NCBI RefSeq assembly: GCF_004005845.1
Contig: NZ_SADE01000001.1
Location: 930,001-994,000 of the forward strand
Origin: Hwanghaeella grinnelliae
GTDB lineage: Bacteria > Pseudomonadota > Alphaproteobacteria > UBA8366 > Aestuariispiraceae
Length of the DNA: 64,000 nucleotides
Direction: 5' to 3'
Positions 1 through 64,000 of the stretch are shown piece after piece (within the stretch, counting starts at the first letter, position 1; each line of letters opens with the position of its first letter). The position numbers were made by a program, and so were the translations under genes. The notes under the pieces are model-generated. The model was not told the DNA's origin and did not search any database. It saw nothing but the letters and a program-made list of their open reading frames with translations.

Positions 1-635
1 AATTCGCCGTCGACCGTGATCGCACCGGCCGCCAGCAGGCGCAGGGCCGCGGGATAAATGCGGTGCTCCTGCACCAGAACCCGTGCGGCCAGGCTATCCG
101 CATCGTCATCCGGCAAGACGGGCACTTTGGCCTGGATCAGCAAGGGCCCGTCATCCAGGGCAGGGCGGACCAGGTGCACGGAACAACCATGTTCCGTCAT
201 GCCGTCCTCCAAGGCGCGTTCATGGGTATGCAGGCCCTTGTAGGCCGGCAATAGGGAGGGATGGATGTTCAGCATCCTGTCGTGCCAGTTCCCGACGAAA
301 CCGGGGGTAAGCACACGCATGAAGCCCGCAAGGCAGACGATGTCCACGTTGCGCGCATCGAGTTCCGCCATGATCGCCTGTTCAAAACTGGGCCGGTCCT
401 GAAAGTCACGATGGTTCACCACCGCTGTCGCGATGCCGGCCTTGGCAGCACGCTGGAGGCCGTAGGCATCCGCGTTATTGGACAAAACAAGGACGATCCG
501 GGCCGGTGAGTCCGGTTTCGCGCACTCGTCGATCAGCGCCTGCAGGTTCGATCCGCCGCCCGATACCAGCACGGCAACGCGTTTCTGCCCTGTGTTCCCG
601 CCGGAGGCCTCGCTGGTTGTCCCAGTGGCCGTCAC
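1..635 (-). CDS. purN: Phosphoribosylglycinamide formyltransferase (3' end cut by window)
   Basis: Transfers a formyl group from 10-formyl-THF to GAR, the third step of purine synthesis, in the cytoplasm. The protein shows the N-terminal nucleotide-binding segment [11 protein letters not shown], then the catalytic stretch [12 protein letters not shown] and a later DDGPLL, which supply the family's Asn-His-Asp triad. About 211 codons are visible and only a few C-terminal residues should be missing. I chose a GTG start at 635 because it overlaps the purM stop as GTGA and no ATG precedes the conserved N-terminus. The overlap implies translational coupling to purM, the usual arrangement. Confidence 0.95.
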
Positions 636-1726
636 GCGTCGACGCCCCGGATCGAAACGTCCTTGCCGAGGCTGTCATGGGTGACGACGCTGCCGATCGC
701 GAAGACATCCTCGCCTGCGTCCGTCAGATCCGCTGTGATTGCTTCGGCGCGTTCCGGGTCGACGACCAAGACCATGCCGATGCCGCAGTTGAAGGTGCGG
801 TGCATTTCGGTCGCCGAGACGCCGCCGGTCTTGGCGATCCAATTGAAGACGGGCAGGCCCGGCCAGGCGTCGCGATTCAACAGGCAGGCCAGGCCGTCCG
901 GCATCACGCGGGGCAGGTTTTCGTAGAATCCGCCGCCAGTGATGTGGACCAAGCCATGCAGGCCGCCCGCCTTATGGACGGCCAGAACCGGTTTCACGTA
1001 AATCTTGGTCGGCGCCAGAAGGGCCTCGCCCAAAGTCTTGCCGGGTGCGAAGGGGGCGGGGGCCGCCCAATCCAGGCCGCTGATTTCCACCACCTTGCGG
1101 ACCATGGAATAGCCGTTGGAATGTACGCCGCTGGACGCAAGTCCCAGGATCATGTCGCCTTCACGGATTTCCGTACCGTCCAGCATCGCGCCGCGTTCCG
1201 CCGCGCCGACCGAGAATCCGGCCAGATCATAGTCTCCCGCGCCGTACATGCCGGGCATTTCAGCCGTCTCACCGCCGATCAGGGCGCAGCCCGCCTGACG
1301 ACACCCTTCGGCGATTCCCGTGACGACGGCTTTTCCAACCTCGACGGAGAGCTTCCCGGTGGCGAAATAGTCCAGGAAGAACAGCGGCTCCGCCCCCTGA
1401 ACGATCAGGTCGTTGACGCACATGGCGACCAAATCGATGCCGACGCCGTCGTGATTTCCTGAATCGATGGCGACTTTAAGCTTCGTGCCGACACCGTCGG
1501 TCGCCGCGACCAGGACGGGATCGTTGAAACCGGCGGCCCGCAGATCGAAAAGCCCACCGAATCCGCCGAGTTCACCGTCCGCGCCTGGGCGCGCGGTGCT
1601 CTTCGTCAGCGGTTTGATCGCGTCGACCAAGGCGTTGCCCGCATCGATATCGACGCCGGCATCCTTGTATGTCAGCCCGTTGCGGCCACGTTTGTCGTCG
1701 GTGCTGGTCGAGTCGTCGGTTGCTAT
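632..1726 (-). CDS. purM: Phosphoribosylformylglycinamidine cyclo-ligase (AIR synthetase), apparent ATA start
   Basis: Closes the imidazole ring of FGAM to give AIR, using ATP. The protein carries the family landmarks [13 protein letters not shown] near the N-terminus, the glycine-rich [21 protein letters not shown], and the C-terminal HITGGGF region. The first ATG/GTG/TTG codon in frame is a TTG at 1630, which would remove the conserved YKDAGVDI segment. Upstream, the frame is open only to a TAA at 1744-1742. The sole codon with a well-placed ribosome site (GGGAGG at 1737-1732, 5-base gap) is ATA at 1726, giving 364 residues beginning ATA-GCA-ACC-GAC. A rare ATA start or a base error in an ATG are the two readings. 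Overlaps purN. Confidence 0.93.
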
Positions 1727-1731
1727 GGCAG

Positions 1732-1737
1732 CCTCCC
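1732..1737 (-). promoter_or_regulatory. Ribosome binding site supporting a non-canonical purM start
   Basis: GGGAGG on the minus strand lies 5 bases before an ATA codon (1726-1724) that is in frame with purM. An in-frame TAA stands five codons further upstream, so no ordinary start codon can use this site. Confidence 0.55.
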
Positions 1738-1791
1738 GTCCTTACATCTATAAAGGCGTTTCAAAAATCGTGCGGCACCATACTCATAGAC

Positions 1792-2949
1792 ATGCGCTTT
1801 GCAATCAAACGCCATCGTAGTCACAGCCTGATCCGCAACGGCCGGCTTGCGCCGTTCGCGGTGCTTTCGGCTGTGCTGCTCGCCTTTTCCATCGTGTTGT
1901 CGCAGACGCCGGCCGTCGCGCAGCAGTCGGATATCTTTGCCGTTGCCGCGTTTCCGGTCGATGAAACAGCGGCGAACGAGGTCAAAGCCAAGGAACAAGC
2001 CGTTTCGCAAGGCAGTCTACAGGCCTTGCAGATGCTGCTACAGCGCCTGACCCTGGAACAGGATTGGCCGCGCTTGCCGACGGTAGGCCAGGACCGAATC
2101 GACAATTACATCCGCGGTATTTCCTTCGCCAATGAAAAAATCGGGGGTGGCCGCTATCTGGCCGATGTGACCTACCGTTTCGTTCCGGAAGCTGTTCGCA
2201 AATTGCTGACGGATGCATCGATTCCCTATTCCGAGACGGAAAGCAGGCCGATGGTGGTCGTACCGGTGATGCAGATTTCGGACGGCGCGCTGCTGTGGGA
2301 TGAGGGAAATACCTGGCTGAGCGGCTGGGTGGAGGCTGAATTGCCTGCCGGCCTGTTACCGATTGTCGTGCCGCTGGGGGACCTTGCGGATGTTGCGGCG
2401 ATCGGTGTGCGCCAAGCCTTGGGCGGCGAGCCGGAGGCCCTTGGCCGGATTGCGGCGAAATACGGCGCCGGTGGCGTATTGGTGGCGGTCGCGCGGCCAG
2501 GGCAGGTCCAGGGCGGCGGCGAAAGCCTCGATGTCAGGGTTTCCGCCTATGGCCCGGGCTGGGATGGAACCAGTTTCTCGCAATCCTATACGTCCAGCGG
2601 CGCGACCGAACAGTTGCCCTTCTATAAGGCGGCGGCGGAAAGCATTTCCCGTTCGCTGCTGGTGCAATGGAAGGAAGCGAACCTGATCCGGTTCGGGGAA
2701 GGGACCCAGTCCCTTCAGGTATTCGTCCCGGTTTCCGGCCTGCGCGATTGGCTTTCCGTCCGTGATCGATTGGCCCAGGTCGCGACTGTCCGCGACACGG
2801 TGATTGGCCGCTTGTCCATGACTGAGGCGGAGGTCGATATCCGGTATATCGGGGACCTGTCCCGCCTGCAGCTTGCTCTTTCGCAACAGAAGCTCTCGCT
2901 CGCCCAAGATCCGCTCGACGGACGCTGGCGGCTGACGACGACGCCGTAG
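1792..2949 (+). CDS. DUF2066 domain-containing exported protein
   Basis: A 385-residue protein that I recognise as the DUF2066 family, whose function is not established. The start at 1792 (MRFAIKRHRS) leads into a basic stretch and a hydrophobic segment (about residues 20-40) ending near AVAQQ, which looks like a Sec signal peptide. The mature part begins FAVAAFPVDETAANEVKAK, typical of the family, and has a second folded half with VVVPVMQISDGALLWDEGN. It diverges from purM and runs 16 bases ahead of the AI-2E permease gene, with which it is probably co-transcribed. In related alphaproteobacteria this gene is commonly found beside purM and hda, so the position supports the call. Confidence 0.85.
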   Translation: MRFAIKRHRSHSLIRNGRLAPFAVLSAVLLAFSIVLSQTPAVAQQSDIFAVAAFPVDETAANEVKAKEQAVSQGSLQALQMLLQRLTLEQDWPRLPTVGQDRIDNYIRGISFANEKIGGGRYLADVTYRFVPEAVRKLLTDASIPYSETESRPMVVVPVMQISDGALLWDEGNTWLSGWVEAELPAGLLPIVVPLGDLADVAAIGVRQALGGEPEALGRIAAKYGAGGVLVAVARPGQVQGGGESLDVRVSAYGPGWDGTSFSQSYTSSGATEQLPFYKAAAESISRSLLVQWKEANLIRFGEGTQSLQVFVPVSGLRDWLSVRDRLAQVATVRDTVIGRLSMTEAEVDIRYIGDLSRLQLALSQQKLSLAQDPLDGRWRLTTTP

Positions 2950-2965
2950 AAAAGGCGGCGGGCTG

Positions 2966-4132
2966 ATGACGACGCAGCAAAAAACCTGGTTCTGGCTTAT
3001 CGGACTGGCGGTGCTTCTCGCCGCGCTCTATTTCCTGCGGCCGATCCTGTTGCCGTTCGTGGCTGCCATGGGGGTCGCCTATTTCCTGGACCCGGTCTGC
3101 GATTGGCTTGAGGAAAAAGGACTGTCCCGGTCGATGGCGACGGCCAGCGTGACGGCGGTGTTCTTTGTCATTGTCACCATCGTTCTGGCAGCGGTCTCGC
3201 CGCTGATTTATCAGCAGGTCGCCGATTTTGTGGCCCGTGTCCCGGAATATTCCACGGCGTTGGGGGAAAAGCTCAGGCCGATCATGGATATTGCGGCGGA
3301 CCGGTTGGGCAATGACGAGGTCAAGGACCTGGGCAAGTCGGCAACGCAATTTGCCGGCACGGCGTTGAAATGGGCGGCTTCCGCCATTGGTGAGGTGTTG
3401 GGCGGCTTGGGGGCCGTTGCGAATATCGTCTCGCTGATCGTCATCACGCCGATCATCTCTTTCTATTTGCTGCGCGACTGGGACCGGATCGTCGAGAAGG
3501 TCGATAGCTGGTTGCCGCGGGCGCAGGCCGATATCCTGCGCGGGCTGGCGCAGGAAGTGGACGAGATCCTTGCAGGTTTCGCGCGCGGGCAGGCAACCGT
3601 TTGTCTGATCCTGGGCGTCCTTTACGGCGTCGGGCTGACGCTTGTCGGATTAGATTTCGGGTTCGTGGTTGGCTTGTTCACGGGGCTGGTATCCTTCATT
3701 CCCTATTTCGGGATGCTGATCGGGTTCGTGCTGGGGTTCGGGATTGCGCTGGCGCAGTTCGATTCATATACGCCGCTGTTGCTGGTCGCCGCGGTTTTCG
3801 CTGTGGGGCAAGTCCTTGAAGGAAACTTCCTGACGCCGAGACTGGTTGGCGGTCGTGTAAAGCTTCACGAAGTATGGATCATCTTCGCACTGATGGCCGG
3901 CGGCACCCTGTTCGGGTTCGTCGGTATTCTGATCGCCGTGCCGGTCGCCGCCGTCATTGGCGTGCTGGCGCGGTTCATGATCGGCCATTATCTGGAAAGC
4001 CCGCTCTATGAACACGGCGCGCCCTTGGGCGCCCAAATCGCTGAAACCGAAAGGGGCGCGGGAACGATCCCGGCTTCGGATGGGCCGGGTGACGCTGAAG
4101 GGCGGGAGGGCGACCCGCCTCAATCATCATGA
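2966..4132 (+). CDS. AI-2E family transporter (PerM-like permease)
   Basis: A 388-residue polytopic membrane protein with hydrophobic segments at about residues 12-30, 33-50, 60-85, 150-175, 210-265, 270-290 and 305-340. It carries the family signature FIPYFGMLIG followed by the GNFLTPRLVGGRVKLHEVWIIFALMAGG stretch (read as two short motifs, NFLTPRLVGG and LHEVWIIFAL). The family is named after AI-2 export, but members also act as Na+/H+ antiporters or unassigned permeases, so the substrate cannot be read here. The C-terminus is a short polar tail. Its TGA overlaps the ATG of the next gene as ATGA, so the permease and hda are translationally coupled. Confidence 0.9.
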   Translation: MTTQQKTWFWLIGLAVLLAALYFLRPILLPFVAAMGVAYFLDPVCDWLEEKGLSRSMATASVTAVFFVIVTIVLAAVSPLIYQQVADFVARVPEYSTALGEKLRPIMDIAADRLGNDEVKDLGKSATQFAGTALKWAASAIGEVLGGLGAVANIVSLIVITPIISFYLLRDWDRIVEKVDSWLPRAQADILRGLAQEVDEILAGFARGQATVCLILGVLYGVGLTLVGLDFGFVVGLFTGLVSFIPYFGMLIGFVLGFGIALAQFDSYTPLLLVAAVFAVGQVLEGNFLTPRLVGGRVKLHEVWIIFALMAGGTLFGFVGILIAVPVAAVIGVLARFMIGHYLESPLYEHGAPLGAQIAETERGAGTIPASDGPGDAEGREGDPPQSS

Positions 4133-4809
4133 TCGGCCGTCAATTTCCCCTGGCGCTCGAATTTCTGCCGGCGCTTGGCCGAGCGGATTTCCTGATCGCC
4201 CCTTGCAATCAAGCTGCTGCCGCCTTGGTCGACGCCTGGCCCGATTGGCCTGGCCCACATGCCTTGGTCTATGGCCCCCACGCCTGTGGGAAAACACATT
4301 TGGTGACCGCGTGGCGGGAAAAGAGCGGCGCTTCCTTGCTGGATCCCGCGCGTCTGACCGTGGACGGCCTTGGGGACGCACTGGACGTGGCGCCCGGCAC
4401 TGTGGGGCCTCCCGCCTGGGCGCTCGATGGGTTGGAAGAGATCGCCGATGAACCCCTGCTTTTTCACCTGTTGAATTCCGTGCGGGAAAGGCAGGGCAGT
4501 TTGTTGATGACAGCGCGTGCCGCACCCTCAAGGCTAAATTTCACTTTGCCGGATTTGACCTCACGGCTTGCGGCGGCGACCGCTGTTGTGATCGAACCGC
4601 CCGACGACGACTTGCTGGCGGGCCTGCTGATCAAACTTTTCATGGACCGTCATTTGACGGTGGATCCCGATGTCGTGGCCTATATTTTGCCGCGGATCGA
4701 ACGCAGCTTCGCTGCGATCCATCAGGCGGTGACGGCCCTGGACCGCGCCGGTTTAGCGGCCAAAAGGCGGGTTACCGTGGCATTGGTGAGGCAGGTTTTG
4801 TTCCAGTAA
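4129..4809 (+). CDS. hda: DnaA regulatory inactivator Hda homologue
   Basis: A 226-residue DnaA-like AAA+ protein expected to work with the DNA polymerase sliding clamp to stimulate ATP hydrolysis by DnaA and limit re-initiation. The N-terminus QFPLAL fits the clamp-binding Q-x-x-L-x-L pattern of Hda. The Walker A loop is GPHACGKTHL, the degenerate Walker B is ALDGLEEI, sensor 1 is LLMTARA, and LPDLTSRL carries the Box VII-type arginine. It lacks the DNA-binding domain IV of DnaA, as Hda does. The start at 4129 overlaps the preceding stop. An inverted repeat follows the stop at 4814. Confidence 0.9.
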   Translation: MIGRQFPLALEFLPALGRADFLIAPCNQAAAALVDAWPDWPGPHALVYGPHACGKTHLVTAWREKSGASLLDPARLTVDGLGDALDVAPGTVGPPAWALDGLEEIADEPLLFHLLNSVRERQGSLLMTARAAPSRLNFTLPDLTSRLAAATAVVIEPPDDDLLAGLLIKLFMDRHLTVDPDVVAYILPRIERSFAAIHQAVTALDRAGLAAKRRVTVALVRQVLFQ

Positions 4810-4813
4810 TCGC

Positions 4814-4846
4814 AACACATTAGATGTGTTTCATAACATTATGTTA
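4814..4846. promoter_or_regulatory. Two adjacent inverted repeats after hda
   Basis: AACACAT-TAG-ATGTGTT (4814-4830) is a 7-bp inverted repeat and is followed at once by TAACAT-T-ATGTTA (4834-4846), a 13-bp odd palindrome. The sequence is AT-rich, lies between hda and the CYTH-CHAD gene, and could be a weak terminator, an operator or both. No matching regulator is identifiable. Confidence 0.35.
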
Positions 4847-4931
4847 CAGTTTTATTTCAGTGCTATGAAGATTTCACGGAACGGTTAAAATTGACTGGAC
4901 CGACAGGCCAGAGGATGCACGAAATCCGGCC

Positions 4932-6446
4932 ATGGCTTTTGAGGAAATCGAAATCAAACTGCGGCTAGCGCCCCGTGATGCGGGACGGTTCAGGCGCGCG
5001 CGCCTTTTGCAGGAATACAAGACGGCCAAGGCGGGGTGGGCCCATCTGGTCAGCACCTATTTCGATACGCCGGATCTGGCCTTGCGGACCCGAAAGGTTG
5101 CGTTGCGCATTCGTCGGATGGGCGATGCGCTGGAACAGACGCTGAAAGCGCCGAAGGGCCTGCAAGGCGGCCTTCAATCCCGCACGGAATGGAATGCGGT
5201 CGTCGAAAATGAAGAAAAACCCGACCTATCGTCGATCGGCGATCCCAAGCTTCGGAAATGGCTGCGCAAACGGACGAAGGAAAACGGTCTGACGGCTGTC
5301 TTCACCACGGACATCAAACGCACGACGTGGCAGATCCTCTATAACGGCACCCGCCTAGAAGTTGCCCTGGACGAAGGGCAAATTCTCGCCGGCGACCGGT
5401 CACGTCCGATATCTGAAGTTGAATTGGAACTGGTAGAGGGCGATGCCACCGACCTCGTCGCCTTCGCGCAATTGCTGATCGAGAAGTATCCCTTGGTGCT
5501 GGACCGGGACAGCAAAGCCGCACGCGGCTATGCGCTTTTTGCCGATACGGAAGTAAGCCCCGTCAAGGCGAAGGACCCGGACCTAACCACCGACATGACG
5601 GTTTGGAATGCCTTTTCGGCGTCAGTGCAAAGCGGAGTTCTCCAAGTCATGAGCAATGCGCCGGTGGTGATGCTGCGGGACGATCCGGAAGGTGTGCATC
5701 AGGCCCGCATCGGTGTTCGACGGATCCGAGCGGCCTTATCGTTGTTCAAGAACGCCTTGGACGCGGATAAGGTTGCTGTGGCGCGAGAGGATTTGAAATG
5801 GCTGCAGCAGGCCCTGGGGCCTGCCCGTGATTTCGACGTCTTCTTGGAAGAGGCGGTCGAACCGCTGATCAAGGCCATGCCGGACGAGGCCTGCCTGACC
5901 CGGCTAAAAGAAGTCTCGGAGACGGCCCGGAAGAATGGATACGACATGGCGGTAGACGCTTTGTCGTCTTCTCGTTACTCCGCCGTCCTTTTGCGTCTGG
6001 AGGCATGGCTGCTGTCGCCCGAGCACGCCGCCGCGGATGTACCGCTCGCTCAGTTCGCGAAGCGCAGCCTGGACAAGCGTTTGAAAGCCGTCCTCAAATC
6101 CTGCGGAAAACATCCGGCGCGCCTGCCGGAAGCGGACCTTCATCCGCTTAGGATCGAGTTCAAGAAGTTGCGCTACGCGGCGTCCTTCTTCCAAAGCCTG
6201 TATGGCGGCAAGAAGAAATTCGCCTACATCAAGCAGCTCGCCGCGTTGCAGGACTGCCTCGGCGGGTTGAATGACGCCTTGGTCCAAGGTGAATTGATGG
6301 AGGCTCTGCCCCTGGGCAAAGCGGCGGATGCCGCCCGCGCCAAGGCGCTGATGACCGGATGGCATGCCGCGCGCACGCAACAGGGATTGAGTGGCCTGGA
6401 CAAGGAATGGGCAGCCTTCAAGGCGTTCAAACCCTTTTGGCGGTGA
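4932..6446 (+). CDS. CYTH and CHAD domain-containing protein (inorganic triphosphatase-like)
   Basis: A 504-residue cytoplasmic protein. The N-terminal CYTH domain (about residues 1-210) starts with EIEIK, the ExExK motif that binds triphosphate and metal, and continues with the charged beta-strands of a tunnel fold (RIRRMG, ELELVEGD). The C-terminal CHAD domain (about 225-500) has the conserved-histidine helices typical of polyphosphate-granule proteins: VHQARIGVRRIRAALSLF, then HPLRIEFKKLRYAASFF. E. coli YgiF has this layout and is a triphosphatase. The position two genes from ppk and ppx fits polyphosphate metabolism. The start at 4932 lies directly before the ExExK motif. Confidence 0.9.
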   Translation: MAFEEIEIKLRLAPRDAGRFRRARLLQEYKTAKAGWAHLVSTYFDTPDLALRTRKVALRIRRMGDALEQTLKAPKGLQGGLQSRTEWNAVVENEEKPDLSSIGDPKLRKWLRKRTKENGLTAVFTTDIKRTTWQILYNGTRLEVALDEGQILAGDRSRPISEVELELVEGDATDLVAFAQLLIEKYPLVLDRDSKAARGYALFADTEVSPVKAKDPDLTTDMTVWNAFSASVQSGVLQVMSNAPVVMLRDDPEGVHQARIGVRRIRAALSLFKNALDADKVAVAREDLKWLQQALGPARDFDVFLEEAVEPLIKAMPDEACLTRLKEVSETARKNGYDMAVDALSSSRYSAVLLRLEAWLLSPEHAAADVPLAQFAKRSLDKRLKAVLKSCGKHPARLPEADLHPLRIEFKKLRYAASFFQSLYGGKKKFAYIKQLAALQDCLGGLNDALVQGELMEALPLGKAADAARAKALMTGWHAARTQQGLSGLDKEWAAFKAFKPFWR

Positions 6447-6460
6447 CGTTGCGGGAGAGA

Positions 6461-6985
6461 CTATTCCGCCAGGATTTCGCGGGGCAGGGCCAGGTCGATC
6501 AGCCGACCGGGCGTCGATCCCGCATCGCGCCAGTTCACCGCATCCAGTTGAATCACCGACAAGGCGCCCGTCGGGTATTTCTGGCGCAGCCGCGACAGGT
6601 CCGTTTCGTCGCCTTCCTCGCACAACCGCGTCGTCAGGTCCTGCACCGCCGGATTGTGGCCGATCAGCATGACCTTATCCGGCCCGTTGCCCAGCGCTTG
6701 AAGGCGCTGCAGCAGCGCCTCACCGTCATGGGCGGCGTACATGGCTTCTTCCAGCCGGATGTCCGCGTCATCGTGCAGGTATGGCAGAACGAGACCCAGC
6801 GTCTCACGCGTGCGCCGGGACCCGGAGCACAGGATCAGCCTTGGGGCGTATCGATGCTCTTCCATATAGGCGCCGATGACGGGTGCGGATCGTTTGCCGC
6901 GCGCGTTCAGAGGACGTTCGTAATCGTCGAGGATCGGATCGGACCAGCTAGACTTTGCGTGGCGAAGAAGAAACAGGGTCAGCAT
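6461..6985 (-). CDS. SixA-type histidine phosphatase family protein
   Basis: A 174-residue protein of the histidine phosphatase (phosphoglycerate mutase) superfamily. The catalytic motif is LLRHAKSSW with His9 as the phospho-acceptor. SRRTRET holds the phosphate-binding arginines and LIGHNPAVQDL holds the second catalytic histidine. The short length matches SixA, which dephosphorylates phosphohistidine in phosphotransfer proteins. The true substrate cannot be read. It converges on the CYTH-CHAD gene with 14 bases between stops, and diverges from ppk across a 200-base promoter region. Confidence 0.88.
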   Translation of the reverse strand: MLTLFLLRHAKSSWSDPILDDYERPLNARGKRSAPVIGAYMEEHRYAPRLILCSGSRRTRETLGLVLPYLHDDADIRLEEAMYAAHDGEALLQRLQALGNGPDKVMLIGHNPAVQDLTTRLCEEGDETDLSRLRQKYPTGALSVIQLDAVNWRDAGSTPGRLIDLALPREILAE

Positions 6986-7079
6986 GGGGATCTCCGCTGG
7001 GTGTTTCGCGGCTTCATTTGGTGGTGTCGGCTGGATATGTCACAATTGGATAACTTCACAAGCCCCGAGCGCATATGCT

Positions 7080-7148
7080 ACGTGAAATCATTAAATTGTA
7101 ACAGTTTAGGGATGTTGAACCTGTCTCGTGACGTGAAATCTCGTCACG
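7080..7148. promoter_or_regulatory. Direct and inverted repeats in the sixA-like/ppk promoter region
   Basis: ACGTGAAATC occurs at 7080-7089 and again at 7131-7140, 51 bases apart. The second copy is flanked by CGTGACG (7127-7133) and CGTCACG (7142-7148), a 7-bp inverted repeat with an 8-base spacer. The group ends 37 bases before the ppk start and is a plausible operator. It does not match a canonical PhoB box. Confidence 0.4.
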
Positions 7149-7185
7149 CCCATTTCGATTCAGCCCAATCTACCGGAGTAGGTCC

Positions 7186-9354
7186 ATGGTAACGGCGAAG
7201 TCCGCGGCAATTGTCAGCGAAGCGGCGAATCAGGAAGCGGTCTCGATCAAGTCGAAAGACCGTTTCATAAACCGTGAACTGTCGTGGCTGTCGTTCAACC
7301 AGCGGGTTTTGGAAGAAGCTTCGAACCCGAACCATCCTTTGTTGGAACGCCTGCGCTTTGTTTCGATTTCCGCCAGCAACCTGGACGAATTCTACATGGT
7401 CCGCGTTGCGGGCCTGAAGGGGCAGGTGGCGGCTAATGTCTCCACCTTGTCCCAAGAGGGCATGACGCCCCGGCAACAGTTGGACGCGATTTCCGATGAA
7501 GCGCGGGGATTGATGCTGCGGCAGCAGGACACGTGGTCGACAATGGTCGATCAGTTGAAGCACGCCCACCTCTCCCTGATCCAGCCCGCTGAATTGACCC
7601 AGCGCGAGAAGACGTGGCTCGACGGTTGGTTCCTGGAACAGATTTTTCCAACGCTGACCCCGCTGGCGGTAGACCCGGCGCATCCGTTTCCGTTCATCCC
7701 GAACCTGGGCCTTGTATTGGCGCTTGAACTCTACCGCCATAGCGACGAACGGCATATGAACGGCTTGCTGGTCGTTCCCACAAACCTGGACCGGTTTATC
7801 CGGCTGCCGGGACGGACGATCCGGTTCATTCTGCTGGAAGATGTGCTGTCGCTGTATCTGAACCGTTTGTTTCCCGGTTTCGAAATGCTGGGCAAGGGCA
7901 TGTTCCGCGTCATCCGGGACAGCGATGTGGAAATCGATGAAGAGGCGGAAGATCTGGTCCGGACCTTCGAAAGCATGTTGCGCCGGCGTCGGCGCGGCAG
8001 CGTCATCCGGCTGACGATCAGCGCCGATATGTCCGAAGATCTGCGCGATTTCGTTATCGAACAGAACGGCATCGATCCCGATGATGTGTTCGTTCTGGAC
8101 GGGCTTCTGGGCCTGGTCGACGTGAAACAGATGATCGTCGACGAACGCCGCGATCTGTTGTTCGAACCCTATAACGCCCGTTTTCCGGAACGCATCCGAG
8201 ACTATGGCGGGGACTGTTTCGCGGCGATCCGGGCGAAGGACATCATCGTTCATCACCCTTATGAAAGCTTCGACGTCGTCGTGCAGTTCCTGCGGCAGGC
8301 GGCCCACGACCCTGCCGTCGTCGCGATCAAACAGACCCTGTATCGGACCTCTAATGAATCGCCGATCGTGAAGGCGCTTCAGGAAGCGGCCGAGAATGGG
8401 AAATCGGTTACTGCCCTGGTCGAATTGAAAGCGCGCTTCGACGAAGAGGCGAATATTCGCTGGGCCCGTGACCTTGAACGGTCGGGCGTGCAGGTTGTCT
8501 ACGGTTTTGTGGATCTTAAGACCCATGCGAAAGTTTCGTTGGTCGTCCGCCGGGAAGGGCGGCGTTTGCGCAGCTATGTCCATTTCGGCACCGGCAACTA
8601 TCACCCCATCACCGCGAAGATTTACACCGACCTCAGCTATTTCACCGTCGACGGGGAATTGGCGCAGGATGCCGCGCTGACCTTCAATTACATGACCGGG
8701 TACGCCACCCCGTCGGGGATGGAGAAACTGGCCATCGCGCCGATCAACCTGCGCGCCACCTTGATGGCGAAGATCGAGGCGGAAATTGAACATGCGAAAG
8801 CCGGTGATAAGGCGCAGATCTGGCTGAAAGCGAACAGCCTGGTCGACCCTGACATTATCGACGCGCTATATCGCGCATCCGACGCGGGCGTGCAGGTCGA
8901 TATTATCGCGCGCGGGATTTGTTGCCTGCGGCCGGGGGTGCCGGGCCTAAGCGACAATATCCGGGTGAAGAGCATTGTCGGCCGGTTTCTGGAGCATAGC
9001 CGGATCTATTGTTTCGGTGCGGGGCATGGACTGCCGTCGCTGGACGCAGATGTCTTCATTTCCTCCGCGGACCTGATGCCGCGCAACTTGAACCGGCGTG
9101 TGGAATCACTGGTGCCGATCCAGAATCACACCGTGAAACGGCAAATCCTTGACCAAGTCATGAAGGGGAACCTGAATGACGAGGCCCAGAGTTGGGAGAT
9201 GCAGCCCGATGGCAGCTTCATCCGACACAAGCCGGAGGGCGCAGGTTTCAATTGCCATCATTTCTTCATGACGAATCCCAGCTTGTCCGGGCGCGGGACG
9301 GCATTGAAGAAGACCAAGAAACCGTCTAAGACCCGGTCCACAAGACGCAAGTAA
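7186..9354 (+). CDS. ppk: Polyphosphate kinase 1
   Basis: Reversibly polymerises the gamma-phosphate of ATP into polyphosphate. The 722 residues cover all four PPK1 domains: the N-terminal helical part with [18 protein letters not shown], the head domain, and two PLD-like C-terminal domains. The phosphorylatable-histidine region reads [13 protein letters not shown], and [12 protein letters not shown] supplies the second conserved histidine. The length is normal, with a basic lysine-rich tail ([13 protein letters not shown]). The next gene, ppx, starts 11 bases downstream, so synthesis and breakdown of polyphosphate are probably co-expressed. The start ATG at 7186 follows a GGAG-type ribosome site. 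Confidence 0.97.
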
Positions 9355-9364
9355 GGGGTCTTTC

Positions 9365-10864
9365 GTGGCCGAACTCCTCCGCACGGCCGTTCCGCCCGTC
9401 GCCGTCATCGACATCGGTTCGAATTCTATTCGGCTGGTCGTATATGATAGCGCAGACCGGGCGGCGCTTCCCATCTTCAACGAGAAGGTACTCTGCGGCC
9501 TTGGCCGCGACCTGGACCGCACGGGCATGTTGCCCGACGAGGCGGTGGTCAATTCCATCTCCACCCTGCGCCGGTTCGTCAGCCTTGCCGAATATATGGG
9601 CTCGGCCTGGATCGACATGCTGGCAACGGCCGCGGTGCGCGAAGCGAAGAACGGTCCGGAATTCGTCGATGCGGTCGAAGCGGCCTGCGGCCGGCGGATG
9701 CGGGTTCTGACCGGGGAGCAGGAAGCGGAGTATTCAGCGCTTGGGCTTTTGTCCGGCACGCCCGACGCGGACGGCATTCTGGGCGATCTGGGTGGGGGCA
9801 GTGTCGAGTTGGTGAATGTCCGGCAAGGGGCCTTGGGTGAACAGACGACCTTGCCGATCGGCCCAATCCGGTTCAGCAAGAAGGAACTGAGCAATCCGTC
9901 CAAAGCGGTGGGAAAAGTGGATGACGCCCTGAAAACGGTTCCCTGGCTGTCGGAAGGAAAGGGGCGGACATTCTATGCCGTCGGCGGGGCGTGGCGATCC
10001 GTGGCCCGACTTCACATGATCCGTACGAACTATCCCATGCACATCATCCATCACTACAGCATTCCCTACGGGAAAGCGGTGGATTTCATGGACTTCGTAT
10101 CGCATCTCTCGGTCGATACGCTCAGCAAGGTCAAGGGAATCAGCAAGCGTCGCGTGGATACACTGGCCTATGCGGGCATGCTGTTGCACAGGATATTGCT
10201 GCGCATCAAACCGGACCGGCTCATGCTGTCGGCTTACGGTTTGCGGGAAGGCAGCCTCTATGCACGCCTGACCCCGGAACAGCAGCAGGAAGACCCGCTG
10301 CTGGCGGCTTGCCGGCGCACTGCCTTGCCCCGGTACGAAAACGCGGTGACCGGTGACAGGTTGAACGAATGGCTTGGCCCGGCATTTCCCGAGGCGTCGA
10401 AAGCCGAGGCACGGATGCGGCACGCGGCCTGCCTGATGGCGGATATCGGGCGCGGGGAACATCCGGACTACCGCGGGGAGCATGCCCTGATGCGGGTGAT
10501 GCGCTTGCCCTTCGTAGGAACTGAACATAGTGAACGCGCCTTCATGGCGTTGGCTGTCGCGGCCCGCCATTCCCAGCCTTCCGACGACGTTACGGCGATG
10601 GCGACCATCAAACTTCTGCTGAATGATGAGCAGATGACGCGTGCGCGGGCCATCGGTTTAGGCATTCGCTTGGCCTATACCTTGTCCGGTGGCGTTACCG
10701 ATGTTCTCGATCGCTTCGTGCTACGCCGGATCGACGAAGGGCTCGTCCTGGAGGTGAAGGATCACGAAGGAAAATCCCTGTTCGGCGAAGTGGTTGAACG
10801 GCGCCTCAATACGCTGGCCAAGTCGATGAACTGCCCGGCATCGATCCGCCACGTTCCATCCTGA
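9365..10864 (+). CDS. ppx: Exopolyphosphatase (Ppx/GppA family)
   Basis: Removes terminal phosphates from polyphosphate and may hydrolyse pppGpp. It is an ASKHA-fold protein of 499 residues. The phosphate-1 loop is AVIDIGSNSIRLVVYD at about residues 13-28, the phosphate-2 loop is LGDLGGGSVEL, and a later GGAWRSVARLHM belongs to the nucleotide-binding core. A C-terminal HD-like helical domain (about 320-499, with RHAACLMADIGR) follows, as in the long Ppx form. It forms a tight operon with ppk and ends 30 bases before the convergent LytM-like gene; GACGCC/GGCGTC between them may be a weak terminator. Confidence 0.95.
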   Translation: MAELLRTAVPPVAVIDIGSNSIRLVVYDSADRAALPIFNEKVLCGLGRDLDRTGMLPDEAVVNSISTLRRFVSLAEYMGSAWIDMLATAAVREAKNGPEFVDAVEAACGRRMRVLTGEQEAEYSALGLLSGTPDADGILGDLGGGSVELVNVRQGALGEQTTLPIGPIRFSKKELSNPSKAVGKVDDALKTVPWLSEGKGRTFYAVGGAWRSVARLHMIRTNYPMHIIHHYSIPYGKAVDFMDFVSHLSVDTLSKVKGISKRRVDTLAYAGMLLHRILLRIKPDRLMLSAYGLREGSLYARLTPEQQQEDPLLAACRRTALPRYENAVTGDRLNEWLGPAFPEASKAEARMRHAACLMADIGRGEHPDYRGEHALMRVMRLPFVGTEHSERAFMALAVAARHSQPSDDVTAMATIKLLLNDEQMTRARAIGLGIRLAYTLSGGVTDVLDRFVLRRIDEGLVLEVKDHEGKSLFGEVVERRLNTLAKSMNCPASIRHVPS

Positions 10865-10894
10865 CAGAGGAGAGGACGCCCGCACGGGGAGGCG

Positions 10895-12046
10895 TCAATT
10901 CACGGATACGCTCGCCTCGGCCGTCAAAGCCGGCTTCAATAGGCCGTTTTCGTCCCGCATCAGGGTGAATATTCCCCGGTAGGACCCGGGTTTCAGGGCG
11001 CTTCCCAAGTCCGGTGGGCCGGTCCGGAATATGGCGGTCGGACTGTCTTCCAACACTGTTTCTTCCGTCTCCGTCAGCACATCGCCGGAAGGCCCCTGGA
11101 TTTCGAAACGAGCCTTGTCGCCCGCGCGTAAGCCGGCGGCATAGACGTGAAACACCAACCGGCCGCTCTTACCACTCAAAGCGCCGTCGCCGGCCAACAG
11201 GCCGTATTCAAGCGCGGCTTGGTTCAATTCGACACTGGCGAAGCCGATCCTGAGGACGGCGGACGGGAAGTAGGTCAATTGTTCCAACGCGGCTTGGTTC
11301 CAAAGCGGGTCGCCGGTCTTGCCGCATCCTGATTCGGCCTCCAACCCGGTGAATGGATCGATGACTTTGCCATCCTTCCGGATTTCGAAATGGAGGTGTG
11401 GGAAATCCGTCGCACCCGAAAGGCCGATCTCTCCCAGCTTCTGACCGGCGCGCACAGCCTGGCCCTTGGCCACGACAACGCTGCCGCGTTTCAAATGACC
11501 ATAGGCGGAAAGATAGCCGTCGCGGTGTTTCAACAAGACGACGTTACCGAATCCCGAACTGCCCAAAGCGTCTCGCCCGACGAGGGTGACGTCGACATCG
11601 GGCAGGCCGTCCCGCACGCGGATCACCTCGCCTGACGCCGCCGCAACAACCGGAACGCCTTTCTGCATTTCCTGCGGCCCGGGCAAGCGGAAATGCGTAC
11701 CTTGGTTGCCGGATGTCGTTAGGGTGCCGCATTTGAAATCCTTGGCGTCGGCACCGGATTCGGTATCGACGAAGTGCTGGACAAGGCATGTGCGGCCGAT
11801 CTTGCACCGCGCGGGCATGCGGAATTTCAACGGCCCGGTTTCATCATCCGCTTGGACATTTTTTTTATCGGTTTTGACCGTGGCGGTTGCGTCCGGTGAC
11901 GGACCGTCGGATTGCCCGAAGGTACCGCTGATTTTTGCGATCAAGGAAGCCACGCCGCTATTGGGGTTTTCCTGCGCATAGAGAAAACCGAGGGCCCCGA
12001 GCGCCCCCAATACGATGAGGCCCACAATGGCGAACAGCGTTCTCAC
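10895..12046 (-). CDS. M23/LytM-like peptidase family protein with altered zinc ligands
   Basis: A 383-residue envelope protein with an N-terminal hydrophobic anchor (residues 4-23) and a LytM fold at about 105-235. The fold shows GHLKRGS (His184) and PHLHFEIRKDG (His217, His219). In the related M23 subfamily I know, the first zinc site reads GHxGTDF. Here the same place reads GNQGTHFRLP, with Asn114 for the ligand His and His118 for the ligand Asp. The enzyme may therefore be inactive on peptidoglycan, or use different metal geometry. A C-terminal beta-rich domain (about 255-383) follows. It lies head-to-tail with rnd upstream (27 bases). Confidence 0.82.
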   Translation of the reverse strand: MRTLFAIVGLIVLGALGALGFLYAQENPNSGVASLIAKISGTFGQSDGPSPDATATVKTDKKNVQADDETGPLKFRMPARCKIGRTCLVQHFVDTESGADAKDFKCGTLTTSGNQGTHFRLPGPQEMQKGVPVVAAASGEVIRVRDGLPDVDVTLVGRDALGSSGFGNVVLLKHRDGYLSAYGHLKRGSVVVAKGQAVRAGQKLGEIGLSGATDFPHLHFEIRKDGKVIDPFTGLEAESGCGKTGDPLWNQAALEQLTYFPSAVLRIGFASVELNQAALEYGLLAGDGALSGKSGRLVFHVYAAGLRAGDKARFEIQGPSGDVLTETEETVLEDSPTAIFRTGPPDLGSALKPGSYRGIFTLMRDENGLLKPALTAEASVSVN

Positions 12047-12073
12047 AGCCCAGTATCCTCCCCCTGTGCGGAC

Positions 12074-13237
12074 CTAAACGTCGCTTACGGGCATAATCTT
12101 GACGGAGCTTTTTCCAACCGTGAGGGCGAGGCGTCCGTGCTTCAGATTCAGGGCGTCCTCCCCGAACAGTTCACGCCGCCATCCCTTCAACGCCTGGACG
12201 TCCGCTTCGTCGTCCATAGCCAGCTTCTCCAAGTCGTCCGCTGTGGCGATCAGCCGGCTGGCAATGCCTTCCTGATCGCATTTGGCCTTCAACAAAACCT
12301 TCAGCAGTTCCATCGTGGGGGCAACGCCCGGGGGCGGCTGTTCGCGCCGCTTCACCTTGGGCAGGTCTTCGCGCGGAATGTCGACCGCTTCCTTTACCGC
12401 CGCCAGGATTTCCTGACCGATGCGTCCGTCCGGTATGTTCTTTCCAAGGCCACGAATGCGTCGTAGGTCGTCGGCCGTCGTCGGCATGGAGCCTGCGATA
12501 TCCAAGACCGTATCGTCGCGGACGACCCGGTTTCGAGGCGTATTGCGGCGCTGGGCTTCGCGTTCCCGCCAGGCCGCGACTTTGTGCAGAACGGCCAATG
12601 CGCGGGGTTTCAGACCACGGGCCTTAAGGCGTTTCCAGGCCGTATCCGGATCGTTCCGATAGGTGTCCTCCGCCGTCAGGATCTTCATCTCTTCTGTCAA
12701 CCAGTGGGCACGCCCATTCTCGTCCAACCGTCCCTGCAATTCCTCGTAGATCGGCCGCAGATGATCGACATCGGCCATGGCGTAATCGATTTGGCGGTCG
12801 GTCAGCGGGCGGCGCGACCAATCGGTGAAGCGGGAGCTTTTGTCGAGCGAATGCCCCAGGATCTTGTTGACCAGGACCTCGTAGCCGACCTGATCGCCGA
12901 AGCCCAGGACCATGGCCGCCACCTGCGTATCGAAGACCGGGGCAGGGACGGCGCCCATCAAGGTATAGAAAATTTCCAAATCCTGGCGCGCGGCGTGGAA
13001 GACCTTCAACAGGTCCGGCTTTCGCAGCAAGGCGAACAGCGGTTCCAGGTCCAGCCCCTCGGCCAGGGTATCGATCGCGGCGGCATCACTCTCCCCCGCA
13101 ACCTGGACCAGGCATAGTTGAGGGTAATAGGTGGATTCTCGGACGAATTCGGTATCGACGGTGATGTAGGAACTGTCGGCCTGACTGTCGCAAAATGCCG
13201 CCAAAGCGTCGGTAGTGGTGATGGGAACAACGGTCAT
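12074..13237 (-). CDS. rnd: Ribonuclease D
   Basis: A 3'-5' exoribonuclease that trims tRNA precursors. The DEDD-y catalytic set is visible: VDTEFVRE (Asp and Glu of Exo I), FHAARQDLEIF (Asp of Exo II) and QIDYAMADVDHL (Tyr and Asp of Exo III). An HRDC domain follows at about residues 205-285 (AWREREAQRRNTPRNRVVRD, LRRIRGLG), and a second helical region lies near 290-370. The 387-residue length is typical. It diverges from aspS; the 281 bases between them hold the promoters and no gene that I can support. Confidence 0.95.
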   Translation of the reverse strand: MTVVPITTTDALAAFCDSQADSSYITVDTEFVRESTYYPQLCLVQVAGESDAAAIDTLAEGLDLEPLFALLRKPDLLKVFHAARQDLEIFYTLMGAVPAPVFDTQVAAMVLGFGDQVGYEVLVNKILGHSLDKSSRFTDWSRRPLTDRQIDYAMADVDHLRPIYEELQGRLDENGRAHWLTEEMKILTAEDTYRNDPDTAWKRLKARGLKPRALAVLHKVAAWREREAQRRNTPRNRVVRDDTVLDIAGSMPTTADDLRRIRGLGKNIPDGRIGQEILAAVKEAVDIPREDLPKVKRREQPPPGVAPTMELLKVLLKAKCDQEGIASRLIATADDLEKLAMDDEADVQALKGWRRELFGEDALNLKHGRLALTVGKSSVKIMPVSDV

Positions 13238-13518
13238 GCGGTCAAAGGCTCACTTGCGGTTCTTGGGACGGAACAATGAATGTCTTGCGTGACAGGATCG
13301 GATAGAGCGCGCCATTGCCGTCCGGGACGCCGCGCTCTGGTTGAGATGTCACTATAATGCCGCATCCCGATGGGTCGAGCCTCTCATACCGTATAAGGGC
13401 GCCTAATCCGTCAAAATCGCCCCGAACCCTTGACATAACCCTGTGAAAATGGCCAATCGCGGCCTTGTCTTCGGGCGGTTCAGTTCGGCCCGACCCATCA
13501 TTTTCCGGAGCACGTATC

Positions 13519-15300
13519 ATGCACGCCTACCGCACCCACACCTGCGGCCAGATTCGACTGAACGACGCTGGCGAGACCGTTCGTCTGGCGGGCTGGGTCC
13601 ACCGTAAGCGCGACCATGGCAATCTGCTGTTCGTCGATCTGCGCGATCATACCGGTGTGACGCAATGCGTGATCGACAGTTCCGAGGACCTGTTCGAGAC
13701 GGTGGAACGCCTGTCGAACGAATCCGTCATCTCGGTGACCGGCGAAGTCGTCAAGCGGACCGATGAAACGGTGAACGCGTCCCTTCCGACCGGTGAGGTC
13801 GAAGTGGTGATCCGCGCGATCGACATTCTGTCCCGCGCCGATCAATTGCCGATGCCGGTGAACCAGGATGCCAACTATCCGGAAGACATTCGCCTGAAAT
13901 ACCGTTTCCTGGACCTGCGCCGGGAAGAAATGCACCGCAATATCATGCTGCGCAGCCAGGTCATTTCATCGATCCGTCAGCGCATGATCGGGCAAGGCTT
14001 CACGGAATTTCAGACCCCGATCCTGACGGCGTCCAGCCCCGAAGGCGCGCGTGACTTCCTGGTGCCCAGCCGTTTGCATCCGGGCCAGTTCTACGCGCTG
14101 CCGCAGGCACCGCAGCAGTTCAAGCAGCTGATTATGGTCGCGGGCTTTGACCGTTATTTCCAGATCGCCCCCTGCTTCCGGGACGAGGACGCCCGCGCCG
14201 ACCGTTCGCCGGGCGAGTTCTATCAGCTCGATTTCGAAATGTCCTTCGTGACCCAGGAAGACGTCTTCGCGGCGATCGAACCGGTTCTGCATGGGGTGTT
14301 CGAGGAATTCGCCGACGGCCGTTCGGTCTCCGCGCTGCCCTTCGCGCGCATCCCCTACAAGGAATCGATGCTGAAATACGGCAACGACAAGCCGGATCTG
14401 CGCAACCCGATCATCATCGCGGATGTCTCCGAGTCCTTCCGCGGGTCGGACTTCAAGATCTTCGCGCGTTTGGTCGAGGAAGGCTCCGTCGTCCGCGCCA
14501 TTCCGGCGCCCGGCGCGTCCGCCCAGCCGCGCAGCTGGTTCGACAAGCTGAATTCCTGGGCCCAGTCCCAGGGGCAGGCTGGCCTCGGCTATATCAACTT
14601 CAAGGAAGACGGCCCGGCCGGCCCGATCGCCAAGAACCTGGATGAAGCGCGCATCGCGGCCATCAAGGAAACCACGGGCTGTCAGGACGGGGACGCGGTC
14701 TTCTTCGTTTGCGGCAAGGAAGCCGCGGCGGCTGAATTCGCCGGCGCCGCGCGGACGGAGATCGGGTCGCAATTGGGCCTGATCGACGAGAACCGGTTCG
14801 AGTTCTGCTGGATCGTCGATTTCCCGATGTTCGAATATGACGAGAAGGCGAAGAAGGTCGATTTCTCCCACAACCCGTTCTCGATGCCCCAAGGCGGCAT
14901 GGAAGCGTTGGAAACCATGGATCCGTTGGATATCCTGGCCTTCCAATACGACATCGTCTGCAACGGGGTGGAATTGTCCTCGGGCGCGATCCGGAACCAT
15001 CTGCCGGAAGTCATGTACAAGGCCTTCGGTATCGCTGGGTACGGCCCGGAAGTGGTCGATAGCCGGTTCGGCGGCATGATCAACGCGCTGAAGCTGGGCG
15101 CCCCGCCGCATGGCGGTTCCGCGCCGGGCATCGACCGTATCGTCATGCTATTGGCGGGCACGGAAAATATCCGCGAGGTCACCATGTTCCCGATGAACCA
15201 GATGGCCCAGGATCTGATGATGGGCGCGCCGGCCCCGGTCGACGAGCACCAGTTGAAAGACGTCCACATCAAGCTCGACCTGCCGCTGGACATGGAGTGA
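13519..15300 (+). CDS. aspS: Aspartyl-tRNA synthetase, probably the non-discriminating type
   Basis: A class II synthetase of 593 residues that charges tRNA-Asp. An N-terminal OB-fold anticodon domain begins [19 protein letters not shown]. Motif 2 reads [20 protein letters not shown], and motif 3 lies at [17 protein letters not shown]. The bacterial GAD insertion lies between them. The start at 13519 places the conserved OB-fold at the N-terminus. In the OB-fold the sequence RKRDHGN has His33, where discriminating AspRS such as that of E. coli has Leu. This His is associated with enzymes that also charge tRNA-Asn, so Asn-tRNA may be made here through GatCAB. Confidence 0.96.
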
Positions 15301-15314
15301 GGGGCAAAGTTTGG

Positions 15315-16352
15315 CTAGAATTTTTTAGGGACGGGGACGCTGTAGACATAGACGTCCCCGTCTTTTGAGTCCTTGCCCCTATTGATAGCCGATCTTGCCT
15401 TAGTGTCGTAACGGGTTTCGCCCGATGCGCTAAGGCCATTGTCGCATTTGGCTTGCCAAGTTCCGTCGCCGTTAGATTGCATGAAGCCCGACGCTTCGCA
15501 GGACGCGCCGTTCGTCGGGACATAGAATTCGATCAACCATTTGCCTTGCTCGTACTCCGGCGTTGTTACGAACTCGAAGGCGGGACCGAGGTTTGCCCAA
15601 GAGACCCGCATTTTTCGCGGCGCGGCCTCAACGTCCTCAACAAGACCGGAACTGAGACGAATTACATTTCTATAGTTCTCTGATGTCACCCAGATGTTCG
15701 TGGACGCCAACCGAGCGTTCTCTGCAAATATCTTGCAGGTCTCAGGAAGCGACGACCGGTCTTGGCATCGCTCGAATGACCAGTTTGTAGCCCGTTCCAG
15801 AGCGTCGGGCTGATTGTCCCAAGTCTTCCATGAAAGATTGCCATCATCCGCGACGATGAAAACACCAACAGGGTATTTGCTGTTTTCAAGAACTCTTAGA
15901 TATTTGTCGAACTCGTCGAGTTGGAATCCGGTAAGCCAATCGCGAGTTTTGGGTACGTAGCCAACACCAGCGGCATTGCCTGAAAGGGATTTTGCCGATG
16001 GCGATCCTGTTGCAAGGCCCGATTTCCAAACAATACTTTTTCTGATCGCATAAATCTTGCACGGAACGCCGCCGGAACTTCTTTCGCAAACCTCGATTGC
16101 ACGCCACCGCCGGTCATTTGTAATCCCACATTGCGTTTCTTTGCAGAACACATACCCGCAACTGGACGAGCCATCGATCGCGACGGCGAATGCGTAGGAG
16201 CGTTCCTTGCTCAGATAGGTGTCGAAACACCGTTGCACCCCAGGCGAGAATTCTATGGGGCCGGACCCGCTTAGATCCTCGGTTGTTTGGCAAGACACGG
16301 CCAAGAGGGTTGCCAAGAACAGTCCGGAAAGTCTGAGAACCGAAATGCGCAT
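15315..16352 (-). CDS. Putative lipoprotein with two cysteine-bearing repeats, function unknown
   Basis: A 345-residue protein that I do not recognise by name. The N-terminus MRISVLRLSGLFLATLLAVSC is a lipoprotein signal with the lipobox ending at Cys21. Two related modules follow: residues about 40-108 (AFAVAIDG, then ERSSGGVPCKIYAIRKSIVW) and about 165-215 (GVFIVADDG, then RSSLPETCKIFAENARL). The pattern 'alanine-rich helix, Cys, 6-10 residues, Cys-Lys-Ile-Tyr/Phe-Ala' resembles DUF4189-type modules. The C-terminal 100 residues are basic and end VPVPKKF. By eye its GC content and codon use are lower than those of its neighbours, suggesting acquisition by transfer. It converges on aspS. Confidence 0.75.
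   Translation of the reverse strand: MRISVLRLSGLFLATLLAVSCQTTEDLSGSGPIEFSPGVQRCFDTYLSKERSYAFAVAIDGSSSCGYVFCKETQCGITNDRRWRAIEVCERSSGGVPCKIYAIRKSIVWKSGLATGSPSAKSLSGNAAGVGYVPKTRDWLTGFQLDEFDKYLRVLENSKYPVGVFIVADDGNLSWKTWDNQPDALERATNWSFERCQDRSSLPETCKIFAENARLASTNIWVTSENYRNVIRLSSGLVEDVEAAPRKMRVSWANLGPAFEFVTTPEYEQGKWLIEFYVPTNGASCEASGFMQSNGDGTWQAKCDNGLSASGETRYDTKARSAINRGKDSKDGDVYVYSVPVPKKF
15330..15366. terminator. Hairpin terminator shared by aspS and the convergent lipoprotein gene
   Basis: GACGGGGACG (15330-15339) pairs with CGTCCCCGTC (15353-15362) over 10 bp with a 13-base loop. On the plus strand TTTT follows, and on the minus strand the stem is followed by CCCTAAAAAATTCT. The hairpin lies inside the last codons of the lipoprotein gene. 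Confidence 0.6.
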
Positions 16353-16438
16353 CCTGCCTCGCTGATACTCTCCAAGAGGAAATTACTCCGCTATGATAGT
16401 GATTTATATAAACTCAAAAAGAGTAAATGTTGAAATTC

Positions 16439-17356
16439 CTACAACCGCGGCGTCGCCGCTTCCTTCATCGCCCAGTCGCGGAAGGCGGCGACGCGGGTAA
16501 GGGCGAGGTTGCGTTTCGGGTAGACGAGATAGGGGCGGAAGACCGTCTCGATTTGCGAGCCGCCGTCGCCGAAGGGACGCACCAGCTTTCCGTCCGCCAA
16601 TTCGCGCTGCACCATCGAACTCAAGGCAAGCGCCACGCCCAATCCGTCTGCGGCGGCATGGGCCAGCATGGTGTCGCTGCTGAAGCGCAGACCGCGCGTG
16701 ACGTCGATGCCGGTGACGCCGGCGGCCCGCAGCCACATCTGCCAGCTCGGCTGGGCATCGCGCTCCTGCCGCCATTCGGGATGCAGCAGGGTGTGGTGGC
16801 GCAAGTCATTCGGTTCCTTCAGCGGCTTGTCACCGTCCAGCAAGGTGGGACTGCAGACCGGATAGGCCACGTCCTGCATCAGAATATCGGACTCCAGCCC
16901 GTCGTAATTGCCGCGCCCGTAGCGGATGGCGATATCGACCCTGTCATTGACGAAATCCGCCAACCTGTCCGTCGTGTCGATGCGAATGTCGATATCGGGG
17001 TATTGCGCCCGGAACCGTTCCAGCCTGGGCAGCAGCCAGCGTTCCCCCATTGAGGGGCTCGAACTGACGGTCAGCAGGTTGCCGTGTCGGTCGGACCGCA
17101 AACGACGGTTCGCTTCCATCAAGCGGTCAAAGCCTTCTTTCACATCCGGCAAAGCCATTTGTGCGGCTTCGGTCAGGATCAGCGTGCGCGTCGTGCGCCG
17201 GAACAGCGGGATGCCGTAGAACGCCTCCAACTGCCGGATTTGCTGGCTGACGGCCGCGGGCGTGACGTGCAGTTCCTGCGCCGCCTTGGTGAAACTCAAA
17301 TGGCGCGCGGCGGCCTCGAAGGCGCGAAGACTGTTGAGAGGGGGTAAATCAGGCAT
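16439..17356 (-). CDS. LysR-family transcriptional regulator (GcvA-like)
   Basis: A 305-residue LysR regulator of the GcvA subgroup. The winged helix-turn-helix covers residues 1-65 (LPPLNSLRAFEAAARHLSF, then HVTPAAVSQQIRQLE), and an effector-binding domain follows (about 95-300). It is divergent from the CmcJ/NvfI-like gene with a 160-base AT-rich gap, so it probably regulates that gene set and itself. The effector is not readable. The C-terminus RDWAMKEAATPRL is normal for the group. Confidence 0.92.
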   Translation of the reverse strand: MPDLPPLNSLRAFEAAARHLSFTKAAQELHVTPAAVSQQIRQLEAFYGIPLFRRTTRTLILTEAAQMALPDVKEGFDRLMEANRRLRSDRHGNLLTVSSSPSMGERWLLPRLERFRAQYPDIDIRIDTTDRLADFVNDRVDIAIRYGRGNYDGLESDILMQDVAYPVCSPTLLDGDKPLKEPNDLRHHTLLHPEWRQERDAQPSWQMWLRAAGVTGIDVTRGLRFSSDTMLAHAAADGLGVALALSSMVQRELADGKLVRPFGDGGSQIETVFRPYLVYPKRNLALTRVAAFRDWAMKEAATPRL

Positions 17357-17516
17357 AATTTATTATTAAGTAAATCTATCGAATTTGCCAAGAAATGATC
17401 GTTTGCGGAATGGCGGGTTTATAGCGAAATTTAAGAGAACACGGCGGGTAATGAAACGCGCCACCACAAGAATTGTGAAAGAAATACTTAAATAACCCCT
17501 GTTCGAGGATTCCGTC
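17357..17516. promoter_or_regulatory. Divergent promoter region, lysR / CmcJ-like gene
   Basis: The gap between two divergent starts is AT-rich next to the lysR start (AATTTATTATTAAGTAAATC). That is where an autoregulatory LysR site is expected. I see no unambiguous -35/-10 pair. Confidence 0.4.
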
Positions 17517-18356
17517 ATGAATAGCATCTCGCCCGCATCAACCCGCTTGCCGTCGAACCCGACGCATGTCAGCGCAGTGTTGAACTTCATCGACCCGGCA
17601 ACGCCTAACCCCAGGATCGACATTGCCGAAATCGGCTGGGATAACGGCCGCAATTACGACTACGATCCCCGGCAGGTGCCGATCGTCAACGGCCGTCAGG
17701 TCCCGCGCGGTCCGGCCTTGGATTGGGAAGGCTTCGCGCTTTATACCGTTCCCACCGCGCTGACCGATCTGGAGGATGAGGAGGCGATCAAATCCGTCTA
17801 TTATCCTGAGATCGAGGCCCTGGTTCGGGACAAGACCGGTGCGGACGAAGTCGTGATCTTCGATCACACGATCCGCGTCGGCCGCGACGATACGGATGGG
17901 CGCAAGCCGGTCCATCATGTCCATAACGACTATACGGAAGCATCCGCGCCGCAGCGGGTGATTGATTTGTTGGGTGAGGAGGAAGGCCGAAAGCGGCTTC
18001 AGGGGCGGTATATTCAGGTCAACGCCTGGCGCCCGTTCCAGAACACCGTGCAGGCATTGCCGTTGGCGTTGGCCGACGCCCGCAGCGTTCGGGAAAAAGA
18101 TTTGGTTAAGACCGTCCTGGATTACGGTGACCGGCAGGGCGAAATCTATGAACTGATCCACAATTTGGGACAGCGCTGGTTCTACTATCCGAAAATGACA
18201 ACGGACGAGATCGTGCTGATCAAGGGCTTTGACAGTGCGCGCGACGGGCGGGCACGGTTGTCCCCGCATACCGCCTTCGAGGATCCGCACACGGCGGACG
18301 GCGCACCGCCGCGGGTCAGCATGGAAGTTCGGACCTTCGCCTTCTTCAACGATTGA
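17517..18356 (+). CDS. CmcJ/NvfI family oxidoreductase
   Basis: A 279-residue protein that matches the CmcJ/NvfI family as I know it. Members include CmcJ of cephamycin C 7-alpha-methoxylation and the fungal endoperoxide-forming oxygenase NvfI, an Fe(II)/2-oxoglutarate enzyme. The sequence offers a plausible facial triad: His136-x-Asp138 in HHVHNDYTEASA and His251 in SPHTAFEDP. The core YIQVNAWRPFQNTVQALPLALAD is characteristic. It leads a rightward set with two GFA proteins and an SDR and faces a LysR gene. The natural substrate is unknown, and a role in breakdown of a small organic compound is inference. Confidence 0.82.
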   Translation: MNSISPASTRLPSNPTHVSAVLNFIDPATPNPRIDIAEIGWDNGRNYDYDPRQVPIVNGRQVPRGPALDWEGFALYTVPTALTDLEDEEAIKSVYYPEIEALVRDKTGADEVVIFDHTIRVGRDDTDGRKPVHHVHNDYTEASAPQRVIDLLGEEEGRKRLQGRYIQVNAWRPFQNTVQALPLALADARSVREKDLVKTVLDYGDRQGEIYELIHNLGQRWFYYPKMTTDEIVLIKGFDSARDGRARLSPHTAFEDPHTADGAPPRVSMEVRTFAFFND

Positions 18357-18372
18357 AGAGCCAGGAAAAGTG

Positions 18373-18759
18373 ATGACCGAAGAAAACAAGGAATATAAGG
18401 GTTCGTGCCTGTGCGGCGGTGTTCAATACACCGCCGTCGGGCCGCTCGACGATGTGGTTGCCTGCCATTGCCGGCAATGCCAGAAAACATCCGGCTTCCA
18501 TGTGGCGATGACCCGTTTGCCATTGAAGAATCTCAGGCTCGACAAGTATGAGACACTCAATTGGTACCGTTCGTCGAATGAGGCGGAACGCGGTTTCTGC
18601 ACGCGCTGTGGCGGCAATGTGTTCTGGAAGCCGACCGGCAAGGACTCGGTTTCGATCACGGCGGGCACGCTGGACCAACCGACCGGTTTGAAACTGCGCG
18701 ACAACATCTACACGGAATTCGCCGGTGACTATTATGAAATTCCGAAAGTGACGCGATGA
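18373..18759 (+). CDS. GFA family (CENP-V/Gfa) zinc protein, first copy
   Basis: A 128-residue protein of the glutathione-dependent formaldehyde-activating (GFA) family. Zinc-binding cysteines are at GSCLCGGVQY, ACHCRQCQKTSGF and FCTRCGGNVFW. The C-terminus TAGTLDQPTG is a family signature. True Gfa speeds S-hydroxymethylglutathione formation in some bacteria, but most family members have unproven substrates. The start at 18373 (MTEENKEYKG) lies 16 bases after the oxidoreductase gene and precedes the first cysteine motif by the usual distance. It is followed without a gap by a paralogue. Confidence 0.88.
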   Translation: MTEENKEYKGSCLCGGVQYTAVGPLDDVVACHCRQCQKTSGFHVAMTRLPLKNLRLDKYETLNWYRSSNEAERGFCTRCGGNVFWKPTGKDSVSITAGTLDQPTGLKLRDNIYTEFAGDYYEIPKVTR

Positions 18760-19158
18760 ATGACGGTGATGAGTGACGATCGAGGCGGGGAGCACAAAGG
18801 TTCCTGCCTTTGCGGCGGCGTGCGCTACACGATCACCGGCCCGCTGGGCGGCGTGACCGCCTGCCATTGCCGGCAATGCCAAAAACAGACCGGCCTGCAC
18901 TTTGCCTCGATCGGTGTCGCCTTTGACGATTTCCGTTGGGACAGTGAAGCGACGCTGCGCCGGTACCGGTCTTCGGAAAAGGCGGAACGGGGTTTTTGCT
19001 GTACCTGTGGCAGCGTCCTGTTTTGGCGTAACGTCATGCATGACGAGATCTGGATCACGGCGGGTACTTTGGATCAGCCGACCGGGGTGAGGATCAAGCA
19101 AAACGTCCACACCGAATTCGCCGGCGATTTCTATACACTTCCCGAAACGACAGATTGA
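18760..19158 (+). CDS. GFA family (CENP-V/Gfa) zinc protein, second copy
   Basis: A 132-residue paralogue of the preceding gene, starting at the base after its stop (an ATG at 18769 is an alternative start). The same cysteine sets recur: GSCLCGGVRY, ACHCRQCQKQTGL and FCCTCGSVLFW, and the tail again reads TAGTLDQPTG and TEFAGDFY. The loop between the second and third cysteine sets differs most between copies, which points to a changed substrate rather than simple gene dosage. Tandem duplication inside the operon is the likely origin. Confidence 0.88.
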   Translation: MTVMSDDRGGEHKGSCLCGGVRYTITGPLGGVTACHCRQCQKQTGLHFASIGVAFDDFRWDSEATLRRYRSSEKAERGFCCTCGSVLFWRNVMHDEIWITAGTLDQPTGVRIKQNVHTEFAGDFYTLPETTD

Positions 19159-19260
19159 ACGCGCTGCACTTCATCGTCAGCGCAAGTACCGGGTCGTCCG
19201 GCGATCGTCCGTCCGTTAGCTCTGTGGTCAAAGACACACGGAAACGGATGGAAACCGAAA

Positions 19261-20013
19261 ATGAATCTATCGAACAAGACCATCATCATCACCGGCGCCA
19301 GCAGCGGTATCGGTGAAAGCGCGGCCGGGTTATTCGCCGCGGAAGGCGCGAATGTCGTGCTTGGCGCACGCAGGGAAACCCTGCTGAACGCCAATGCGTC
19401 GAAAATTCGAGACGCCGGCGGCCGGGCGGTTTGTCTCGCCGGCGATGTCGTGGATGAAGACTATGCCAAGGCGCTTGTCGACTTGGCGGTATCGGAATTC
19501 GGCGGACTGGACGGTGCGTTCAACAATGCCGGCACACTCGGCGAATTGGGGCCGATCCCGGATATGCCGGCGGAAAATTGGGCAGCGGTAATTGGCGTAA
19601 ACCTGGACAGCGCCTTCTTTGCCGCCAAGCATCAAGTGCCCGCGATGAAGCGGACCGGCGGTGGGTCGATCGTTTTCACCGGGTCCTTCGTCGGCCATAC
19701 CATCGGCATGCCGGGCATGGGTGCGTATGCCGCGGCGAAGGCGGGCTTGATCGGATTGACCCAGGTGCTGGCGGCGGAACACGGGGCGGACGGGATCCGT
19801 GCGAACGCGTTGCTGCCAGGCGGAACGAAGACGCCAATGGCGGGCGACGACCCTGAATTCCTTGAATTCGTAAACGGCATGCATGCCCTGAAACGCATGG
19901 CCGATCCGCTGGAGATCGCCAAGGCGGCACTCTTCCTGTTGTCGGACGGCGCTTCCTTCGTGACCGGAACCGCCATGCTTGCCGATGGCGGCAACTCAAT
20001 CTGCAAAACCTAA
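19261..20013 (+). CDS. SDR family oxidoreductase
   Basis: A 250-residue classical short-chain dehydrogenase/reductase. The cofactor loop is TGASSGIGESAAGLF near residue 12, followed by NNAG, the catalytic GAYAAAKAGL (Tyr-x3-Lys), and a C-terminal GTAMLADGGNS. Arg37/Arg38 (GARRE) after the second strand suggests NADP(H) preference. A 102-base gap separates it from the GFA pair; it may belong to the same unit or have its own promoter (GAAACGGATGGAAACC just upstream is only a weak ribosome site). Substrate unknown; a hydroxyl or carbonyl product of the CmcJ-like enzyme is a guess. Confidence 0.9.
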   Translation: MNLSNKTIIITGASSGIGESAAGLFAAEGANVVLGARRETLLNANASKIRDAGGRAVCLAGDVVDEDYAKALVDLAVSEFGGLDGAFNNAGTLGELGPIPDMPAENWAAVIGVNLDSAFFAAKHQVPAMKRTGGGSIVFTGSFVGHTIGMPGMGAYAAAKAGLIGLTQVLAAEHGADGIRANALLPGGTKTPMAGDDPEFLEFVNGMHALKRMADPLEIAKAALFLLSDGASFVTGTAMLADGGNSICKT

Positions 20014-20043
20014 CCTGCACCCCGTGACACGCGGACTGTGTGG

Positions 20044-20667
20044 TTAGCCTAGCTTTTTAAGGGCCAGGAAATGGGCCTGCATGTTATGGCTGACCACGTG
20101 GTCGTGCATTTCGTTGACGGCGACCTCGAACAATCCGTCACCCAAGGCCGGCAGTTTTTCTTCATACCCCTGGTCTATCCAGGATTGGTCGCTGACGGTC
20201 AGGCAGAAGACGCCGCCAGGTTTTAGAACCCGGATGACTTCCGGGATCGCTTCCGGTCCGACATGGCCCAGGGTGAACGTGCCGGTCGAAAACGCGCCTT
20301 CATAGGTGTCGTCCGGTTCCGGAATGCCCTTCATCAGATCGACGACGGTCAGTTTGCGATACAGGTTTTTCTTCGCGGCCTCGGCCAGCATGGCATCGGA
20401 AATATCCGCGCCGTCGATTTCTGCGAAACCAGCGTCTTTCAAAGCGATGCCGCTCAGGCCTGTGCCGCAGCCGACATCAAGGACTGCTGAGGAACCGGGC
20501 GTGCAATGCTCCGCGAGCAATGCCGCCAGTTGCGGGGGAGAGACATAGCCGCTTTCGGCCATCGCCTGGTCATAGGAATCCGCCCATTCCGCATAGGCCG
20601 CAGCCTGTTCCTGGGAGGTTTTCGCCTCGTAAACCCTTTGAAAAAGGTCCTCGGTTCGCTTCGACAT
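20044..20667 (-). CDS. Class I SAM-dependent methyltransferase
   Basis: A 207-residue cytoplasmic methyltransferase. Motif I is VLDVGCGTGLSGIAL, the acidic residue after the second strand is in DGADIS, and the motif IV/post region is YEGAFSTGTFTLGHV. The start at 20667 (MSKRTEDLFQRVYEAK) is chosen because AGGAGGG lies eight bases upstream. The fold is complete, but nothing in the sequence points to a particular acceptor. It converges on the SDR gene and diverges from the caspase-like gene, 160 bases away. Confidence 0.85.
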   Translation of the reverse strand: MSKRTEDLFQRVYEAKTSQEQAAAYAEWADSYDQAMAESGYVSPPQLAALLAEHCTPGSSAVLDVGCGTGLSGIALKDAGFAEIDGADISDAMLAEAAKKNLYRKLTVVDLMKGIPEPDDTYEGAFSTGTFTLGHVGPEAIPEVIRVLKPGGVFCLTVSDQSWIDQGYEEKLPALGDGLFEVAVNEMHDHVVSHNMQAHFLALKKLG

Positions 20668-20827
20668 TGCCTTCGCCCTCCTGATAATACCGCAGCAGAC
20701 TTTATGGTCTTTTGCCTCTCTCTGCAAAACGGGTTTGGCCGGATTTGTCCACCCGATGGCTGCTTTTGCTGGGTGAAAGGCTGTGTTGATCAGTTTTCCC
20801 TGAAACGAAATTGCGCTAGCGTGCGGC

Positions 20828-22114
20828 ATGGATCGAAGCCTTCGCCGCACAGTCATCGCTGTATTTATTTTCTGCGCTGCCCTTCCTTTTTCGGGTTTCG
20901 CCGCGGAACGCTATGCGCTGGTCATTGGGAATTCCGCCTATTCGACGGCGCCATTGCCCAATCCGGTGAATGATGCAGCACTGATGGCGGAGACGCTTTC
21001 CGGATTGGGCTTCCGGGTGAAATTGCATACGGACCTCACGCGTCGGGACATGCGCCGCGCCATTGTCGATTTCGGGCAAGGATTGGAAGAAGCGCCGCCC
21101 AATTCCGTGGCGCTGATCTATTACGCCGGCCACGGCATCCGCATTGATGGGGAGAACTATCTGATCCCGGTGGATGCGGAGATATCCGACCCGTTGGACG
21201 TGAAGATCGAAGGGGTCCAGGCATCGACGGTTCTGGAAACGCTGCACCGGTATGAAGGCCTCAATATCGTGGTTCTGGACGCTTGCCGGAACAATCCGTT
21301 CGAAGGTGGCACTCGGTCGGGCGGCGGCGGTCTGGCGCGGATGGACGCGCCGACCGGCACGCTGGTCGCGTTCTCGACCGCGCCCGGCCGTGTCGCGGAA
21401 GACGGCGCAGGCAGCAACAGCCCTTATACGCGTGCGCTGGCCCGGTCGATGCAAATTCCGGGGTTGAAGGTGGAAGACGTTTTCAAGCGCGTCCGGATCG
21501 AAGTCTTGGAACGGACGGACAAACGCCAGGTGCCCTGGGAATCCTCATCGCTGATCGGCGATTTCTATTTCAGCGGCGAACCGGTCGCTGGTGAGACGCC
21601 GGTTATCCTGCCGGTTCAACCGCAACCGGTCCAGCCCGCAGCCGCGCCGCGCGCCTCGATCATTAGCGGGGATATCGACCGTGCCATGGCCGATCCTCTG
21701 CCCGGGCCGTCGGGTTTTTTGTTTCCCGACGCTCTCCAAACGGTTGATAAGATGCCGCCGGCAAAGCCTGCGCCGATCGACGGGGTGTGGCGGCTGGACA
21801 TTACCGGCGGCACGCGGTTCAGGGTCGATCGCGGCCGGATTTACACCGTGGACGGTTATCACCTGCTGCCGGCGACATCGGTATCGCCCGGCAAGATCAC
21901 CGGCCATAGCCTGAAACGGAACAAGGCGGGTTCCTATACCGGCTATGATGAGACGATTGCCGGGCCGATCTTTTTCACCCTGCAACCCGACATGACCATG
22001 AAGATTATCGGCGACGGCGTCGCGGTCGATTTCGAAAGCCGAATGACCCTGATTGCCGCGGACGACCCGGCGGCTTTCGAGGAGGAACTGCTGGCGGTGC
22101 GGGCGGGGCAGTAA
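20828..22114 (+). CDS. Secreted caspase family (peptidase C14) protein
   Basis: A 428-residue protein with a Sec signal peptide (residues 1-25, ending GFA-AE). The caspase-like p20 fold covers about 27-240. The catalytic dyad is present: His102 in YYAGHGIR and Cys153 in VVLDACRNNPF. RYALVIGNSAY and LIPVDAEI are family landmarks. The C-terminal part (about 300-420, GVWRLDITGG, then a beta-rich stretch) is unassigned and may be a binding module. Bacterial members of this type are found in periplasmic or surface settings, with unknown substrates. The gene is alone, followed 54 bases later by rimO. Confidence 0.88.
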   Translation: MDRSLRRTVIAVFIFCAALPFSGFAAERYALVIGNSAYSTAPLPNPVNDAALMAETLSGLGFRVKLHTDLTRRDMRRAIVDFGQGLEEAPPNSVALIYYAGHGIRIDGENYLIPVDAEISDPLDVKIEGVQASTVLETLHRYEGLNIVVLDACRNNPFEGGTRSGGGGLARMDAPTGTLVAFSTAPGRVAEDGAGSNSPYTRALARSMQIPGLKVEDVFKRVRIEVLERTDKRQVPWESSSLIGDFYFSGEPVAGETPVILPVQPQPVQPAAAPRASIISGDIDRAMADPLPGPSGFLFPDALQTVDKMPPAKPAPIDGVWRLDITGGTRFRVDRGRIYTVDGYHLLPATSVSPGKITGHSLKRNKAGSYTGYDETIAGPIFFTLQPDMTMKIIGDGVAVDFESRMTLIAADDPAAFEEELLAVRAGQ

Positions 22115-22168
22115 AGGTTTTCCTAAAAAGCGTTGGCAAACGGCGCATTTGGGCCTATTTCCCGCGCC

Positions 22169-23527
22169 ATGAGCACAACACATGATACTGCCGCGTCGGC
22201 GGCCCCCAATTCGAGCGCCCCGGCGAAAGTCGGCCTTGTCAGTCTGGGTTGCCCCAAGGCCTTGGTCGATTCCGAACGCATCATCACCAAGCTGCGGTCG
22301 GAAGGCTATCAGCTCTCGCCCGACTATGACGGCGCGGATGTGGTCATCGTGAATACCTGCGGCTTCCTGGACAGCGCCAAGGCGGAAAGCCTGGAGGCGA
22401 TCGGGGAGGCGATGGACGAGAACGGGCGCGTTATCGTCACCGGCTGCATGGGCGTCGACGAGGACCTGATCCGGTCGCAGTTTCCGAACGTCCTGGCGGT
22501 TACCGGCCCGCAGCAATACGAACAAGTCGTCGGCGCGGTGCATGACGCGGTGCCGCCCGCGCATAATCCCTTTGCCGATCTGGTGCCGCCGGAAGGCCTG
22601 CGCCTGACGCCGCGGCACTACGCGTACCTCAAGATTTCCGAAGGCTGCAACAACAGCTGCAGCTTCTGCATCATCCCCTCCATGCGCGGCAAGCTGGCCA
22701 GCCGGCCGGCCGCCAAGGTGTTGTATGAGGCGGAGCGGCTGGTGAAAGCCGGCGTGAAGGAATTGCTCGTTATTTCCCAGGATACCAGCGCTTATGGCGT
22801 CGATGTGAAATACGAGGCGAGCAACTGGAACGGTCGTCCGGTCAAGGCGAAGTTCTACGATTTGGCCGACGCCTTGGGCGACCTCGGCGTCTGGGTGCGG
22901 ATGCATTACGTCTACCCCTATCCGCATGTGGATCAGGTGATCCCGTTGATGGCGGAAGGCAAGATCCTGCCCTATCTGGACATTCCCTATCAGCATGCCA
23001 GCCCCAAGGTTCTGAAGCGCATGCGCCGGCCGGGTAACGTGGAACGCACGTTGGATAACATCCACGCTTGGCGGCGTGACTGTCCCGACCTCGTCTTGCG
23101 GTCGACCTTCATCACCGGTTTCCCGGGCGAGACGGAGGAAGACTTCCAATATCTGCTGGACTGGATGACCGAAGCGCAATTGGACCGCGTCGGCTGCTTC
23201 AAATACGAGGATGTGGCAGGTGCCACGTCCAACGAATTGGACGGCCATGTGCCGGACGAGGTGAAGCAGGAACGCTGGGACCGCTTCATGGCGCACCAGC
23301 AGGCGATTAGTGAAAAGCGCCTTGCCGCGCGGGTCGGCCAGACCTTGGATGTCCTGATCGACAGCGTCGATGGGGAAGGGGCGGTCGGCCGCTCCTACGC
23401 GGATGCACCAGAAATCGACGGCAATGTCTTCATCGACGAACCGGGCGCGATTAAGCCCGGCGATATGGTGAAGGTCGAAATCGACGAGGCGAGCGACTAC
23501 GACCTGTGGGGCCAGATTAAAACCTGA
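22169..23527 (+). CDS. rimO: Ribosomal protein S12 methylthiotransferase RimO
   Basis: Methylthiolates an aspartate of ribosomal protein S12, using two iron-sulfur clusters and SAM. The 452-residue protein shows the N-terminal MTTase domain ([35 protein letters not shown]). The radical-SAM motif CxxxCxxC follows in [18 protein letters not shown], and a C-terminal TRAM domain covers about 380-450 ([19 protein letters not shown]). The sequence [12 protein letters not shown] is typical of RimO rather than MiaB. The start at 22169 ([10 protein letters not shown]) is preferred over an upstream ATG because it brings the protein to normal length. Confidence 0.96.
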
Positions 23528-23545
23528 CGCTGCCCCAACAGGCGG

Positions 23546-24052
23546 TCACTGTAGCGATATGGAAGACGCCACCGGTACGTTGCCGCGAATGGTCTGCAGC
23601 ACCACGCAGTAGCGTTCCGTCAGCTTGTGCAGGCTGGCCAGTTGTTCTTCCGTCGCGTCGGCGTCCAGCGAAAAGGTGAGCTCTATGGCATCGAGGCCGA
23701 CCGGCGCTTCCTTGTCCACCCCCAGCGTCCCGCGCGCATCGAAGACACCGCTGGCGGTGACGGTGCCGTCCCGAACGGGAATGTCCAATGCCGTCGCGAC
23801 TGCCTTGCACGTGACGCCGGCGCAGGCGACCAGCGCTTCCAGCAGCATATCGCCGGAACAAAGCTGCGATCCGTCGCCGCCGGTCGACGGGTGCAGGCCC
23901 GCTTCCGCGATGGCTTTGCCGGTTTCGATACGGCAGGCGATGCCCTCGCCCAACCGGCCCTCGGCCTTCAAGACCACGCGGGCGGCGTCCGGGTTATCGC
24001 GGTACTTTTCCTTGATCGGCGCTTGAAGGGCGCGCAGTTCATCGGCCTTCAT
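23546..24052 (-). CDS. OsmC family protein
   Basis: A 168-residue OsmC-like protein, probably a thiol-dependent peroxidase or an uncharacterised relative. The central helix reads GDMLLEALVACAGVTCKAVA, with cysteines where OsmC/Ohr proteins carry catalytic or structural thiols. The N-terminus MKADELRALQAPIKEKYRDN and the C-terminus PVASSISLQ are complete. The second reactive cysteine of canonical Ohr is not obvious, so peroxidase activity is not certain. It converges on rimO with 18 bases between stops. Confidence 0.85.
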   Translation of the reverse strand: MKADELRALQAPIKEKYRDNPDAARVVLKAEGRLGEGIACRIETGKAIAEAGLHPSTGGDGSQLCSGDMLLEALVACAGVTCKAVATALDIPVRDGTVTASGVFDARGTLGVDKEAPVGLDAIELTFSLDADATEEQLASLHKLTERYCVVLQTIRGNVPVASSISLQ

Positions 24053-24149
24053 GGCGTTTCCTTTCCCTTTGGGATCGTCGTTTCACGAACGCTAGAAGCG
24101 GTGGGAGCTCCGTCAAAACCCCCGGTGACACAACTGCGTGAAGCGGGGT

Positions 24150-25784
24150 TCAGCCTTTCGCCGCTTCCAGGATCATGGCTGACGCCTTTTCCGCGATCAT
24201 CATCGTCGGCGCGGCGGTATTGCCGGATGTGATGGTCGGCATGACCGAGGCATCGACCACGCGCAGCCCCTCGACCCCGCGCACGCGCAAACTGTCGTCG
24301 ACGACCGCGCCGGTGTCGTTCCCCATGCGGCAGGTGCCGACGGGATGGAAGATGGTGGTGCCGATCCGGCCGGCGGCCGCCGCCAATTCCTCTTCGGTCT
24401 GCAATTCCGGCCCGGGCATCAGTTCTTCCGGTTCATGCCGTTTCATCCGGTCGGTTTCCAGAACGATCCTGCGCGTCAATTTCAACGCATCCGCGGCGAC
24501 CTTTCGGTCGCCCGGCGTGGACAGGTAGTTCAGCTTGATCGCCGGCTGGTCGCGGAAGTTCGGTGACTTGATATTGATGCTGCCGCGGCTTTCCGGGCGC
24601 AGGTTGCAGACGCTGGCCGTGAAAGCAGGGAAGGGGTGCAGCGGGTCGCCCAGCTTGTCCGTGCTGATCGGCTGGATGTGATATTCCAGGTTCGGCGTTT
24701 CCAGCGAGGGGTCGGACTTCGCGAAGCAGCCCAAATGGCTCGGCGCGCTGGTCAGCGGCCCGGTCCGGAACAGCGCGAATTCGATCCCCATCAGGGCCTT
24801 CTGGAAGGTCGAGTTGACCCGCTCGTTCAGCGTCTTGGTGTTTTTCACTTTATAGACTGTGCGGATCTGCAAATGATCCTGCAGGTTTTGGCCAACGCCC
24901 TGTGAGTCTTCCACAACCTGGATGCCATGGTCCTGCAGCACGCCGCCCGGCCCAATGCCGGAAAGCTGAAGCAATTGCGGGGAACCGACCGAGCCGGTTG
25001 CCAGGATGACCTCACCGGATGCTTCCGCCGTGACCGGCTCGCCGTCGATGGAGAAATCCAGGCCCACGGCCCGTTTGTCCTTGAACAACACACGTTCCGC
25101 CTGCGCCTTGATCTGCAGCGTCAGGTTCGAGCGGTGTTTTATCGGGTGCAGGAAGGCTTTCGCCGCGCTCCAGCGCAGGCCCTTGCGTTGGGTGACGTGG
25201 AAATACCCCACGCCTTCATTCGTGCCCCGGTTGAAGTCTTCGGTCTTCGGAATGCCGTGTTCCATCGCGGCTTCCATGAAGGCGTCCAGCACCTCCACAT
25301 GGCTGCGGCCGTCCTGAACGGGGATTTCGCCGCCTTCGCCATGCATTTCGTCACCGCCGTGCTGGAAGTCCTCCGCCTGTTTGAAATAGGGCAACACCTC
25401 GTCCCAACCCCAGCCGGTATTGCCCATCTGGCGCCATTGGTCGTAGTCGCGGGCCTGGCCGCGCATATAGATCATGCCGTTGATGGAGGAACAGCCGCCC
25501 AGCACCTTGCCGCGCGGATAGTTCAGCGCGCGGCCGCCAAGGCCTTCGTCGGGCTCGGTCATCATGCACCAGTCGGTGCGCGGGTTGTGCATGGTCTTTA
25601 GATAGCCGACGGGAATGTGAATCCAGTACCAGTCGTCCTTGCCGCCCGCTTCCAGCAGCAGGACGCGTTTGGTGCCGTCCGCCGTGAGCCTGTTCGCCAG
25701 CACGCAACCGGCCGATCCCGCGCCCACGACGATGTAATCGAATGTCCCGACCGAACGGCGGCTCCCCGATGCGGCAGATGCCAT
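24150..25784 (-). CDS. GMC family oxidoreductase (choline dehydrogenase-like)
   Basis: A 544-residue flavoprotein of the glucose-methanol-choline family. The FAD loop is [17 protein letters not shown], and [20 protein letters not shown] is the GMC signature 1. The second signature is [18 protein letters not shown]. The catalytic His lies in [10 protein letters not shown], and a second conserved residue lies in [12 protein letters not shown]. The domain order is standard. Choline, other alcohols or alkanols are possible substrates; betB and betI do not accompany it, so betaine synthesis is not supported. It diverges from the PhyH gene. Confidence 0.9.
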
Positions 25785-25925
25785 CTGACGTTCCTCCCAA
25801 AAGACTATTTATTTGCGGAACAGACTAGGGAGTAGGGGGGCGGCGGGCAAGATATGCACGTGCCGGCTTTTCACCTTGGGGCCTGCCGTGAGAGACTTTC
25901 GGAAAGGGAACGGGAGGAGGTTAGC

Positions 25926-26732
25926 GTGGTTGCTTCGGTGGAAATAACGGATGCGGAATTCGCTGCCTATGAGCGCGATGGTGTCGTCTGCCTGCGGGAT
26001 GTCTTCAGCTCTGATTGGATCGACTTGATGCGCGGCGCGGTGGAAGACGCGATGGCCGATCCGGGACCCCATGCCGAGGAATATGCGAATGCCGCGACGG
26101 GCGGACGGTTCTTCGGCGATTTGGACGTCTGGCAACGCCAACCCGCCTTTCGCAAATTCGTGATGGAAAGCCCCGCGGCGGAGGTCGCGGGACGCGTCAT
26201 GCGGTCAAAGACGTCGACCTTCTTCTACGATCATCTACTGGTGAAAGAAGGCGGCACGGCGGAACGCACGCCCTGGCATCAGGACCAACCCTATTGGGCG
26301 GTTTCCGGGCGGCAGGTCGCTTCCCTCTGGGTGCCGTTCGATTCCGTCCCGGAAGATGTCTCGGTCGAATATGTTGCCGGCAGCCATCTCTGGGAAGCGC
26401 ACAACCCCTATCACTTCGATGATGGCAGCCCGTATGAGGGAACCGACCTGCCGCCGATGCCCGATATCGAAGGGCACCGGGAAGACTACCGTATCCTCAC
26501 TTTCGCGCTGGAACCCGGCGATTGCCTCGTCTTCCAGGCCATGATTGTCCACGGCGCACCCGGCAACCCGCACAAGGGCCGCCGCCGGGCATTGGCGACA
26601 CGCTGGCTCGGCGACGACGCGCGCTACCTGAAACGAAAAGGGGAGGTCTCGATCCCGACCACCGATCCCGGTTTCGCAGATGGGGAGCGGTATCGGGGCG
26701 AGAGTTTTCCGTTGGTTTGGCGTTCGAAATAG
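25926..26732 (+). CDS. Phytanoyl-CoA dioxygenase (PhyH) family protein
   Basis: A 268-residue Fe(II)/2-oxoglutarate dioxygenase. The metal triad is readable as His118-x-Asp120 in TPWHQDQPYW and His209 in IVHGAPGNP, and Arg220 in KGRRRALATRW is a likely 2-oxoglutarate ligand. I chose a GTG start at 25926 because GGAGG sits 5 bases ahead of it; an upstream ATG at 25854 would add 24 residues without a ribosome site. Family members hydroxylate small polar substrates as well as acyl-CoA; PhnY of phosphonate breakdown is one. Downstream lies a remnant of a PhnZ-like gene, which makes a phosphonate role worth considering. Confidence 0.85.
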   Translation: MVASVEITDAEFAAYERDGVVCLRDVFSSDWIDLMRGAVEDAMADPGPHAEEYANAATGGRFFGDLDVWQRQPAFRKFVMESPAAEVAGRVMRSKTSTFFYDHLLVKEGGTAERTPWHQDQPYWAVSGRQVASLWVPFDSVPEDVSVEYVAGSHLWEAHNPYHFDDGSPYEGTDLPPMPDIEGHREDYRILTFALEPGDCLVFQAMIVHGAPGNPHKGRRRALATRWLGDDARYLKRKGEVSIPTTDPGFADGERYRGESFPLVWRSK

Positions 26733-26747
26733 TGATGATTGTCGGCG

Positions 26748-26888
26748 TCACGCCCCGCGGCTGTTGATCTGCATCGAACTCTGGGGGATAGGCAGCCGGT
26801 GACGGCGGCTCTCCGTGCGCGTTTGCTCGTCCTCGCCCTGTCGGGAGTCGCAGAGCGCCTGGACGCACGAGCGGTAAAGATTGACCAT
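26748..26888 (-). pseudogene. Remnant of the 3' end of the PhnZ-like HD gene
   Basis: A minus-strand frame at 26748-26888 ends QSSMQINSRGA-stop. The intact HD gene at 30386 ends QSSMQISSRVA-stop. About 59 bases align between 26748-26806 and 30386-30445, including a shared run of 16 identical bases (TGATCTGCATCGAACT). Similarity starts exactly at the stop codon and fades upstream, where the frame MVNLYRSCVQALCDSRQ no longer resembles the HD protein. This fits a decayed second copy that once lay beside the PhyH gene. Confidence 0.5.
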
Positions 26889-26945
26889 CATGGGTTGAAA
26901 AAAAAGGGTGGGGCGGCATCTGCAAGGAAGGTTTCCACTTCCTTC

Positions 26946-27866
26946 TTACGCTGCTGAATGGCGACCCTCTTTCTCACGACCTTCTTGCTCAATGGCTTCG
27001 GCGATAAGGGCTAGCCCCGCCAAACGACGCTCGGATAATCGAGGATGGTGACATAGGGACCAGTCGATACCCGGTTGCTCGGTATTGAGTTCAGCCAGTG
27101 ATACGCGACCCTGTTGCGCGGCTTCGTCGACCGCCCATCGTGGAAGCACCGTCGTGCCTTGACCGGCCTCGATCATCGTAATGATCGAGGGCAGGGACTC
27201 GAGACGCAAAATCTTGGCAGGGACGACCGAGGCGGGGCGGAACAGTTTCTCGAATTCGAAGCCGGGTTGCGGCCGGAAGGAATACGAAAGGTAGGTTCGC
27301 GAAACGAACCAATCTGCCGTCACACTTTGCCCCGCTTCCGGCGCGTCAGGCGGCAAGACACCGACAAGGCGGTCGTGGAAAATGTGGCGCGCGGCAAGAC
27401 CGGGCCCAGGGACACCAGCCGTCAGGAAGCAGTCAGCCTCTTGGTTCATAACCGCGCTTTGCAACTCGCTAGGCCGCAACTGCACCAGTTCGATGCGCAG
27501 ATTGGGCTCTTGCACCGCCAGCTTGGCAACAGCGTCAGGCAGCCAGGACATCCGCTCGCTCACCCCTATGGCAAAGCGAAGGGCTTCGCTGGTGTCGCGC
27601 GAAAGCCAGATCGCGTCAGCCTCGGCGTCTGAAAGGGACTTCTCGGTAGATTTCCCGATGGTTGCAAGATGTTCACCCGCCGATGTCAGAGAGACGGAAT
27701 TACCGGTTTTGGTAATTAGAGAAATTCCGAGGCGGCGTTCGGCCTCCCGTATCTGATGACTTGCCGCCGGTTGGCTAAGGCCCAAAGCGCTTGCCGCAAG
27801 TCCGAGTTTCTTGTGTTCGCTAAGCGCTGTGAGAAGTCGGAAGTGGCGCCGGTCCAAGTATGCCAT
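26946..27866 (-). CDS. LysR-family transcriptional regulator
   Basis: A 306-residue LysR protein. The winged helix-turn-helix is at residues 1-60 (RRHFRLLTALSEHKKLGL, then GLSQPAASHQIREAERRLG), and the effector-binding domain covers about 90-295. It faces the 2OG-oxygenase gene across a 163-base region that holds a long interrupted palindrome at 27924-27960. It is therefore the likely regulator of the oxygenase and M24 genes. The gene ends just after the HD-gene remnant region. Confidence 0.92.
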   Translation of the reverse strand: MAYLDRRHFRLLTALSEHKKLGLAASALGLSQPAASHQIREAERRLGISLITKTGNSVSLTSAGEHLATIGKSTEKSLSDAEADAIWLSRDTSEALRFAIGVSERMSWLPDAVAKLAVQEPNLRIELVQLRPSELQSAVMNQEADCFLTAGVPGPGLAARHIFHDRLVGVLPPDAPEAGQSVTADWFVSRTYLSYSFRPQPGFEFEKLFRPASVVPAKILRLESLPSIITMIEAGQGTTVLPRWAVDEAAQQGRVSLAELNTEQPGIDWSLCHHPRLSERRLAGLALIAEAIEQEGREKEGRHSAA

Positions 27867-27923
27867 TGGCCTGTTTTCTAAGTGTGCAGGGTGCCGATAT
27901 CGATCGCCTGACTTCTACCCAAT

Positions 27924-27960
27924 GCTGCAAACACATTCAATTTTTTAATGTGATTGCAGC
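27924..27960. promoter_or_regulatory. Long interrupted palindrome between LysR and oxygenase genes
   Basis: GCTGCAA (27924-27930) pairs with TTGCAGC (27954-27960), and CACATT (27932-27937) with AATGTG (27947-27952). One A-A mismatch breaks the stem, and a 9-base centre (CAATTTTTT) closes it. It lies 58 bases before the lysR start on one side and 69 bases before the oxygenase start on the other. No poly-T follows the stem on either strand, so an operator is more likely than a terminator. Confidence 0.6.
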
Positions 27961-28029
27961 GAACATTGAATTGGAATTCTCGGCCTTTTGGTCACATACA
28001 TCAGGCTGTTCTTGGCATGGAGGCAGATG

Positions 28030-28917
28030 ATGAAAGTTGCAGCGACGATAGACCCTCGGGTTGAAGAAAACCCGGATTCCGCACTTTCGGATATCGTCGA
28101 TCTTGCCCGTTATCCGCTTCATGATCCGGAAAGCGGTGTCTTGCGTTCGGTGATCAACAAGGTGCGAGAAGACCTGGAAAAAGACGGTTGCGCGCGCATT
28201 CCTGCCTTTATTGAATCAGCGGCTCATAGCGCGCTGACAGATGAAACCAACCGCCTCGCGGATAAGGCCTATTTCATTACCAATGAATTTACGCCGTACG
28301 GAACGGGCGCCAAGGACGGCTTTCCTGACGATCATCCTCAGCGTCGCTTGCAGACCTCGAGCAATGGCTTTGTGGCGGGCGACATGATCGGCGAGGAGAC
28401 GATGCTCAAGCGTCTCTATCGCAATAATTCATTCAAGGAATTTATAAGTCGGTGCCTGGGCAAAGACGAAATCCACCATTTTGCGGATCCGATGCGGAAT
28501 TGCGTGGTCAATGTGATGAAGGATGACACGACGCTTGCTTGGCACTTTGACGCCAACGAATTCATCGTGAGCCTGATGACCCGCGCGCCTCAAGGGGGCG
28601 GTGCATTCGAGTATTGCCCCAACATTCGCAGTAAGGGTTCCGAGAATTACGACCGGGTACAAAATGTGCTGGACGGTAAAAGCGGCGAGGTGAAGCAGCT
28701 CTTTCTGTCTATCGGCGATCTTCAGCTCTTCACCGGACGCTACTCGCTGCACCGGGTGGGGCACACGCAGGGCGACCGGCACACGGTCTTGTTCGGATTC
28801 TCGGAGCAGCCTGGATATATCGGCGCGCTTGAAAGTACCCGGCTTGGATACGGCCGCGTGACCCAAATGCATATCGACGCCGAAAAACGCCGTCACGATG
28901 ACGGCCTGGCCGGTTGA
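28030..28917 (+). CDS. Fe(II)/2-oxoglutarate-type oxygenase, related to the HalD/BesD-ArpA group
   Basis: A 295-residue protein with a cupin-like core. The motif LAWHFDANEF gives His172-x-Asp174, and SLHRVGHTQGDRHT gives His241 plus an arginine likely to bind 2-oxoglutarate. Halogenases of the BesD group have Gly in place of the Asp, so this member should hydroxylate rather than halogenate. The start at 28030 is preferred: GGAGG lies 6 bases upstream. It leads an operon with the M24 family gene (90-base gap) and faces the LysR gene. The substrate is unknown; free amino acids are the usual substrates of the halogenase relatives. Confidence 0.75.
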   Translation: MKVAATIDPRVEENPDSALSDIVDLARYPLHDPESGVLRSVINKVREDLEKDGCARIPAFIESAAHSALTDETNRLADKAYFITNEFTPYGTGAKDGFPDDHPQRRLQTSSNGFVAGDMIGEETMLKRLYRNNSFKEFISRCLGKDEIHHFADPMRNCVVNVMKDDTTLAWHFDANEFIVSLMTRAPQGGGAFEYCPNIRSKGSENYDRVQNVLDGKSGEVKQLFLSIGDLQLFTGRYSLHRVGHTQGDRHTVLFGFSEQPGYIGALESTRLGYGRVTQMHIDAEKRRHDDGLAG

Positions 28918-29007
28918 TCCACAAACGCGCGGTCGTGCCTGTCTTTCACGATCCTCTGTCTTTCATGATGGGGGCGACCATTGCTTTATTCGAAAGGGAA
29001 GATGCAG

Positions 29008-30252
29008 ATGGCGAGTCTCGTGCATCAGGCTGCGGAAAACTATGCAACGCTTTCCATGGAAGAAGAGCAGGCAATCGGCCTGCGACGGCTTCGGCGAGTG
29101 CGAGAGCAAGCCGCTCACTATCGGTTGTCGGCGGTCATTCTGTTCGACCCCGTCAATATTCGTTATGCAACCGGCGCCCGTAACATGCAGGTCTATTCAG
29201 CGCGCAATCCCGCGCGTTTCGTGTTCATCCCGGTTCAGGGCCCGGTCGTCCTGTTCGAATATCGTGCCTGCGAGCATCTGTCGGCTCACCTGGATACGAT
29301 CGATGAGATCCGGCCCGCTCAACCGATCATGCCTCTGCATTCCGGGTATAAGCACGTGCGTCATCAACAGGACTTCGTTGCGGCGATCGAAGAACTCGTG
29401 GCGCAGCATGGCGTTAATGGTCGACGGATCGGTATCGAGGCGACGACGACAGGCGCTGTTCTTGCCTTGGCCAATGCGGGTTTCGAGGTTATGGACGCCC
29501 AAATTCCGGTTGAACGGGCGAGAGCCCTGAAGGTGCCGGGCGAGATCGACATGATCCGGTCGTCGCTGCGCCTGACGGAAGCGGCTGTCCGTGAGATGGA
29601 AGAGGCGCTGGTGCCGGGGGTCTCGGAGAACGAGCTGTGGTCGCGGCTGCACCAGAAGCTTATTTCCGGCGGAGGGGACTACATTGAAACACGGCTCCTG
29701 ACGTCAGGTTCGCATACGAACCCATGGTTCCAAGAGACGTCGGAAAAGATCATCAATGCCGGCGACTTGGTTGCTTTCGATACCGATGCGGTGGGCTGCT
29801 ATGGGTACTACAGTGACTTTTCGCGGACATTTCTCGCAGGCGACGGTCCGGCCTCTCCGGCGCAGCGCACGCTCTACGCCTTGGCTCAGGAACAGATCGA
29901 AACAAATATCGAGCTCTTGCGCGCCGGCGTCGCGTTCCGTGAGTATTCTGAAAAGGCGTGGCCGATCCCGCACCCCTATCAAAAGCATCGCTATCTGGCT
30001 GTTTTGCATGGCTGCGGCATGACAGGGGAATACCCGATTGTCTCACATGCCGGGGACTGGGAGGCCGTAGGCCACGACGATGACGAAGTGTTCCTGCCCG
30101 GCATGACCGTGTGCGTGGAGAGCTTCATCGGACACGAAGACGGCGGCGAAGGCGTGAAACTGGAAGAACAGGTCCTCATCACGAATGATGGGGTTGAGCG
30201 GCTTTCCACCTATGGCTACTGCGACCGGCTTTCCGCCTGCCAACGTGCCTAG
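29008..30252 (+). CDS. M24 family protein close to the DMSP lyase DddP, with one key residue changed
   Basis: A 414-residue pita-bread fold protein. The metal ligands line up with DddP: Asp258 and Asp260 (FDTD), Asp270 (SDFSR), His334 (LHGCG), Glu371 (CVES) and Glu386 (VKLEEQ). The spacings between the first four are the same as those I recall for DddP. Other matching blocks are FDPVNIRYAT, YIETRLLTSG and THTNPWFQE-like text. At the place of the DddP catalytic base (Asp377, six residues after the ligand His) there is Gly340. It may be a DddP relative with another substrate, or a Xaa-Pro peptidase. The start at 29008 has GGA eight bases upstream; ATG at 29002 is possible. Confidence 0.8.
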   Translation: MASLVHQAAENYATLSMEEEQAIGLRRLRRVREQAAHYRLSAVILFDPVNIRYATGARNMQVYSARNPARFVFIPVQGPVVLFEYRACEHLSAHLDTIDEIRPAQPIMPLHSGYKHVRHQQDFVAAIEELVAQHGVNGRRIGIEATTTGAVLALANAGFEVMDAQIPVERARALKVPGEIDMIRSSLRLTEAAVREMEEALVPGVSENELWSRLHQKLISGGGDYIETRLLTSGSHTNPWFQETSEKIINAGDLVAFDTDAVGCYGYYSDFSRTFLAGDGPASPAQRTLYALAQEQIETNIELLRAGVAFREYSEKAWPIPHPYQKHRYLAVLHGCGMTGEYPIVSHAGDWEAVGHDDDEVFLPGMTVCVESFIGHEDGGEGVKLEEQVLITNDGVERLSTYGYCDRLSACQRA

Positions 30253-30385
30253 CGGCTTGGGAAGAGTAAGACCGCCCGGCCGGATGTAGGGGGCGACTAG
30301 TAACACCGCCTGAACATTTGTATCGGCAATTGGTGCCTGCCCAAGAATAGCGATTTATCGCCAGGTTGCGCGAAGGGCTGTAACG

Positions 30386-31003
30386 TCAGGCCACCCGGCT
30401 GCTGATCTGCATCGAACTTTGCGGGGAGAGGCAATTGGCGACGGCCTGCCGGTAGTCCTGGATGCCGGAACGGCGGTTGGCCAAGGGCATGCGGCTCATG
30501 TCGTCGCGGCGGGCGAGCGCGACGGCAGCGCTCCAGCTTTCGTGGCGCTCGAACTGTTGGCGTTCCTTTTCGCCCATGGGGCCGCCCAATTCGGCCAGCG
30601 CTCGGAAAGCCTCATCGCTCAGCCTGTCCCTATATCCCTTGTCCAGGGCGAACAGCCAGCGTTTAGCGATCTGATGCAGACGGACCGGCTCGGAAATCGC
30701 CGGCGGGAAGTATCGCGCGAGCCAAGCCGCACCGATCTTCTCACTGCACCGGGGCGCGGCGGATGCGGCGTCCGGGCCCTGATGTTCAAGCAGGATCTTG
30801 CCGGTATCGTGCAGCAGGGCGGTCACGACCTCATGGTTCGGGGCGTTTTCCCGTCGGGCCAGTTCCGCTGTCTGAAGACTGTGATCGAGCAGCGACAGGC
30901 CATGTTCAGCCGCGACCGGCTCCCCGGCTTCGGTCAGCCAGGCGAGCAGCCGGTCGGAGAACCGCAGGGGGTCGCCCGCATATTCCGGTGCGTTCGCGTA
31001 CAT
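30386..31003 (-). CDS. PhnZ-like HD-domain oxygenase family protein, one metal ligand missing
   Basis: A 205-residue HD-domain protein like PhnZ/TmpB, the mixed-valence di-iron oxygenases of phosphonate breakdown. His41 (LLDHSLQTA), His65-Asp66 (LLHDTGK), His110 (RLHQIAKRW) and Asp167/168 are in place, and LGGPMGEKERQQFE is characteristic. The histidine usually seen before EKxGAxWL is Ser88, and the Tyr and Glu that precede the first His in PhnZ are Ala and His. A changed metal site or another reaction is likely. I chose the start at 31003 (GAGG upstream) over 31024. The gene ends convergent to the M24 gene. Confidence 0.75.
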   Translation of the reverse strand: MYANAPEYAGDPLRFSDRLLAWLTEAGEPVAAEHGLSLLDHSLQTAELARRENAPNHEVVTALLHDTGKILLEHQGPDAASAAPRCSEKIGAAWLARYFPPAISEPVRLHQIAKRWLFALDKGYRDRLSDEAFRALAELGGPMGEKERQQFERHESWSAAVALARRDDMSRMPLANRRSGIQDYRQAVANCLSPQSSMQISSRVA

Positions 31004-31228
31004 GGATTGGTGCCTCGATACCATTGCCAGGGTGAAAAATCTGCTACGCTACATGGTAGGAAATAGTATCAACGACTTTACGTCACTTTTTGGTAATTAC
31101 TGTTACGTTTCTGTTTCAATACTTGAAAATCCACGACCCTTTGCTTGCTTTCCGTGTGCAGTGCAATAAAGCGCAGCTAATTCGCACGTTCGATTTATAG
31201 ATCAATTTGAAGTTTGTTGAAGGCTGCG

Positions 31229-31693
31229 TCAGAAGCCGGCGATCCGCTGCAAAAGGGCAGGGTTGTCCCATTGCGGCTGGCGGTCTTCCAGAAGGATACG
31301 ATGCGCGGTTATGTCGGTCGCGGCTTCAGGCGGGCCGCTCATCGTGATCTGCAGCCAGCGGGCGACCAGTTGATTGTTCAAATCGTCGATGACGAGCGAT
31401 GCGGTCAGTTCAAGGGCTTCGCGGTCGGGTGGGGCCAGCGCGTGCAGATAGTCCGCCAGCGCATCGGGAAGCAAAATCCATTTATCGGGAACGTAGCGAA
31501 GCTCAACGGTGATCGTCTGCCCGCTTGAGGAGGTGAGCTTGCCCGACAGGTGGCACAGATAGTCGGTCTGTGGAATCGGGTTCGGCGTCGTCGCGATGCT
31601 GGATTGGCGCAGCACGCGTTCGTCATCGGTTTCCAGATCCGCATCCGTTTCCAGGGTCAGGGGCGTGGCCTTGTCTGTCTTTGTGCCTGTCAT
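31229..31693 (-). CDS. Unknown protein at the end of the flagellar operon
   Basis: A 154-residue cytoplasmic-looking protein that I do not recognise. It has an acidic, disordered start (about 1-40), then a compact region with LCHLSGKLTSSSGQTITVEL, WILLPDALADYLHAL and TASLVIDDLNNQLVARWLQI. Its ATG overlaps the stop of the FliK-like gene as ATGA, so it is translated from the same message and is the last gene of the leftward flagellar run. A role in assembly or export control is suggested only by that position. Confidence 0.7.
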   Translation of the reverse strand: MTGTKTDKATPLTLETDADLETDDERVLRQSSIATTPNPIPQTDYLCHLSGKLTSSSGQTITVELRYVPDKWILLPDALADYLHALAPPDREALELTASLVIDDLNNQLVARWLQITMSGPPEAATDITAHRILLEDRQPQWDNPALLQRIAGF

Positions 31694-34600
31694 ATACTCA
31701 AATCCTCGTGGGTATCGTCGGGCCCGCGTGTGCCCCCAAATTCGTTGCCGATCGCGTTCAGGTCGAAACTCTTCACCACATGATAACCGACCTGACCGGT
31801 CATTCCCAAAGCAGTGATCGTATCCGCGAACAGGGCTTGGATTTCTCGCCGCATGTCCTGCGGCAGGGCACTATGGGTTCGGATCATCAGGTCGATATGT
31901 TTCTTGTCGACGAGGTTGTCGAACTGGAATGGGCCGAGGCGGGTGAAATTCACCTCGATGATGAAACGTTGGCCCGGTTTGGCTTTGTCCTTGTCATCGT
32001 CCTGCCCCTGCTGATCGCGATCGCGCAGATAGAGTTTCAAGGCCTCGATTTCGCCCCCGACGGAGACGGGCAGTTGATAGCTGCGCCACTCGCCGCCGGT
32101 ACTGTCGACGGCTTTGCCCCGCATCACCCCGAAGTCCCGGTTCAATTTGTCTGTCGAACCGCGCCGGGTGCGTTCCAAGGTTCTGACTGCATCGCCGCCC
32201 AGCCAGCGGGGCGCGCCGCCGAAACGGACCGCCTGCAACAGGAACAGCAGGGCCGTACCCAATTGCGGCCCGGCGCTGGGGATCAGGGATTGCACGACCT
32301 GTTGGGCGGTTGCCGGGTCGGATTGCTGCAGCAGGGCGACGGCTTCCTGCAATGCCTGGAATGGCCGTCCGGCGGCCTGGCGGGCAGCGGCGGGACCCGT
32401 ATTTGTACCGCCGGTCGCGGGCGCGTTCGGCTCCGCTAGGAATTCCAGGACCAATGTGGTGCCGGTTGGGACGGGTCGTGCCCCGACCGGAACGCTGAAA
32501 TGGCCCGACGGCGTGCGAACCAGCGCCGCGCCCGACGCGGTCTCGCCGATCACCGACCCGATCAATACCGGCAAACCGGGTGCGGCGGAATTGCTCAAAC
32601 CCGCCAGTGGCGGCGCGGGTGTGCCCGGCGGCAGGATGGTGGCGAGGCGGATTGGAACCGTTGATCCCGCCGCGATGGTTCCCGGCTTTGTGATGCCCGA
32701 TTGAGCGGTCCCGGTGATGGTCGCGGCGGTGTTTCCGGTCGGGATATGTGCGCCCGCGCCGGGGTTTCCTATGGTCCCGTTGGTCGCGCCCGACACCGTT
32801 GATGGCGTTGCGCCTGTTTGCCCCGGGGGAATGAAACCAGTTGTTCCGGATTGTTGCGCGCCGAAGCTGATCTGCACGGTTTGCAGCGGCCCTTGCAGCC
32901 CAGCCGACAGCGTCAGGGCGGCGCCCTGGGGGACAGGGAAGGGGAGCCTTAGGGTAGCCGCGCCGACGGTCGTTTTGACCGTCACTGTTCCGGACTGTTG
33001 GGCCCCAGTGGCTTGGGCCGCTGCAGGGACCGACGGCGTCGATGTGGCGACGATGCCAGGGATTGTTTGGCCCGCGAACAATATCCGGCTCAGCGAGGGG
33101 GAGGTGCTGATCACCGTCGCGGAAACAGGTTGCTGCGGCAATGCGTTGCCCGTCGGTTGGGGAACGGATTGGCCCCCTGAAGGTTGAACAACGGGTGGTT
33201 GGACCGTTGGTGTCAACCCGCCGGTGGGTGCTGGTGCTGCCGTGCCCGTGCCGGTTGGAAGTGGTGGTGGGGTGCTGGGCGGTTGTGTGCTGGGCGGAGG
33301 CGCTGGCGGTGTCGATGGTGCCGCCGGTGTTGCAGGTGCCGCCGGTGTTGCAGGTGTTGTGGGTGTGGCCGTTGGCGCCGGTGGTGGTGTTGACGTTGAA
33401 GACGGCGTTGGCGGCGGCGTTGACGTTTGTTGTGGCGTTGGGACTGAACTAGGCGTTGAGGACGTCGCTGCCGTGCCTGATGTCGCTGGCGGTGCCGATG
33501 GTGATTGCCCAGGTGTTTGTTGGGCGGTCGTTTGTTGGGCGGTCGTTTGTTGTGCGGTCGTGGGTTGGGCAGGCGCTGATTGACCCGACGACGGTTGAGG
33601 CGCCGGCGCTGTGGGAGATGCCGCGGGCGAGGACGATGGCTGTGCCGCTGAGGGCGCTGGCGGCGTTGAGGTTGAAGACGGCGTTGGTGCTGGGGTTGAC
33701 GCTGAAGACGGCGTTGGCGGCGGCGTTGACGTTTGTTGTGGCGTTGGGGCTGAGCCAGGCGTTGAGGGCGTCGCTGTGGTGCCTGATGTCGCTGGCGGTA
33801 CCGATGGTGATTGCCCAGGTGTTTGTTGGGCGGGCGTTGATTGGCCTGACGCCGGTTGAGGCGCCGGCGCTGTTGGGGCGGCCGTGGGGGATGACGATGG
33901 CTGTGCCGCTGAGGGCGCTGGCGGCGTTGAAGTTGAAGGCAGAGTTGGTTGGGGCAGCGGTGCTGTTTGCGCAGGCTGCTGTGGCGCTGGTGTTGCTGGT
34001 GTTTGTTGGGGCGGTGCCGATGCTTGGTTGGACGGCGGCGCCGTTTGCTGCGCCGGCGGAGAAACCGGCTGGGTCGGCGCTTGTGGGGGAGTCGGTTGTG
34101 CCTGTGCGGGCTGCTGTGTTGTCGCCGGTTGCTGTTGGGCGTTGGAGGGCGGCGCCGCGCGCGGTGCGCTGGAAGGTTGAGCGGGAGTTTGTTGAGCGGG
34201 AGTTTGTTGAACGGGAGTTTGTTGAGCGGGCGGCGTCGAGGATGAGGACGGCGCGGAAGGTTGCGTCGATGGCAATGGCGCCGGGCTTTGAGGTGCCGGG
34301 CTTTGAGATGCTGTGGATTGCGGCGTCGCCGGTTGTTGCGCCGATGACTGCGGGGCAGCGCTTTGCGGTGTTATGGGTGGTGGCGTGGCCGATTGCGGGG
34401 ATTGAGGTGCGGCGGATTGCGGCGTTTGCGGTTGTGTGGTCGCTGGTGGATTAACCGCCGTTGCGGTTACGGTCGCGCCCTGGGTCAATGTTGTGACCAC
34501 GGCGGGCGGTCGCGCCGTGGACGCGGTTTGGCTTGGCGCTTGGCCGCCGGTCGCTCCCGTCGCTCCCCCTGGTTTTGGTTGGGCTTGAGATTGGGTTTGT

Positions 34601-34902
34601 CCTGGCGTGAGGGCCAGCTTTACTTGGCCGTCGCCGGTGCCGGCTTGCAGTGTGATCTGACTGTTGACCGGGACTTCGGCAGTGGTTTGCAGGGTTACGG
34701 CGCCGCTTGGGGTCTGAATGGTGATTTGGCCCGTTGTGGGCGTTCCGGTGACCGTGCCCTGGATCGGTGTGCCCTTGGCAAGGGCCTGCGTGACACCCGT
34801 TTCGGCGCGCAGAACGGCGGCAGGGGTAGGGGGTTGCCCGGCCGGTTTAGGCTGGGCGGATTGGTTTTGTCCGCTGGGCGGCAGGTTGATGGACGAACTC
34901 AT
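31690..34902 (-). CDS. Large FliK-like protein with a Pro/Thr/Ser/Gln-rich middle
   Basis: A 1070-residue protein with three parts. Residues 1-110 are a folded-looking head (AVLRAETGVTQALAKGT, ITIQTPSGAVTLQTTAEV). Residues about 110-620 are very rich in Pro, Thr, Ser, Ala and Gln, including short repeats (TPAQQ, TAQQT) and a long in-frame internal duplication. Residues about 620-1070 contain repeated beta segments and a C-terminal domain (LSVGGEIEALKLYL-like, FIIEVNFTRLGPFQFDNLV) like the FliK C-terminal fold. It would be a hook-length or export ruler type protein, but a more usual FliK lies at 49430. Start at 34902 with GAGGTGA upstream. Confidence 0.75.
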   Translation of the reverse strand: MSSSINLPPSGQNQSAQPKPAGQPPTPAAVLRAETGVTQALAKGTPIQGTVTGTPTTGQITIQTPSGAVTLQTTAEVPVNSQITLQAGTGDGQVKLALTPGQTQSQAQPKPGGATGATGGQAPSQTASTARPPAVVTTLTQGATVTATAVNPPATTQPQTPQSAAPQSPQSATPPPITPQSAAPQSSAQQPATPQSTASQSPAPQSPAPLPSTQPSAPSSSSTPPAQQTPVQQTPAQQTPAQPSSAPRAAPPSNAQQQPATTQQPAQAQPTPPQAPTQPVSPPAQQTAPPSNQASAPPQQTPATPAPQQPAQTAPLPQPTLPSTSTPPAPSAAQPSSSPTAAPTAPAPQPASGQSTPAQQTPGQSPSVPPATSGTTATPSTPGSAPTPQQTSTPPPTPSSASTPAPTPSSTSTPPAPSAAQPSSSPAASPTAPAPQPSSGQSAPAQPTTAQQTTAQQTTAQQTPGQSPSAPPATSGTAATSSTPSSVPTPQQTSTPPPTPSSTSTPPPAPTATPTTPATPAAPATPAAPSTPPAPPPSTQPPSTPPPLPTGTGTAAPAPTGGLTPTVQPPVVQPSGGQSVPQPTGNALPQQPVSATVISTSPSLSRILFAGQTIPGIVATSTPSVPAAAQATGAQQSGTVTVKTTVGAATLRLPFPVPQGAALTLSAGLQGPLQTVQISFGAQQSGTTGFIPPGQTGATPSTVSGATNGTIGNPGAGAHIPTGNTAATITGTAQSGITKPGTIAAGSTVPIRLATILPPGTPAPPLAGLSNSAAPGLPVLIGSVIGETASGAALVRTPSGHFSVPVGARPVPTGTTLVLEFLAEPNAPATGGTNTGPAAARQAAGRPFQALQEAVALLQQSDPATAQQVVQSLIPSAGPQLGTALLFLLQAVRFGGAPRWLGGDAVRTLERTRRGSTDKLNRDFGVMRGKAVDSTGGEWRSYQLPVSVGGEIEALKLYLRDRDQQGQDDDKDKAKPGQRFIIEVNFTRLGPFQFDNLVDKKHIDLMIRTHSALPQDMRREIQALFADTITALGMTGQVGYHVVKSFDLNAIGNEFGGTRGPDDTHEDLSI
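33410..33846 (-). repeat. In-frame direct duplication inside the large FliK-like gene, period 306 bp
   Basis: Blocks such as TGACGTTTGTTGTGG occur at 33421 and 33727, and GTGATTGCCC at 33501 and 33807, both 306 bases (102 codons) apart. The two units, about 33410-33540 and 33716-33846, differ by scattered substitutions. Shorter repeats are nested around them. Confidence 0.8.
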
Positions 34903-34950
34903 GCTCGGGTCACCTCAACCGCGCTTACCGATGATGGGGCCGCCGCTGTC

Positions 34951-35730
34951 CTATAATTCTATCCTGGCGGCGATTGCTTCCACATCCGACGCCGCGGCGC
35001 TGTTGGGCGACCGCGTCATCAACGGCATTTGCGCGCGGATACTTTCCCTAACCTTGTTGTCCTGGCGGATAACCCCCGCCAGGGGCGGCGTGAACTTCAG
35101 GAAATTCGTGCAGGCCTTTGCCAATGTCTCGTAGGTTTTCTTACCGGTCGCGGCGTTCTCGGCCATGTTCACGACGATCTGGATGTTAGCATGCGTACCG
35201 GCCTGTTGTGCCAGTTTGATGAACGCATAGGCATCGGTCAGGCTGGTCGGCTCGTCATTGACCACTAGCAGGCAGAGATGCGCCGGGGCCGCCAGAATCT
35301 GAACAGTCCGGTCCACACCGGCCCCCAGATCCAGGACCACGGCGTCGAAATTCTTTGAATAATCGGACAGTTCCTGCCGGATGCGCAGCAAGCGCGGCGG
35401 CGGCAGCGTGGCAAGCGCACCGCCACCGGACCGCCCGGCCAGAATGTCGAATCCGCCGGCGTCGTAATGCGTGGTGACGGCTTTCAGGGATGCCTTGCCG
35501 GTCGCCACTTCGCCGATGTCCCGCTTCGGCATTAGACCCAATTGGATATCCACGTTCGCCAAGCCCAAATCGCCATCGAAAAGCAGGGTCTTTTTCTTCC
35601 GATGGGCAAGGCAATGGCTAAGCGTGATCGAGAACCAGGTCTTCCCGACGCCTCCCTTGCCGCTGCCCACGGCAATCATCCGGCTGCCGTCGACTGCGGC
35701 AAGCTGGGACTTTTGGCTGCCGTCACTCAT
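34951..35730 (-). CDS. flhG: MinD/ParA-type flagellar number regulator FlhG (YlxH/FleN)
   Basis: A 259-residue ATPase that normally partners FlhF to set flagellar number and site. The deviant Walker A motif is SGKGGVGKTWFS. The second motif is LLFDGDLGLANVDIQLGL and the third VVLDLGAGVDRTV. NDEPTSLTDAYAFIKL is a FlhG landmark. The DQAxxLR N-terminal helix that activates FlhF in other bacteria is absent; the N-terminus is MSDGSQKSQLAAVDG. It follows flhF by 48 bases and precedes the large FliK-like gene. Confidence 0.9.
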   Translation of the reverse strand: MSDGSQKSQLAAVDGSRMIAVGSGKGGVGKTWFSITLSHCLAHRKKKTLLFDGDLGLANVDIQLGLMPKRDIGEVATGKASLKAVTTHYDAGGFDILAGRSGGGALATLPPPRLLRIRQELSDYSKNFDAVVLDLGAGVDRTVQILAAPAHLCLLVVNDEPTSLTDAYAFIKLAQQAGTHANIQIVVNMAENAATGKKTYETLAKACTNFLKFTPPLAGVIRQDNKVRESIRAQMPLMTRSPNSAAASDVEAIAARIEL

Positions 35731-35778
35731 GATGAAACCCTTTCCGCTTCAAGCGGTTTTTATTGCAATCGACTATGC

Positions 35779-36795
35779 TCATGACGCGGTCTGCTTCTCG
35801 GATGACTTCTTCGGTTTCGGCAGCAACATTCGGGCCAAGGTCGCGGCGTCCAGCGGTTGAAACCCGTCTGCGATCCGCGGCGACCGTCCGATATCCGACA
35901 AGGCAAGGTCGCTCGCCACGGCAGCCGCCAGCATGGACCCCAAGCGGCGGGCGATATCGTAGCCGGTTATCAAAAGCCTGGTTGCGCCGGCGGGCCTGAA
36001 CGCCTTGGCAAGGTCAGTGGCTTCCTCTGCATCGCGCCCGGCGGTTAAGACCAATACGGGATCCATATCGCCGGCTTCGGCCAGTTCAACGATATGGGCC
36101 AATTCTTCCAAGTTGAACGGGTTCGTGCCGGGTGTGTCGATCACGATCAATTCGTCCGGCGGCAATTTGCCAAGCGCCTTCGACAAGACCTTGCCGTCGC
36201 TGACGACGATCATGTTGGCGCCAAGCTTGTCCGCGTATAGCGCCAATTGCTCCATCGCGCCAATCTTCAGCTTGTCCGCCCCGACCAGATGGACCGGCAA
36301 GCGGTTGGTTGCCACGCGACCGTCCGTCTCGTCCTGTATCAAGGCTTCCGTGCTCGGGTCCTTCAAGGCGGCGCGGGCAGCCAGTTTGACGCAGCCGACG
36401 GTCTTTCCGACACCCGGTGGACCGATCAGAATCAAGGGCCGCCCGTCGGAATCTTCCGGCAATGGGTCGAAGCGGAAAACTTCGGCCAGCGCGTGTGTCA
36501 GCGCTTTGACCGGGTCGTTCTCTTCCAGCATTGAGGCTTCATCGACCAACCTGTCGGTCAGTTCGGGCGGTGTGCCGTGGCGTTCCAAGGCTTCGGTGAT
36601 TGCTTCGATGACATCGATATCACCGCCGAGTGCCTCGAACGGGTCGTCCACCTGTTCGACCGCGGCAGTAACCCGCGCACCTTGTGGCCCGCCCGTTTCC
36701 TGGGTGGCGACGATGATGGCGTCGTCCCCTAGCTGCTCGCGTACCAAAGTCATCGCGTCGTGCAGCGACTTTGCGTGAAAGGTCTTAAGGCGCAT
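35779..36795 (-). CDS. flhF: FlhF-type SRP-like GTPase for flagellar placement
   Basis: A 338-residue signal-recognition-like GTPase. The B region (about 1-70) begins MRLKTFHAKSLHDAMTLVREQLGDDAII, split here as MRLKTFHAKSLHDAM and VREQLGDDAIIVA. The NG domain has the P-loop LIGPPGVGKTVGCVKLA at about residue 125. G3 reads VIDTPGTNPF, not the usual DTAGR, so hydrolysis or FlhG coupling may differ. ITGYDIARRLGSMLAAAV is a FlhF landmark. The protein is shorter than the 390-450 residues of many FlhFs. It lies between flhA and flhG, the standard order. Confidence 0.88.
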   Translation of the reverse strand: MRLKTFHAKSLHDAMTLVREQLGDDAIIVATQETGGPQGARVTAAVEQVDDPFEALGGDIDVIEAITEALERHGTPPELTDRLVDEASMLEENDPVKALTHALAEVFRFDPLPEDSDGRPLILIGPPGVGKTVGCVKLAARAALKDPSTEALIQDETDGRVATNRLPVHLVGADKLKIGAMEQLALYADKLGANMIVVSDGKVLSKALGKLPPDELIVIDTPGTNPFNLEELAHIVELAEAGDMDPVLVLTAGRDAEEATDLAKAFRPAGATRLLITGYDIARRLGSMLAAAVASDLALSDIGRSPRIADGFQPLDAATLARMLLPKPKKSSEKQTAS

Positions 36796-36927
36796 CGCGG
36801 TCCGCCATTTGTTCTAGTTGCCCCAATTGAGCGCGCTCCAATTGAGTGGCACCCCGTGGAGCGTATCCGGGAACTCTGCGACGGTCGGGGCAGCTGGTCA
36901 AACCCGCTTCGCTGTTGCCAGACCCCG

Positions 36928-39081
36928 TCATATCTGGGCCACCGTCTTGATTTTTGCCTTCGGGTGGATCTCGTTCTGGGACAAGACCACGGTAACCGGC
37001 CGGAAGCGTTCGATGACCGACCGCACGAAGGGGCGGATCTGCGGGCTGACCAGCAAGGCGGGCGTCTGTCCGTTCATGGCGGCGCGTTCGAAGGCGCTGC
37101 GCACACCGCTGATGAATTCCTGCAGCTTGCTTGGCGCCATGGCCAAGTGTTGTTCATCGCCTTGGCCAACCACGCTTTGCATGAAGGTCTCTTCCCATTC
37201 CGGCGTCAATGTAATCAACGGTACGACGCCGTCCTCATTGGTGTTGGCGTCGGAAAGCTGACGGGAAAGGCGGGCGCGGACATGTTCGGTGATCTGGGTG
37301 ACGTTGCGGGTATAACCGACGGCCTCGGATACGCCTTCCAAAATGGTCGGCAGGTCGCGGATCGAGACGCGTTCGTTCAGCAGATTTTGAAGCACGCGTT
37401 GAACACCACCCAAATTGATCTGCGTCGGAATAAGGTCTTCCACCAGTTTGCGCTGGCTGTCGGGTAACTCGTCGATCAATTTCTGGGTTTCCGCATAAGA
37501 CAACAACTCGGCCATGTTGTCTTTTACGATTTCCGTTATATGGGTGACCACAACGGTTGAGGGATCGACAACCGTATACCCGCGGAACATCGCTTCCTCG
37601 CGCTGGTTGTCGGCGACCCACATGGCCGGCAGGCCGAATGTCGGCTCCACGGTTGCTTCGCCGGGCAAGGATATTTTCTCGCCGCGTGGATCGATGATCA
37701 GGTGCATGTTGGGGCGCAGGTCGCCGCGGCCGGTTTCGATTTCCTTGATCCGGATGACATAGGAATTCGCGGGCAGTTGCAGGTTGTCCTGGATGCGCAC
37801 CGCCGGCATGACGAAACCCATCTCGCCGGCGATTTGCCGGCGCAGCGCCTTGATCTGGTCGGTCAGTCGGTGCTCTTCATTCGCATTGATCAGCGGCAGC
37901 AATCCATAACCCAGTTCCAGTCGGATCAGGTCGATTTGCAGGGCGCTGGAAATCGGCTCTTCCGGCGGGGCGACGGGGACGTCTTCTTCCATCTCGGCAA
38001 TTTGCGCGGCGACGGCTTCATCCCGGTCCTGACGTTGCAGCAGGAACCCGGCAGTGCCGCACATGATCGCCAGAAGGGCGAAGGGCCAGGCCGGCAAGCC
38101 CGGGATCAAACACAGCAGCAGCAACAGCCCCGCCGCGATCCACAAGGTCATCCGGTAGCTTGTGAGCTGACCGAAGACGGCAACGTCGGTGGCGCCCGAG
38201 ACCCCGGCCTTGGTGACCAACATGCCGGCGCCGGTGGAAACGACAAGGGCGGGGATCTGGCTGACCAGCCCGTCACCGATGGTCAACAGCGTGTAGTTTT
38301 CCGCCGCCGTAGCCATTGTCATGCCCTGTTGCACCACGCCGATGATGATGCCGCCGATGACGTTGATGAAGGTGATCAGAATACCCGCGACCGCGTCACC
38401 GCGAACAAACTTGGATGCACCGTCCATGGCGCCGTAGAACGAGCTTTCGGTTTCCAGTTCCTTACGGCGTTTGCGGGCGTTGTCTTCGTTGATCAGGCCG
38501 GACGACAGGTCGGCATCAATCGCCATCTGTTTGCCGGGCATGGCGTCCAAGGTGAAACGGGCGGCGACTTCCGCGATACGCCCGGCGCCCTTGGTGATGA
38601 CGATGAAGTTGATGATGACCAGGATCGCGAAAACGATGATCCCGATGACATAGTTTCCGCCCGCCACGAACGACCCGAAAGCCTCGATGACCCGGCCCGC
38701 AGCCGCGGTGCCGGTATGACCTTCGGACAGGATCAATCGTGTCGAGGCGACGTTGAGGCCTAGACGAAGCATCGTCGCGATCAACAGGATCGTCGGGAAG
38801 GAGGTTAATTCCAGCGGCGATTTGATGAAGACGACCGTCAGCAGAATAACGACGGAAAACGTGATCGACAGCGAGAGCGCGAAATCGAGGAGCGGGGTTG
38901 GCAGCGGCACCAGCAGCAGAATCAAAATCGCAAGGATTCCGATCGGAAGGAAAATTTCCTTGTGGAAATTCATGCCGCGCAGACGGTCGCCCATGCCCAT
39001 ACCGGCAGCAGCCCCCGCACCAGTGGCGGCAGCATCCTGTGGTGCAGGCGTTTGTTGCGGTGTCCCTTCGGTATCGGCCAT
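36928..39081 (-). CDS. flhA: Flagellar export gate protein FlhA
   Basis: The major inner-membrane export-gate subunit, 717 residues. Eight or so transmembrane helices fill the first 330 residues. The FHIPEP stretch reads KGAGRIAEVAARFTLDAMPG and ADLSSGLINEDNARKRR. The cytoplasmic domain (about 360-717) binds export chaperones and substrates, with GYTVVDPSTVVVTHI and VQRVLQNLLNERVSIRDL as landmarks. The N-terminal 30 residues are Ala/Gly/Pro-rich and vary in the family. A 103-base gap separates it from flbD upstream; a GCGGC/GCCGC hairpin sits there. Confidence 0.97.
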   Translation of the reverse strand: MADTEGTPQQTPAPQDAAATGAGAAAGMGMGDRLRGMNFHKEIFLPIGILAILILLLVPLPTPLLDFALSLSITFSVVILLTVVFIKSPLELTSFPTILLIATMLRLGLNVASTRLILSEGHTGTAAAGRVIEAFGSFVAGGNYVIGIIVFAILVIINFIVITKGAGRIAEVAARFTLDAMPGKQMAIDADLSSGLINEDNARKRRKELETESSFYGAMDGASKFVRGDAVAGILITFINVIGGIIIGVVQQGMTMATAAENYTLLTIGDGLVSQIPALVVSTGAGMLVTKAGVSGATDVAVFGQLTSYRMTLWIAAGLLLLLCLIPGLPAWPFALLAIMCGTAGFLLQRQDRDEAVAAQIAEMEEDVPVAPPEEPISSALQIDLIRLELGYGLLPLINANEEHRLTDQIKALRRQIAGEMGFVMPAVRIQDNLQLPANSYVIRIKEIETGRGDLRPNMHLIIDPRGEKISLPGEATVEPTFGLPAMWVADNQREEAMFRGYTVVDPSTVVVTHITEIVKDNMAELLSYAETQKLIDELPDSQRKLVEDLIPTQINLGGVQRVLQNLLNERVSIRDLPTILEGVSEAVGYTRNVTQITEHVRARLSRQLSDANTNEDGVVPLITLTPEWEETFMQSVVGQGDEQHLAMAPSKLQEFISGVRSAFERAAMNGQTPALLVSPQIRPFVRSVIERFRPVTVVLSQNEIHPKAKIKTVAQI

Positions 39082-39184
39082 TTTTCTCCCCTACCCGAAT
39101 TATCGGTTACGGAAGCGGCAAGGGCCGCCCGTTACAAGGGGCGACCCGGCGCGTGACTGTATGGGATGGCGTTCCAAGGGCATG

Positions 39185-40639
39185 CTAGGCCGAACCGTCT
39201 CCCGGTGCGGGGACGGCCAGGCCTTCCTCAGAATATTGCTTCAGCTTGTTGCGAAGGGTTCGGATCGAAATGCCCAGGATGTTCGCCGCATGTGTCCGGT
39301 TGCCAAGGCAATGCTGCAAGGTGTCGATGATCAAATCCCGCTCGACCTCAGCGACCGTCTTGCCGACCATGCGCGCCGCCGGTGCCGCGGAGCCTTCGGC
39401 CGCGTCCTGTGCCGATTGTGATCCCTCCATGGCAGAGGGGGCCGAGGATGCCATGCCATCGGCTGCCGGGTTGGAGGCGGCAACGGCCGGTGCCGTTTCA
39501 GCAGGGACGGCGGCCGGCTTCGGTTGCTTATGGGTCGGGCCGGCGCCCAACAGAATGGCTTCCTCGCCGATCTCGTCCCCTTGGGCCAACAGCACGGCCC
39601 GGTGCATCGCGTTTTCCAGTTCACGAACGTTGCCCGGCCAATGATGTTCCTTTAGCCGCTGCATGGCGGCGGCCGATAGCGGGCGCGACGGCATGCCGTT
39701 GGACTCCGCGTATTTGGCTGCGAAGTGCTCGGCCAGGGCCGGAATGTCCTGTGGTTTCTCACGCAAGGAGGGAAGCTGCAGATTGACCACGTTCAATCGG
39801 AAATAAAGATCTTCCCGGAAATTGCCGTTGGACACTTCGTCCTCAAGGTTCCGGTTCGAGGTTGCCAGCAGTCGCACGTCGACCGATACGGGTTTCGCGC
39901 CCCCGACACGGTCGATCTCCCGTTCCTGAATGGCGCGCAGCAGCTTCGCTTGAAGGCGTGGATCCATTTCGCTGATTTCATCCAGCAGCAGGGTGCCGCC
40001 ATTCGCTTGTTCGAACTTACCGATCCGCCGGGCGACGGCGCCGGAGAAGGCGCCCTTCTCATGTCCGAAGAGTTCGGATTCCAGAAGGTTTTCGGGGATC
40101 GCCGCGCAATTCAACGCAACGAATTCACCCGATGCCCGTTTGCTCTTCGCGTGAACGTACCGCGCCATCACTTCCTTACCGGTGCCGGATTCCCCGGTGA
40201 TCAGCACCGACGCCTCGCTGGGCGCGATCTGGTCCGCCAGTTTCAGAACCTGACGCATGGCCGGGTCGCGGTGAATGATCGCATGGTTTTCTTCCGCGAC
40301 CGCTTCGAACACGGCAGCGATCAATTCCGGGTCCGGCGGCAGAGGTAGAAATTCCTTCGCCCCCGCCTTGATCGATGCGACGGCGATTTCGGGGGACGTT
40401 CCCTCGATGCCGCAGGCGATGATGGCGACTGCTATGCGTTCCGAGTCCAGGGCTTTGGAAAGCTCGGCGATGTTCATGCGTGCATCGACCATGATCACTT
40501 CCGCGCCATAACCGGACCGAAGCGTGCTGAGCGCTTCTTCGATATTGTTGACGGATGTGACCTTCGCCCCGCGTTTCATCGCGATCTGGCTGGCGGTACT
40601 TAAATGCCCACCCAGGCTTCCGATAATCAGCAACTTCAT
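39185..40639 (-). CDS. flbD: Sigma-54-dependent flagellar regulator FlbD
   Basis: A 484-residue enhancer-binding protein. The N-terminal receiver-like domain (1-120) keeps Asp52 (MVDARM) but begins KLLIIGSLGGHL, lacking the acidic pair of normal receivers. The AAA+ domain (about 130-365) has Walker A GESGTGKEVMARYVH, the sigma-54 loop GAFSGA (usual GAFTGA) and LLLDEISEMD. The C-terminal HTH is NRTHAANILGISIRTLRNKL. FlbD in Caulobacter switches on late flagellar operons and represses fliF. Sigma-54 sites before fliK, flgL and probably flbT are its likely targets here. ATG overlaps a 23-codon ORF as ATGA. Confidence 0.93.
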   Translation of the reverse strand: MKLLIIGSLGGHLSTASQIAMKRGAKVTSVNNIEEALSTLRSGYGAEVIMVDARMNIAELSKALDSERIAVAIIACGIEGTSPEIAVASIKAGAKEFLPLPPDPELIAAVFEAVAEENHAIIHRDPAMRQVLKLADQIAPSEASVLITGESGTGKEVMARYVHAKSKRASGEFVALNCAAIPENLLESELFGHEKGAFSGAVARRIGKFEQANGGTLLLDEISEMDPRLQAKLLRAIQEREIDRVGGAKPVSVDVRLLATSNRNLEDEVSNGNFREDLYFRLNVVNLQLPSLREKPQDIPALAEHFAAKYAESNGMPSRPLSAAAMQRLKEHHWPGNVRELENAMHRAVLLAQGDEIGEEAILLGAGPTHKQPKPAAVPAETAPAVAASNPAADGMASSAPSAMEGSQSAQDAAEGSAAPAARMVGKTVAEVERDLIIDTLQHCLGNRTHAANILGISIRTLRNKLKQYSEEGLAVPAPGDGSA

Positions 40640-40707
40640 GACGCTATCCCGTCCAGGTATTCGATGATCCGTGCATGCGGAACCATCATGTCAAAGGCTT
40701 CTTTCAT
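40636..40707 (-). CDS. Possible 23-codon peptide between motA and flbD
   Basis: MKEAFDMMVPHARIIEYLDG plus IAS is encoded 5 bases after the motA stop. Its TGA overlaps the flbD ATG (ATGA), as in translationally coupled genes. A GGA eight bases upstream is the only ribosome site. It fills nearly the whole gap between two flagellar genes. It may be a coupling leader or chance. Confidence 0.3.
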   Translation of the reverse strand: MKEAFDMMVPHARIIEYLDGIAS

Positions 40708-40712
40708 GACCG

Positions 40713-41546
40713 TTATCCGAAATAGTCCACGCGCCGCGACGGCGGCAGCATCGTGTTGAAAAGCATTTCCAACCGGCGCGGATTTTCCTGGCGCCCGATG
40801 GATGCAGCCGCGGTGACGCAGAGATGGTTGGTCAGCATATCCTCGGCCGCGTTGCGCTCCAGTTTCGACGCAAGCGGGTTGAACACCATATTGGCTAGGC
40901 ACGCGCCGTAGAAGGTGGTCAGCAAGGCGACCGCCATGCTGGGACCGATCGTCGCCGGGTCTTCCAGGTTGCTCAGCATCTGGACCAGTCCGACAAGCGT
41001 ACCGATCAGCCCCATGGCGGGCGACAGTTCCGCCGCCTTGCGCAGAATGCTGACCGACCGCGCGTTTCGTTGCGCCCGGGCCTGAACTTCCCGCAGCATG
41101 ATGCGTTCGACTTCATCACCGGACGTGCCGTCGATCACCATGCTCAGGCCTTGAACCAGCATCGGTTGGCCTTCTAATACGGGAAGGTAGGATTGAATCG
41201 CGAGAATGCCGCGATACCTGGCGACCTGGGCCACTTGCAGCATTTGAATGGCGACCGCGCGGACGTCGTGATGGGTCCGGAACACCGTCCGGCCGACATC
41301 CTTCATCGAACTGATCATATCGGAAACGGAAAAACAGGCGGTGGTAACGCCGAAGGTTCCGCCGAAGACGATTAGAACGGAGGGGCCGTCCAGAAAGGAG
41401 CCGGGCGATCCGCCGAGCACAATGGCCGCCGCGACCAGGATGACGGCGGCAAGAATGCCGAGGACGGTCGCCAAATCGACCGCGCTTCGGCCCGCCGTCG
41501 GCTGGCTTAATCCGCGTTCAGCACTGCGCTCGAGATCTGTTGCCAT
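40713..41546 (-). CDS. motA: Flagellar motor stator protein MotA
   Basis: A 277-residue inner-membrane stator subunit. Four hydrophobic segments are seen at about 24-45, 56-75, 175-195 and 205-222. The charged cytoplasmic loop lies between the second and third, and SPAMGLIGTLVGLVQML in the third helix carries the conserved proline. Its ATG overlaps the fliN stop by one base (TAATG). No motB lies in the window, so the partner must be elsewhere. A MotA/TolQ/ExbB-type protein is the broader family. Confidence 0.9.
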   Translation of the reverse strand: MATDLERSAERGLSQPTAGRSAVDLATVLGILAAVILVAAAIVLGGSPGSFLDGPSVLIVFGGTFGVTTACFSVSDMISSMKDVGRTVFRTHHDVRAVAIQMLQVAQVARYRGILAIQSYLPVLEGQPMLVQGLSMVIDGTSGDEVERIMLREVQARAQRNARSVSILRKAAELSPAMGLIGTLVGLVQMLSNLEDPATIGPSMAVALLTTFYGACLANMVFNPLASKLERNAAEDMLTNHLCVTAAASIGRQENPRRLEMLFNTMLPPSRRVDYFG

Positions 41547-41902
41547 TATCCGCCCGTCTTATCCGACTTGATGATTTCCGTCATGGTGACGCCCAATTTG
41601 TCGTCGACCACCACGACTTCGCCACGGGCGACCAAGCGGTTGTTGACGTAAATGTCGATGGCTTCCCCAACCTTGCGGTCCAGTTCCACGACCGCGCCCC
41701 GGCCCAGTTTCAACAATTGGCTGACTTGCATATGGGCCTTGCCCAGAACGGCCGACACCTGGACCGGTATTTCATACACGGCTTCCAGGTCGCGAGCGCC
41801 TGTCGGCGCGACAAGTTCGGCAGCGCGCGGGTCGAGCGGCTCTCCGCTCTGTTCGCCTTCCTCCAACTCGTTGAGGTTAAACTCTTTTGACTCGTCAGAC
41901 AT
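41546..41902 (-). CDS. fliN: Flagellar motor switch protein FliN
   Basis: A 118-residue C-ring subunit. It has an acidic N-terminal tail (1-25) and one SpoA domain (about 40-115) with IPVQVSAVLGKAHMQVSQLL and VNNRLVARGEVVVVDDKLGV, typical of FliN. It overlaps the end of fliH by eight bases and the start of motA by one, a tightly coupled block. fliM is absent from the window. Confidence 0.93.
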   Translation of the reverse strand: MSDESKEFNLNELEEGEQSGEPLDPRAAELVAPTGARDLEAVYEIPVQVSAVLGKAHMQVSQLLKLGRGAVVELDRKVGEAIDIYVNNRLVARGEVVVVDDKLGVTMTEIIKSDKTGG

Positions 41903-42842
41903 TTTGGTCCTCCTCGGAAACGGCTGTTTCCGCTATGCCGTCCGCCCCTTGTTCGTTGATAGGGGCGGAGGTTTCATCGACAGCCGCACGGTCGTTCTCC
42001 GGCTGCGACATTTCCTGTGTTTCTGTTGCCGCGGTTGGCTCATGTGTTTTGGGCTCCGGTGTTTCTGGCTCCCGCGTTTCTGGCTCAGGCGTTTGCGCGT
42101 TCTCTGCCATATCCGGCGCTGACGTCTCGGGCTCCTCCGGCGGCAGGTCCGGCATTGGCGGGGCCGCGGCTTGGGTGCGCTCGACGACGGCCTCAATGGC
42201 TTGCCAGATATCCTTTTCAATTCGATGCATGCCGCCGCCGTCCCAGACCGCCACCAGGTCGGTCGGTCCAAGGGTGGGGTCGGCGACAAGCTTGATGCGG
42301 CCTTCGAAACCGCTCCGCGCCGCAAGCACATCCACCTGCGGTTCCAACAAGCCCAGTGAATCCGGTGACACCGTGATCAGGATCCTGCTTGCGGGTGTGA
42401 TCTTTTCCAAACATTCGGCGAGCAGGACGCGAAGCTCTTCACCGCCATGGCTGTCAACAAAATCGGGCAGAATGCGCCGGCAGACTTCCAGGGAAAATTC
42501 CGTCATTTCGGCGGCGATCCGCTCATTTGCCAAATCTTGATGCACATGCATGCCGCTGATTTGGGCGCTGAGGTTTTCCAGCAGGTCGAGGGTTTGCGCT
42601 TCCTGTTGTTTCTGGGTGTCCGCAACGCCGGCCTGATGACCTTCCTGCCAAGCCGCAGCCTTCGCCGCCTGCAGTTCCTCTTCCGTAAAGGTCGGCGGCG
42701 GCGGGGTTTGGTTCTGTTCGGCCAACTCGGCGGCGCGCGCAGCTTCTTCCCTTTCATGCCGCTTGCGTTCGCGGGCACGCTGCATCGCTTCCTCGTCGAA
42801 GGACTGCTCGAACAGAAATGGTTTCGCCGTTGCGGGTCTCAT
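41895..42842 (-). CDS. fliH: Flagellar assembly protein FliH-like
   Basis: A 315-residue protein that should be the regulator of the FliI ATPase. The N-terminal part (about 1-90) is charged and coiled-coil-like (ARERKRHEREEAARAAELAE). The middle (about 95-220) has the FliH/YscL fold with RILPDFVDSHGGEELRVL, IKLVADPTLGPTDLVAVW and a final amphipathic helix. The C-terminal 75 residues are an unusual Pro/Glu/Thr-rich tail with repeats of the kind PETREPETPEPKTHEP. fliI is not in the window. The order fliF-fliG-fliH-fliN supports the call. Confidence 0.88.
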   Translation of the reverse strand: MRPATAKPFLFEQSFDEEAMQRARERKRHEREEAARAAELAEQNQTPPPPTFTEEELQAAKAAAWQEGHQAGVADTQKQQEAQTLDLLENLSAQISGMHVHQDLANERIAAEMTEFSLEVCRRILPDFVDSHGGEELRVLLAECLEKITPASRILITVSPDSLGLLEPQVDVLAARSGFEGRIKLVADPTLGPTDLVAVWDGGGMHRIEKDIWQAIEAVVERTQAAAPPMPDLPPEEPETSAPDMAENAQTPEPETREPETPEPKTHEPTAATETQEMSQPENDRAAVDETSAPINEQGADGIAETAVSEEDQNV

Positions 42843-42911
42843 TATGCCTCAAACCAATCCGGCTTTGTCGCGCCGAAACTTGTTTCCACAACTGGCCGAT
42901 CGATTGATCGA

Positions 42912-43928
42912 CTAGTAAATCAACTCGTCCTCGGCGCTGCCTTCGGAGATGACGATTTCCCCACGCGCCGCAAGGTCCTTGGCCAGATTGACCATTTCCA
43001 TCTGTGCGTCGTCCACGTCGCGTAGGCGGACTGGGCCGAGTGCCGCCATATCCTCGCGCAGGATCTTCGCTGCGCGTTCCGACATATTGCCGAAGAACAG
43101 TTCCTTGATCTGATCGGAAGAGCCTTTGAGCGCGATGCCCAGCTTGTCCTTGTCCACATTCCGCAGCAGCGTCTGTACACCCGACGGATCCAGCTTCTGC
43201 AGATCCTCGAAAGTGAACATCAGCGCCTTGATGCGTTCCGCGCTGTCGCGGTTGCGCTCCTCCAACAGGGTCATGAACCGGTTTTCGGTATTGCGGTCCA
43301 GGTTGTTGAACATTTCCGCCATGACTTCATGGCTGTCGCGGCGCGCGGTTCGGGCCAGGTTGGTCATGAATTCGTTGCGCAACGTGCGCTCGACATCGTC
43401 CAGCACTTCCTTCTGCACCGCTTCCATCCGCAACATGCGCATGATGACTTCCATCGCGAAACTCTCGGGCAGGGCGGCCAACACGCGTGAGCCGTGGTCC
43501 GCTTTGATCTTCGACAGCACGACCGCGACGGTCTGCGGGTATTCGTTCTTCAGATAGTTGGCGAGGACGACCTCGTTCACATTCGCCAGCTTGTCCCACA
43601 TTGTCCGCCCGGCGGGACCACGGATTTCTTCCATGATCTGGTTGACGCGGTCGGCGTCCAGCACCTTGCCCAGCAGGCGTTCCGTGCTTTCATACGAACC
43701 GACCAGGCTGCCGGTGGACGAGATCTGTTCCGCAAATTCGACGAACAAGCGTTCCACGACGTTCGAGCTGACCGTACCGAGATTGGCCATCGATGAGGAA
43801 ATTTCCCGGATTTCCTCGTCATCCATAATGCCGAACAGCCGGGCCGCATAGTCTTCCCCGATCGCCAACATCATGATGGCGGCCTTCTCCGGCCCCGACA
43901 GCCCCCGAAAGTCTTCTCTTACCCTCAT
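42912..43928 (-). CDS. fliG: Flagellar motor switch protein FliG
   Basis: A 338-residue rotor protein that receives torque from MotA. The N-terminal domain begins [18 protein letters not shown]. The middle domain contains [15 protein letters not shown], where the usual EHPQ reads EYPQ. The C-terminal torque domain holds [10 protein letters not shown] and [19 protein letters not shown] with the charged ridge. The last 20 residues extend past the usual end with [10 protein letters not shown]. The start at 43928 lies right after 252 non-coding bases. Confidence 0.96.
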
Positions 43929-44180
43929 GTCAGTTACCCGAAGGCGGCTCCGTCTGGTTCAATGGCCACAACACACGGCCTGATGCGCAACCCGATGCGC
44001 GGCTCATTTCCCGCCCCTGGGCCCGGTGGTGGGCGGACCGGAACGATGACGCAATACTCACAGTCCCCGACTCTCTATCGCTTGGAAAGGGAATGTTACG
44101 TTTCATTTTCCTCGGTCCGCATCTCATCCGTGTGCCGTTCGGGCTGCCCTTGGGCTTCCGAAGCCGTCTGCGAAAAGCGA
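43929..44180. other. 252-base gap between fliF and fliG
   Basis: An unusually long break in an otherwise tight operon. It holds CCGCCC (44011-44016) opposite GGGCGG (44031-44036) with a 14-base loop, but no ORF that I can support and no sigma-54 -24/-12 pair. It could separate fliF from a second transcription start. Confidence 0.4.
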
Positions 44181-45851
44181 TCAGGTGCCTTCCTGATACA
44201 TCCAGTTGCGAAGGATCGCCACGGCCTCTTCCGGGTGTTTGTCTATAATTTCCCCGATCTTCTTCATCGAAGAAGCCTTCACACGGCCTTCGATATGGGC
44301 GATGTCGATCATTGTCTCCGGGTCGTCCTCGGCATCGCCGCCGGCCATCATCATCGCGCCGCCGGCGCCACCGGCAGGGGCAGGGACCAGCGCGCCGGAC
44401 TGGTCTGTGATAAGTGCCGGCGCGGCTTCGTCGTCTTCCATCGTGATGGATACGGCCGAGGTTTCAAAGATTTTCGACACCAGCGGGCGGATCACCAGCA
44501 GGGCAATCAACAGACCAACGCCGCCCAGAACGATCACTTCGATGATCCGCTGGATGTCCGGCCCGGTAAGACCGAAGAAGGTCTCGACGCCCCCGTCGTC
44601 CAGGTCAATCGGATCCGCGAAGGGCATGTTGACGACTTCTACTGAGTCGACGCCGTCCTCGAAGCCGATGGCGGTTTTCACCAGGACTTCGATTTGCTGC
44701 ATTTCGGCTTCCGTACGCGCGACATAGGCGCGGGTCGGCTCACCGTCTCCCTCAACCGGGGTGACATCGTAGGAGCCGTCGACCAGGACGGCGACAGAGA
44801 CGCGCTCGACCTCGCCGGGCGCGCGGACCGTATTGGTGATGGATTTTGAAATTTCGAAGTTGGACCGTTCCTCGACCCGGCTGGAATTTTCGGAAACACC
44901 GCCGCCGGCGCCGAATTCCCCGCCGCCGTCGGGCAGGTTGTTGCCGACCGTAACCGCGTCTTCGCCGGCTTCGTTCACGTTGTTCGCTTCTTCGATGCTT
45001 TCCGAAGACCGCAGGACCTGACCTTCCGGGTCATAGGTCTCGACGTTCTGAACCACCTGGCTCATGTCCATTTCCGCCTGGACCTGAACGCGAACCTTGC
45101 CGATGCCCACCGTGCGTTCGACCAATTCCTCGATGCGGCGCGCCAACCGGTTTTCATAGGCGGTGCGCAATTCGTCGGTTTGGGCGGAAGCGAGGCCTTC
45201 CTCGTCGCCGCCGCGGGCCAGCAATGTGCCGCGGTCATCGGCGATGGTAATGTTGTTGGGCTTCAGGCGGTCGACGCCTGTTGCGATCAAATGCTGGATG
45301 GCGAGAACTTGCTGCTTGTCCAGACGCTGGCCGCCGCGCATGCGCAGGATAACGGAAGCGCTCGGTTCGCGGACCTCACGGGTAAACAACTCCCGTTGCG
45401 GCAGGACCAAATGCACGCGGGCCGATTTTACCGTTGTGAACGAGGAAATCGTCCTGGCCAATTCGCCTTCCAAAGCGCGCTGGCTGGTGATCTGCTGCAT
45501 ATAGCTGGATGTGCCGAAGCTTTGTTCGCGGTCGAACAGCTCGTTGCCCAGCACGCGACCGCCGAAGCCCATCTCCGCCATGCTCAAGCGCAATTGGGCG
45601 ACCTGATCGGCGGGAACCATGATTTCCGTGCCCTGGTTCCGCAATTCGAAGGGAACGCTTTGCGCGGTCAGCTGGGTGATGATTTGGTTGGCGTCTGTCT
45701 GATCCAGATCACCATACAGCAAACGCATGTCGGGAGAGGTGAGGCGCGTCATCATGAAAATGAAGAACGCCATCAACAAGACCGCGACACCGCCAATGGC
45801 GGCAACCCGCGTCGGCCCTAAATTCTGAAAAACCTGCACTAACCCGTTCAC
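44181..45851 (-). CDS. fliF: Flagellar MS-ring protein FliF
   Basis: A 556-residue MS-ring and basal platform protein. One transmembrane helix lies at about residues 17-38 and a second at about 440-460. The periplasmic ring-building motifs include ARVHLVLPQRELFTRE and NYDPEGQVLRS-like text (ETYDPEGQVLRSSE). The C-terminal tail ends AVAILRNWMYQEGT, which binds FliG. I chose the GTG start at 45851, preceded at 4-5 bases by GAGAGG. It is the first gene of the long leftward run and overlaps as GTGA with a weak upstream frame. Confidence 0.96.
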   Translation of the reverse strand: MNGLVQVFQNLGPTRVAAIGGVAVLLMAFFIFMMTRLTSPDMRLLYGDLDQTDANQIITQLTAQSVPFELRNQGTEIMVPADQVAQLRLSMAEMGFGGRVLGNELFDREQSFGTSSYMQQITSQRALEGELARTISSFTTVKSARVHLVLPQRELFTREVREPSASVILRMRGGQRLDKQQVLAIQHLIATGVDRLKPNNITIADDRGTLLARGGDEEGLASAQTDELRTAYENRLARRIEELVERTVGIGKVRVQVQAEMDMSQVVQNVETYDPEGQVLRSSESIEEANNVNEAGEDAVTVGNNLPDGGGEFGAGGGVSENSSRVEERSNFEISKSITNTVRAPGEVERVSVAVLVDGSYDVTPVEGDGEPTRAYVARTEAEMQQIEVLVKTAIGFEDGVDSVEVVNMPFADPIDLDDGGVETFFGLTGPDIQRIIEVIVLGGVGLLIALLVIRPLVSKIFETSAVSITMEDDEAAPALITDQSGALVPAPAGGAGGAMMMAGGDAEDDPETMIDIAHIEGRVKASSMKKIGEIIDKHPEEAVAILRNWMYQEGT

Positions 45852-46257
45852 GATACCTCTCCCTGAACGCTTGCCGCGTTCGCTGAATCGGCACTGATTG
45901 CCTGCGCGAATACACCGAGCACCCGGTCAGCCGGAATGCCGATGATGCTTTTCGCGAAGGCACCTCTCACAATGCCAATTCGCCTCTCCTGTACGATCTC
46001 CCAAAATAACGATATGTGATTTGCTAAAGAGATCAAAGTAGAAAATAGGCAAAAATCACCTAGCTTTACTTTTGAATACTTGTGAATTTCTTGGGTTGAC
46101 GCCGGGCGTGGAAAACCCACTAAGTAAAACCATGTAGCTGTCATGATGCCGCGCCTCTTAATCGATGTCGCGTGACGGTGAATCAAGGTGCGCGGCCCGG
46201 CTCGCGGACAAATAAGCACGCATGATTGATGGAAATTAGGTGGGGGCTAGAGACCCT
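45852..46257. other. Region upstream of fliF, low GC, holding one doubtful ORF
   Basis: About 400 bases between sciP and fliF, with an AT-rich middle (45990-46110). A minus-strand frame ends at 45848 overlapping the fliF GTG; from ATG at 46144 it would code 98 residues (MTATWFYLVG, ending SVQGEVS). It matches nothing I know and has only a GAGG nine bases upstream. The fliF promoter should be here, but no sigma-54 or TTAA-N7-TTAA CtrA site is visible. Confidence 0.4.
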
Positions 46258-46620
46258 TTAGCCGGCCTTTTGCTTGTCCACGCGTCGCAGCCCGCTGAGG
46301 CGGGTGACTTTGAGTCCGGCCGCACCGTGCCGGGTCAACGCGTATTCCCAATCCTGAAATTCCTCGGCCGTCAGCCGATAACGCTTGCAGGCTTCTGCCT
46401 GCGTCAGGAAGCCGCCATGCACCGCAAGCACAACGGCTTGCTTGTACTGGGACGTCCAGCGTCTCAAGTTAGGAGGAGGCAGGCCCGGACCGGTGGTCCT
46501 TGCATGGCCTTGGGTGCGGTTCTGTTCGGCGCTCCCCGCGCCGGGAAATTGAACGACGGATGTGTCTGCCTTTAATTGGGCTTCTTCTTCATCGCGGTCC
46601 ATTTTGAAATGGCTGGTCAT
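46258..46620 (-). CDS. sciP: SciP-like CtrA regulator (DUF1153)
   Basis: A 120-residue small DNA-binding protein. Residues about 48-115 read LPPPNLRRWTSQYKQAVVLA and TQAEACKRYRLTAEEFQDWE, the DUF1153 helix-turn-helix. The tail GAAGLKVTRLSGLR is also conserved. In Caulobacter SciP binds CtrA and blocks its action at flagellar and cell-cycle promoters. Its place between fliF and flgE suits that role. A ribosome site (AGGAGGG) 5 bases before ATG 46620 fixes the start. Confidence 0.9.
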   Translation of the reverse strand: MTSHFKMDRDEEEAQLKADTSVVQFPGAGSAEQNRTQGHARTTGPGLPPPNLRRWTSQYKQAVVLAVHGGFLTQAEACKRYRLTAEEFQDWEYALTRHGAAGLKVTRLSGLRRVDKQKAG

Positions 46621-46712
46621 ATCAGCCCTCCTGGTCCCGTGATTTTATCTCTCAGTCTCTCATCGTCGCTGGCTTACTCGTGCCTGACAACAATGATCGT
46701 ATGGGGGAATGG

Positions 46713-46762
46713 TTAACAAAGTATAAATTATCTAAAATTTTATCTAAATTCTATCTGAATGA
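46713..46762. promoter_or_regulatory. AT-rich operator-like region upstream of sciP
   Basis: TTAA-CAAAGTA-TAAA at 46713-46727 is one base off a CtrA box (TTAA-N7-TTAA). Directly after it the unit TATCTAAAT recurs at 46729, 46741 and 46752 with periods of 12 and 11, i.e. near one helical turn. This suggests cooperative protein binding upstream of sciP. Confidence 0.45.
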
Positions 46763-46955
46763 AAAACTGAGATATTTATCACTTTAAAATCAACATCTTA
46801 ATAGCGCGGTATCATTGTAGCTTTATCCCTTCCATTGGATCGAAGACGGATCCTGACGGGCAGTTGGTTAACCTTACACCCAAAATGAAAAGAAAAGATG
46901 AAGAATGAATGGCGCGCAGTACGGTGGGTGCCGTGACCGGACTGTCATGGACGGT

Positions 46956-46990
46956 AAAAAGAAGAAGGCCGGCCCCATGAAGGGCCGGCC
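46956..46990 (-). terminator. Rho-independent terminator after flgE
   Basis: On the minus strand a 9-bp perfect stem (46982-46990 with 46967-46975) closes a 6-base loop and is followed by TTCTTCTTTTTACC. It lies 50 bases after the flgE stop. The stem is GGCCGGCCC/GGGCCGGCC. Confidence 0.8.
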
Positions 46991-47040
46991 CGTATTCCCG
47001 TTCGGCGCTCGTCTGTTGTGCGCCGGCGATATGTGATCCG

Positions 47041-48537
47041 TTATCGGATCGTTCGGATCAATTCATCCAGCAATTCATCCGCCGTCGTGATCGTCCGTGT
47101 ATTGGCCGAGAAGGCGCGCTGCGTGATGATCAGCTTGGTGAATTCGTCGGCGATGTCCACGGTCGATTGTTCGAGCGACGAGGGCGAGATCGCACCCGAA
47201 CCGCCCGTCCCGGCCACACGCGGTACCGGCTGGCCACTGGCATCGGTCTGAATGAAGACGTTGCCGGATAGCGGTGTCAGGGCGTTCGGGTTGTTGAAGG
47301 TCGTGATCGGCACCTGGAAAATCTCACGCGTCACGCCGTTGTCGAACAACGCGGTAACAATACCGTCGTCGGAAACGGTCACCCCGGTCAGGGAGCCGAA
47401 CTGCCGTCCGTTTTGATCCAGGTTGTTGATGACGTTGGCGCCGTCGAACTGGGACATACCGTCCGTGCCGTTCAGCGTCCCCAGGTTCAAGGTGATCGGC
47501 ACCAAGTCGTCATCCGTCGCCGAATTGGCGTCGAAATCGATCAAGAAGTTCATATCGGACGTCGTGGCGTTGCCGAAAGCGATGTCGCCGCCCGCCGAAT
47601 TGAATGTCGTGGTAGCGATGGAACCGTCGGCGTTGAAGGTGATTTGTCCCAGGGACGCGATCGACCGCGTTCCAACAAGGGCTTCCAAATCAAGGTCAGC
47701 GGCCGCGTAGGAAGCATTCGACCCTGCGGCGCCGACATCCGGGATCGCCGCGCGTTCATCATCATCCAGCAAGCCGTCGCCGTTGGTGTCGAAAGAGCCA
47801 GACTGATCGGTGCCGTCGTTGTTCACATCGATATCGACGAACTGGCCGCCGCCGACGAGTTCGGCGGAAACGTCCCAGGTATCGACCGCGGAATTGCGCG
47901 TGAAGGTGACGGTCAGTGTCCGTTGTCCGCCCTGGCGGTTGAAGACCTGAAGCGCGACGTCGAACGAATCGCCGGTCGCGGAGGCCGCCGGCAGGTTCGA
48001 ACTGATCTCGACTTCCGTCGTCGGTGTCGCCACCGCGGAAGACGAAGAGGTGTTGACCGCGGAAAAGGCGTTCGGGACCGTCGTCACTTCGAAGCCTGTA
48101 TCGGCGGCGTTTCTGGGCCAACCGGTCAGGAAGAAGCCGGCCGCGTTTACCAGGTTGCCGTCCTGGTCGGTGCGGAACTCACCTGCGCGGGTAAAGAAGA
48201 TGTTCCCGGTGGGTTCGAAACGGCCGCTGGTCTCGTTGAAGGTTACTTCGTCGGTGACGGTGAAAAAGCCCTGCCCGACAACCGCAAGGTCGGTGGCGTT
48301 CGCCGAAGCGGCCAGCAGTCCCTGAATGTCGTTATCGCGGGCGACACGGCTTTGGACACCACCGGAAGAGAACAACGTCGTCGACGCGGAATTCGTAACC
48401 AGCGTGTTGAACTGGATGCGATTGACCTTGTAGCCGGTCGTGTTGACGTTCGCGATGTTGTCGGCGGTCGTTGCAAGAGACTGACTCTGTGCGAAAAGAC
48501 CGGAAACACCGGATCGCAATGCGCCGAAAATACTCAT
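47041..48537 (-). CDS. flgE: Flagellar hook protein FlgE
   Basis: The 498-residue subunit of the hook. The N-terminal rod-hook domain begins MSIFGALRSGVSGLFAQSQ with NIANVNTTGYK, the signature of axial proteins. The C-terminal heptad region ends FTKLIITQRAFSANTRTITTADELLDELIRTIR, here read as QRAFSANTRTITTADELL. The middle domains are Asp/Asn/Ala-rich and variable; NNDGTDQSGSFDTNGDGLLD resembles a calcium-binding loop. It ends the fliK-flgD-flgE unit with a terminator. Confidence 0.96.
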   Translation of the reverse strand: MSIFGALRSGVSGLFAQSQSLATTADNIANVNTTGYKVNRIQFNTLVTNSASTTLFSSGGVQSRVARDNDIQGLLAASANATDLAVVGQGFFTVTDEVTFNETSGRFEPTGNIFFTRAGEFRTDQDGNLVNAAGFFLTGWPRNAADTGFEVTTVPNAFSAVNTSSSSAVATPTTEVEISSNLPAASATGDSFDVALQVFNRQGGQRTLTVTFTRNSAVDTWDVSAELVGGGQFVDIDVNNDGTDQSGSFDTNGDGLLDDDERAAIPDVGAAGSNASYAAADLDLEALVGTRSIASLGQITFNADGSIATTTFNSAGGDIAFGNATTSDMNFLIDFDANSATDDDLVPITLNLGTLNGTDGMSQFDGANVINNLDQNGRQFGSLTGVTVSDDGIVTALFDNGVTREIFQVPITTFNNPNALTPLSGNVFIQTDASGQPVPRVAGTGGSGAISPSSLEQSTVDIADEFTKLIITQRAFSANTRTITTADELLDELIRTIR

Positions 48538-48562
48538 TTATCTATCCTCCGTCGAAGCGGCG

Positions 48563-48611
48563 TTCAAAGGCTTTCACCGGTGCTCGTTGTCCTTGGTGGC
48601 GAGCCTTTGAA
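48563..48611. promoter_or_regulatory. Long hairpin between flgD and flgE
   Basis: TTCAAAGGCT (48563-48572) pairs with AGCCTTTGAA (48602-48611) over 10 bp, and inside it CACC (48575-48578) pairs with GGTG (48595-48598). It sits just ahead of the flgE ribosome site on the shared minus-strand message and may stabilise or pause that message. Confidence 0.5.
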
Positions 48612-48686
48612 AAGAACATTCAGGTAATTGAAACTGCTTCTGCTGAGGTGACGGCGCGGTTCTCCACGGCCGTATCGGCAATCGGG

Positions 48687-49382
48687 TTAAGCCCCATCCT
48701 CGACCGTCGGTTCAGGCGGCGGTCTAACCGAGAAAATCTTGTCCAAAGCGATGCTCAAGGCGCCGCTGGTGACGAAAGTGCCTTCGTCGTCGGATTCAAC
48801 CCCGTCGACGATGGCCGTCGTAGAATGCTGGACGTCGATCGGCTGGTCGTCCTCATTCACGGCATTGATCTGGAAGGAGTAGATGCCGGATGGCACTTCC
48901 TGTCCGGTGATGTCCTTGCCGTCCCATTCGAACGTGTTGTAGCCGAAGTCGACATCCTCCAACGACGCGATGAAGACGATGTTGCCGGCAATGTCGGTCA
49001 CGGTAATGGCCGTGGTGTCGGGCGTGTCTTCCAGTTCAAAACCGAGCGTCGTGCTCTCGCCTTCTTCGATGTTGAAGATTTGTCCTTCGGCTTCGACTTC
49101 CTGGCCGATATAGCTTAGCGCGCCGATCGCCTGGTTGCCGGATTGCAGCGCAATCAATTCTTCCAGATTACCGTTCTGCTGGATTTCCTGTTCGACGCCG
49201 GCAAACAACACCAACTGATTGGTGAATTCATGGGTGTCGGTCGGTGACAGCGGATCCTGGTTCTGCAACTGCGTGGTCAGGATAAGCAGGAAATTATTGA
49301 AGTCGGCGCTGATGCTGGAGCGCGACTGGGAAGCTGTCGTGGCCTCCGTGCTCAGTGATGCGACTGCTTCAAGATCAGACAT
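48687..49382 (-). CDS. flgD: Hook-capping protein FlgD
   Basis: A 231-residue hook scaffolding cap. The FlgD N-terminus reads FNNFLLILTTQLQNQDPLSP and TDTHEFTNQLVLFAGVEQEI. The C-terminal beta sandwich (about 85-205) contains YNTFEWDGKDITGQEVPSGI, a FlgD-type tudor/Ig signature. It lies 47 bases downstream of fliK. Confidence 0.95.
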   Translation of the reverse strand: MSDLEAVASLSTEATTASQSRSSISADFNNFLLILTTQLQNQDPLSPTDTHEFTNQLVLFAGVEQEIQQNGNLEELIALQSGNQAIGALSYIGQEVEAEGQIFNIEEGESTTLGFELEDTPDTTAITVTDIAGNIVFIASLEDVDFGYNTFEWDGKDITGQEVPSGIYSFQINAVNEDDQPIDVQHSTTAIVDGVESDDEGTFVTSGALSIALDKIFSVRPPPEPTVEDGA

Positions 49383-49429
49383 GGTAAATACTTTCCGTCT
49401 TCTGCGTTCTCAAAGGGGTAACGATCCCG

Positions 49430-51019
49430 TCAAACGCGTACATCGTAATGTCCATCCGCGTCGGCTTGGGCCATTTCGCCGAGGCCGAGCATGCTGTCGC
49501 CTTCACCGGCATCCCCACCATCGGCGAGTGCATCGCCGTTACCGCCGCCGGTCGATGAGCCGGACCCATCTTGGGCGGTTTGGCTGCCTTGGCCCTGCAG
49601 ATTGAAACTCAAACTGTTTTGGTCGGCCTGAAGCCCGGCATCCTGCAGCGCTTGGGTCAGCGCCCGGGAATCGCCGCGCAGCATGTCGAAGGTTTCCTGC
49701 CGCTCGACCGTGATGACCGCGGTTACGCGCCCGTCATGGGCGACTTCCATCTTCACATCGACCTTGCCTAGTTCCGACGGGCGCATCTGGATTGAAATGC
49801 GGTCCAAGCCCTGTGCGGCGGCGCGATTGATGTTCACGGCGACCTGGTCGGTGACGACTTGCGGCGGAACCTTCGGCTTCGCGGCAGCGGCGGCTTGGGC
49901 GGCTGCGCGGGCGGCTGAATTGGCCTGGGCATTCTGCACGGTGCCGGCGCCCGTGACGGGATCAGCGGCGGATGAACCGACATTCTGGACTGTCGCGTTG
50001 GTTGCCTGCGCGCCGGTCGAATTTTGGGCGGCTGCTGCGACGAGTTGATCGAATGCGGTTGCCGCCGGGTTTTGCGTGGCGGCGGAATTGGCATTGGCGT
50101 TCGTTCCGGCTTGGTTGGCCGCGCCGGATTTTTCCGCGCCCTTGGTCGCGGCGCCATTGGCATTTGCCTTGGCGGATCCGTTGGATGCCGGGGCAGGGGT
50201 CTCGCTATCGCTTGCAGCATTGGCAAGCTGCGTCGCGGTCGGGCGGCCTTCGCCACTCTGCGCAGGCTTGGCGGTCTGTGCGGCGGCTGCGGACTGCGCG
50301 TTGACCGTCGTTTCCGATGCCAAAGCATTGTTCGGTTTGGCGACGGCTTGCTCGGTCTTGCTGACCTTGCCCTTGGCTGCGTTCGCGGCCTTTTGTGCAA
50401 GGTCCGCGTCCTGGCCGGCCAGATTACTTTGGGCCTTGGTGTCGGTGTTCACATCCTGGGGTTTATTGGATGCATTGGTGTTGGCGGCTTGCTGTTTAAC
50501 TGCGGCGGCTTCGTTGCCAACGGCCTTCGACACGGTATCGGTGGCGTCAGTTGCCACCGTTGTGTTCTGCGCGGCGGCGGCAGCTGAATCCGAGGGCGCG
50601 CCCTTGTCGTCGGATGCCGGCGCAGCGGTGTCATCGACTGAAGCGGCCGTGTCGGGTTTCGCTTCGGCCTGGCCTGTGTCGTTGCCGTCACCGGTAGGCT
50701 TTGGCGCTGCGTCTGGACGCTTCGCTTCGGCCGGTTCATGGGCGGCGCTGGTTTCATAGGTCTCGACCGGGTCGGCTTCTGTTTCCGGGCGTTCGTCGCG
50801 GGCAGGCGTGACCGGAACGGAGTCGTCGTTCGTTTTTGCGGTCTGGGGGACGTCCAGATGCTTGTCCACACGCGTGAAGACGATGTTGCTGGGAACCTGG
50901 CCCTGTACCAGCGTCGCGAAAAGATCGGACTTGCTGGACGATTTGCCCTGGTTCTTGGTCTTCTGTTGCTGCGCAGTGGCGGCGGCGTCATTGACCCGAT
51001 CTACGGCCCCGGTGCTCAT
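49430..51019 (-). CDS. fliK: Flagellar hook-length control protein FliK
   Basis: A 529-residue protein with a disordered, Ala/Gln/Asn-rich N-terminal two thirds and a folded C-terminus. The Flg_hook domain (about 390-490) is clear: RISIQMRPSELGKVDVKMEV, GRVTAVITVERQETFDML and LQDAGLQADQNSLSFNL. This is the normal FliK: it measures hook length and switches export specificity. A gene for a second, larger FliK-like protein lies at 31690. The start at 51019 is 37 bases from a sigma-54 promoter. Confidence 0.9.
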   Translation of the reverse strand: MSTGAVDRVNDAAATAQQQKTKNQGKSSSKSDLFATLVQGQVPSNIVFTRVDKHLDVPQTAKTNDDSVPVTPARDERPETEADPVETYETSAAHEPAEAKRPDAAPKPTGDGNDTGQAEAKPDTAASVDDTAAPASDDKGAPSDSAAAAAQNTTVATDATDTVSKAVGNEAAAVKQQAANTNASNKPQDVNTDTKAQSNLAGQDADLAQKAANAAKGKVSKTEQAVAKPNNALASETTVNAQSAAAAQTAKPAQSGEGRPTATQLANAASDSETPAPASNGSAKANANGAATKGAEKSGAANQAGTNANANSAATQNPAATAFDQLVAAAAQNSTGAQATNATVQNVGSSAADPVTGAGTVQNAQANSAARAAAQAAAAAKPKVPPQVVTDQVAVNINRAAAQGLDRISIQMRPSELGKVDVKMEVAHDGRVTAVITVERQETFDMLRGDSRALTQALQDAGLQADQNSLSFNLQGQGSQTAQDGSGSSTGGGNGDALADGGDAGEGDSMLGLGEMAQADADGHYDVRV

Positions 51020-51055
51020 CGCAAACTCCTGACGGTTTATTCCGACCCCATATCA

Positions 51056-51070
51056 GCAAATGGCGGGCCA
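51056..51070 (-). promoter_or_regulatory. Sigma-54 promoter for fliK-flgD-flgE
   Basis: On the minus strand TGGCCCGCCATTTGC gives a -24 GG and -12 GC exactly 10 bases apart, matching TGGCAC-N5-TTGC at nearly all core bases. It lies 37 bases before the fliK ATG. FlbD, encoded in the window, is the likely activator. Confidence 0.8.
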
Positions 51071-51369
51071 GTTTTCAGGTCAGGAAAAATGAATTTGATT
51101 TCAGTGTGTTAGAGATGGTGCGCTGGATGATGTAGGGTCAGTGCCGGGGGATGGGGCAGGGATGGCGCGAAGATTCCTACCGATTTGTGCCGGGTGAGGA
51201 AAAAACTGCCCCGGCCTTCCAGATCGGCACGCCACGGGTCGATAGGATAGCCATCACGGGATTAGAGGTCGCTGGTCAGGAGGCTGTGGTGGGGAGCACG
51301 GTGCGGACGCACACATACAGCCGGCGAAACATGCTCAGCCGGTTGCGGAACTGAAAAACGGGAAATCCG
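51071..51369. other. Intergenic region upstream of fliK
   Basis: About 300 bases between the fliK promoter and the FlaG-like gene. A plus-strand frame at 51151-51354 has no support. I see no other feature; activator sites for the fliK promoter would be expected here. Confidence 0.4.
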
Positions 51370-51792
51370 CTAAGCCGAGGTATCGACCGCTGTCGCGTCC
51401 GAGTTCGAGATCAACTGGTCGAACTGATCGTTCAGGAACTGCACCAATCCTTCGGACGGAATTCGTTGGATAACTTCTTCCGTGCGGGGTTGGAGGATTT
51501 CCAGGAACACGGTTTCGTTCTCAGCATCGAAACCGACACGGGTTCGCAACCCGTTGAGTTCGAGGTCCTGCAAGGACGCCACGGCGCCTTCCCGACCATT
51601 GCCGCCTTGCCGGCGCAGGGCGTCATCGTCGCGGACATTGGTTTCCGACGGCGATACGGCTGCTGTGACCACATTGTTCGGCGTTGCCTGCAATGTCGGC
51701 ACGGCACCGGCTTCGGCGGCCGGGTTCGGCGGGGTGTTCGATTGCTGCTGCTGCGGCAACGGAACAGGGTTTGTATTAAGGGAAACTTCCAT
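51370..51792 (-). CDS. FlaG-like flagellar protein
   Basis: A 140-residue protein. The N-terminal 70 residues are disordered and rich in Pro, Gln, Ala and Asn. The C-terminal part has TRVGFDAENETVFLEILQPR and TEEVIQRIPSEGLVQFLNDQ, closely resembling FlaG (the pattern 'V-I-R-Q-I-P-x-E'). FlaG limits filament length or supports filament formation in some bacteria. I placed the start at 51792 because GGAGG lies 5 bases upstream; ATG 51837 is less likely. It is a single gene facing a divergent small gene. Confidence 0.75.
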   Translation of the reverse strand: MEVSLNTNPVPLPQQQQSNTPPNPAAEAGAVPTLQATPNNVVTAAVSPSETNVRDDDALRRQGGNGREGAVASLQDLELNGLRTRVGFDAENETVFLEILQPRTEEVIQRIPSEGLVQFLNDQFDQLISNSDATAVDTSA

Positions 51793-52119
51793 TTTTGCCT
51801 CCGGAAAGCTTCTGCCATACTCCGTGATAAAGGGCATGTCCGGTAAAAACCGCCAAAGCCCTCAATCCATGGTGTTTTCCGTTATCACCGGTTCGCCGAA
51901 AGGGCGAACGGAAGGTATTCTACCGGGAAAACGTACCACATCTGCTTATAAAATAGCTCATAAGGGCCGGAAATTCAAGGATTCATGATGACAGCAGGAT
52001 TCTTTCGGTAACCACGCTATCCGGGATATCCTGGCCAATCCGGATTTGGTGCGTTAGCGTTTGCTGGCGGGACGAGTTTTCGACCGCATCTTAACGGAGT
52101 GGAACGTTTAAGGACTGAT
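51793..52119. other. Divergent region between the FlaG-like and the unknown gene
   Basis: About 330 bases with a hairpin GTTCGCC/GGCGAAC (51891-51909) and an AT-rich patch near 51945-51975. No gene that I can support. Promoters for both neighbours should lie here. Confidence 0.4.
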
Positions 52120-52497
52120 ATGGCGTATACGCCGGCTAACGAAAATTCGCTCCACGCCAGGGAACGGATGGAAGATGGAGCGCCTCAGATGAGCAACGAC
52201 CAAAGTTCGGATGCCGGTAGTGGTCCGACACCCACCGGCGACGGGCCGTCACAGGCGCCGGAAAACGACGTGGCGCAAGGCCGTCGAGATACCATCGTTC
52301 GATTGATGGAAGCGATCCAGGCAAGCGAAAAGCAAGGCGTGCCCAGCCGGGTCGTGCATGAATCCCTGTTGGCCCTGTCGGTAAGTGTGTTCGTCGGTTT
52401 GCTCGGCCGCGAAGGTGCGGCGCTGCTGGTGGAACGCCTGCCGGACAAAATCCGCAACGGCGAATTTGGCGAGGGCATCGATCCTTCCGCTGGATAA
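52120..52497 (+). CDS. Unknown protein with a small hydrophobic core
   Basis: A 125-residue protein that I do not recognise. Residues 1-60 are disordered and polar. The rest is compact and amphipathic with RRDTIVRLMEAIQASEKQG, VVHESLLALSVSVFVGLLGR and LVERLPDKIRNGEFGEG. The start at 52120 follows AAGGA by 5 bases. It lies between the flagellar and dct regions and could belong to either; the helical hydrophobic centre is too short for a sure membrane call. Confidence 0.65.
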   Translation: MAYTPANENSLHARERMEDGAPQMSNDQSSDAGSGPTPTGDGPSQAPENDVAQGRRDTIVRLMEAIQASEKQGVPSRVVHESLLALSVSVFVGLLGREGAALLVERLPDKIRNGEFGEGIDPSAG

Positions 52498-52640
52498 CCG
52501 AAGGTGCCTGCGGCACGGACTTGCATTCCAACTGATCCTGAAAACGATTAGGCCCGATTGCCTGCCCCGCATATCGCGGTATCATCGGCCTTAAAGACCC
52601 GGCTGAATTCCTTCAATACCGGGCGTCTAGGGACGAACGC

Positions 52641-54542
52641 ATGGCAAGTGGACTTGGCCGAATTTCCGCCGCGGGCCTTTTCAATGGCGCTGCGCGGCCC
52701 GTCAAGGCGACGGCGGCGCTTGTGCTGGTTCTGGTCTGCGTCACCGGGGCGGTTATGTGGCAGACGGCTTATTGGGTCCGCCAGGTAACCTTGGACGAGA
52801 TCGGGGAACAAAGCCGCACAACCTTGAACCTGATCGTTGAAAACCTGCGGGGCGATTTGGGGAAGTATCGCTATCTGCCGCAGGTTCTTGCCGTCAATCC
52901 GCTGTTCCCTTCTGTTCTGACCGGTGACCGGGGGCCAGGGGCCATTGAGGCCGCTAACCTTGAACTTGAGCGGATCAACGCGATTTCCGGCGCCTTGGAC
53001 ACGTATCTGATGGACGATTCCGGACTGACCATTGCGGCGAGTAATTGGGCTGCGGAAAAACCGTTCATTGGGAAGAACTTTTCGTATCGTCCCTATTTCC
53101 GGTCCGCCATGCATGGCAGTTTGGGTCGTTACTTCGCACTCGGCACCACGTCGGGCGAACGCGGCTATTATTTCGCCTATCCCGTCCGCGACGGTGAACG
53201 GGTCGTCGGCGCTGTTGTCGTAAAGCTCGATATCGGGCGGCATGAACGCAGTTGGCGAAGCGGCGAAAACGAGATTTTGGTCGTTGACGACCAAGGCGTG
53301 ATTTTCCTCAGCAGCAATCCCGATTGGCGATTCAAGGCGCTCCATCCCTTGTCGGATGAAGCCCGCCAATCTGTGGAGGGTGTGCGCCGATATGTCGGCC
53401 AGGACCTGTCGCCGCTCGGCTTCAAAAAAGAAGGCGCGGCCGGTGGCAGCGGAACGCCGGTGTCGGTCACCCTGCCGGCGGGACGGGGGAGGAAGGACAA
53501 ACAGGACTTCCTGATGCAACAAGTGGCGATGACGGAAGCCGGATGGAACGTGCTGCTGCTGGCGAAGACCGATCTTGTGGCGACCCAGGTCCGGTTCGGA
53601 CTTGCCGTGGCCGCCATCTGTCTGGCGAGCCTGGCTTTGGCGGCCACCGCGCTCCATCAACGCCGGCGCAGGGTTTCCGAACGGATCGCCATGCAGGAAG
53701 AAGCCAATGCGGAACTGGAACTGCGGGTGCGCGACCGGACCAACAAACTGACCGAAGCGAACCTCGAGCTGCAGCGCGAGATCGGCGACAGAAAACGTGC
53801 GGAAGAGGAAGCCCAGAAAGCGCAGGCCGGGCTGGTGCAGGCAACGAAGCTGGCCGCTTTGGGGCAATTGTCCGCGGGATTGAGCCATGAGCTGAATCAG
53901 CCGCTGGCCGCAATTCGATCCTATGCCGACAATGCCGGGGAATTTCTGGACCGGGATCAGCCGGAGACCGCCAGAAAAAACCTGCGCGGGATCGCGGAAT
54001 TGACGGAACGGATGGCCCGTATCATCCGAAACCTTCGCACCTATGCGCGGGACGAACCGCTGGAATTGAGGCCGACCTCGTTGCGGCAAGCCATCGATGA
54101 AAGCCTCACCTTGCTGCAGGCCCGGGTCGATGGGGAAGCGGCGGCGGTCGATGTGCGAATGGCCGAGGGCGATGTCCTGGTCGTGGCCGGGGTGGTCAGG
54201 CTGCAACAGGTTTTCCTCAACCTTCTGTCCAATGCGTTGGACGCGATGCAGGGCAAGGCCGAAAAAACGATTGTTATCGAAATCGAGGGCGGCGCCCGGG
54301 ATGTTACTGTTCGCATCCGTGATACCGGGCCGGGGATACCCGACGATATGGTGTCCAACGTGTTCGACCCGTTCTTCTCAACGAAGCAAGTCGGGCAGGG
54401 GATGGGGCTTGGCCTTTCCATCAGCTTTGGTCTGGTCAACCAGTTCGGAGGATCTATCGAGGCCGCCAATGCCCCGGAAGGTGGCGCCGTCTTCACGATC
54501 CGGTTGCGACGCGCGGCACAATCGGTCGGAGCGGTGGCATGA
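52641..54542 (+). CDS. dctB: C4-dicarboxylate sensor histidine kinase DctB
   Basis: A 633-residue membrane kinase. Transmembrane helices lie at about 22-45 and 312-335. They flank a periplasmic double-Cache type sensor (about 46-310, with YRPYFRSAMHGSLGRYFALG). A coiled coil (about 345-410) leads to the H-box LSHELNQPLAAIRSY, the N-box LQQVFLNLLSNALDAM and the ATP lid DTGPGIPDDMV plus GMGLGLSISFGLV. This layout is the DctB of dicarboxylate uptake control. It overlaps dctD as ATGA. Confidence 0.93.
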   Translation: MASGLGRISAAGLFNGAARPVKATAALVLVLVCVTGAVMWQTAYWVRQVTLDEIGEQSRTTLNLIVENLRGDLGKYRYLPQVLAVNPLFPSVLTGDRGPGAIEAANLELERINAISGALDTYLMDDSGLTIAASNWAAEKPFIGKNFSYRPYFRSAMHGSLGRYFALGTTSGERGYYFAYPVRDGERVVGAVVVKLDIGRHERSWRSGENEILVVDDQGVIFLSSNPDWRFKALHPLSDEARQSVEGVRRYVGQDLSPLGFKKEGAAGGSGTPVSVTLPAGRGRKDKQDFLMQQVAMTEAGWNVLLLAKTDLVATQVRFGLAVAAICLASLALAATALHQRRRRVSERIAMQEEANAELELRVRDRTNKLTEANLELQREIGDRKRAEEEAQKAQAGLVQATKLAALGQLSAGLSHELNQPLAAIRSYADNAGEFLDRDQPETARKNLRGIAELTERMARIIRNLRTYARDEPLELRPTSLRQAIDESLTLLQARVDGEAAAVDVRMAEGDVLVVAGVVRLQQVFLNLLSNALDAMQGKAEKTIVIEIEGGARDVTVRIRDTGPGIPDDMVSNVFDPFFSTKQVGQGMGLGLSISFGLVNQFGGSIEAANAPEGGAVFTIRLRRAAQSVGAVA

Positions 54543-55909
54543 CCGGCCCGGTTATTCTTGTGGATGATGAAGACCATTTGCGCACCGCTTGCGCGCAGGC
54601 CTTGGAACTCGCCGGCATTGAGGTTGAAGCGTTCGCTTCCGCCGACGGCGTCGATTTGAAAATCGGCAACGCCTGGCCCGGGGTCCTTGTGACAGATATC
54701 AAGATGCCGGGAACCAGCGGATTGGACTTGATGTCACACGTGCTTGCCGCGGATCCGGATCTACCGGTGGTGTTGATCACGGGCCACGGCGATGTCCCGA
54801 TGGCGGTTCAAGCCATGCGCGATGGTGCCTATGATTTCCTGGAAAAACCCTTTCCGTCCGACATGTTGGTCGACGCGGTGCGTCGGGCGCTGGAGAAGCG
54901 GTCCCTGGTTTTGGAGAACAGGCGGCTGCGGACGGCGATGGGGGAAGCATCAGCGCTTGAGCAGCGATTGCTGGGCAGGACGTCCGACATGGTGCGCCTG
55001 CGGGAGCGCATTGCCGACTATGCGGCGACGGATGCGGATGTGCTGATTATAGGCGAAACCGGCGCCGGCAAGGAAATGGTCGCGCGCAGCCTGCATGAGG
55101 CGAGCGCGCGTAGAAGCAATCGCTTCGTTGCCATCAATTGCGGCGCGCTTCCTGAAAGCCTGATCGAGAGTGAGTTGTTCGGGCATCAGCCCGGCGCCTT
55201 CACCGGTGCGGCCAAGAAGCGGGTTGGGCGGATCGAGCATGCCAATGGCGGAACGCTGTTCCTGGATGAGATCGAAAGCATGCCGATGGATCTGCAGATC
55301 AAGCTGTTGCGCGTGCTGCAGGACCGCGCCATCGTGCCGCTGGGCGGGAATGACGAGGTGCCGGTCGACGTCCGTGTTCTGGCGGCGACCAAGGCGGATT
55401 TGCGCGTGCTGTCCGACCAAGGACAGTTTCGAGAAGATTTGTTCTATCGCCTCGATGTTCTCACGGTGGCGATCCCGCCGCTGCGCGACCGCAAGAACGA
55501 TGTCCCCCTCTTGTTCCAGCATTTCGTCAATCTGGCGTGCGACAAGTACAAAAAAGTGCCGGTCGATGTGCCTCCGCCGGTTTTGGCCGCTCTGCAGCGA
55601 CATGATTGGCCGGGGAATGTCCGCGAGTTGCAGAATGCGGCCATGCGGTTCGCGCTTGGCGCGGGGCTTGGTGCGCTCAACACGGATACAGTCGACACGG
55701 ATAGCGAAGGCGGCGGACCGGCAGGACCAAGCCCCAGCCTGACCGAACAGATGGAGACGATGGAAAAGCATCTGATCCAGAACGCCCTTCATGCGCATGG
55801 AAACAGCATGAAGGAAACTTACGAGGCCCTGGGCGTGTCTCGAAAGACGCTCTACGACAAGATGCGGAAATACGGCATCAAAGTCGATCGGAGTACCAGC
55901 AGCGACTAA
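54539..55909 (+). CDS. dctD: Sigma-54-dependent response regulator DctD
   Basis: A 456-residue response regulator. The receiver (1-120) has VDDEDHLRT and the phospho-acceptor aspartate in VTDIKMPG. The AAA+ domain has Walker A GETGAGKEMVARSLH, the sigma-54 contact loop GAFTGA and a Walker B LFLDEIESMP. The Fis-type helix-turn-helix is MKETYEALGVSRKTLYDKM. DctB and DctD are co-translated. A -24/-12 element precedes dctP 185 bases after dctD, the expected target. Confidence 0.94.
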   Translation: MTGPVILVDDEDHLRTACAQALELAGIEVEAFASADGVDLKIGNAWPGVLVTDIKMPGTSGLDLMSHVLAADPDLPVVLITGHGDVPMAVQAMRDGAYDFLEKPFPSDMLVDAVRRALEKRSLVLENRRLRTAMGEASALEQRLLGRTSDMVRLRERIADYAATDADVLIIGETGAGKEMVARSLHEASARRSNRFVAINCGALPESLIESELFGHQPGAFTGAAKKRVGRIEHANGGTLFLDEIESMPMDLQIKLLRVLQDRAIVPLGGNDEVPVDVRVLAATKADLRVLSDQGQFREDLFYRLDVLTVAIPPLRDRKNDVPLLFQHFVNLACDKYKKVPVDVPPPVLAALQRHDWPGNVRELQNAAMRFALGAGLGALNTDTVDTDSEGGGPAGPSPSLTEQMETMEKHLIQNALHAHGNSMKETYEALGVSRKTLYDKMRKYGIKVDRSTSSD

Positions 55910-56180
55910 TATAATTTCGCCGGCGCGTGTGGAATGGGTAGCATGCTACACATGAATTGCGGATTTTGGGTCGAATTCCACCCATCTTGGTTAGCACAAG
56001 ACGATCTCAGTCTTCTTGGTTTTGGATTTTTTATAAATTAAAAACAATAAGTTATCGGATTCTTCAGAGATATATCAGGTCGCGGCATGCAAGTGGTACA
56101 TGCATTGCGCTGTAAGGGGGGCACAAACCGGTCCGCAGAGAGCCGGGCTGGTGGAAAATCCAATCTCGGGAGAGAAACTG
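55910..56180. promoter_or_regulatory. dctP control region with palindrome upstream
   Basis: GTAGCATGCTAC (55938-55949) is a perfect 12-bp palindrome about 150 bases ahead of the sigma-54 element, the right distance for a DctD upstream site. The intervening 100 bases are AT-rich and may be flexible. Confidence 0.5.
56094..56108 (+). promoter_or_regulatory. Sigma-54 promoter for dctPQM
   Basis: TGGTACATGCATTGC has GG and GC exactly 10 bases apart, with the -12 TTGC perfect and one change in the -24 block. It lies 72 bases before the dctP ATG. Confidence 0.75.
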
Positions 56181-57191
56181 ATGCGTAAACTCATCGCGGC
56201 AGCGGCCGTGGGTACGGCCCTTCTTGCCACTACCGTCTCAACCCAGGCGCTGGCCGCCTGCGAAGACGGCGAAATCAAAATCAAATTCAGCCACGTCACC
56301 AACACGGACAAGCACCCGAAAGGGATCGCAGCGACCCTGTTGGAGAAGCGCGTGAACGAGGAAATGAACGGCAAGGCCTGTATGGAGGTCTTCCCGAACT
56401 CGACCCTTTATGACGACAACAAGGTCCTCGAAGCGATGCTGAACGGCGATGTCCAAATGGCCGCGCCGTCGCTGTCCAAGTTTGAAAAATTCACGAAGAA
56501 GTTCCGGGTCTTCGACCTGCCGTTCATTTTCGAGAACATCGAGTCCGTCGACCGGTTCCAGAATTCCGAAACCGGCGAAGCGCTGAAGAACGCGATGCGC
56601 CGCAAGGGACTGAAAGGTCTCGCCTTCTGGCATAACGGTATGAAGCAGTTGTCGGCCAACAAGCCGCTGTTGGTTCCGGCCGACGCGGAAGGCTTGAAAT
56701 TCCGCGTTCAGGCATCCGATGTGTTGGTCGCGCAGTTCGAACAGCTTGGCGCCAATCCGCAAAAGATGTCCTTCAAGGAAGTCTATGGCGGGCTGCAAAC
56801 CAAGGTTATCGATGGTCAGGAAAACACCTGGTCCAACATCTACGGCAAGAAGTTCTTCGAAGTGCAGGACGGCACGACGGAAACGAACCACGGTGTTATC
56901 GACTATTTGGTCGTGACCTCCACTGAATGGTGGGATGGCCTGCCCGACGATGTGCGGACGCAACTGGCGACGATCCTGAAGGAAGTGACCGAAGCGCGAA
57001 ACGCCGAGTCCTTCAAGGTGAACCAGGAAAATAAGGCCAAGATCATCGAAGCCGGCGGCGTCGTTCGGACCTTGACGGCCGATCAGCGCAAGCAGTGGGT
57101 CTCCGCCCTGAAGCCCGTCTGGGACAAGTTCACGGACGACATCGGTGAAGACGTCATCAGCGCGGCCGAAGCTTCCAACGCCAGCAACTGA
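56181..57191 (+). CDS. dctP: TRAP transporter substrate-binding protein DctP
   Basis: A 336-residue periplasmic receptor for C4-dicarboxylates or similar acids. A signal peptide (residues 1-25, ending ALA-ACEDG) precedes the mature protein. DctP landmarks are KIKFSHVTNTDKHPKG, the ligand arginine region GLKFRVQASDV and GGLQTKVIDGQENTWSNIY. The start at 56181 follows GGGAGAG. The same-operon pair DctQM and the DctB/DctD genes support dicarboxylates, but keto-acids are possible. Confidence 0.95.
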   Translation: MRKLIAAAAVGTALLATTVSTQALAACEDGEIKIKFSHVTNTDKHPKGIAATLLEKRVNEEMNGKACMEVFPNSTLYDDNKVLEAMLNGDVQMAAPSLSKFEKFTKKFRVFDLPFIFENIESVDRFQNSETGEALKNAMRRKGLKGLAFWHNGMKQLSANKPLLVPADAEGLKFRVQASDVLVAQFEQLGANPQKMSFKEVYGGLQTKVIDGQENTWSNIYGKKFFEVQDGTTETNHGVIDYLVVTSTEWWDGLPDDVRTQLATILKEVTEARNAESFKVNQENKAKIIEAGGVVRTLTADQRKQWVSALKPVWDKFTDDIGEDVISAAEASNASN

Positions 57192-57211
57192 TCCGTCTTG
57201 GGCTCGTGCCG

Positions 57212-57232
57212 CCGGCCGGAATATCCGGCCGG
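57212..57232 (+). promoter_or_regulatory. Stem-loop between dctP and dctQ
   Basis: CCGGCCGG-AATAT-CCGGCCGG is a perfect 8-bp stem with a 5-base loop. It has no T-run, so it is more likely a message-stabilising or attenuating hairpin that keeps DctP in excess over the membrane subunits. Confidence 0.6.
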
Positions 57233-57360
57233 TCGGACCGGGCCGGACACCGCGCAGACCTCCCGGCGTCGGCAGCAGACCGTCGCCGGGGGCGGTGCGC
57301 CAATAACATCGCATGAATCCGCGGCAGCGAAACGACCCGGGTTCTGTGGGGGAGGAAACC

Positions 57361-57987
57361 ATGAGCGATCGACAACAATCGACATTCGGTCAGCGCATTG
57401 ACGCAATCGAGGAGACCATCATAGCGGTTCTTCTCGGCCTGATGACGCTGCTGACCTTTTGTAACGTCATTGCCCGGTATCTGTTCAACAGCAACATCCT
57501 ATGGGCGCTGGAAGTGACCGTCTTCCTTTTCGCCTGGCTCGTGCTGATCGGCGTTTCTTATTGCGTGAAGAAGAACCTTCACCTGGGCGTCGACGTTCTG
57601 GTCGGCATGGTTCCGCAGCCGACGCGGCGTTTCGTGACGCTCGCCGCCGCCCTGATCTGCCTGGTGTTCAGTCTGCTGCTTCTGAAGGGCAGCTGGGACT
57701 ATTGGTATCCCTTCGCGACAACCCGCGCCTTCCTGGAAACGGAAGACGTACCCATGCCGGAATTCCTGCAATTTCTGGCCGATGTCCTGAACGAGGGCGA
57801 GCGGTATGAAAAGATGCCGCGTTTCATTCCTTATTTCGCGCTCCCGTTGGGTATGGCCCTGCTGACCTGGCGTTTCGTACAGGCGACATGGCGGATCCTG
57901 ATGGGCGACACGAGCCTGATCATCGCCAGCCATGAAGTGGAGGACGCGGATATCGACGCCGCCGCCTCTGCCAACAAGGAGGGCTGA
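57361..57987 (+). CDS. dctQ: TRAP transporter small permease DctQ
   Basis: A 208-residue inner-membrane subunit with four hydrophobic segments (about 16-38, 48-65, 82-105, 155-175). NVIARYLFNSNILWALEV is a DctQ signature. An unusually long loop lies between helices 3 and 4. GGAGG five bases before ATG 57361 fixes the start. Confidence 0.92.
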   Translation: MSDRQQSTFGQRIDAIEETIIAVLLGLMTLLTFCNVIARYLFNSNILWALEVTVFLFAWLVLIGVSYCVKKNLHLGVDVLVGMVPQPTRRFVTLAAALICLVFSLLLLKGSWDYWYPFATTRAFLETEDVPMPEFLQFLADVLNEGERYEKMPRFIPYFALPLGMALLTWRFVQATWRILMGDTSLIIASHEVEDADIDAAASANKEG

Positions 57988-57990
57988 GTC

Positions 57991-59355
57991 ATGGAAGTCA
58001 TCCTTCTCTTCGCGCTTGTCATCACGCTGCTCTTCCTGGGTGTGCCGATTGCGATCGGCCTCGGTATGGCCAGCGTCATTTTCCTGCTGGCCTTTTCCGA
58101 CGGCTCGTTGGCATCGGTCGCGCAGACCCTGTTTTCGGCGTTTCACGGGCATTACACATTGCTCGCCATTCCGTTCTTCATCTTGGCTTCGACCTTCATG
58201 TCGACCGGCGGTGTGGCGCGGCGGATCATCCGCTTCGCGATTGCGCTTGTCGGGCATATGCAGGGCGGGTTGGCGATCGCCTCGGTCGTTGCCTGCATGA
58301 TGTTCGCCGCCCTGTCGGGGTCGTCGCCTGCGACGGTCGTCGCGGTCGGCAGCATCGTCATCGCCGGGATGCGTCAGGTCGGGTATACGAAGGAATTCGC
58401 CGCGGGCGTCATCTGCAACGCCGGTACGCTCGGCATCCTCATTCCGCCGTCCATCGTCATGGTGGTCTATGCAGCGGCGACCGACGTGTCTGTCGGCCGT
58501 ATGTTCCTTGGCGGCGTCATCCCCGGTCTCATCGCCGGTCTGATGCTGATGGCGGGTATCTACATTACCGCGAGATGGAAAGGGTTGCCGGCGCAGGATT
58601 GGGCCGGTTGGGGAGAGGTCGTAGGCTCGGCCCGCGACGCCATATGGGGCTTGATGCTGATCGTCATCATCCTGGGTGGCATTTATGGAGGTGTCTTTAC
58701 GCCGACTGAGGCGGCGGCTGTTTCGGCTGTCTATGCCTTCATCATCGCTAATTTCGTCTATCGGGACATGGGGCCGTTCAGCGCGGGCGGCCGCCGGGAC
58801 GGGGCGATGGTGGTGCGGGTTTTGTCCATCTTCTGGCATCCCGACACCAAAAAGGCCCTGTTCGAAGCGGGCAAGCTTACGATCATGCTGATGTTCATCA
58901 TCGCCAATGCGCTGATCCTGAAGCATGTGCTGACCGAGGAGCGGATACCCCAAATGATCACGGAAGCCATGTTGAGCGCCGGTTTTGGGCCGATCCTGTT
59001 CCTGGTCGTTGTGAACGTCATCCTGCTGATCGGCGGCCAGTTCATGGAACCGTCGGGCCTGTTGGTGATCGTTGCCCCGCTCGTCTTCCCGATCGCGATC
59101 GAACTCGGCATCGATCCCATCCATCTCGGCATCATGATGGTGGTGAACATGGAAATCGGCATGATCACACCGCCAGTGGGGCTGAACCTGTTCGTAACGG
59201 CAGGGGTTGCGCAGATGTCGGTAATGCAGGTCGTCAGGGCGGCTTTGCCCTTTGTCGGCATCATGTTCGTCTTCCTGATCCTGGTGACCTATGTGCCGTG
59301 GATTTCGACATTCCTGCCGACCGCGATGATGGGGCCGGAGATCATAACCCGCTGA
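57991..59355 (+). CDS. dctM: TRAP transporter large permease DctM
   Basis: A 454-residue polytopic membrane protein, the ion-coupled transport subunit. Landmarks are the first helices, MFAALSGSSPATVVAVGSIV, NAGTLGILIPPSIVMVVYAA and GQFMEPSGLLVIVAPLVFPI. It starts 3 bases after dctQ and ends before a hairpin terminator. A slightly longer central loop (FSAGGRRDGAMVVRVL) distinguishes it from shorter family members. Confidence 0.95.
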   Translation: MEVILLFALVITLLFLGVPIAIGLGMASVIFLLAFSDGSLASVAQTLFSAFHGHYTLLAIPFFILASTFMSTGGVARRIIRFAIALVGHMQGGLAIASVVACMMFAALSGSSPATVVAVGSIVIAGMRQVGYTKEFAAGVICNAGTLGILIPPSIVMVVYAAATDVSVGRMFLGGVIPGLIAGLMLMAGIYITARWKGLPAQDWAGWGEVVGSARDAIWGLMLIVIILGGIYGGVFTPTEAAAVSAVYAFIIANFVYRDMGPFSAGGRRDGAMVVRVLSIFWHPDTKKALFEAGKLTIMLMFIIANALILKHVLTEERIPQMITEAMLSAGFGPILFLVVVNVILLIGGQFMEPSGLLVIVAPLVFPIAIELGIDPIHLGIMMVVNMEIGMITPPVGLNLFVTAGVAQMSVMQVVRAALPFVGIMFVFLILVTYVPWISTFLPTAMMGPEIITR

Positions 59356-59386
59356 TCCGATTCCGTTATGACCGAGTGTTGGTGCG

Positions 59387-59420
59387 GCGGCGCGGGCGAA
59401 AAAACCCGCGCCGCTTCCCG
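59387..59420 (+). terminator. Terminator after dctM
   Basis: GCGGCGCGGG (59387-59396) pairs with CCCGCGCCGC (59405-59414) over 10 bp around an 8-base loop, followed by TTCCCG. The T-run is poor, so termination may be partial. Confidence 0.6.
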
Positions 59421-59476
59421 TTTATAGACAAAATTCACTCGAAATTTCTCACCGAAGTCCAAATTGAAAGGGAATC

Positions 59477-59491
59477 TGGCAAAGAATCTGC
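59477..59491 (+). promoter_or_regulatory. Probable sigma-54 promoter for flbT
   Basis: TGGCAAAGAATCTGC has GG and GC 10 bases apart, a good -24 block and CTGC at -12. It lies 130 bases before the flbT ATG. Confidence 0.55.
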
Positions 59492-59620
59492 ATTCCTGAA
59501 CCGAATATCGCCCTGGATCTTGCACAAGGCCGGATCGCCCCCATAGTCTAGGGGCAGGCGTTCGATGAAAAACCGCTCCACATGGGGCGATGCCACGGAT
59601 CGTAGAAGGACAATCCAGCC

Positions 59621-60022
59621 ATGCCACTTCGCATCAAGCTTCCCTCGAAGGAAAAAATCATCATCAACGGTGCGGTCATCGAGAACGGTGGCGAGGCAAC
59701 GACCATCATCCTGCACAACCGCGTCGACATTCTGCGCCGCAAGGAAGTGATGAGCGAGAACGAAGCGACGTCGCCGGCGCGTCGTGTGTATTACGCACTG
59801 CAATGCGCCTATCTGTTCGACACCGACCGGGCGCAGTATTTGGATCTGTATCGTGAATTTGAGCAGGACTACATGCAGGCCGCGCCAAGCGCCGGTGAGA
59901 TTCTGTCTGAAATCCGCACCTTGGTCGCGGCCGAGCGCTATTACGACGCGCTTCGCAAAACCCAGGAACTGATCGACCATGAAGGCGAACGCCTTGAATC
60001 GGTCGGTGCAACGACGAGCTGA
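59621..60022 (+). CDS. flbT: Flagellin post-transcriptional regulator FlbT
   Basis: A 133-residue RNA-linked regulator. The family pattern is plain: KLPSKEKIIINGAVIENGG, DILRRKEVMSENEATSPARR and VYYALQCAYL. In Caulobacter FlbT binds the 5' leader of flagellin mRNA and lowers its stability until hooks are complete. The flagellin gene is 3.4 kb away with a hairpin in its leader. The start at 59621 gives the standard N-terminus MPLRIKLPS. Confidence 0.94.
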   Translation: MPLRIKLPSKEKIIINGAVIENGGEATTIILHNRVDILRRKEVMSENEATSPARRVYYALQCAYLFDTDRAQYLDLYREFEQDYMQAAPSAGEILSEIRTLVAAERYYDALRKTQELIDHEGERLESVGATTS

Positions 60023-60089
60023 TGGTAGGACTTAGGGTCGGCCCTTAATTTTCCAGGCCTTTACTTTCCGGCCCTCACCTCTCCGGCCC

Positions 60090-60752
60090 TCAACTCTCCG
60101 GCACGAAATCAGGATCCAAGGGCGTATAGATGCCGTCGAAGCATCTGAAGCGCTTTATGATTTCTCCCGCGGGCATGTCGCGCGGGATCCTCCTCATGGC
60201 ATCGTATTGCGCTTTTGTGGTCTTGCGCGCTGTCCAGATCTCTCCAGAGGGCGGAATGTCTTCATCCACCCGCAACAAGGCGGGCAATTTCGCCAAGGCC
60301 AGTTTTGCCAGGCGCTGGTAAGACTCCTTAACCACATCTATCAGCACCGCATTTTCCATGACCGGAAACCTGTCGACGCCGATGATCGGTCCCTCGTCGA
60401 CCCTGTCGGTCATGTAGTGTGCCGTTACGCCATAACTTCTGGCGCCATCATACAGGGCGAAACCTGTCGGACGGTATCCGGGATATTCCGGCGGTCCCGG
60501 GTGGAAGTTGACGGCATTGTAGTCCAAGTGCGCAAGGATCGACGGCGGCACGATGATGCTGGTGCTGAAAGCGAACAGTCTGGTTTGCGGGCGCGGGCCT
60601 GGAACGGCCTCTCTCAAGGCGTCGAGGCTGTCGACATGGACGGTCGAAATCGAAGGCGCCAGCTTGGCGGCGAAATCTTTGAAAAAATCCGCCTCCATCT
60701 GTTTCATCAACAGAAGCAGAGTCGGGGAGGGGTTCGCTGGAGCGTCCGACAC
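60090..60752 (-). CDS. Formyltransferase-like protein among flagellar genes
   Basis: A 220-residue protein of the formyltransferase superfamily. The catalytic Asn82-His84 pair (VNFHPGPPEYPGYRPTG) and Asp119 (DRVDEGPIIG) are present. The fold is that of Fmt, PurN and sugar N-formyltransferases, but with a short C-terminus and no Fmt OB domain. The usual first motif for folate binding is less clear. It lies between flbT and flaF, so a role in formylating a flagellin sugar or an amino-sugar precursor is a reasonable guess. It is not the genomic Fmt by length. Confidence 0.8.
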   Translation of the reverse strand: MSDAPANPSPTLLLLMKQMEADFFKDFAAKLAPSISTVHVDSLDALREAVPGPRPQTRLFAFSTSIIVPPSILAHLDYNAVNFHPGPPEYPGYRPTGFALYDGARSYGVTAHYMTDRVDEGPIIGVDRFPVMENAVLIDVVKESYQRLAKLALAKLPALLRVDEDIPPSGEIWTARKTTKAQYDAMRRIPRDMPAGEIIKRFRCFDGIYTPLDPDFVPES

Positions 60753-60768
60753 CGGAAAATGCCGGATA

Positions 60769-61323
60769 TCAGGTTTCGGTGGAGGTCACGCTTCCGCGTG
60801 TGGTGCTCGTCGGCTGCGGGGACGCCGCTTCCTGAACCGATAGTAGGCTTGGGGAGCTGCTCCGCGCCGTTTCCGATGCGTTTTCGGAAGCCTGGTCCTG
60901 CGCATTGCCGGTCCCACTATCGGCAGGTGCCGGTTGTTGCTGCCCTTCTTCGCCGTCCGCCGGGTTGCCGAGCAGGCCGGCCCCGATTTGGCGGTCGATA
61001 TTGATCAGCACATCCAATTTATGGACGTCTGCCGGCGTTGCGATGAGCTCCGCCGAACGCCGGTCGATAAAGCGGCTGAGATTGAGCAGGTTTTCGCGAA
61101 CTTCCTGCGGGAGGGGGCATTCCGGATCGACGAGAGATGACTGGATGATGGTCCATATTCGCCAGTTGACTCGGACGGCCGCCAGAATGGCGTTTGAATC
61201 GTCGGGATTGCGCTTCGCCGATTCAAGGCGGCGCGCCGTTTCGACAAGTGCCCAGCCCTCAGCGGCTTGCGGTGCGGCATTTTCCAGCTGCGACCGTTGC
61301 TGCGAAGCATAGGGATTACTCAT
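60769..61323 (-). CDS. flaF: Flagellar biosynthesis regulator FlaF, with an extended tail
   Basis: A 184-residue protein. Residues 1-115 match FlaF: NPYASQQRSQLENAAPQAAE, WALVETARRLESAKR and LLNLSRFIDRRSAELI. In Caulobacter FlaF is needed for flagellin translation and acts with FlbT. The final 70 residues are a Gln/Ser/Ala/Thr-rich extension not found in typical FlaF. It is separated from the formyltransferase by 16 bases and read on the same strand. Confidence 0.92.
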   Translation of the reverse strand: MSNPYASQQRSQLENAAPQAAEGWALVETARRLESAKRNPDDSNAILAAVRVNWRIWTIIQSSLVDPECPLPQEVRENLLNLSRFIDRRSAELIATPADVHKLDVLINIDRQIGAGLLGNPADGEEGQQQPAPADSGTGNAQDQASENASETARSSSPSLLSVQEAASPQPTSTTRGSVTSTET

Positions 61324-61608
61324 CAGAGACCTCGTCCCGCGGCCGAAGCCGCTGTTGCGGTGGTTGATATCGTACGACTAAGCAAATCGTCTGTTCGTCC
61401 GTGGGCCTTAGCCGTTCGATGATACACGAAGGAGCCGAATACCGCAGGCCCCTTCGAGGCGTTGTTGCGTAAGGGACTGAAACCCCTGAATATTCTACAG
61501 TAACAGTCTAAGTCTACAGGAAACTTTGTAAATATCACGTTAACCTGTTCATGGTTTCCGGCAAGTCTCTGTTCCTGATTTCCGCTCATTTTAAGATCAG
61601 ATCCAAAA
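61324..61608. other. Region between flaF and flgL
   Basis: A 285-base gap that must carry the flaF promoter if flaF is separate from flgL. TCTACAG occurs twice (near 61495 and 61513). No sigma-54 pair and no gene that I can support. Confidence 0.35.
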
Positions 61609-62625
61609 CTAGAGGAAATTTACCAAAGACAATTGGCGTCGGGTTGAAATCACCGTGAAGGACGCTTGGACCTGTGCGGAAAGCGCGGATATTTCAGCCG
61701 CGGCCGTCGCATCATCCACCAGCTTGATGTCATCGAGTGCGATCTTGCTGATGTTGATGAAGTTTTCGTGGTTTTCCTTCTGGTCTTGGATCCGGGCCAG
61801 GTTCAGGCCGTTCGTAGCCTGCAACTGACGGATTTGATCGCGCGCGTTCTGAGCTGCGGTGGATGCCTCTGCCAGGAATTGTTCCCGCTGAGCCTCGGTC
61901 AATCCGGCCTGAGCTGATGAACGGAGGCGCACGATGGACTCGATCAGGTTCTGAAAGGCCGGTTCGGTTGCCGTAATCCCATAGGTCAGCAGGGCGTCGT
62001 CCGCCACGGTCAGGCTGACCTTCTCGTAAGATCTGGCATCCTGCGTGTTCGGGCCCTGGGTATGATAGGACACCGCGGTGTTGGCGCCGCCGCTGTCGAC
62101 GATGAAAGTTGGGATGTCGTTTGCCGTTTCTACCGCATTGGCGACGCCCAAATCATTGGTCGTATAAACCGGTAAGGCGCGCAAGTTGGCTACCGGGGCG
62201 GTGTCGAAGCGGGTTCCGGCAAACAGGAAGCGATCGCCGATCTCAAGGTTCAGGTTCGCGTCGACTTCGATCAGCAGGTTGGTTGCCAGTGTTTCGGTCG
62301 TGCTTGTGAAGTTGGGGTCCTGGGTCGACAGGGGTTCCGATGCCTTGATGATGTCATCAATGATTTCGCCCAAGCGTTCCAGCGTGGCGTCATAGGACTG
62401 CAGATTCAATTCGGACAGCCCAAGGGAATTCACATACCCTTCGCGCCGATCGATTTCCGACTGAAGGTCCAGAATTCGGGGGGCCTTCGTACCGTAGTTC
62501 TTCAACTCCTGGAACTTTTCGCCGGTTGAGACCTGAAAGTTCAAACGGTCGAAATTCAGGTTCTGTCGCCGGATCAGAAAAAGATCCGCCTGCAAGGAGC
62601 CGAATGTGCTGACCCGTGTAACCAT
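61609..62625 (-). CDS. flgL: Hook-filament junction protein FlgL
   Basis: A 338-residue flagellin-like junction protein (HAP3). The N-terminal D0/D1 segment begins RVSTFGSLQADLFLIRRQNL and the C-terminal segment ends VQASFTVISTRRQLSLVNFL, both in the axial-protein pattern. The middle domain holds DANLNLEIGDRFLFAGTRFD, the typical FlgL block. It diverges from the flagellin gene across 372 bases that hold its own sigma-54 promoter. Confidence 0.93.
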   Translation of the reverse strand: MVTRVSTFGSLQADLFLIRRQNLNFDRLNFQVSTGEKFQELKNYGTKAPRILDLQSEIDRREGYVNSLGLSELNLQSYDATLERLGEIIDDIIKASEPLSTQDPNFTSTTETLATNLLIEVDANLNLEIGDRFLFAGTRFDTAPVANLRALPVYTTNDLGVANAVETANDIPTFIVDSGGANTAVSYHTQGPNTQDARSYEKVSLTVADDALLTYGITATEPAFQNLIESIVRLRSSAQAGLTEAQREQFLAEASTAAQNARDQIRQLQATNGLNLARIQDQKENHENFINISKIALDDIKLVDDATAAAEISALSAQVQASFTVISTRRQLSLVNFL

Positions 62626-62697
62626 GGTTGAAATTTGACCTTTCTGTCGAAGTCGCCGCCAAATTCTATGCGACGCACAATTCCATGGATGGTTAAA

Positions 62698-62712
62698 GCA
62701 ATCGCCATGCCA
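62698..62712 (-). promoter_or_regulatory. Sigma-54 promoter for flgL
   Basis: On the minus strand TGGCATGGCGATTGC fits TGGCAC-N5-TTGC with one change, GG and GC 10 bases apart. It lies 73 bases before the flgL ATG. Confidence 0.85.
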
Positions 62713-62760
62713 TCCCGATTTTCAAATCATGCGGGCAGCGGCCGGGTGCGCGGTATCTGG

Positions 62761-62811
62761 CGGTGCAGAGGTTGCCTGCATGCACTTTCCGTCTGGGAAA
62801 ATGATTCCCAG
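62761..62811. promoter_or_regulatory. Flagellin upstream region: weak -24/-12 pair and inverted repeat
   Basis: CGGTGCAGAGGTTGC (62761-62775) has GG and GC 10 bases apart with a good TTGC but a poor -24 block. CTGGGAA-AATGA-TTCCCAG (62793-62811) is a 7-bp inverted repeat that lies between the flgL and flagellin promoters and could bind FlbD. Confidence 0.4.
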
Positions 62812-62950
62812 TCGTGCCGTACGGCGAAGACTTGAAAGTATCTAACTATATGAAATAAATGTAAAAAGATGGATTTCAGGAAGATCGGCAATTTTCTCTT
62901 GACTCGAAAAGTACATTCCGGCTAGCTAATCAACGCTTCAGAAGGAAGCT

Positions 62951-62967
62951 CCCGGACAGAAGTCCGG
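62951..62967 (+). promoter_or_regulatory. Leader stem-loop of flagellin mRNA
   Basis: CCGGA pairs with TCCGG around CAGAAG, about 30 bases before the flagellin start and just upstream of its ribosome site (AAAGGA). FlbT acts on such leaders in Caulobacter. Confidence 0.5.
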
Positions 62968-62997
62968 ATACATATCGATCCAGAAAGGATTTGTACT

Positions 62998-63903
62998 ATG
63001 GCTGATATCGCTCTTACAGCGGCGCAACGCTCGTCGCTGCTTTCCCTGCAACAAACTCAGACTCTCAGCGATCGCACGCAGACCCGTCTTACCACCGGTA
63101 AGGCGGTCAACAGTGTTGTCGATGACGCGGTCAACTTCTTCCGGGCCCAGGCGCTGTCCGATCGTGGCAGTGACTTTGCTCTGCGCCGGGATGAAATCGA
63201 CCAGGGGATTAGCTCCCTCAGTACTGCGTTGCAGGCGGTTGAGGCGACCGATAACCTCCTCAGCCAGCTTCAAGGTATCGTGGAAGCGGCGCGTTCCCAG
63301 TCCACTGCGGAACGTCAGTCGGCAACCACGCAGTTCATTGAAGTTGGTAAGCAGATTTCCGAGTTGATCGAGGATGCGTCCTTTGCCGGCTTGAACCTGC
63401 TGAACTCCACAAACTCCACCTTGGACGTTTCGTTCGGTATTCGTACGTCGTCCCGGTTGCAGGTTAATGGGTTCAACCTGAACGCCACTGCCGCGAGCGC
63501 GACGAACGGCAGTATCTTCACGGTTAACGCGTTCACGAGTAACAACTCTACCTTCACGATCTCCAACTTTGGCGTTTCGTCCGGGTCGTTCACCTCCTTC
63601 GGGGCGGATAACTCGAACGTTTCCTTCGCCACGACGGCGGTGCAGCGCATCGCGACCGGTATTTCCAACCTTCGTGCCCGTGGCGCGTCGTTGGGTGCCA
63701 ACGTCGCTATCCTGCAGACCCGTCTGGACTTCACCGACGCCTACGTGAACGAGTTGCAGGTCGGTTCCGACAAGTTGACCTTGGCGGATCTGAACGAAGA
63801 AGGCGCGAACCTGGTGGCGTTGCAGACCCGGCAGCAGTTGGGGATTCAGTCCCTGGCGATCTCCGGTCAGCAGCAGCAGTCCATCCTTGCGCTTCTGAAC
63901 TAA
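62998..63903 (+). CDS. Flagellin
   Basis: A 301-residue filament subunit. The N-terminal D0/D1 region reads LTAAQRSSLLSLQQTQTLSD and GISSLSTALQAVEATDNLLS. The C-terminal D1/D0 region ends LQTRQQLGIQSLAISGQQQQ and SILALLN. The central domain (about 140-200) is short and rich in Asn, Ser, Thr and Phe, offering many possible O-glycosylation sites. AGGAT upstream of ATG 62998 is the ribosome site. It ends before a strong terminator. Confidence 0.95.
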   Translation: MADIALTAAQRSSLLSLQQTQTLSDRTQTRLTTGKAVNSVVDDAVNFFRAQALSDRGSDFALRRDEIDQGISSLSTALQAVEATDNLLSQLQGIVEAARSQSTAERQSATTQFIEVGKQISELIEDASFAGLNLLNSTNSTLDVSFGIRTSSRLQVNGFNLNATAASATNGSIFTVNAFTSNNSTFTISNFGVSSGSFTSFGADNSNVSFATTAVQRIATGISNLRARGASLGANVAILQTRLDFTDAYVNELQVGSDKLTLADLNEEGANLVALQTRQQLGIQSLAISGQQQQSILALLN

Positions 63904-63965
63904 GGACTAGCGTATCAATCGATCGATCTCTCCTTTCTCTCTCTCGATCGTATCGATCTCCTGAA

Positions 63966-63995
63966 GGGCCCCGTTCGCGGGGCCCTTTTTCTTTT
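63966..63995 (+). terminator. Strong terminator after flagellin
   Basis: GGGCCCCG-TTCG-CGGGGCCC is an 8-bp stem with a UUCG tetraloop, followed by TTTTTCTTTT. An intrinsic terminator 63 bases after the flagellin stop. Confidence 0.95.
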
Positions 63996-64000
63996 CGGCC

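Follow-up and report, generated by a model that had tools for sequence, protein, structure and literature searches.

A candidate betaine-catabolic pair in Hwanghaeella grinnelliae: a glycine-type DddP-like M24 protein and its HalD-family oxygenase neighbor

The closest described system to the gene studied here is the DMSP lyase DddP. For RdDddP, PMC4108388 prints six metal ligands (Asp295, Asp297, Asp307, His371, Glu406, and Glu421) together with Asp377 and Tyr366. Asp377 is said there to be invariant in DddP lyases and is proposed to be the base, with Tyr366 named as an alternative, and PMC5395565 cites Wang et al. (2015) for Asp377 as the base. According to PMC5395565, DddP has six ligands versus five in the peptidases, with Asp and Phe in place of two His residues of the peptidases.

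We analyzed a stretch of 64,000 nucleotides from H. grinnelliae, referred to as the window. A sequence-only reading had proposed that one of its genes encodes a DddP-like enzyme that keeps all six ligands and has Gly340 at the position of Asp377, and this is borne out by the comparisons below.

The M24 gene and the DddP metal site

The gene and the residues discussed are as follows. Rows are aligned homologs named by their residue in the Asp377 column (D, G, A, or V).

29008..30252, + strand: P0001, a Gly-type DddP-like M24 enzyme of 414 aa with Creatinase_N and Peptidase_M24 domains (open reading frame, domain search, alignment, tree, structure model)
29203..29205, + strand: Arg66, at DddP His98; Arg in 49/49 G/A, 2/66 D, and 1/3 V rows (alignment)
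29728..29730, + strand: Phe241, opposite the prolidase PH-motif His (3q6d) and DddP Phe278 (alignment)
29809..29811, + strand: Tyr268, at DddP Cys305 and two residues ahead of ligand Asp270; Tyr in 46/49 G/A rows (alignment)
29992..29994, + strand: Tyr329, at DddP Tyr366; Tyr in 118/118 rows (alignment)
30025..30027, + strand: Gly340 (codon GGG), at DddP Asp377 (alignment with RlDddP)

The open reading frame starts with ATG, and an alternative TTG lies at 28981. Because alignments with close orthologs begin at residue 1 of P0001 (query 1–413 for L037 and 1–410 for L038), we favor the ATG at 29008. Both domains are over their Pfam cut-offs, with 38.8 bits for Creatinase_N and 107.8 bits for Peptidase_M24.

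Alignment with RlDddP paired the six ligands of P0001 (Asp258, Asp260, Asp270, His334, Glu371, and Glu386) with Asp295, Asp297, Asp307, His371, Glu406, and Glu421. The ligand spacings are 2, 10, 64, 37, and 15 in P0001 versus 2, 10, 64, 35, and 15 in RlDddP; the sequence-only reading was correct that spacings are identical but counted three of them, where there are four out of five. Flanking blocks also match DddP as it had claimed, many being common to both. Gly340 is six residues after His334 and lies opposite Asp377. Because Asn occupies the Gly340 column of the phmmer alignment in PDB entry 4s01, which is a D377N mutant, the register at this position is sure.

The best solved relatives of P0001 found with phmmer were RdDddP (E = 2.5e-72) and RlDddP (E about 1e-69), both at 34–35% identity, versus E = 2.7e-14 for the best prolidase. 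A structure model built from P0001 and 15 relatives had a pLDDT of 86.4 and a pTM of 0.86, with residues 62–65 forming a low-confidence loop in this monomer model. Comparison of the model with four DddP entries gave Z scores of 44.8–45.1 and rmsd values of 2.1–2.2 over 404–406 aligned residues. For the same model, Z was at most 34.4 with prolidases, 32.5 with the ectoine hydrolase DoeA, and 32.2 with creatinase, and DddP was ranked first by Foldseek too. By neither sequence nor fold is P0001 closer to peptidases than to DddP. All 16 members of alignment A1 match the DddP model (best E = 8.6e-100), but P0001 scores 322 bits on this model (NCBIfam NF043017), below the cut-off of 600.

A glycine-type group of DddP-like proteins

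We collected homologs that resemble P0001 and the DddP model; the sources were related genomes, a class-wide sample, contigs of named genomes, plasmids, and a DddP-model scan. Removal of short and near-identical rows reduced 177 blast hits to 119; the window gene among these was swapped for P0001 and two PDB sequences were added. Two prolidase-like rows from the genome of P0001 itself (L006 and L004) and the D-type row L198_2118 were dropped before the tree was made, leaving 118 rows (P0001, the two PDB sequences, and 115 from loci). The Asp377 column holds Asp in 66 of these, Gly in 48, Val in three, and Ala in one, proportions that are no census because the homologs were sampled by likeness to P0001 and the DddP model. 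Ligands are intact in 48/48 G rows, the sixth, DddP-type ligand is kept by all 49 G/A rows, and the sole ligand departure among the 118 rows is a Gly for Asp297 in L078. Val is a third state at the column, found in L022, L034, and L200 (3/118 rows) with the ligands intact.

With the motif columns excluded, an unrooted tree placed 46 G rows and the A row in a starred clade with 99% support. P0001 lies in this 47-row clade with Mesorhizobium (80 and 79% identity), a Kiloniellaceae MAG (76%), Halomonas, Amphritea, Caballeronia, and an actinobacterial MAG. It does not fall with DddP. RdDddP and RlDddP, the only proven DddP proteins in the tree, sit with L171–L173 in a five-row clade among the D rows. 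The residue at the Asp377 column changes four times on the tree, versus a mean of 41 when shuffled. The branch parting all 49 G/A rows from the rest, again in the unrooted tree, has a support of only 21. The H. grinnelliae genome holds a G-type (50% identity) and a D-type (45%) paralog of P0001. The D-type paralog is the best DddP-model match in this genome, at 429 bits versus the cut-off of 600; matches at or above that cut-off occurred in 6 of the 289 genomes of the class sample.

Several other positions separate the two types. Position 66, which is Arg throughout the G/A rows, is His in 64/66 D rows. Position 225 is Tyr or Phe in 48/49 G/A rows and Trp in 66/66 D rows, and position 63 is Tyr or Phe in 44/49 and Trp in 63/66, respectively. 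Position 268 is Cys in 57/66 D rows, and position 271 is Phe in 40/49 G/A rows and Ile in 50/66 D rows. We also considered whether an Asp reaches the active site from another loop, which would undo the proposal that the base is missing. A scan of residues marking the clade appears to speak against this, since it gave no conserved acid that DddP lacks: Glu84, Glu144, and Glu198 of P0001 also have an acidic residue, Asp or Glu, opposite them in RlDddP. Arg66, Tyr225, and Tyr268 are the remaining polar changes that mark the clade, and His376 marks the nearest subclade of P0001.

Identity to RlDddP is at least 40% in 0/48 G rows versus 54/65 D rows, and identity to RdDddP is at least 40% in 2/48 versus 56/65. 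Together, these sequence comparisons indicate that the Gly-type branch is a distinct group of predicted enzymes, apart from proven DddP and from most other Asp-bearing DddP-like proteins. P0001 itself is predicted to be a functional enzyme. What had been described as one odd enzyme does have Gly340, but it is not singular; it belongs to a group that is fixed for Gly and has its own gene neighbors.

Oxygenase, importer, and regulator neighbors

The genes around the M24 gene in the window include the following.

25854-26732, + strand: PhyH-family (PF05721) oxygenase; another 2OG-type gene, no more than 3 kb from the HalD-family gene (domain search)
26946..27866, − strand: LysR-type regulator, divergent (domain search, blast)
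27988..28917, + strand: HalD-family (PF23169) Fe(II)/2-oxoglutarate oxygenase with HxD intact, 90 bases upstream of the M24 gene
30386-31024, − strand: HD-domain protein, similar to the PhnZ/TmpB/Phn-HD oxygenase families but below their cut-offs; gene convergent with M24

The HalD-family gene scores 49.9 bits on PF23169 versus a cut-off of 26. Its start codon is uncertain, with a TTG listed and internal ATGs nearby. HalD-type halogenases carry Gly or Ala in place of the facial-triad Asp. In the window gene the motif is HFD, with the Asp present, and HxD and a conserved Arg, taken as the putative 2OG ligand, are found in 16/16 HalD partners examined (14 of G/A and two of D rows). Because HxD is kept in all 16, these partners are of the hydroxylase type, and we rejected a halogenase identity for the window gene. 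A search for solved relatives of the window HalD protein found no close one (best E = 0.013, Halogenase B), and its structure model (pLDDT 41) was too poor to use.

We scored a HalD gene as adjacent when it was on the same strand as the M24 gene and within 600 bases. It was directly upstream in 12/49 G/A, 2/66 D, and 0/3 V rows of the tree. Fisher's test of G/A against D rows gave p = 0.0008, a value that overstates the association because the tree provides only one independent contrast. For the other 37/49 G/A rows no HalD was found within 600 bases on the same strand, some of these loci having short flanks. Counting the window, 14 G/A loci have HalD directly upstream (the 12 tree rows plus L214 and L215), and they span alpha-, beta-, and gammaproteobacteria and one actinobacterial MAG. 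They include Halomonas borealis, Amphritea, Caballeronia, a Rhodospirillaceae genome (L117, L163), members of the class of the window (L115, L116) and of the Halomonas order (L214, L215), and the actinobacterial MAG (L140/L218). In H. borealis, each of the four M24 matches (E ≤ 1e-60) adjoins its own HalD gene. HalD is also upstream in L120, where the M24 gene is cut at a contig edge and the Asp377 column is not covered. The D-type M24 genes with a HalD neighbor are L168 (a Pseudomonas plasmid) and L121 (a 28% match).

Across 16 HalD–M24 pairs, the identity matrices of the two proteins correlate with r = 0.832, and 0/2000 permutations were as high; shared genome history also contributes to this correlation. 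The closest orthologs of P0001 (76–80%; two from Mesorhizobium and one from the Kiloniellaceae MAG) have no HalD at the locus, and elsewhere in these three genomes the HalD relatives are 29 and 31% matches, or none. Because these orthologs lack HalD at the locus, the M24 enzyme is able to work in the absence of HalD. Our guess is that in genomes without HalD the substrate is perhaps imported already in the right form.

Importer genes of the betaine kind occur next to several of the G-type M24 genes. M24 is immediately followed by a BCCT gene in L040 and L156, and in L041 a BCCT gene just precedes HalD. OpuAC comes straight after M24 in L053, L153, and L154. In L214 it is one gene farther along, and in L116, L155, and L215 it is on the opposite strand at a distance of at most 5 kb; the assignments in L116, L214, and L215 were made by blast to the other loci. 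In L155, a methylmalonate-semialdehyde dehydrogenase gene (673 bits versus a cut-off of 448.5) directly follows M24. The Sinorhizobium and Shinella G-type loci have glycine-betaine ABC genes by annotation, and the Mesorhizobium M24 genes adjoin an SBP_bac_5 transporter gene. Most G-type loci inspected from the 22-row GMTGEYPYL branch were without such partners among the marker genes searched, and a domain search of eight neighbors in the window found no betaine importer. A LysR gene related to the one near the window M24 gene occurs in the two Mesorhizobium loci, in Halomonas (L040, L153), in Amphritea, and in the actinobacterial MAG (L218).

Three plasmid loci, L055, L056, and L054 (Sinorhizobium pSymA and a Shinella plasmid), have the G-type M24 gene inside a large cluster of quaternary-amine type. 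This cluster also encodes an MttB-family methyltransferase, a SoxA/GcvT-like FAD enzyme, an MR/MLE enzyme, an Ldh-type dehydrogenase, and a GlxA regulator. On a Rhodobacteraceae M382 plasmid (L169), a HalD-family gene occurs with an ABC importer, an MttB-family gene, and an FAD oxidoreductase, with no M24 gene among the listed features.

The PhyH and HD-domain genes were rejected as members of a conserved module. Blast of the first locus set returned a single relative, which matches the HD gene at 32% and adjoins a D-type M24 gene in L017, a locus of the same genus. The HD gene scores 106, 96, and 91 bits versus cut-offs of 214.6, 300, and 300. Farther out, the gene at 20828-22114 (+ strand) encodes a caspase-like (Peptidase_C14) protein and immediately precedes a MiaB-like radical SAM gene, and a 1070-aa open reading frame very rich in Pro, Thr, Ser, and Gln (31690-34902, − strand) adjoins open reading frames that look FlhG- and FlhF-like by eye.

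Predicted function, alternatives, and known systems

We put at about even the chance that P0001 and the oxygenase form a pair for betaine catabolism, the oxygenase modifying a solute that P0001 cleaves without an Asp base. The solute would be an imported betaine, either a quaternary ammonium or a sulfonium compound. The oxygenase would hydroxylate or oxidatively demethylate it and would act first, although this order is a guess. P0001 might then bind the carboxylate of the product at the metals and Arg66 and break a C–N or C–S bond (which of the two is also a guess) by means of metal-activated water and Tyr329. Because there is no Asp377, alpha-proton removal by Asp as in DddP is unavailable to P0001, and its catalysis would involve no such step. 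The base or nucleophile left would be a metal-bound hydroxide and Tyr329, perhaps with Tyr268. PhnY/PhnZ is a precedent for such a pairing, in which a 2OG hydroxylase is matched with a two-iron enzyme that performs the cleavage. Our guesses at the substrate (proline betaine, a carnitine-like compound, homobetaine, or S-methylmethionine) are not separable. The sequence-only reading had also suggested another onium compound as substrate, which is made plausible by the HalD and BCCT or OpuAC neighbors in several loci.

A broader idea is that this is an imported-betaine route new to description, used in several lineages, in which a HalD-type hydroxylase is followed by Asp-independent, two-metal cleavage by a Gly-type DddP fold. 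We advance it tentatively. Neither a Gly-type DddP nor a HalD–M24 pair was found in the titles or abstract openings among the matches listed from the open PubMed Central literature.

The chief rival, which we regard as unlikely, is an amide hydrolase for small molecules, similar to creatinase or DoeA. A metal-bound hydroxide would attack an amide or amidine carbon in a substrate that resembles a betaine, with the oxygenase acting on another compound or at a later step. DoeA and creatinase are M24 enzymes that act on small osmolyte-like molecules, and in fold rank they follow the prolidases (Z 32). M24 peptidases hydrolyze C–N bonds, as stated in PMC5395565. In Sinorhizobium and Shinella G-type loci, M24 is directly followed by an isochorismatase/biuret-hydrolase-like gene, and in L116 a CN_hydrolase gene is 2 kb from M24 on the other strand; however, such amidase-like neighbors belong to another subclade and are not beside P0001. 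Also against this rival, P0001 scores 50.2 and 43.4 bits on the NCBIfam DoeA models, below the cut-offs of 575 and 613, has Phe241 for the first peptidase His, and keeps the six-ligand DddP-type site.

Retained lyase activity on DMSP or DMSOP, with Tyr329 or Tyr268 as the base, seems improbable to us for P0001. The naming of Tyr366 as an alternative base in PMC4108388, the invariance of Tyr329, and the DddP fold as nearest match would fit this. However, the DddP-model score of P0001 is far under the cut-off, almost no G row reaches 40% identity to either solved DddP, P0001 is outside their clade, and several positions differ as a set. The earlier proposal that an enzyme without the base would not work as a DMSP lyase in the known way stands in that the proposed Asp step is unavailable, but the base role of Asp377 is itself a proposal.

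We give little credence to an ordinary Xaa-Pro peptidase of family M24, the other activity suggested earlier. The Pfam domains and the label "Xaa-Pro peptidase family protein" on relatives are in line with it. By the DddP register Gly340 stands at the second peptidase His, and a gapped phmmer alignment to 3q6d could place His347 there, a residue that is His in 41/49 G/A rows. The first substrate-binding His is absent, with Phe241 opposite the His of 3q6d, the sixth ligand Asp260 is present, and both E values (2.7e-14 versus 2.5e-72) and Z scores (34 versus 45) favor DddP, so that the protein is not found within typical peptidases. A dead or decaying paralog or a one-codon sequencing error would explain the loss of a proposed catalytic residue, but this can be set aside along with chance mutation, given the conservation of Gly across 48/118 rows with all 48 ligand sets intact and a dN of 0.134 and dS of 2.30 (NG86; dS saturated) against the Mesorhizobium ortholog.

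If the betaine-pair reading is true, many DddP-like genes would encode something other than DMSP lyases, with a large group that keeps the metal site and lacks the proposed base. This group would point to unknown betaine chemistry in bacteria from soil, from symbioses, and from the sea. At their degenerate 3' cores, the dddP primers printed in PMC6309047 match the P0001 gene exactly, with five and six mismatches over the full primer lengths. Because of these matching cores, dddP counts from amplicons or loose homology could include Gly-type genes, which may not make dimethyl sulfide. A 40% identity filter, like that in the BLASTp step of PMC6309047, would exclude almost all of these genes, and those left could be removed by checking for Asp377. 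The group could also serve as a natural test of Asp377 as the base.

With DddP (RdDddP, 4b28; RlDddP, 4rzy), P0001 shares the fold, the two-domain architecture, the six ligands, Tyr366, and many flanking blocks. By contrast, Asp377, His98, Cys305, Trp262, and Trp95 of DddP are Gly, Arg, Tyr, Tyr, and Tyr in P0001, which at 34–35% identity lies in another clade and below the model cut-off. M24 prolidases and aminopeptidase P have the pita-bread fold and shared metal ligands in common with P0001, whereas P0001 has the sixth ligand and a Phe for the PH-motif His. DoeA and creatinase also share the fold, but at just 18–20% identity in the structural matches, and P0001 is far below the DoeA cut-offs. 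The oxygenase neighbor has PF23169 in common with HalD/BesD-type 2OG enzymes, but its triad Asp makes a hydroxylase-type rather than a halogenase-type site.
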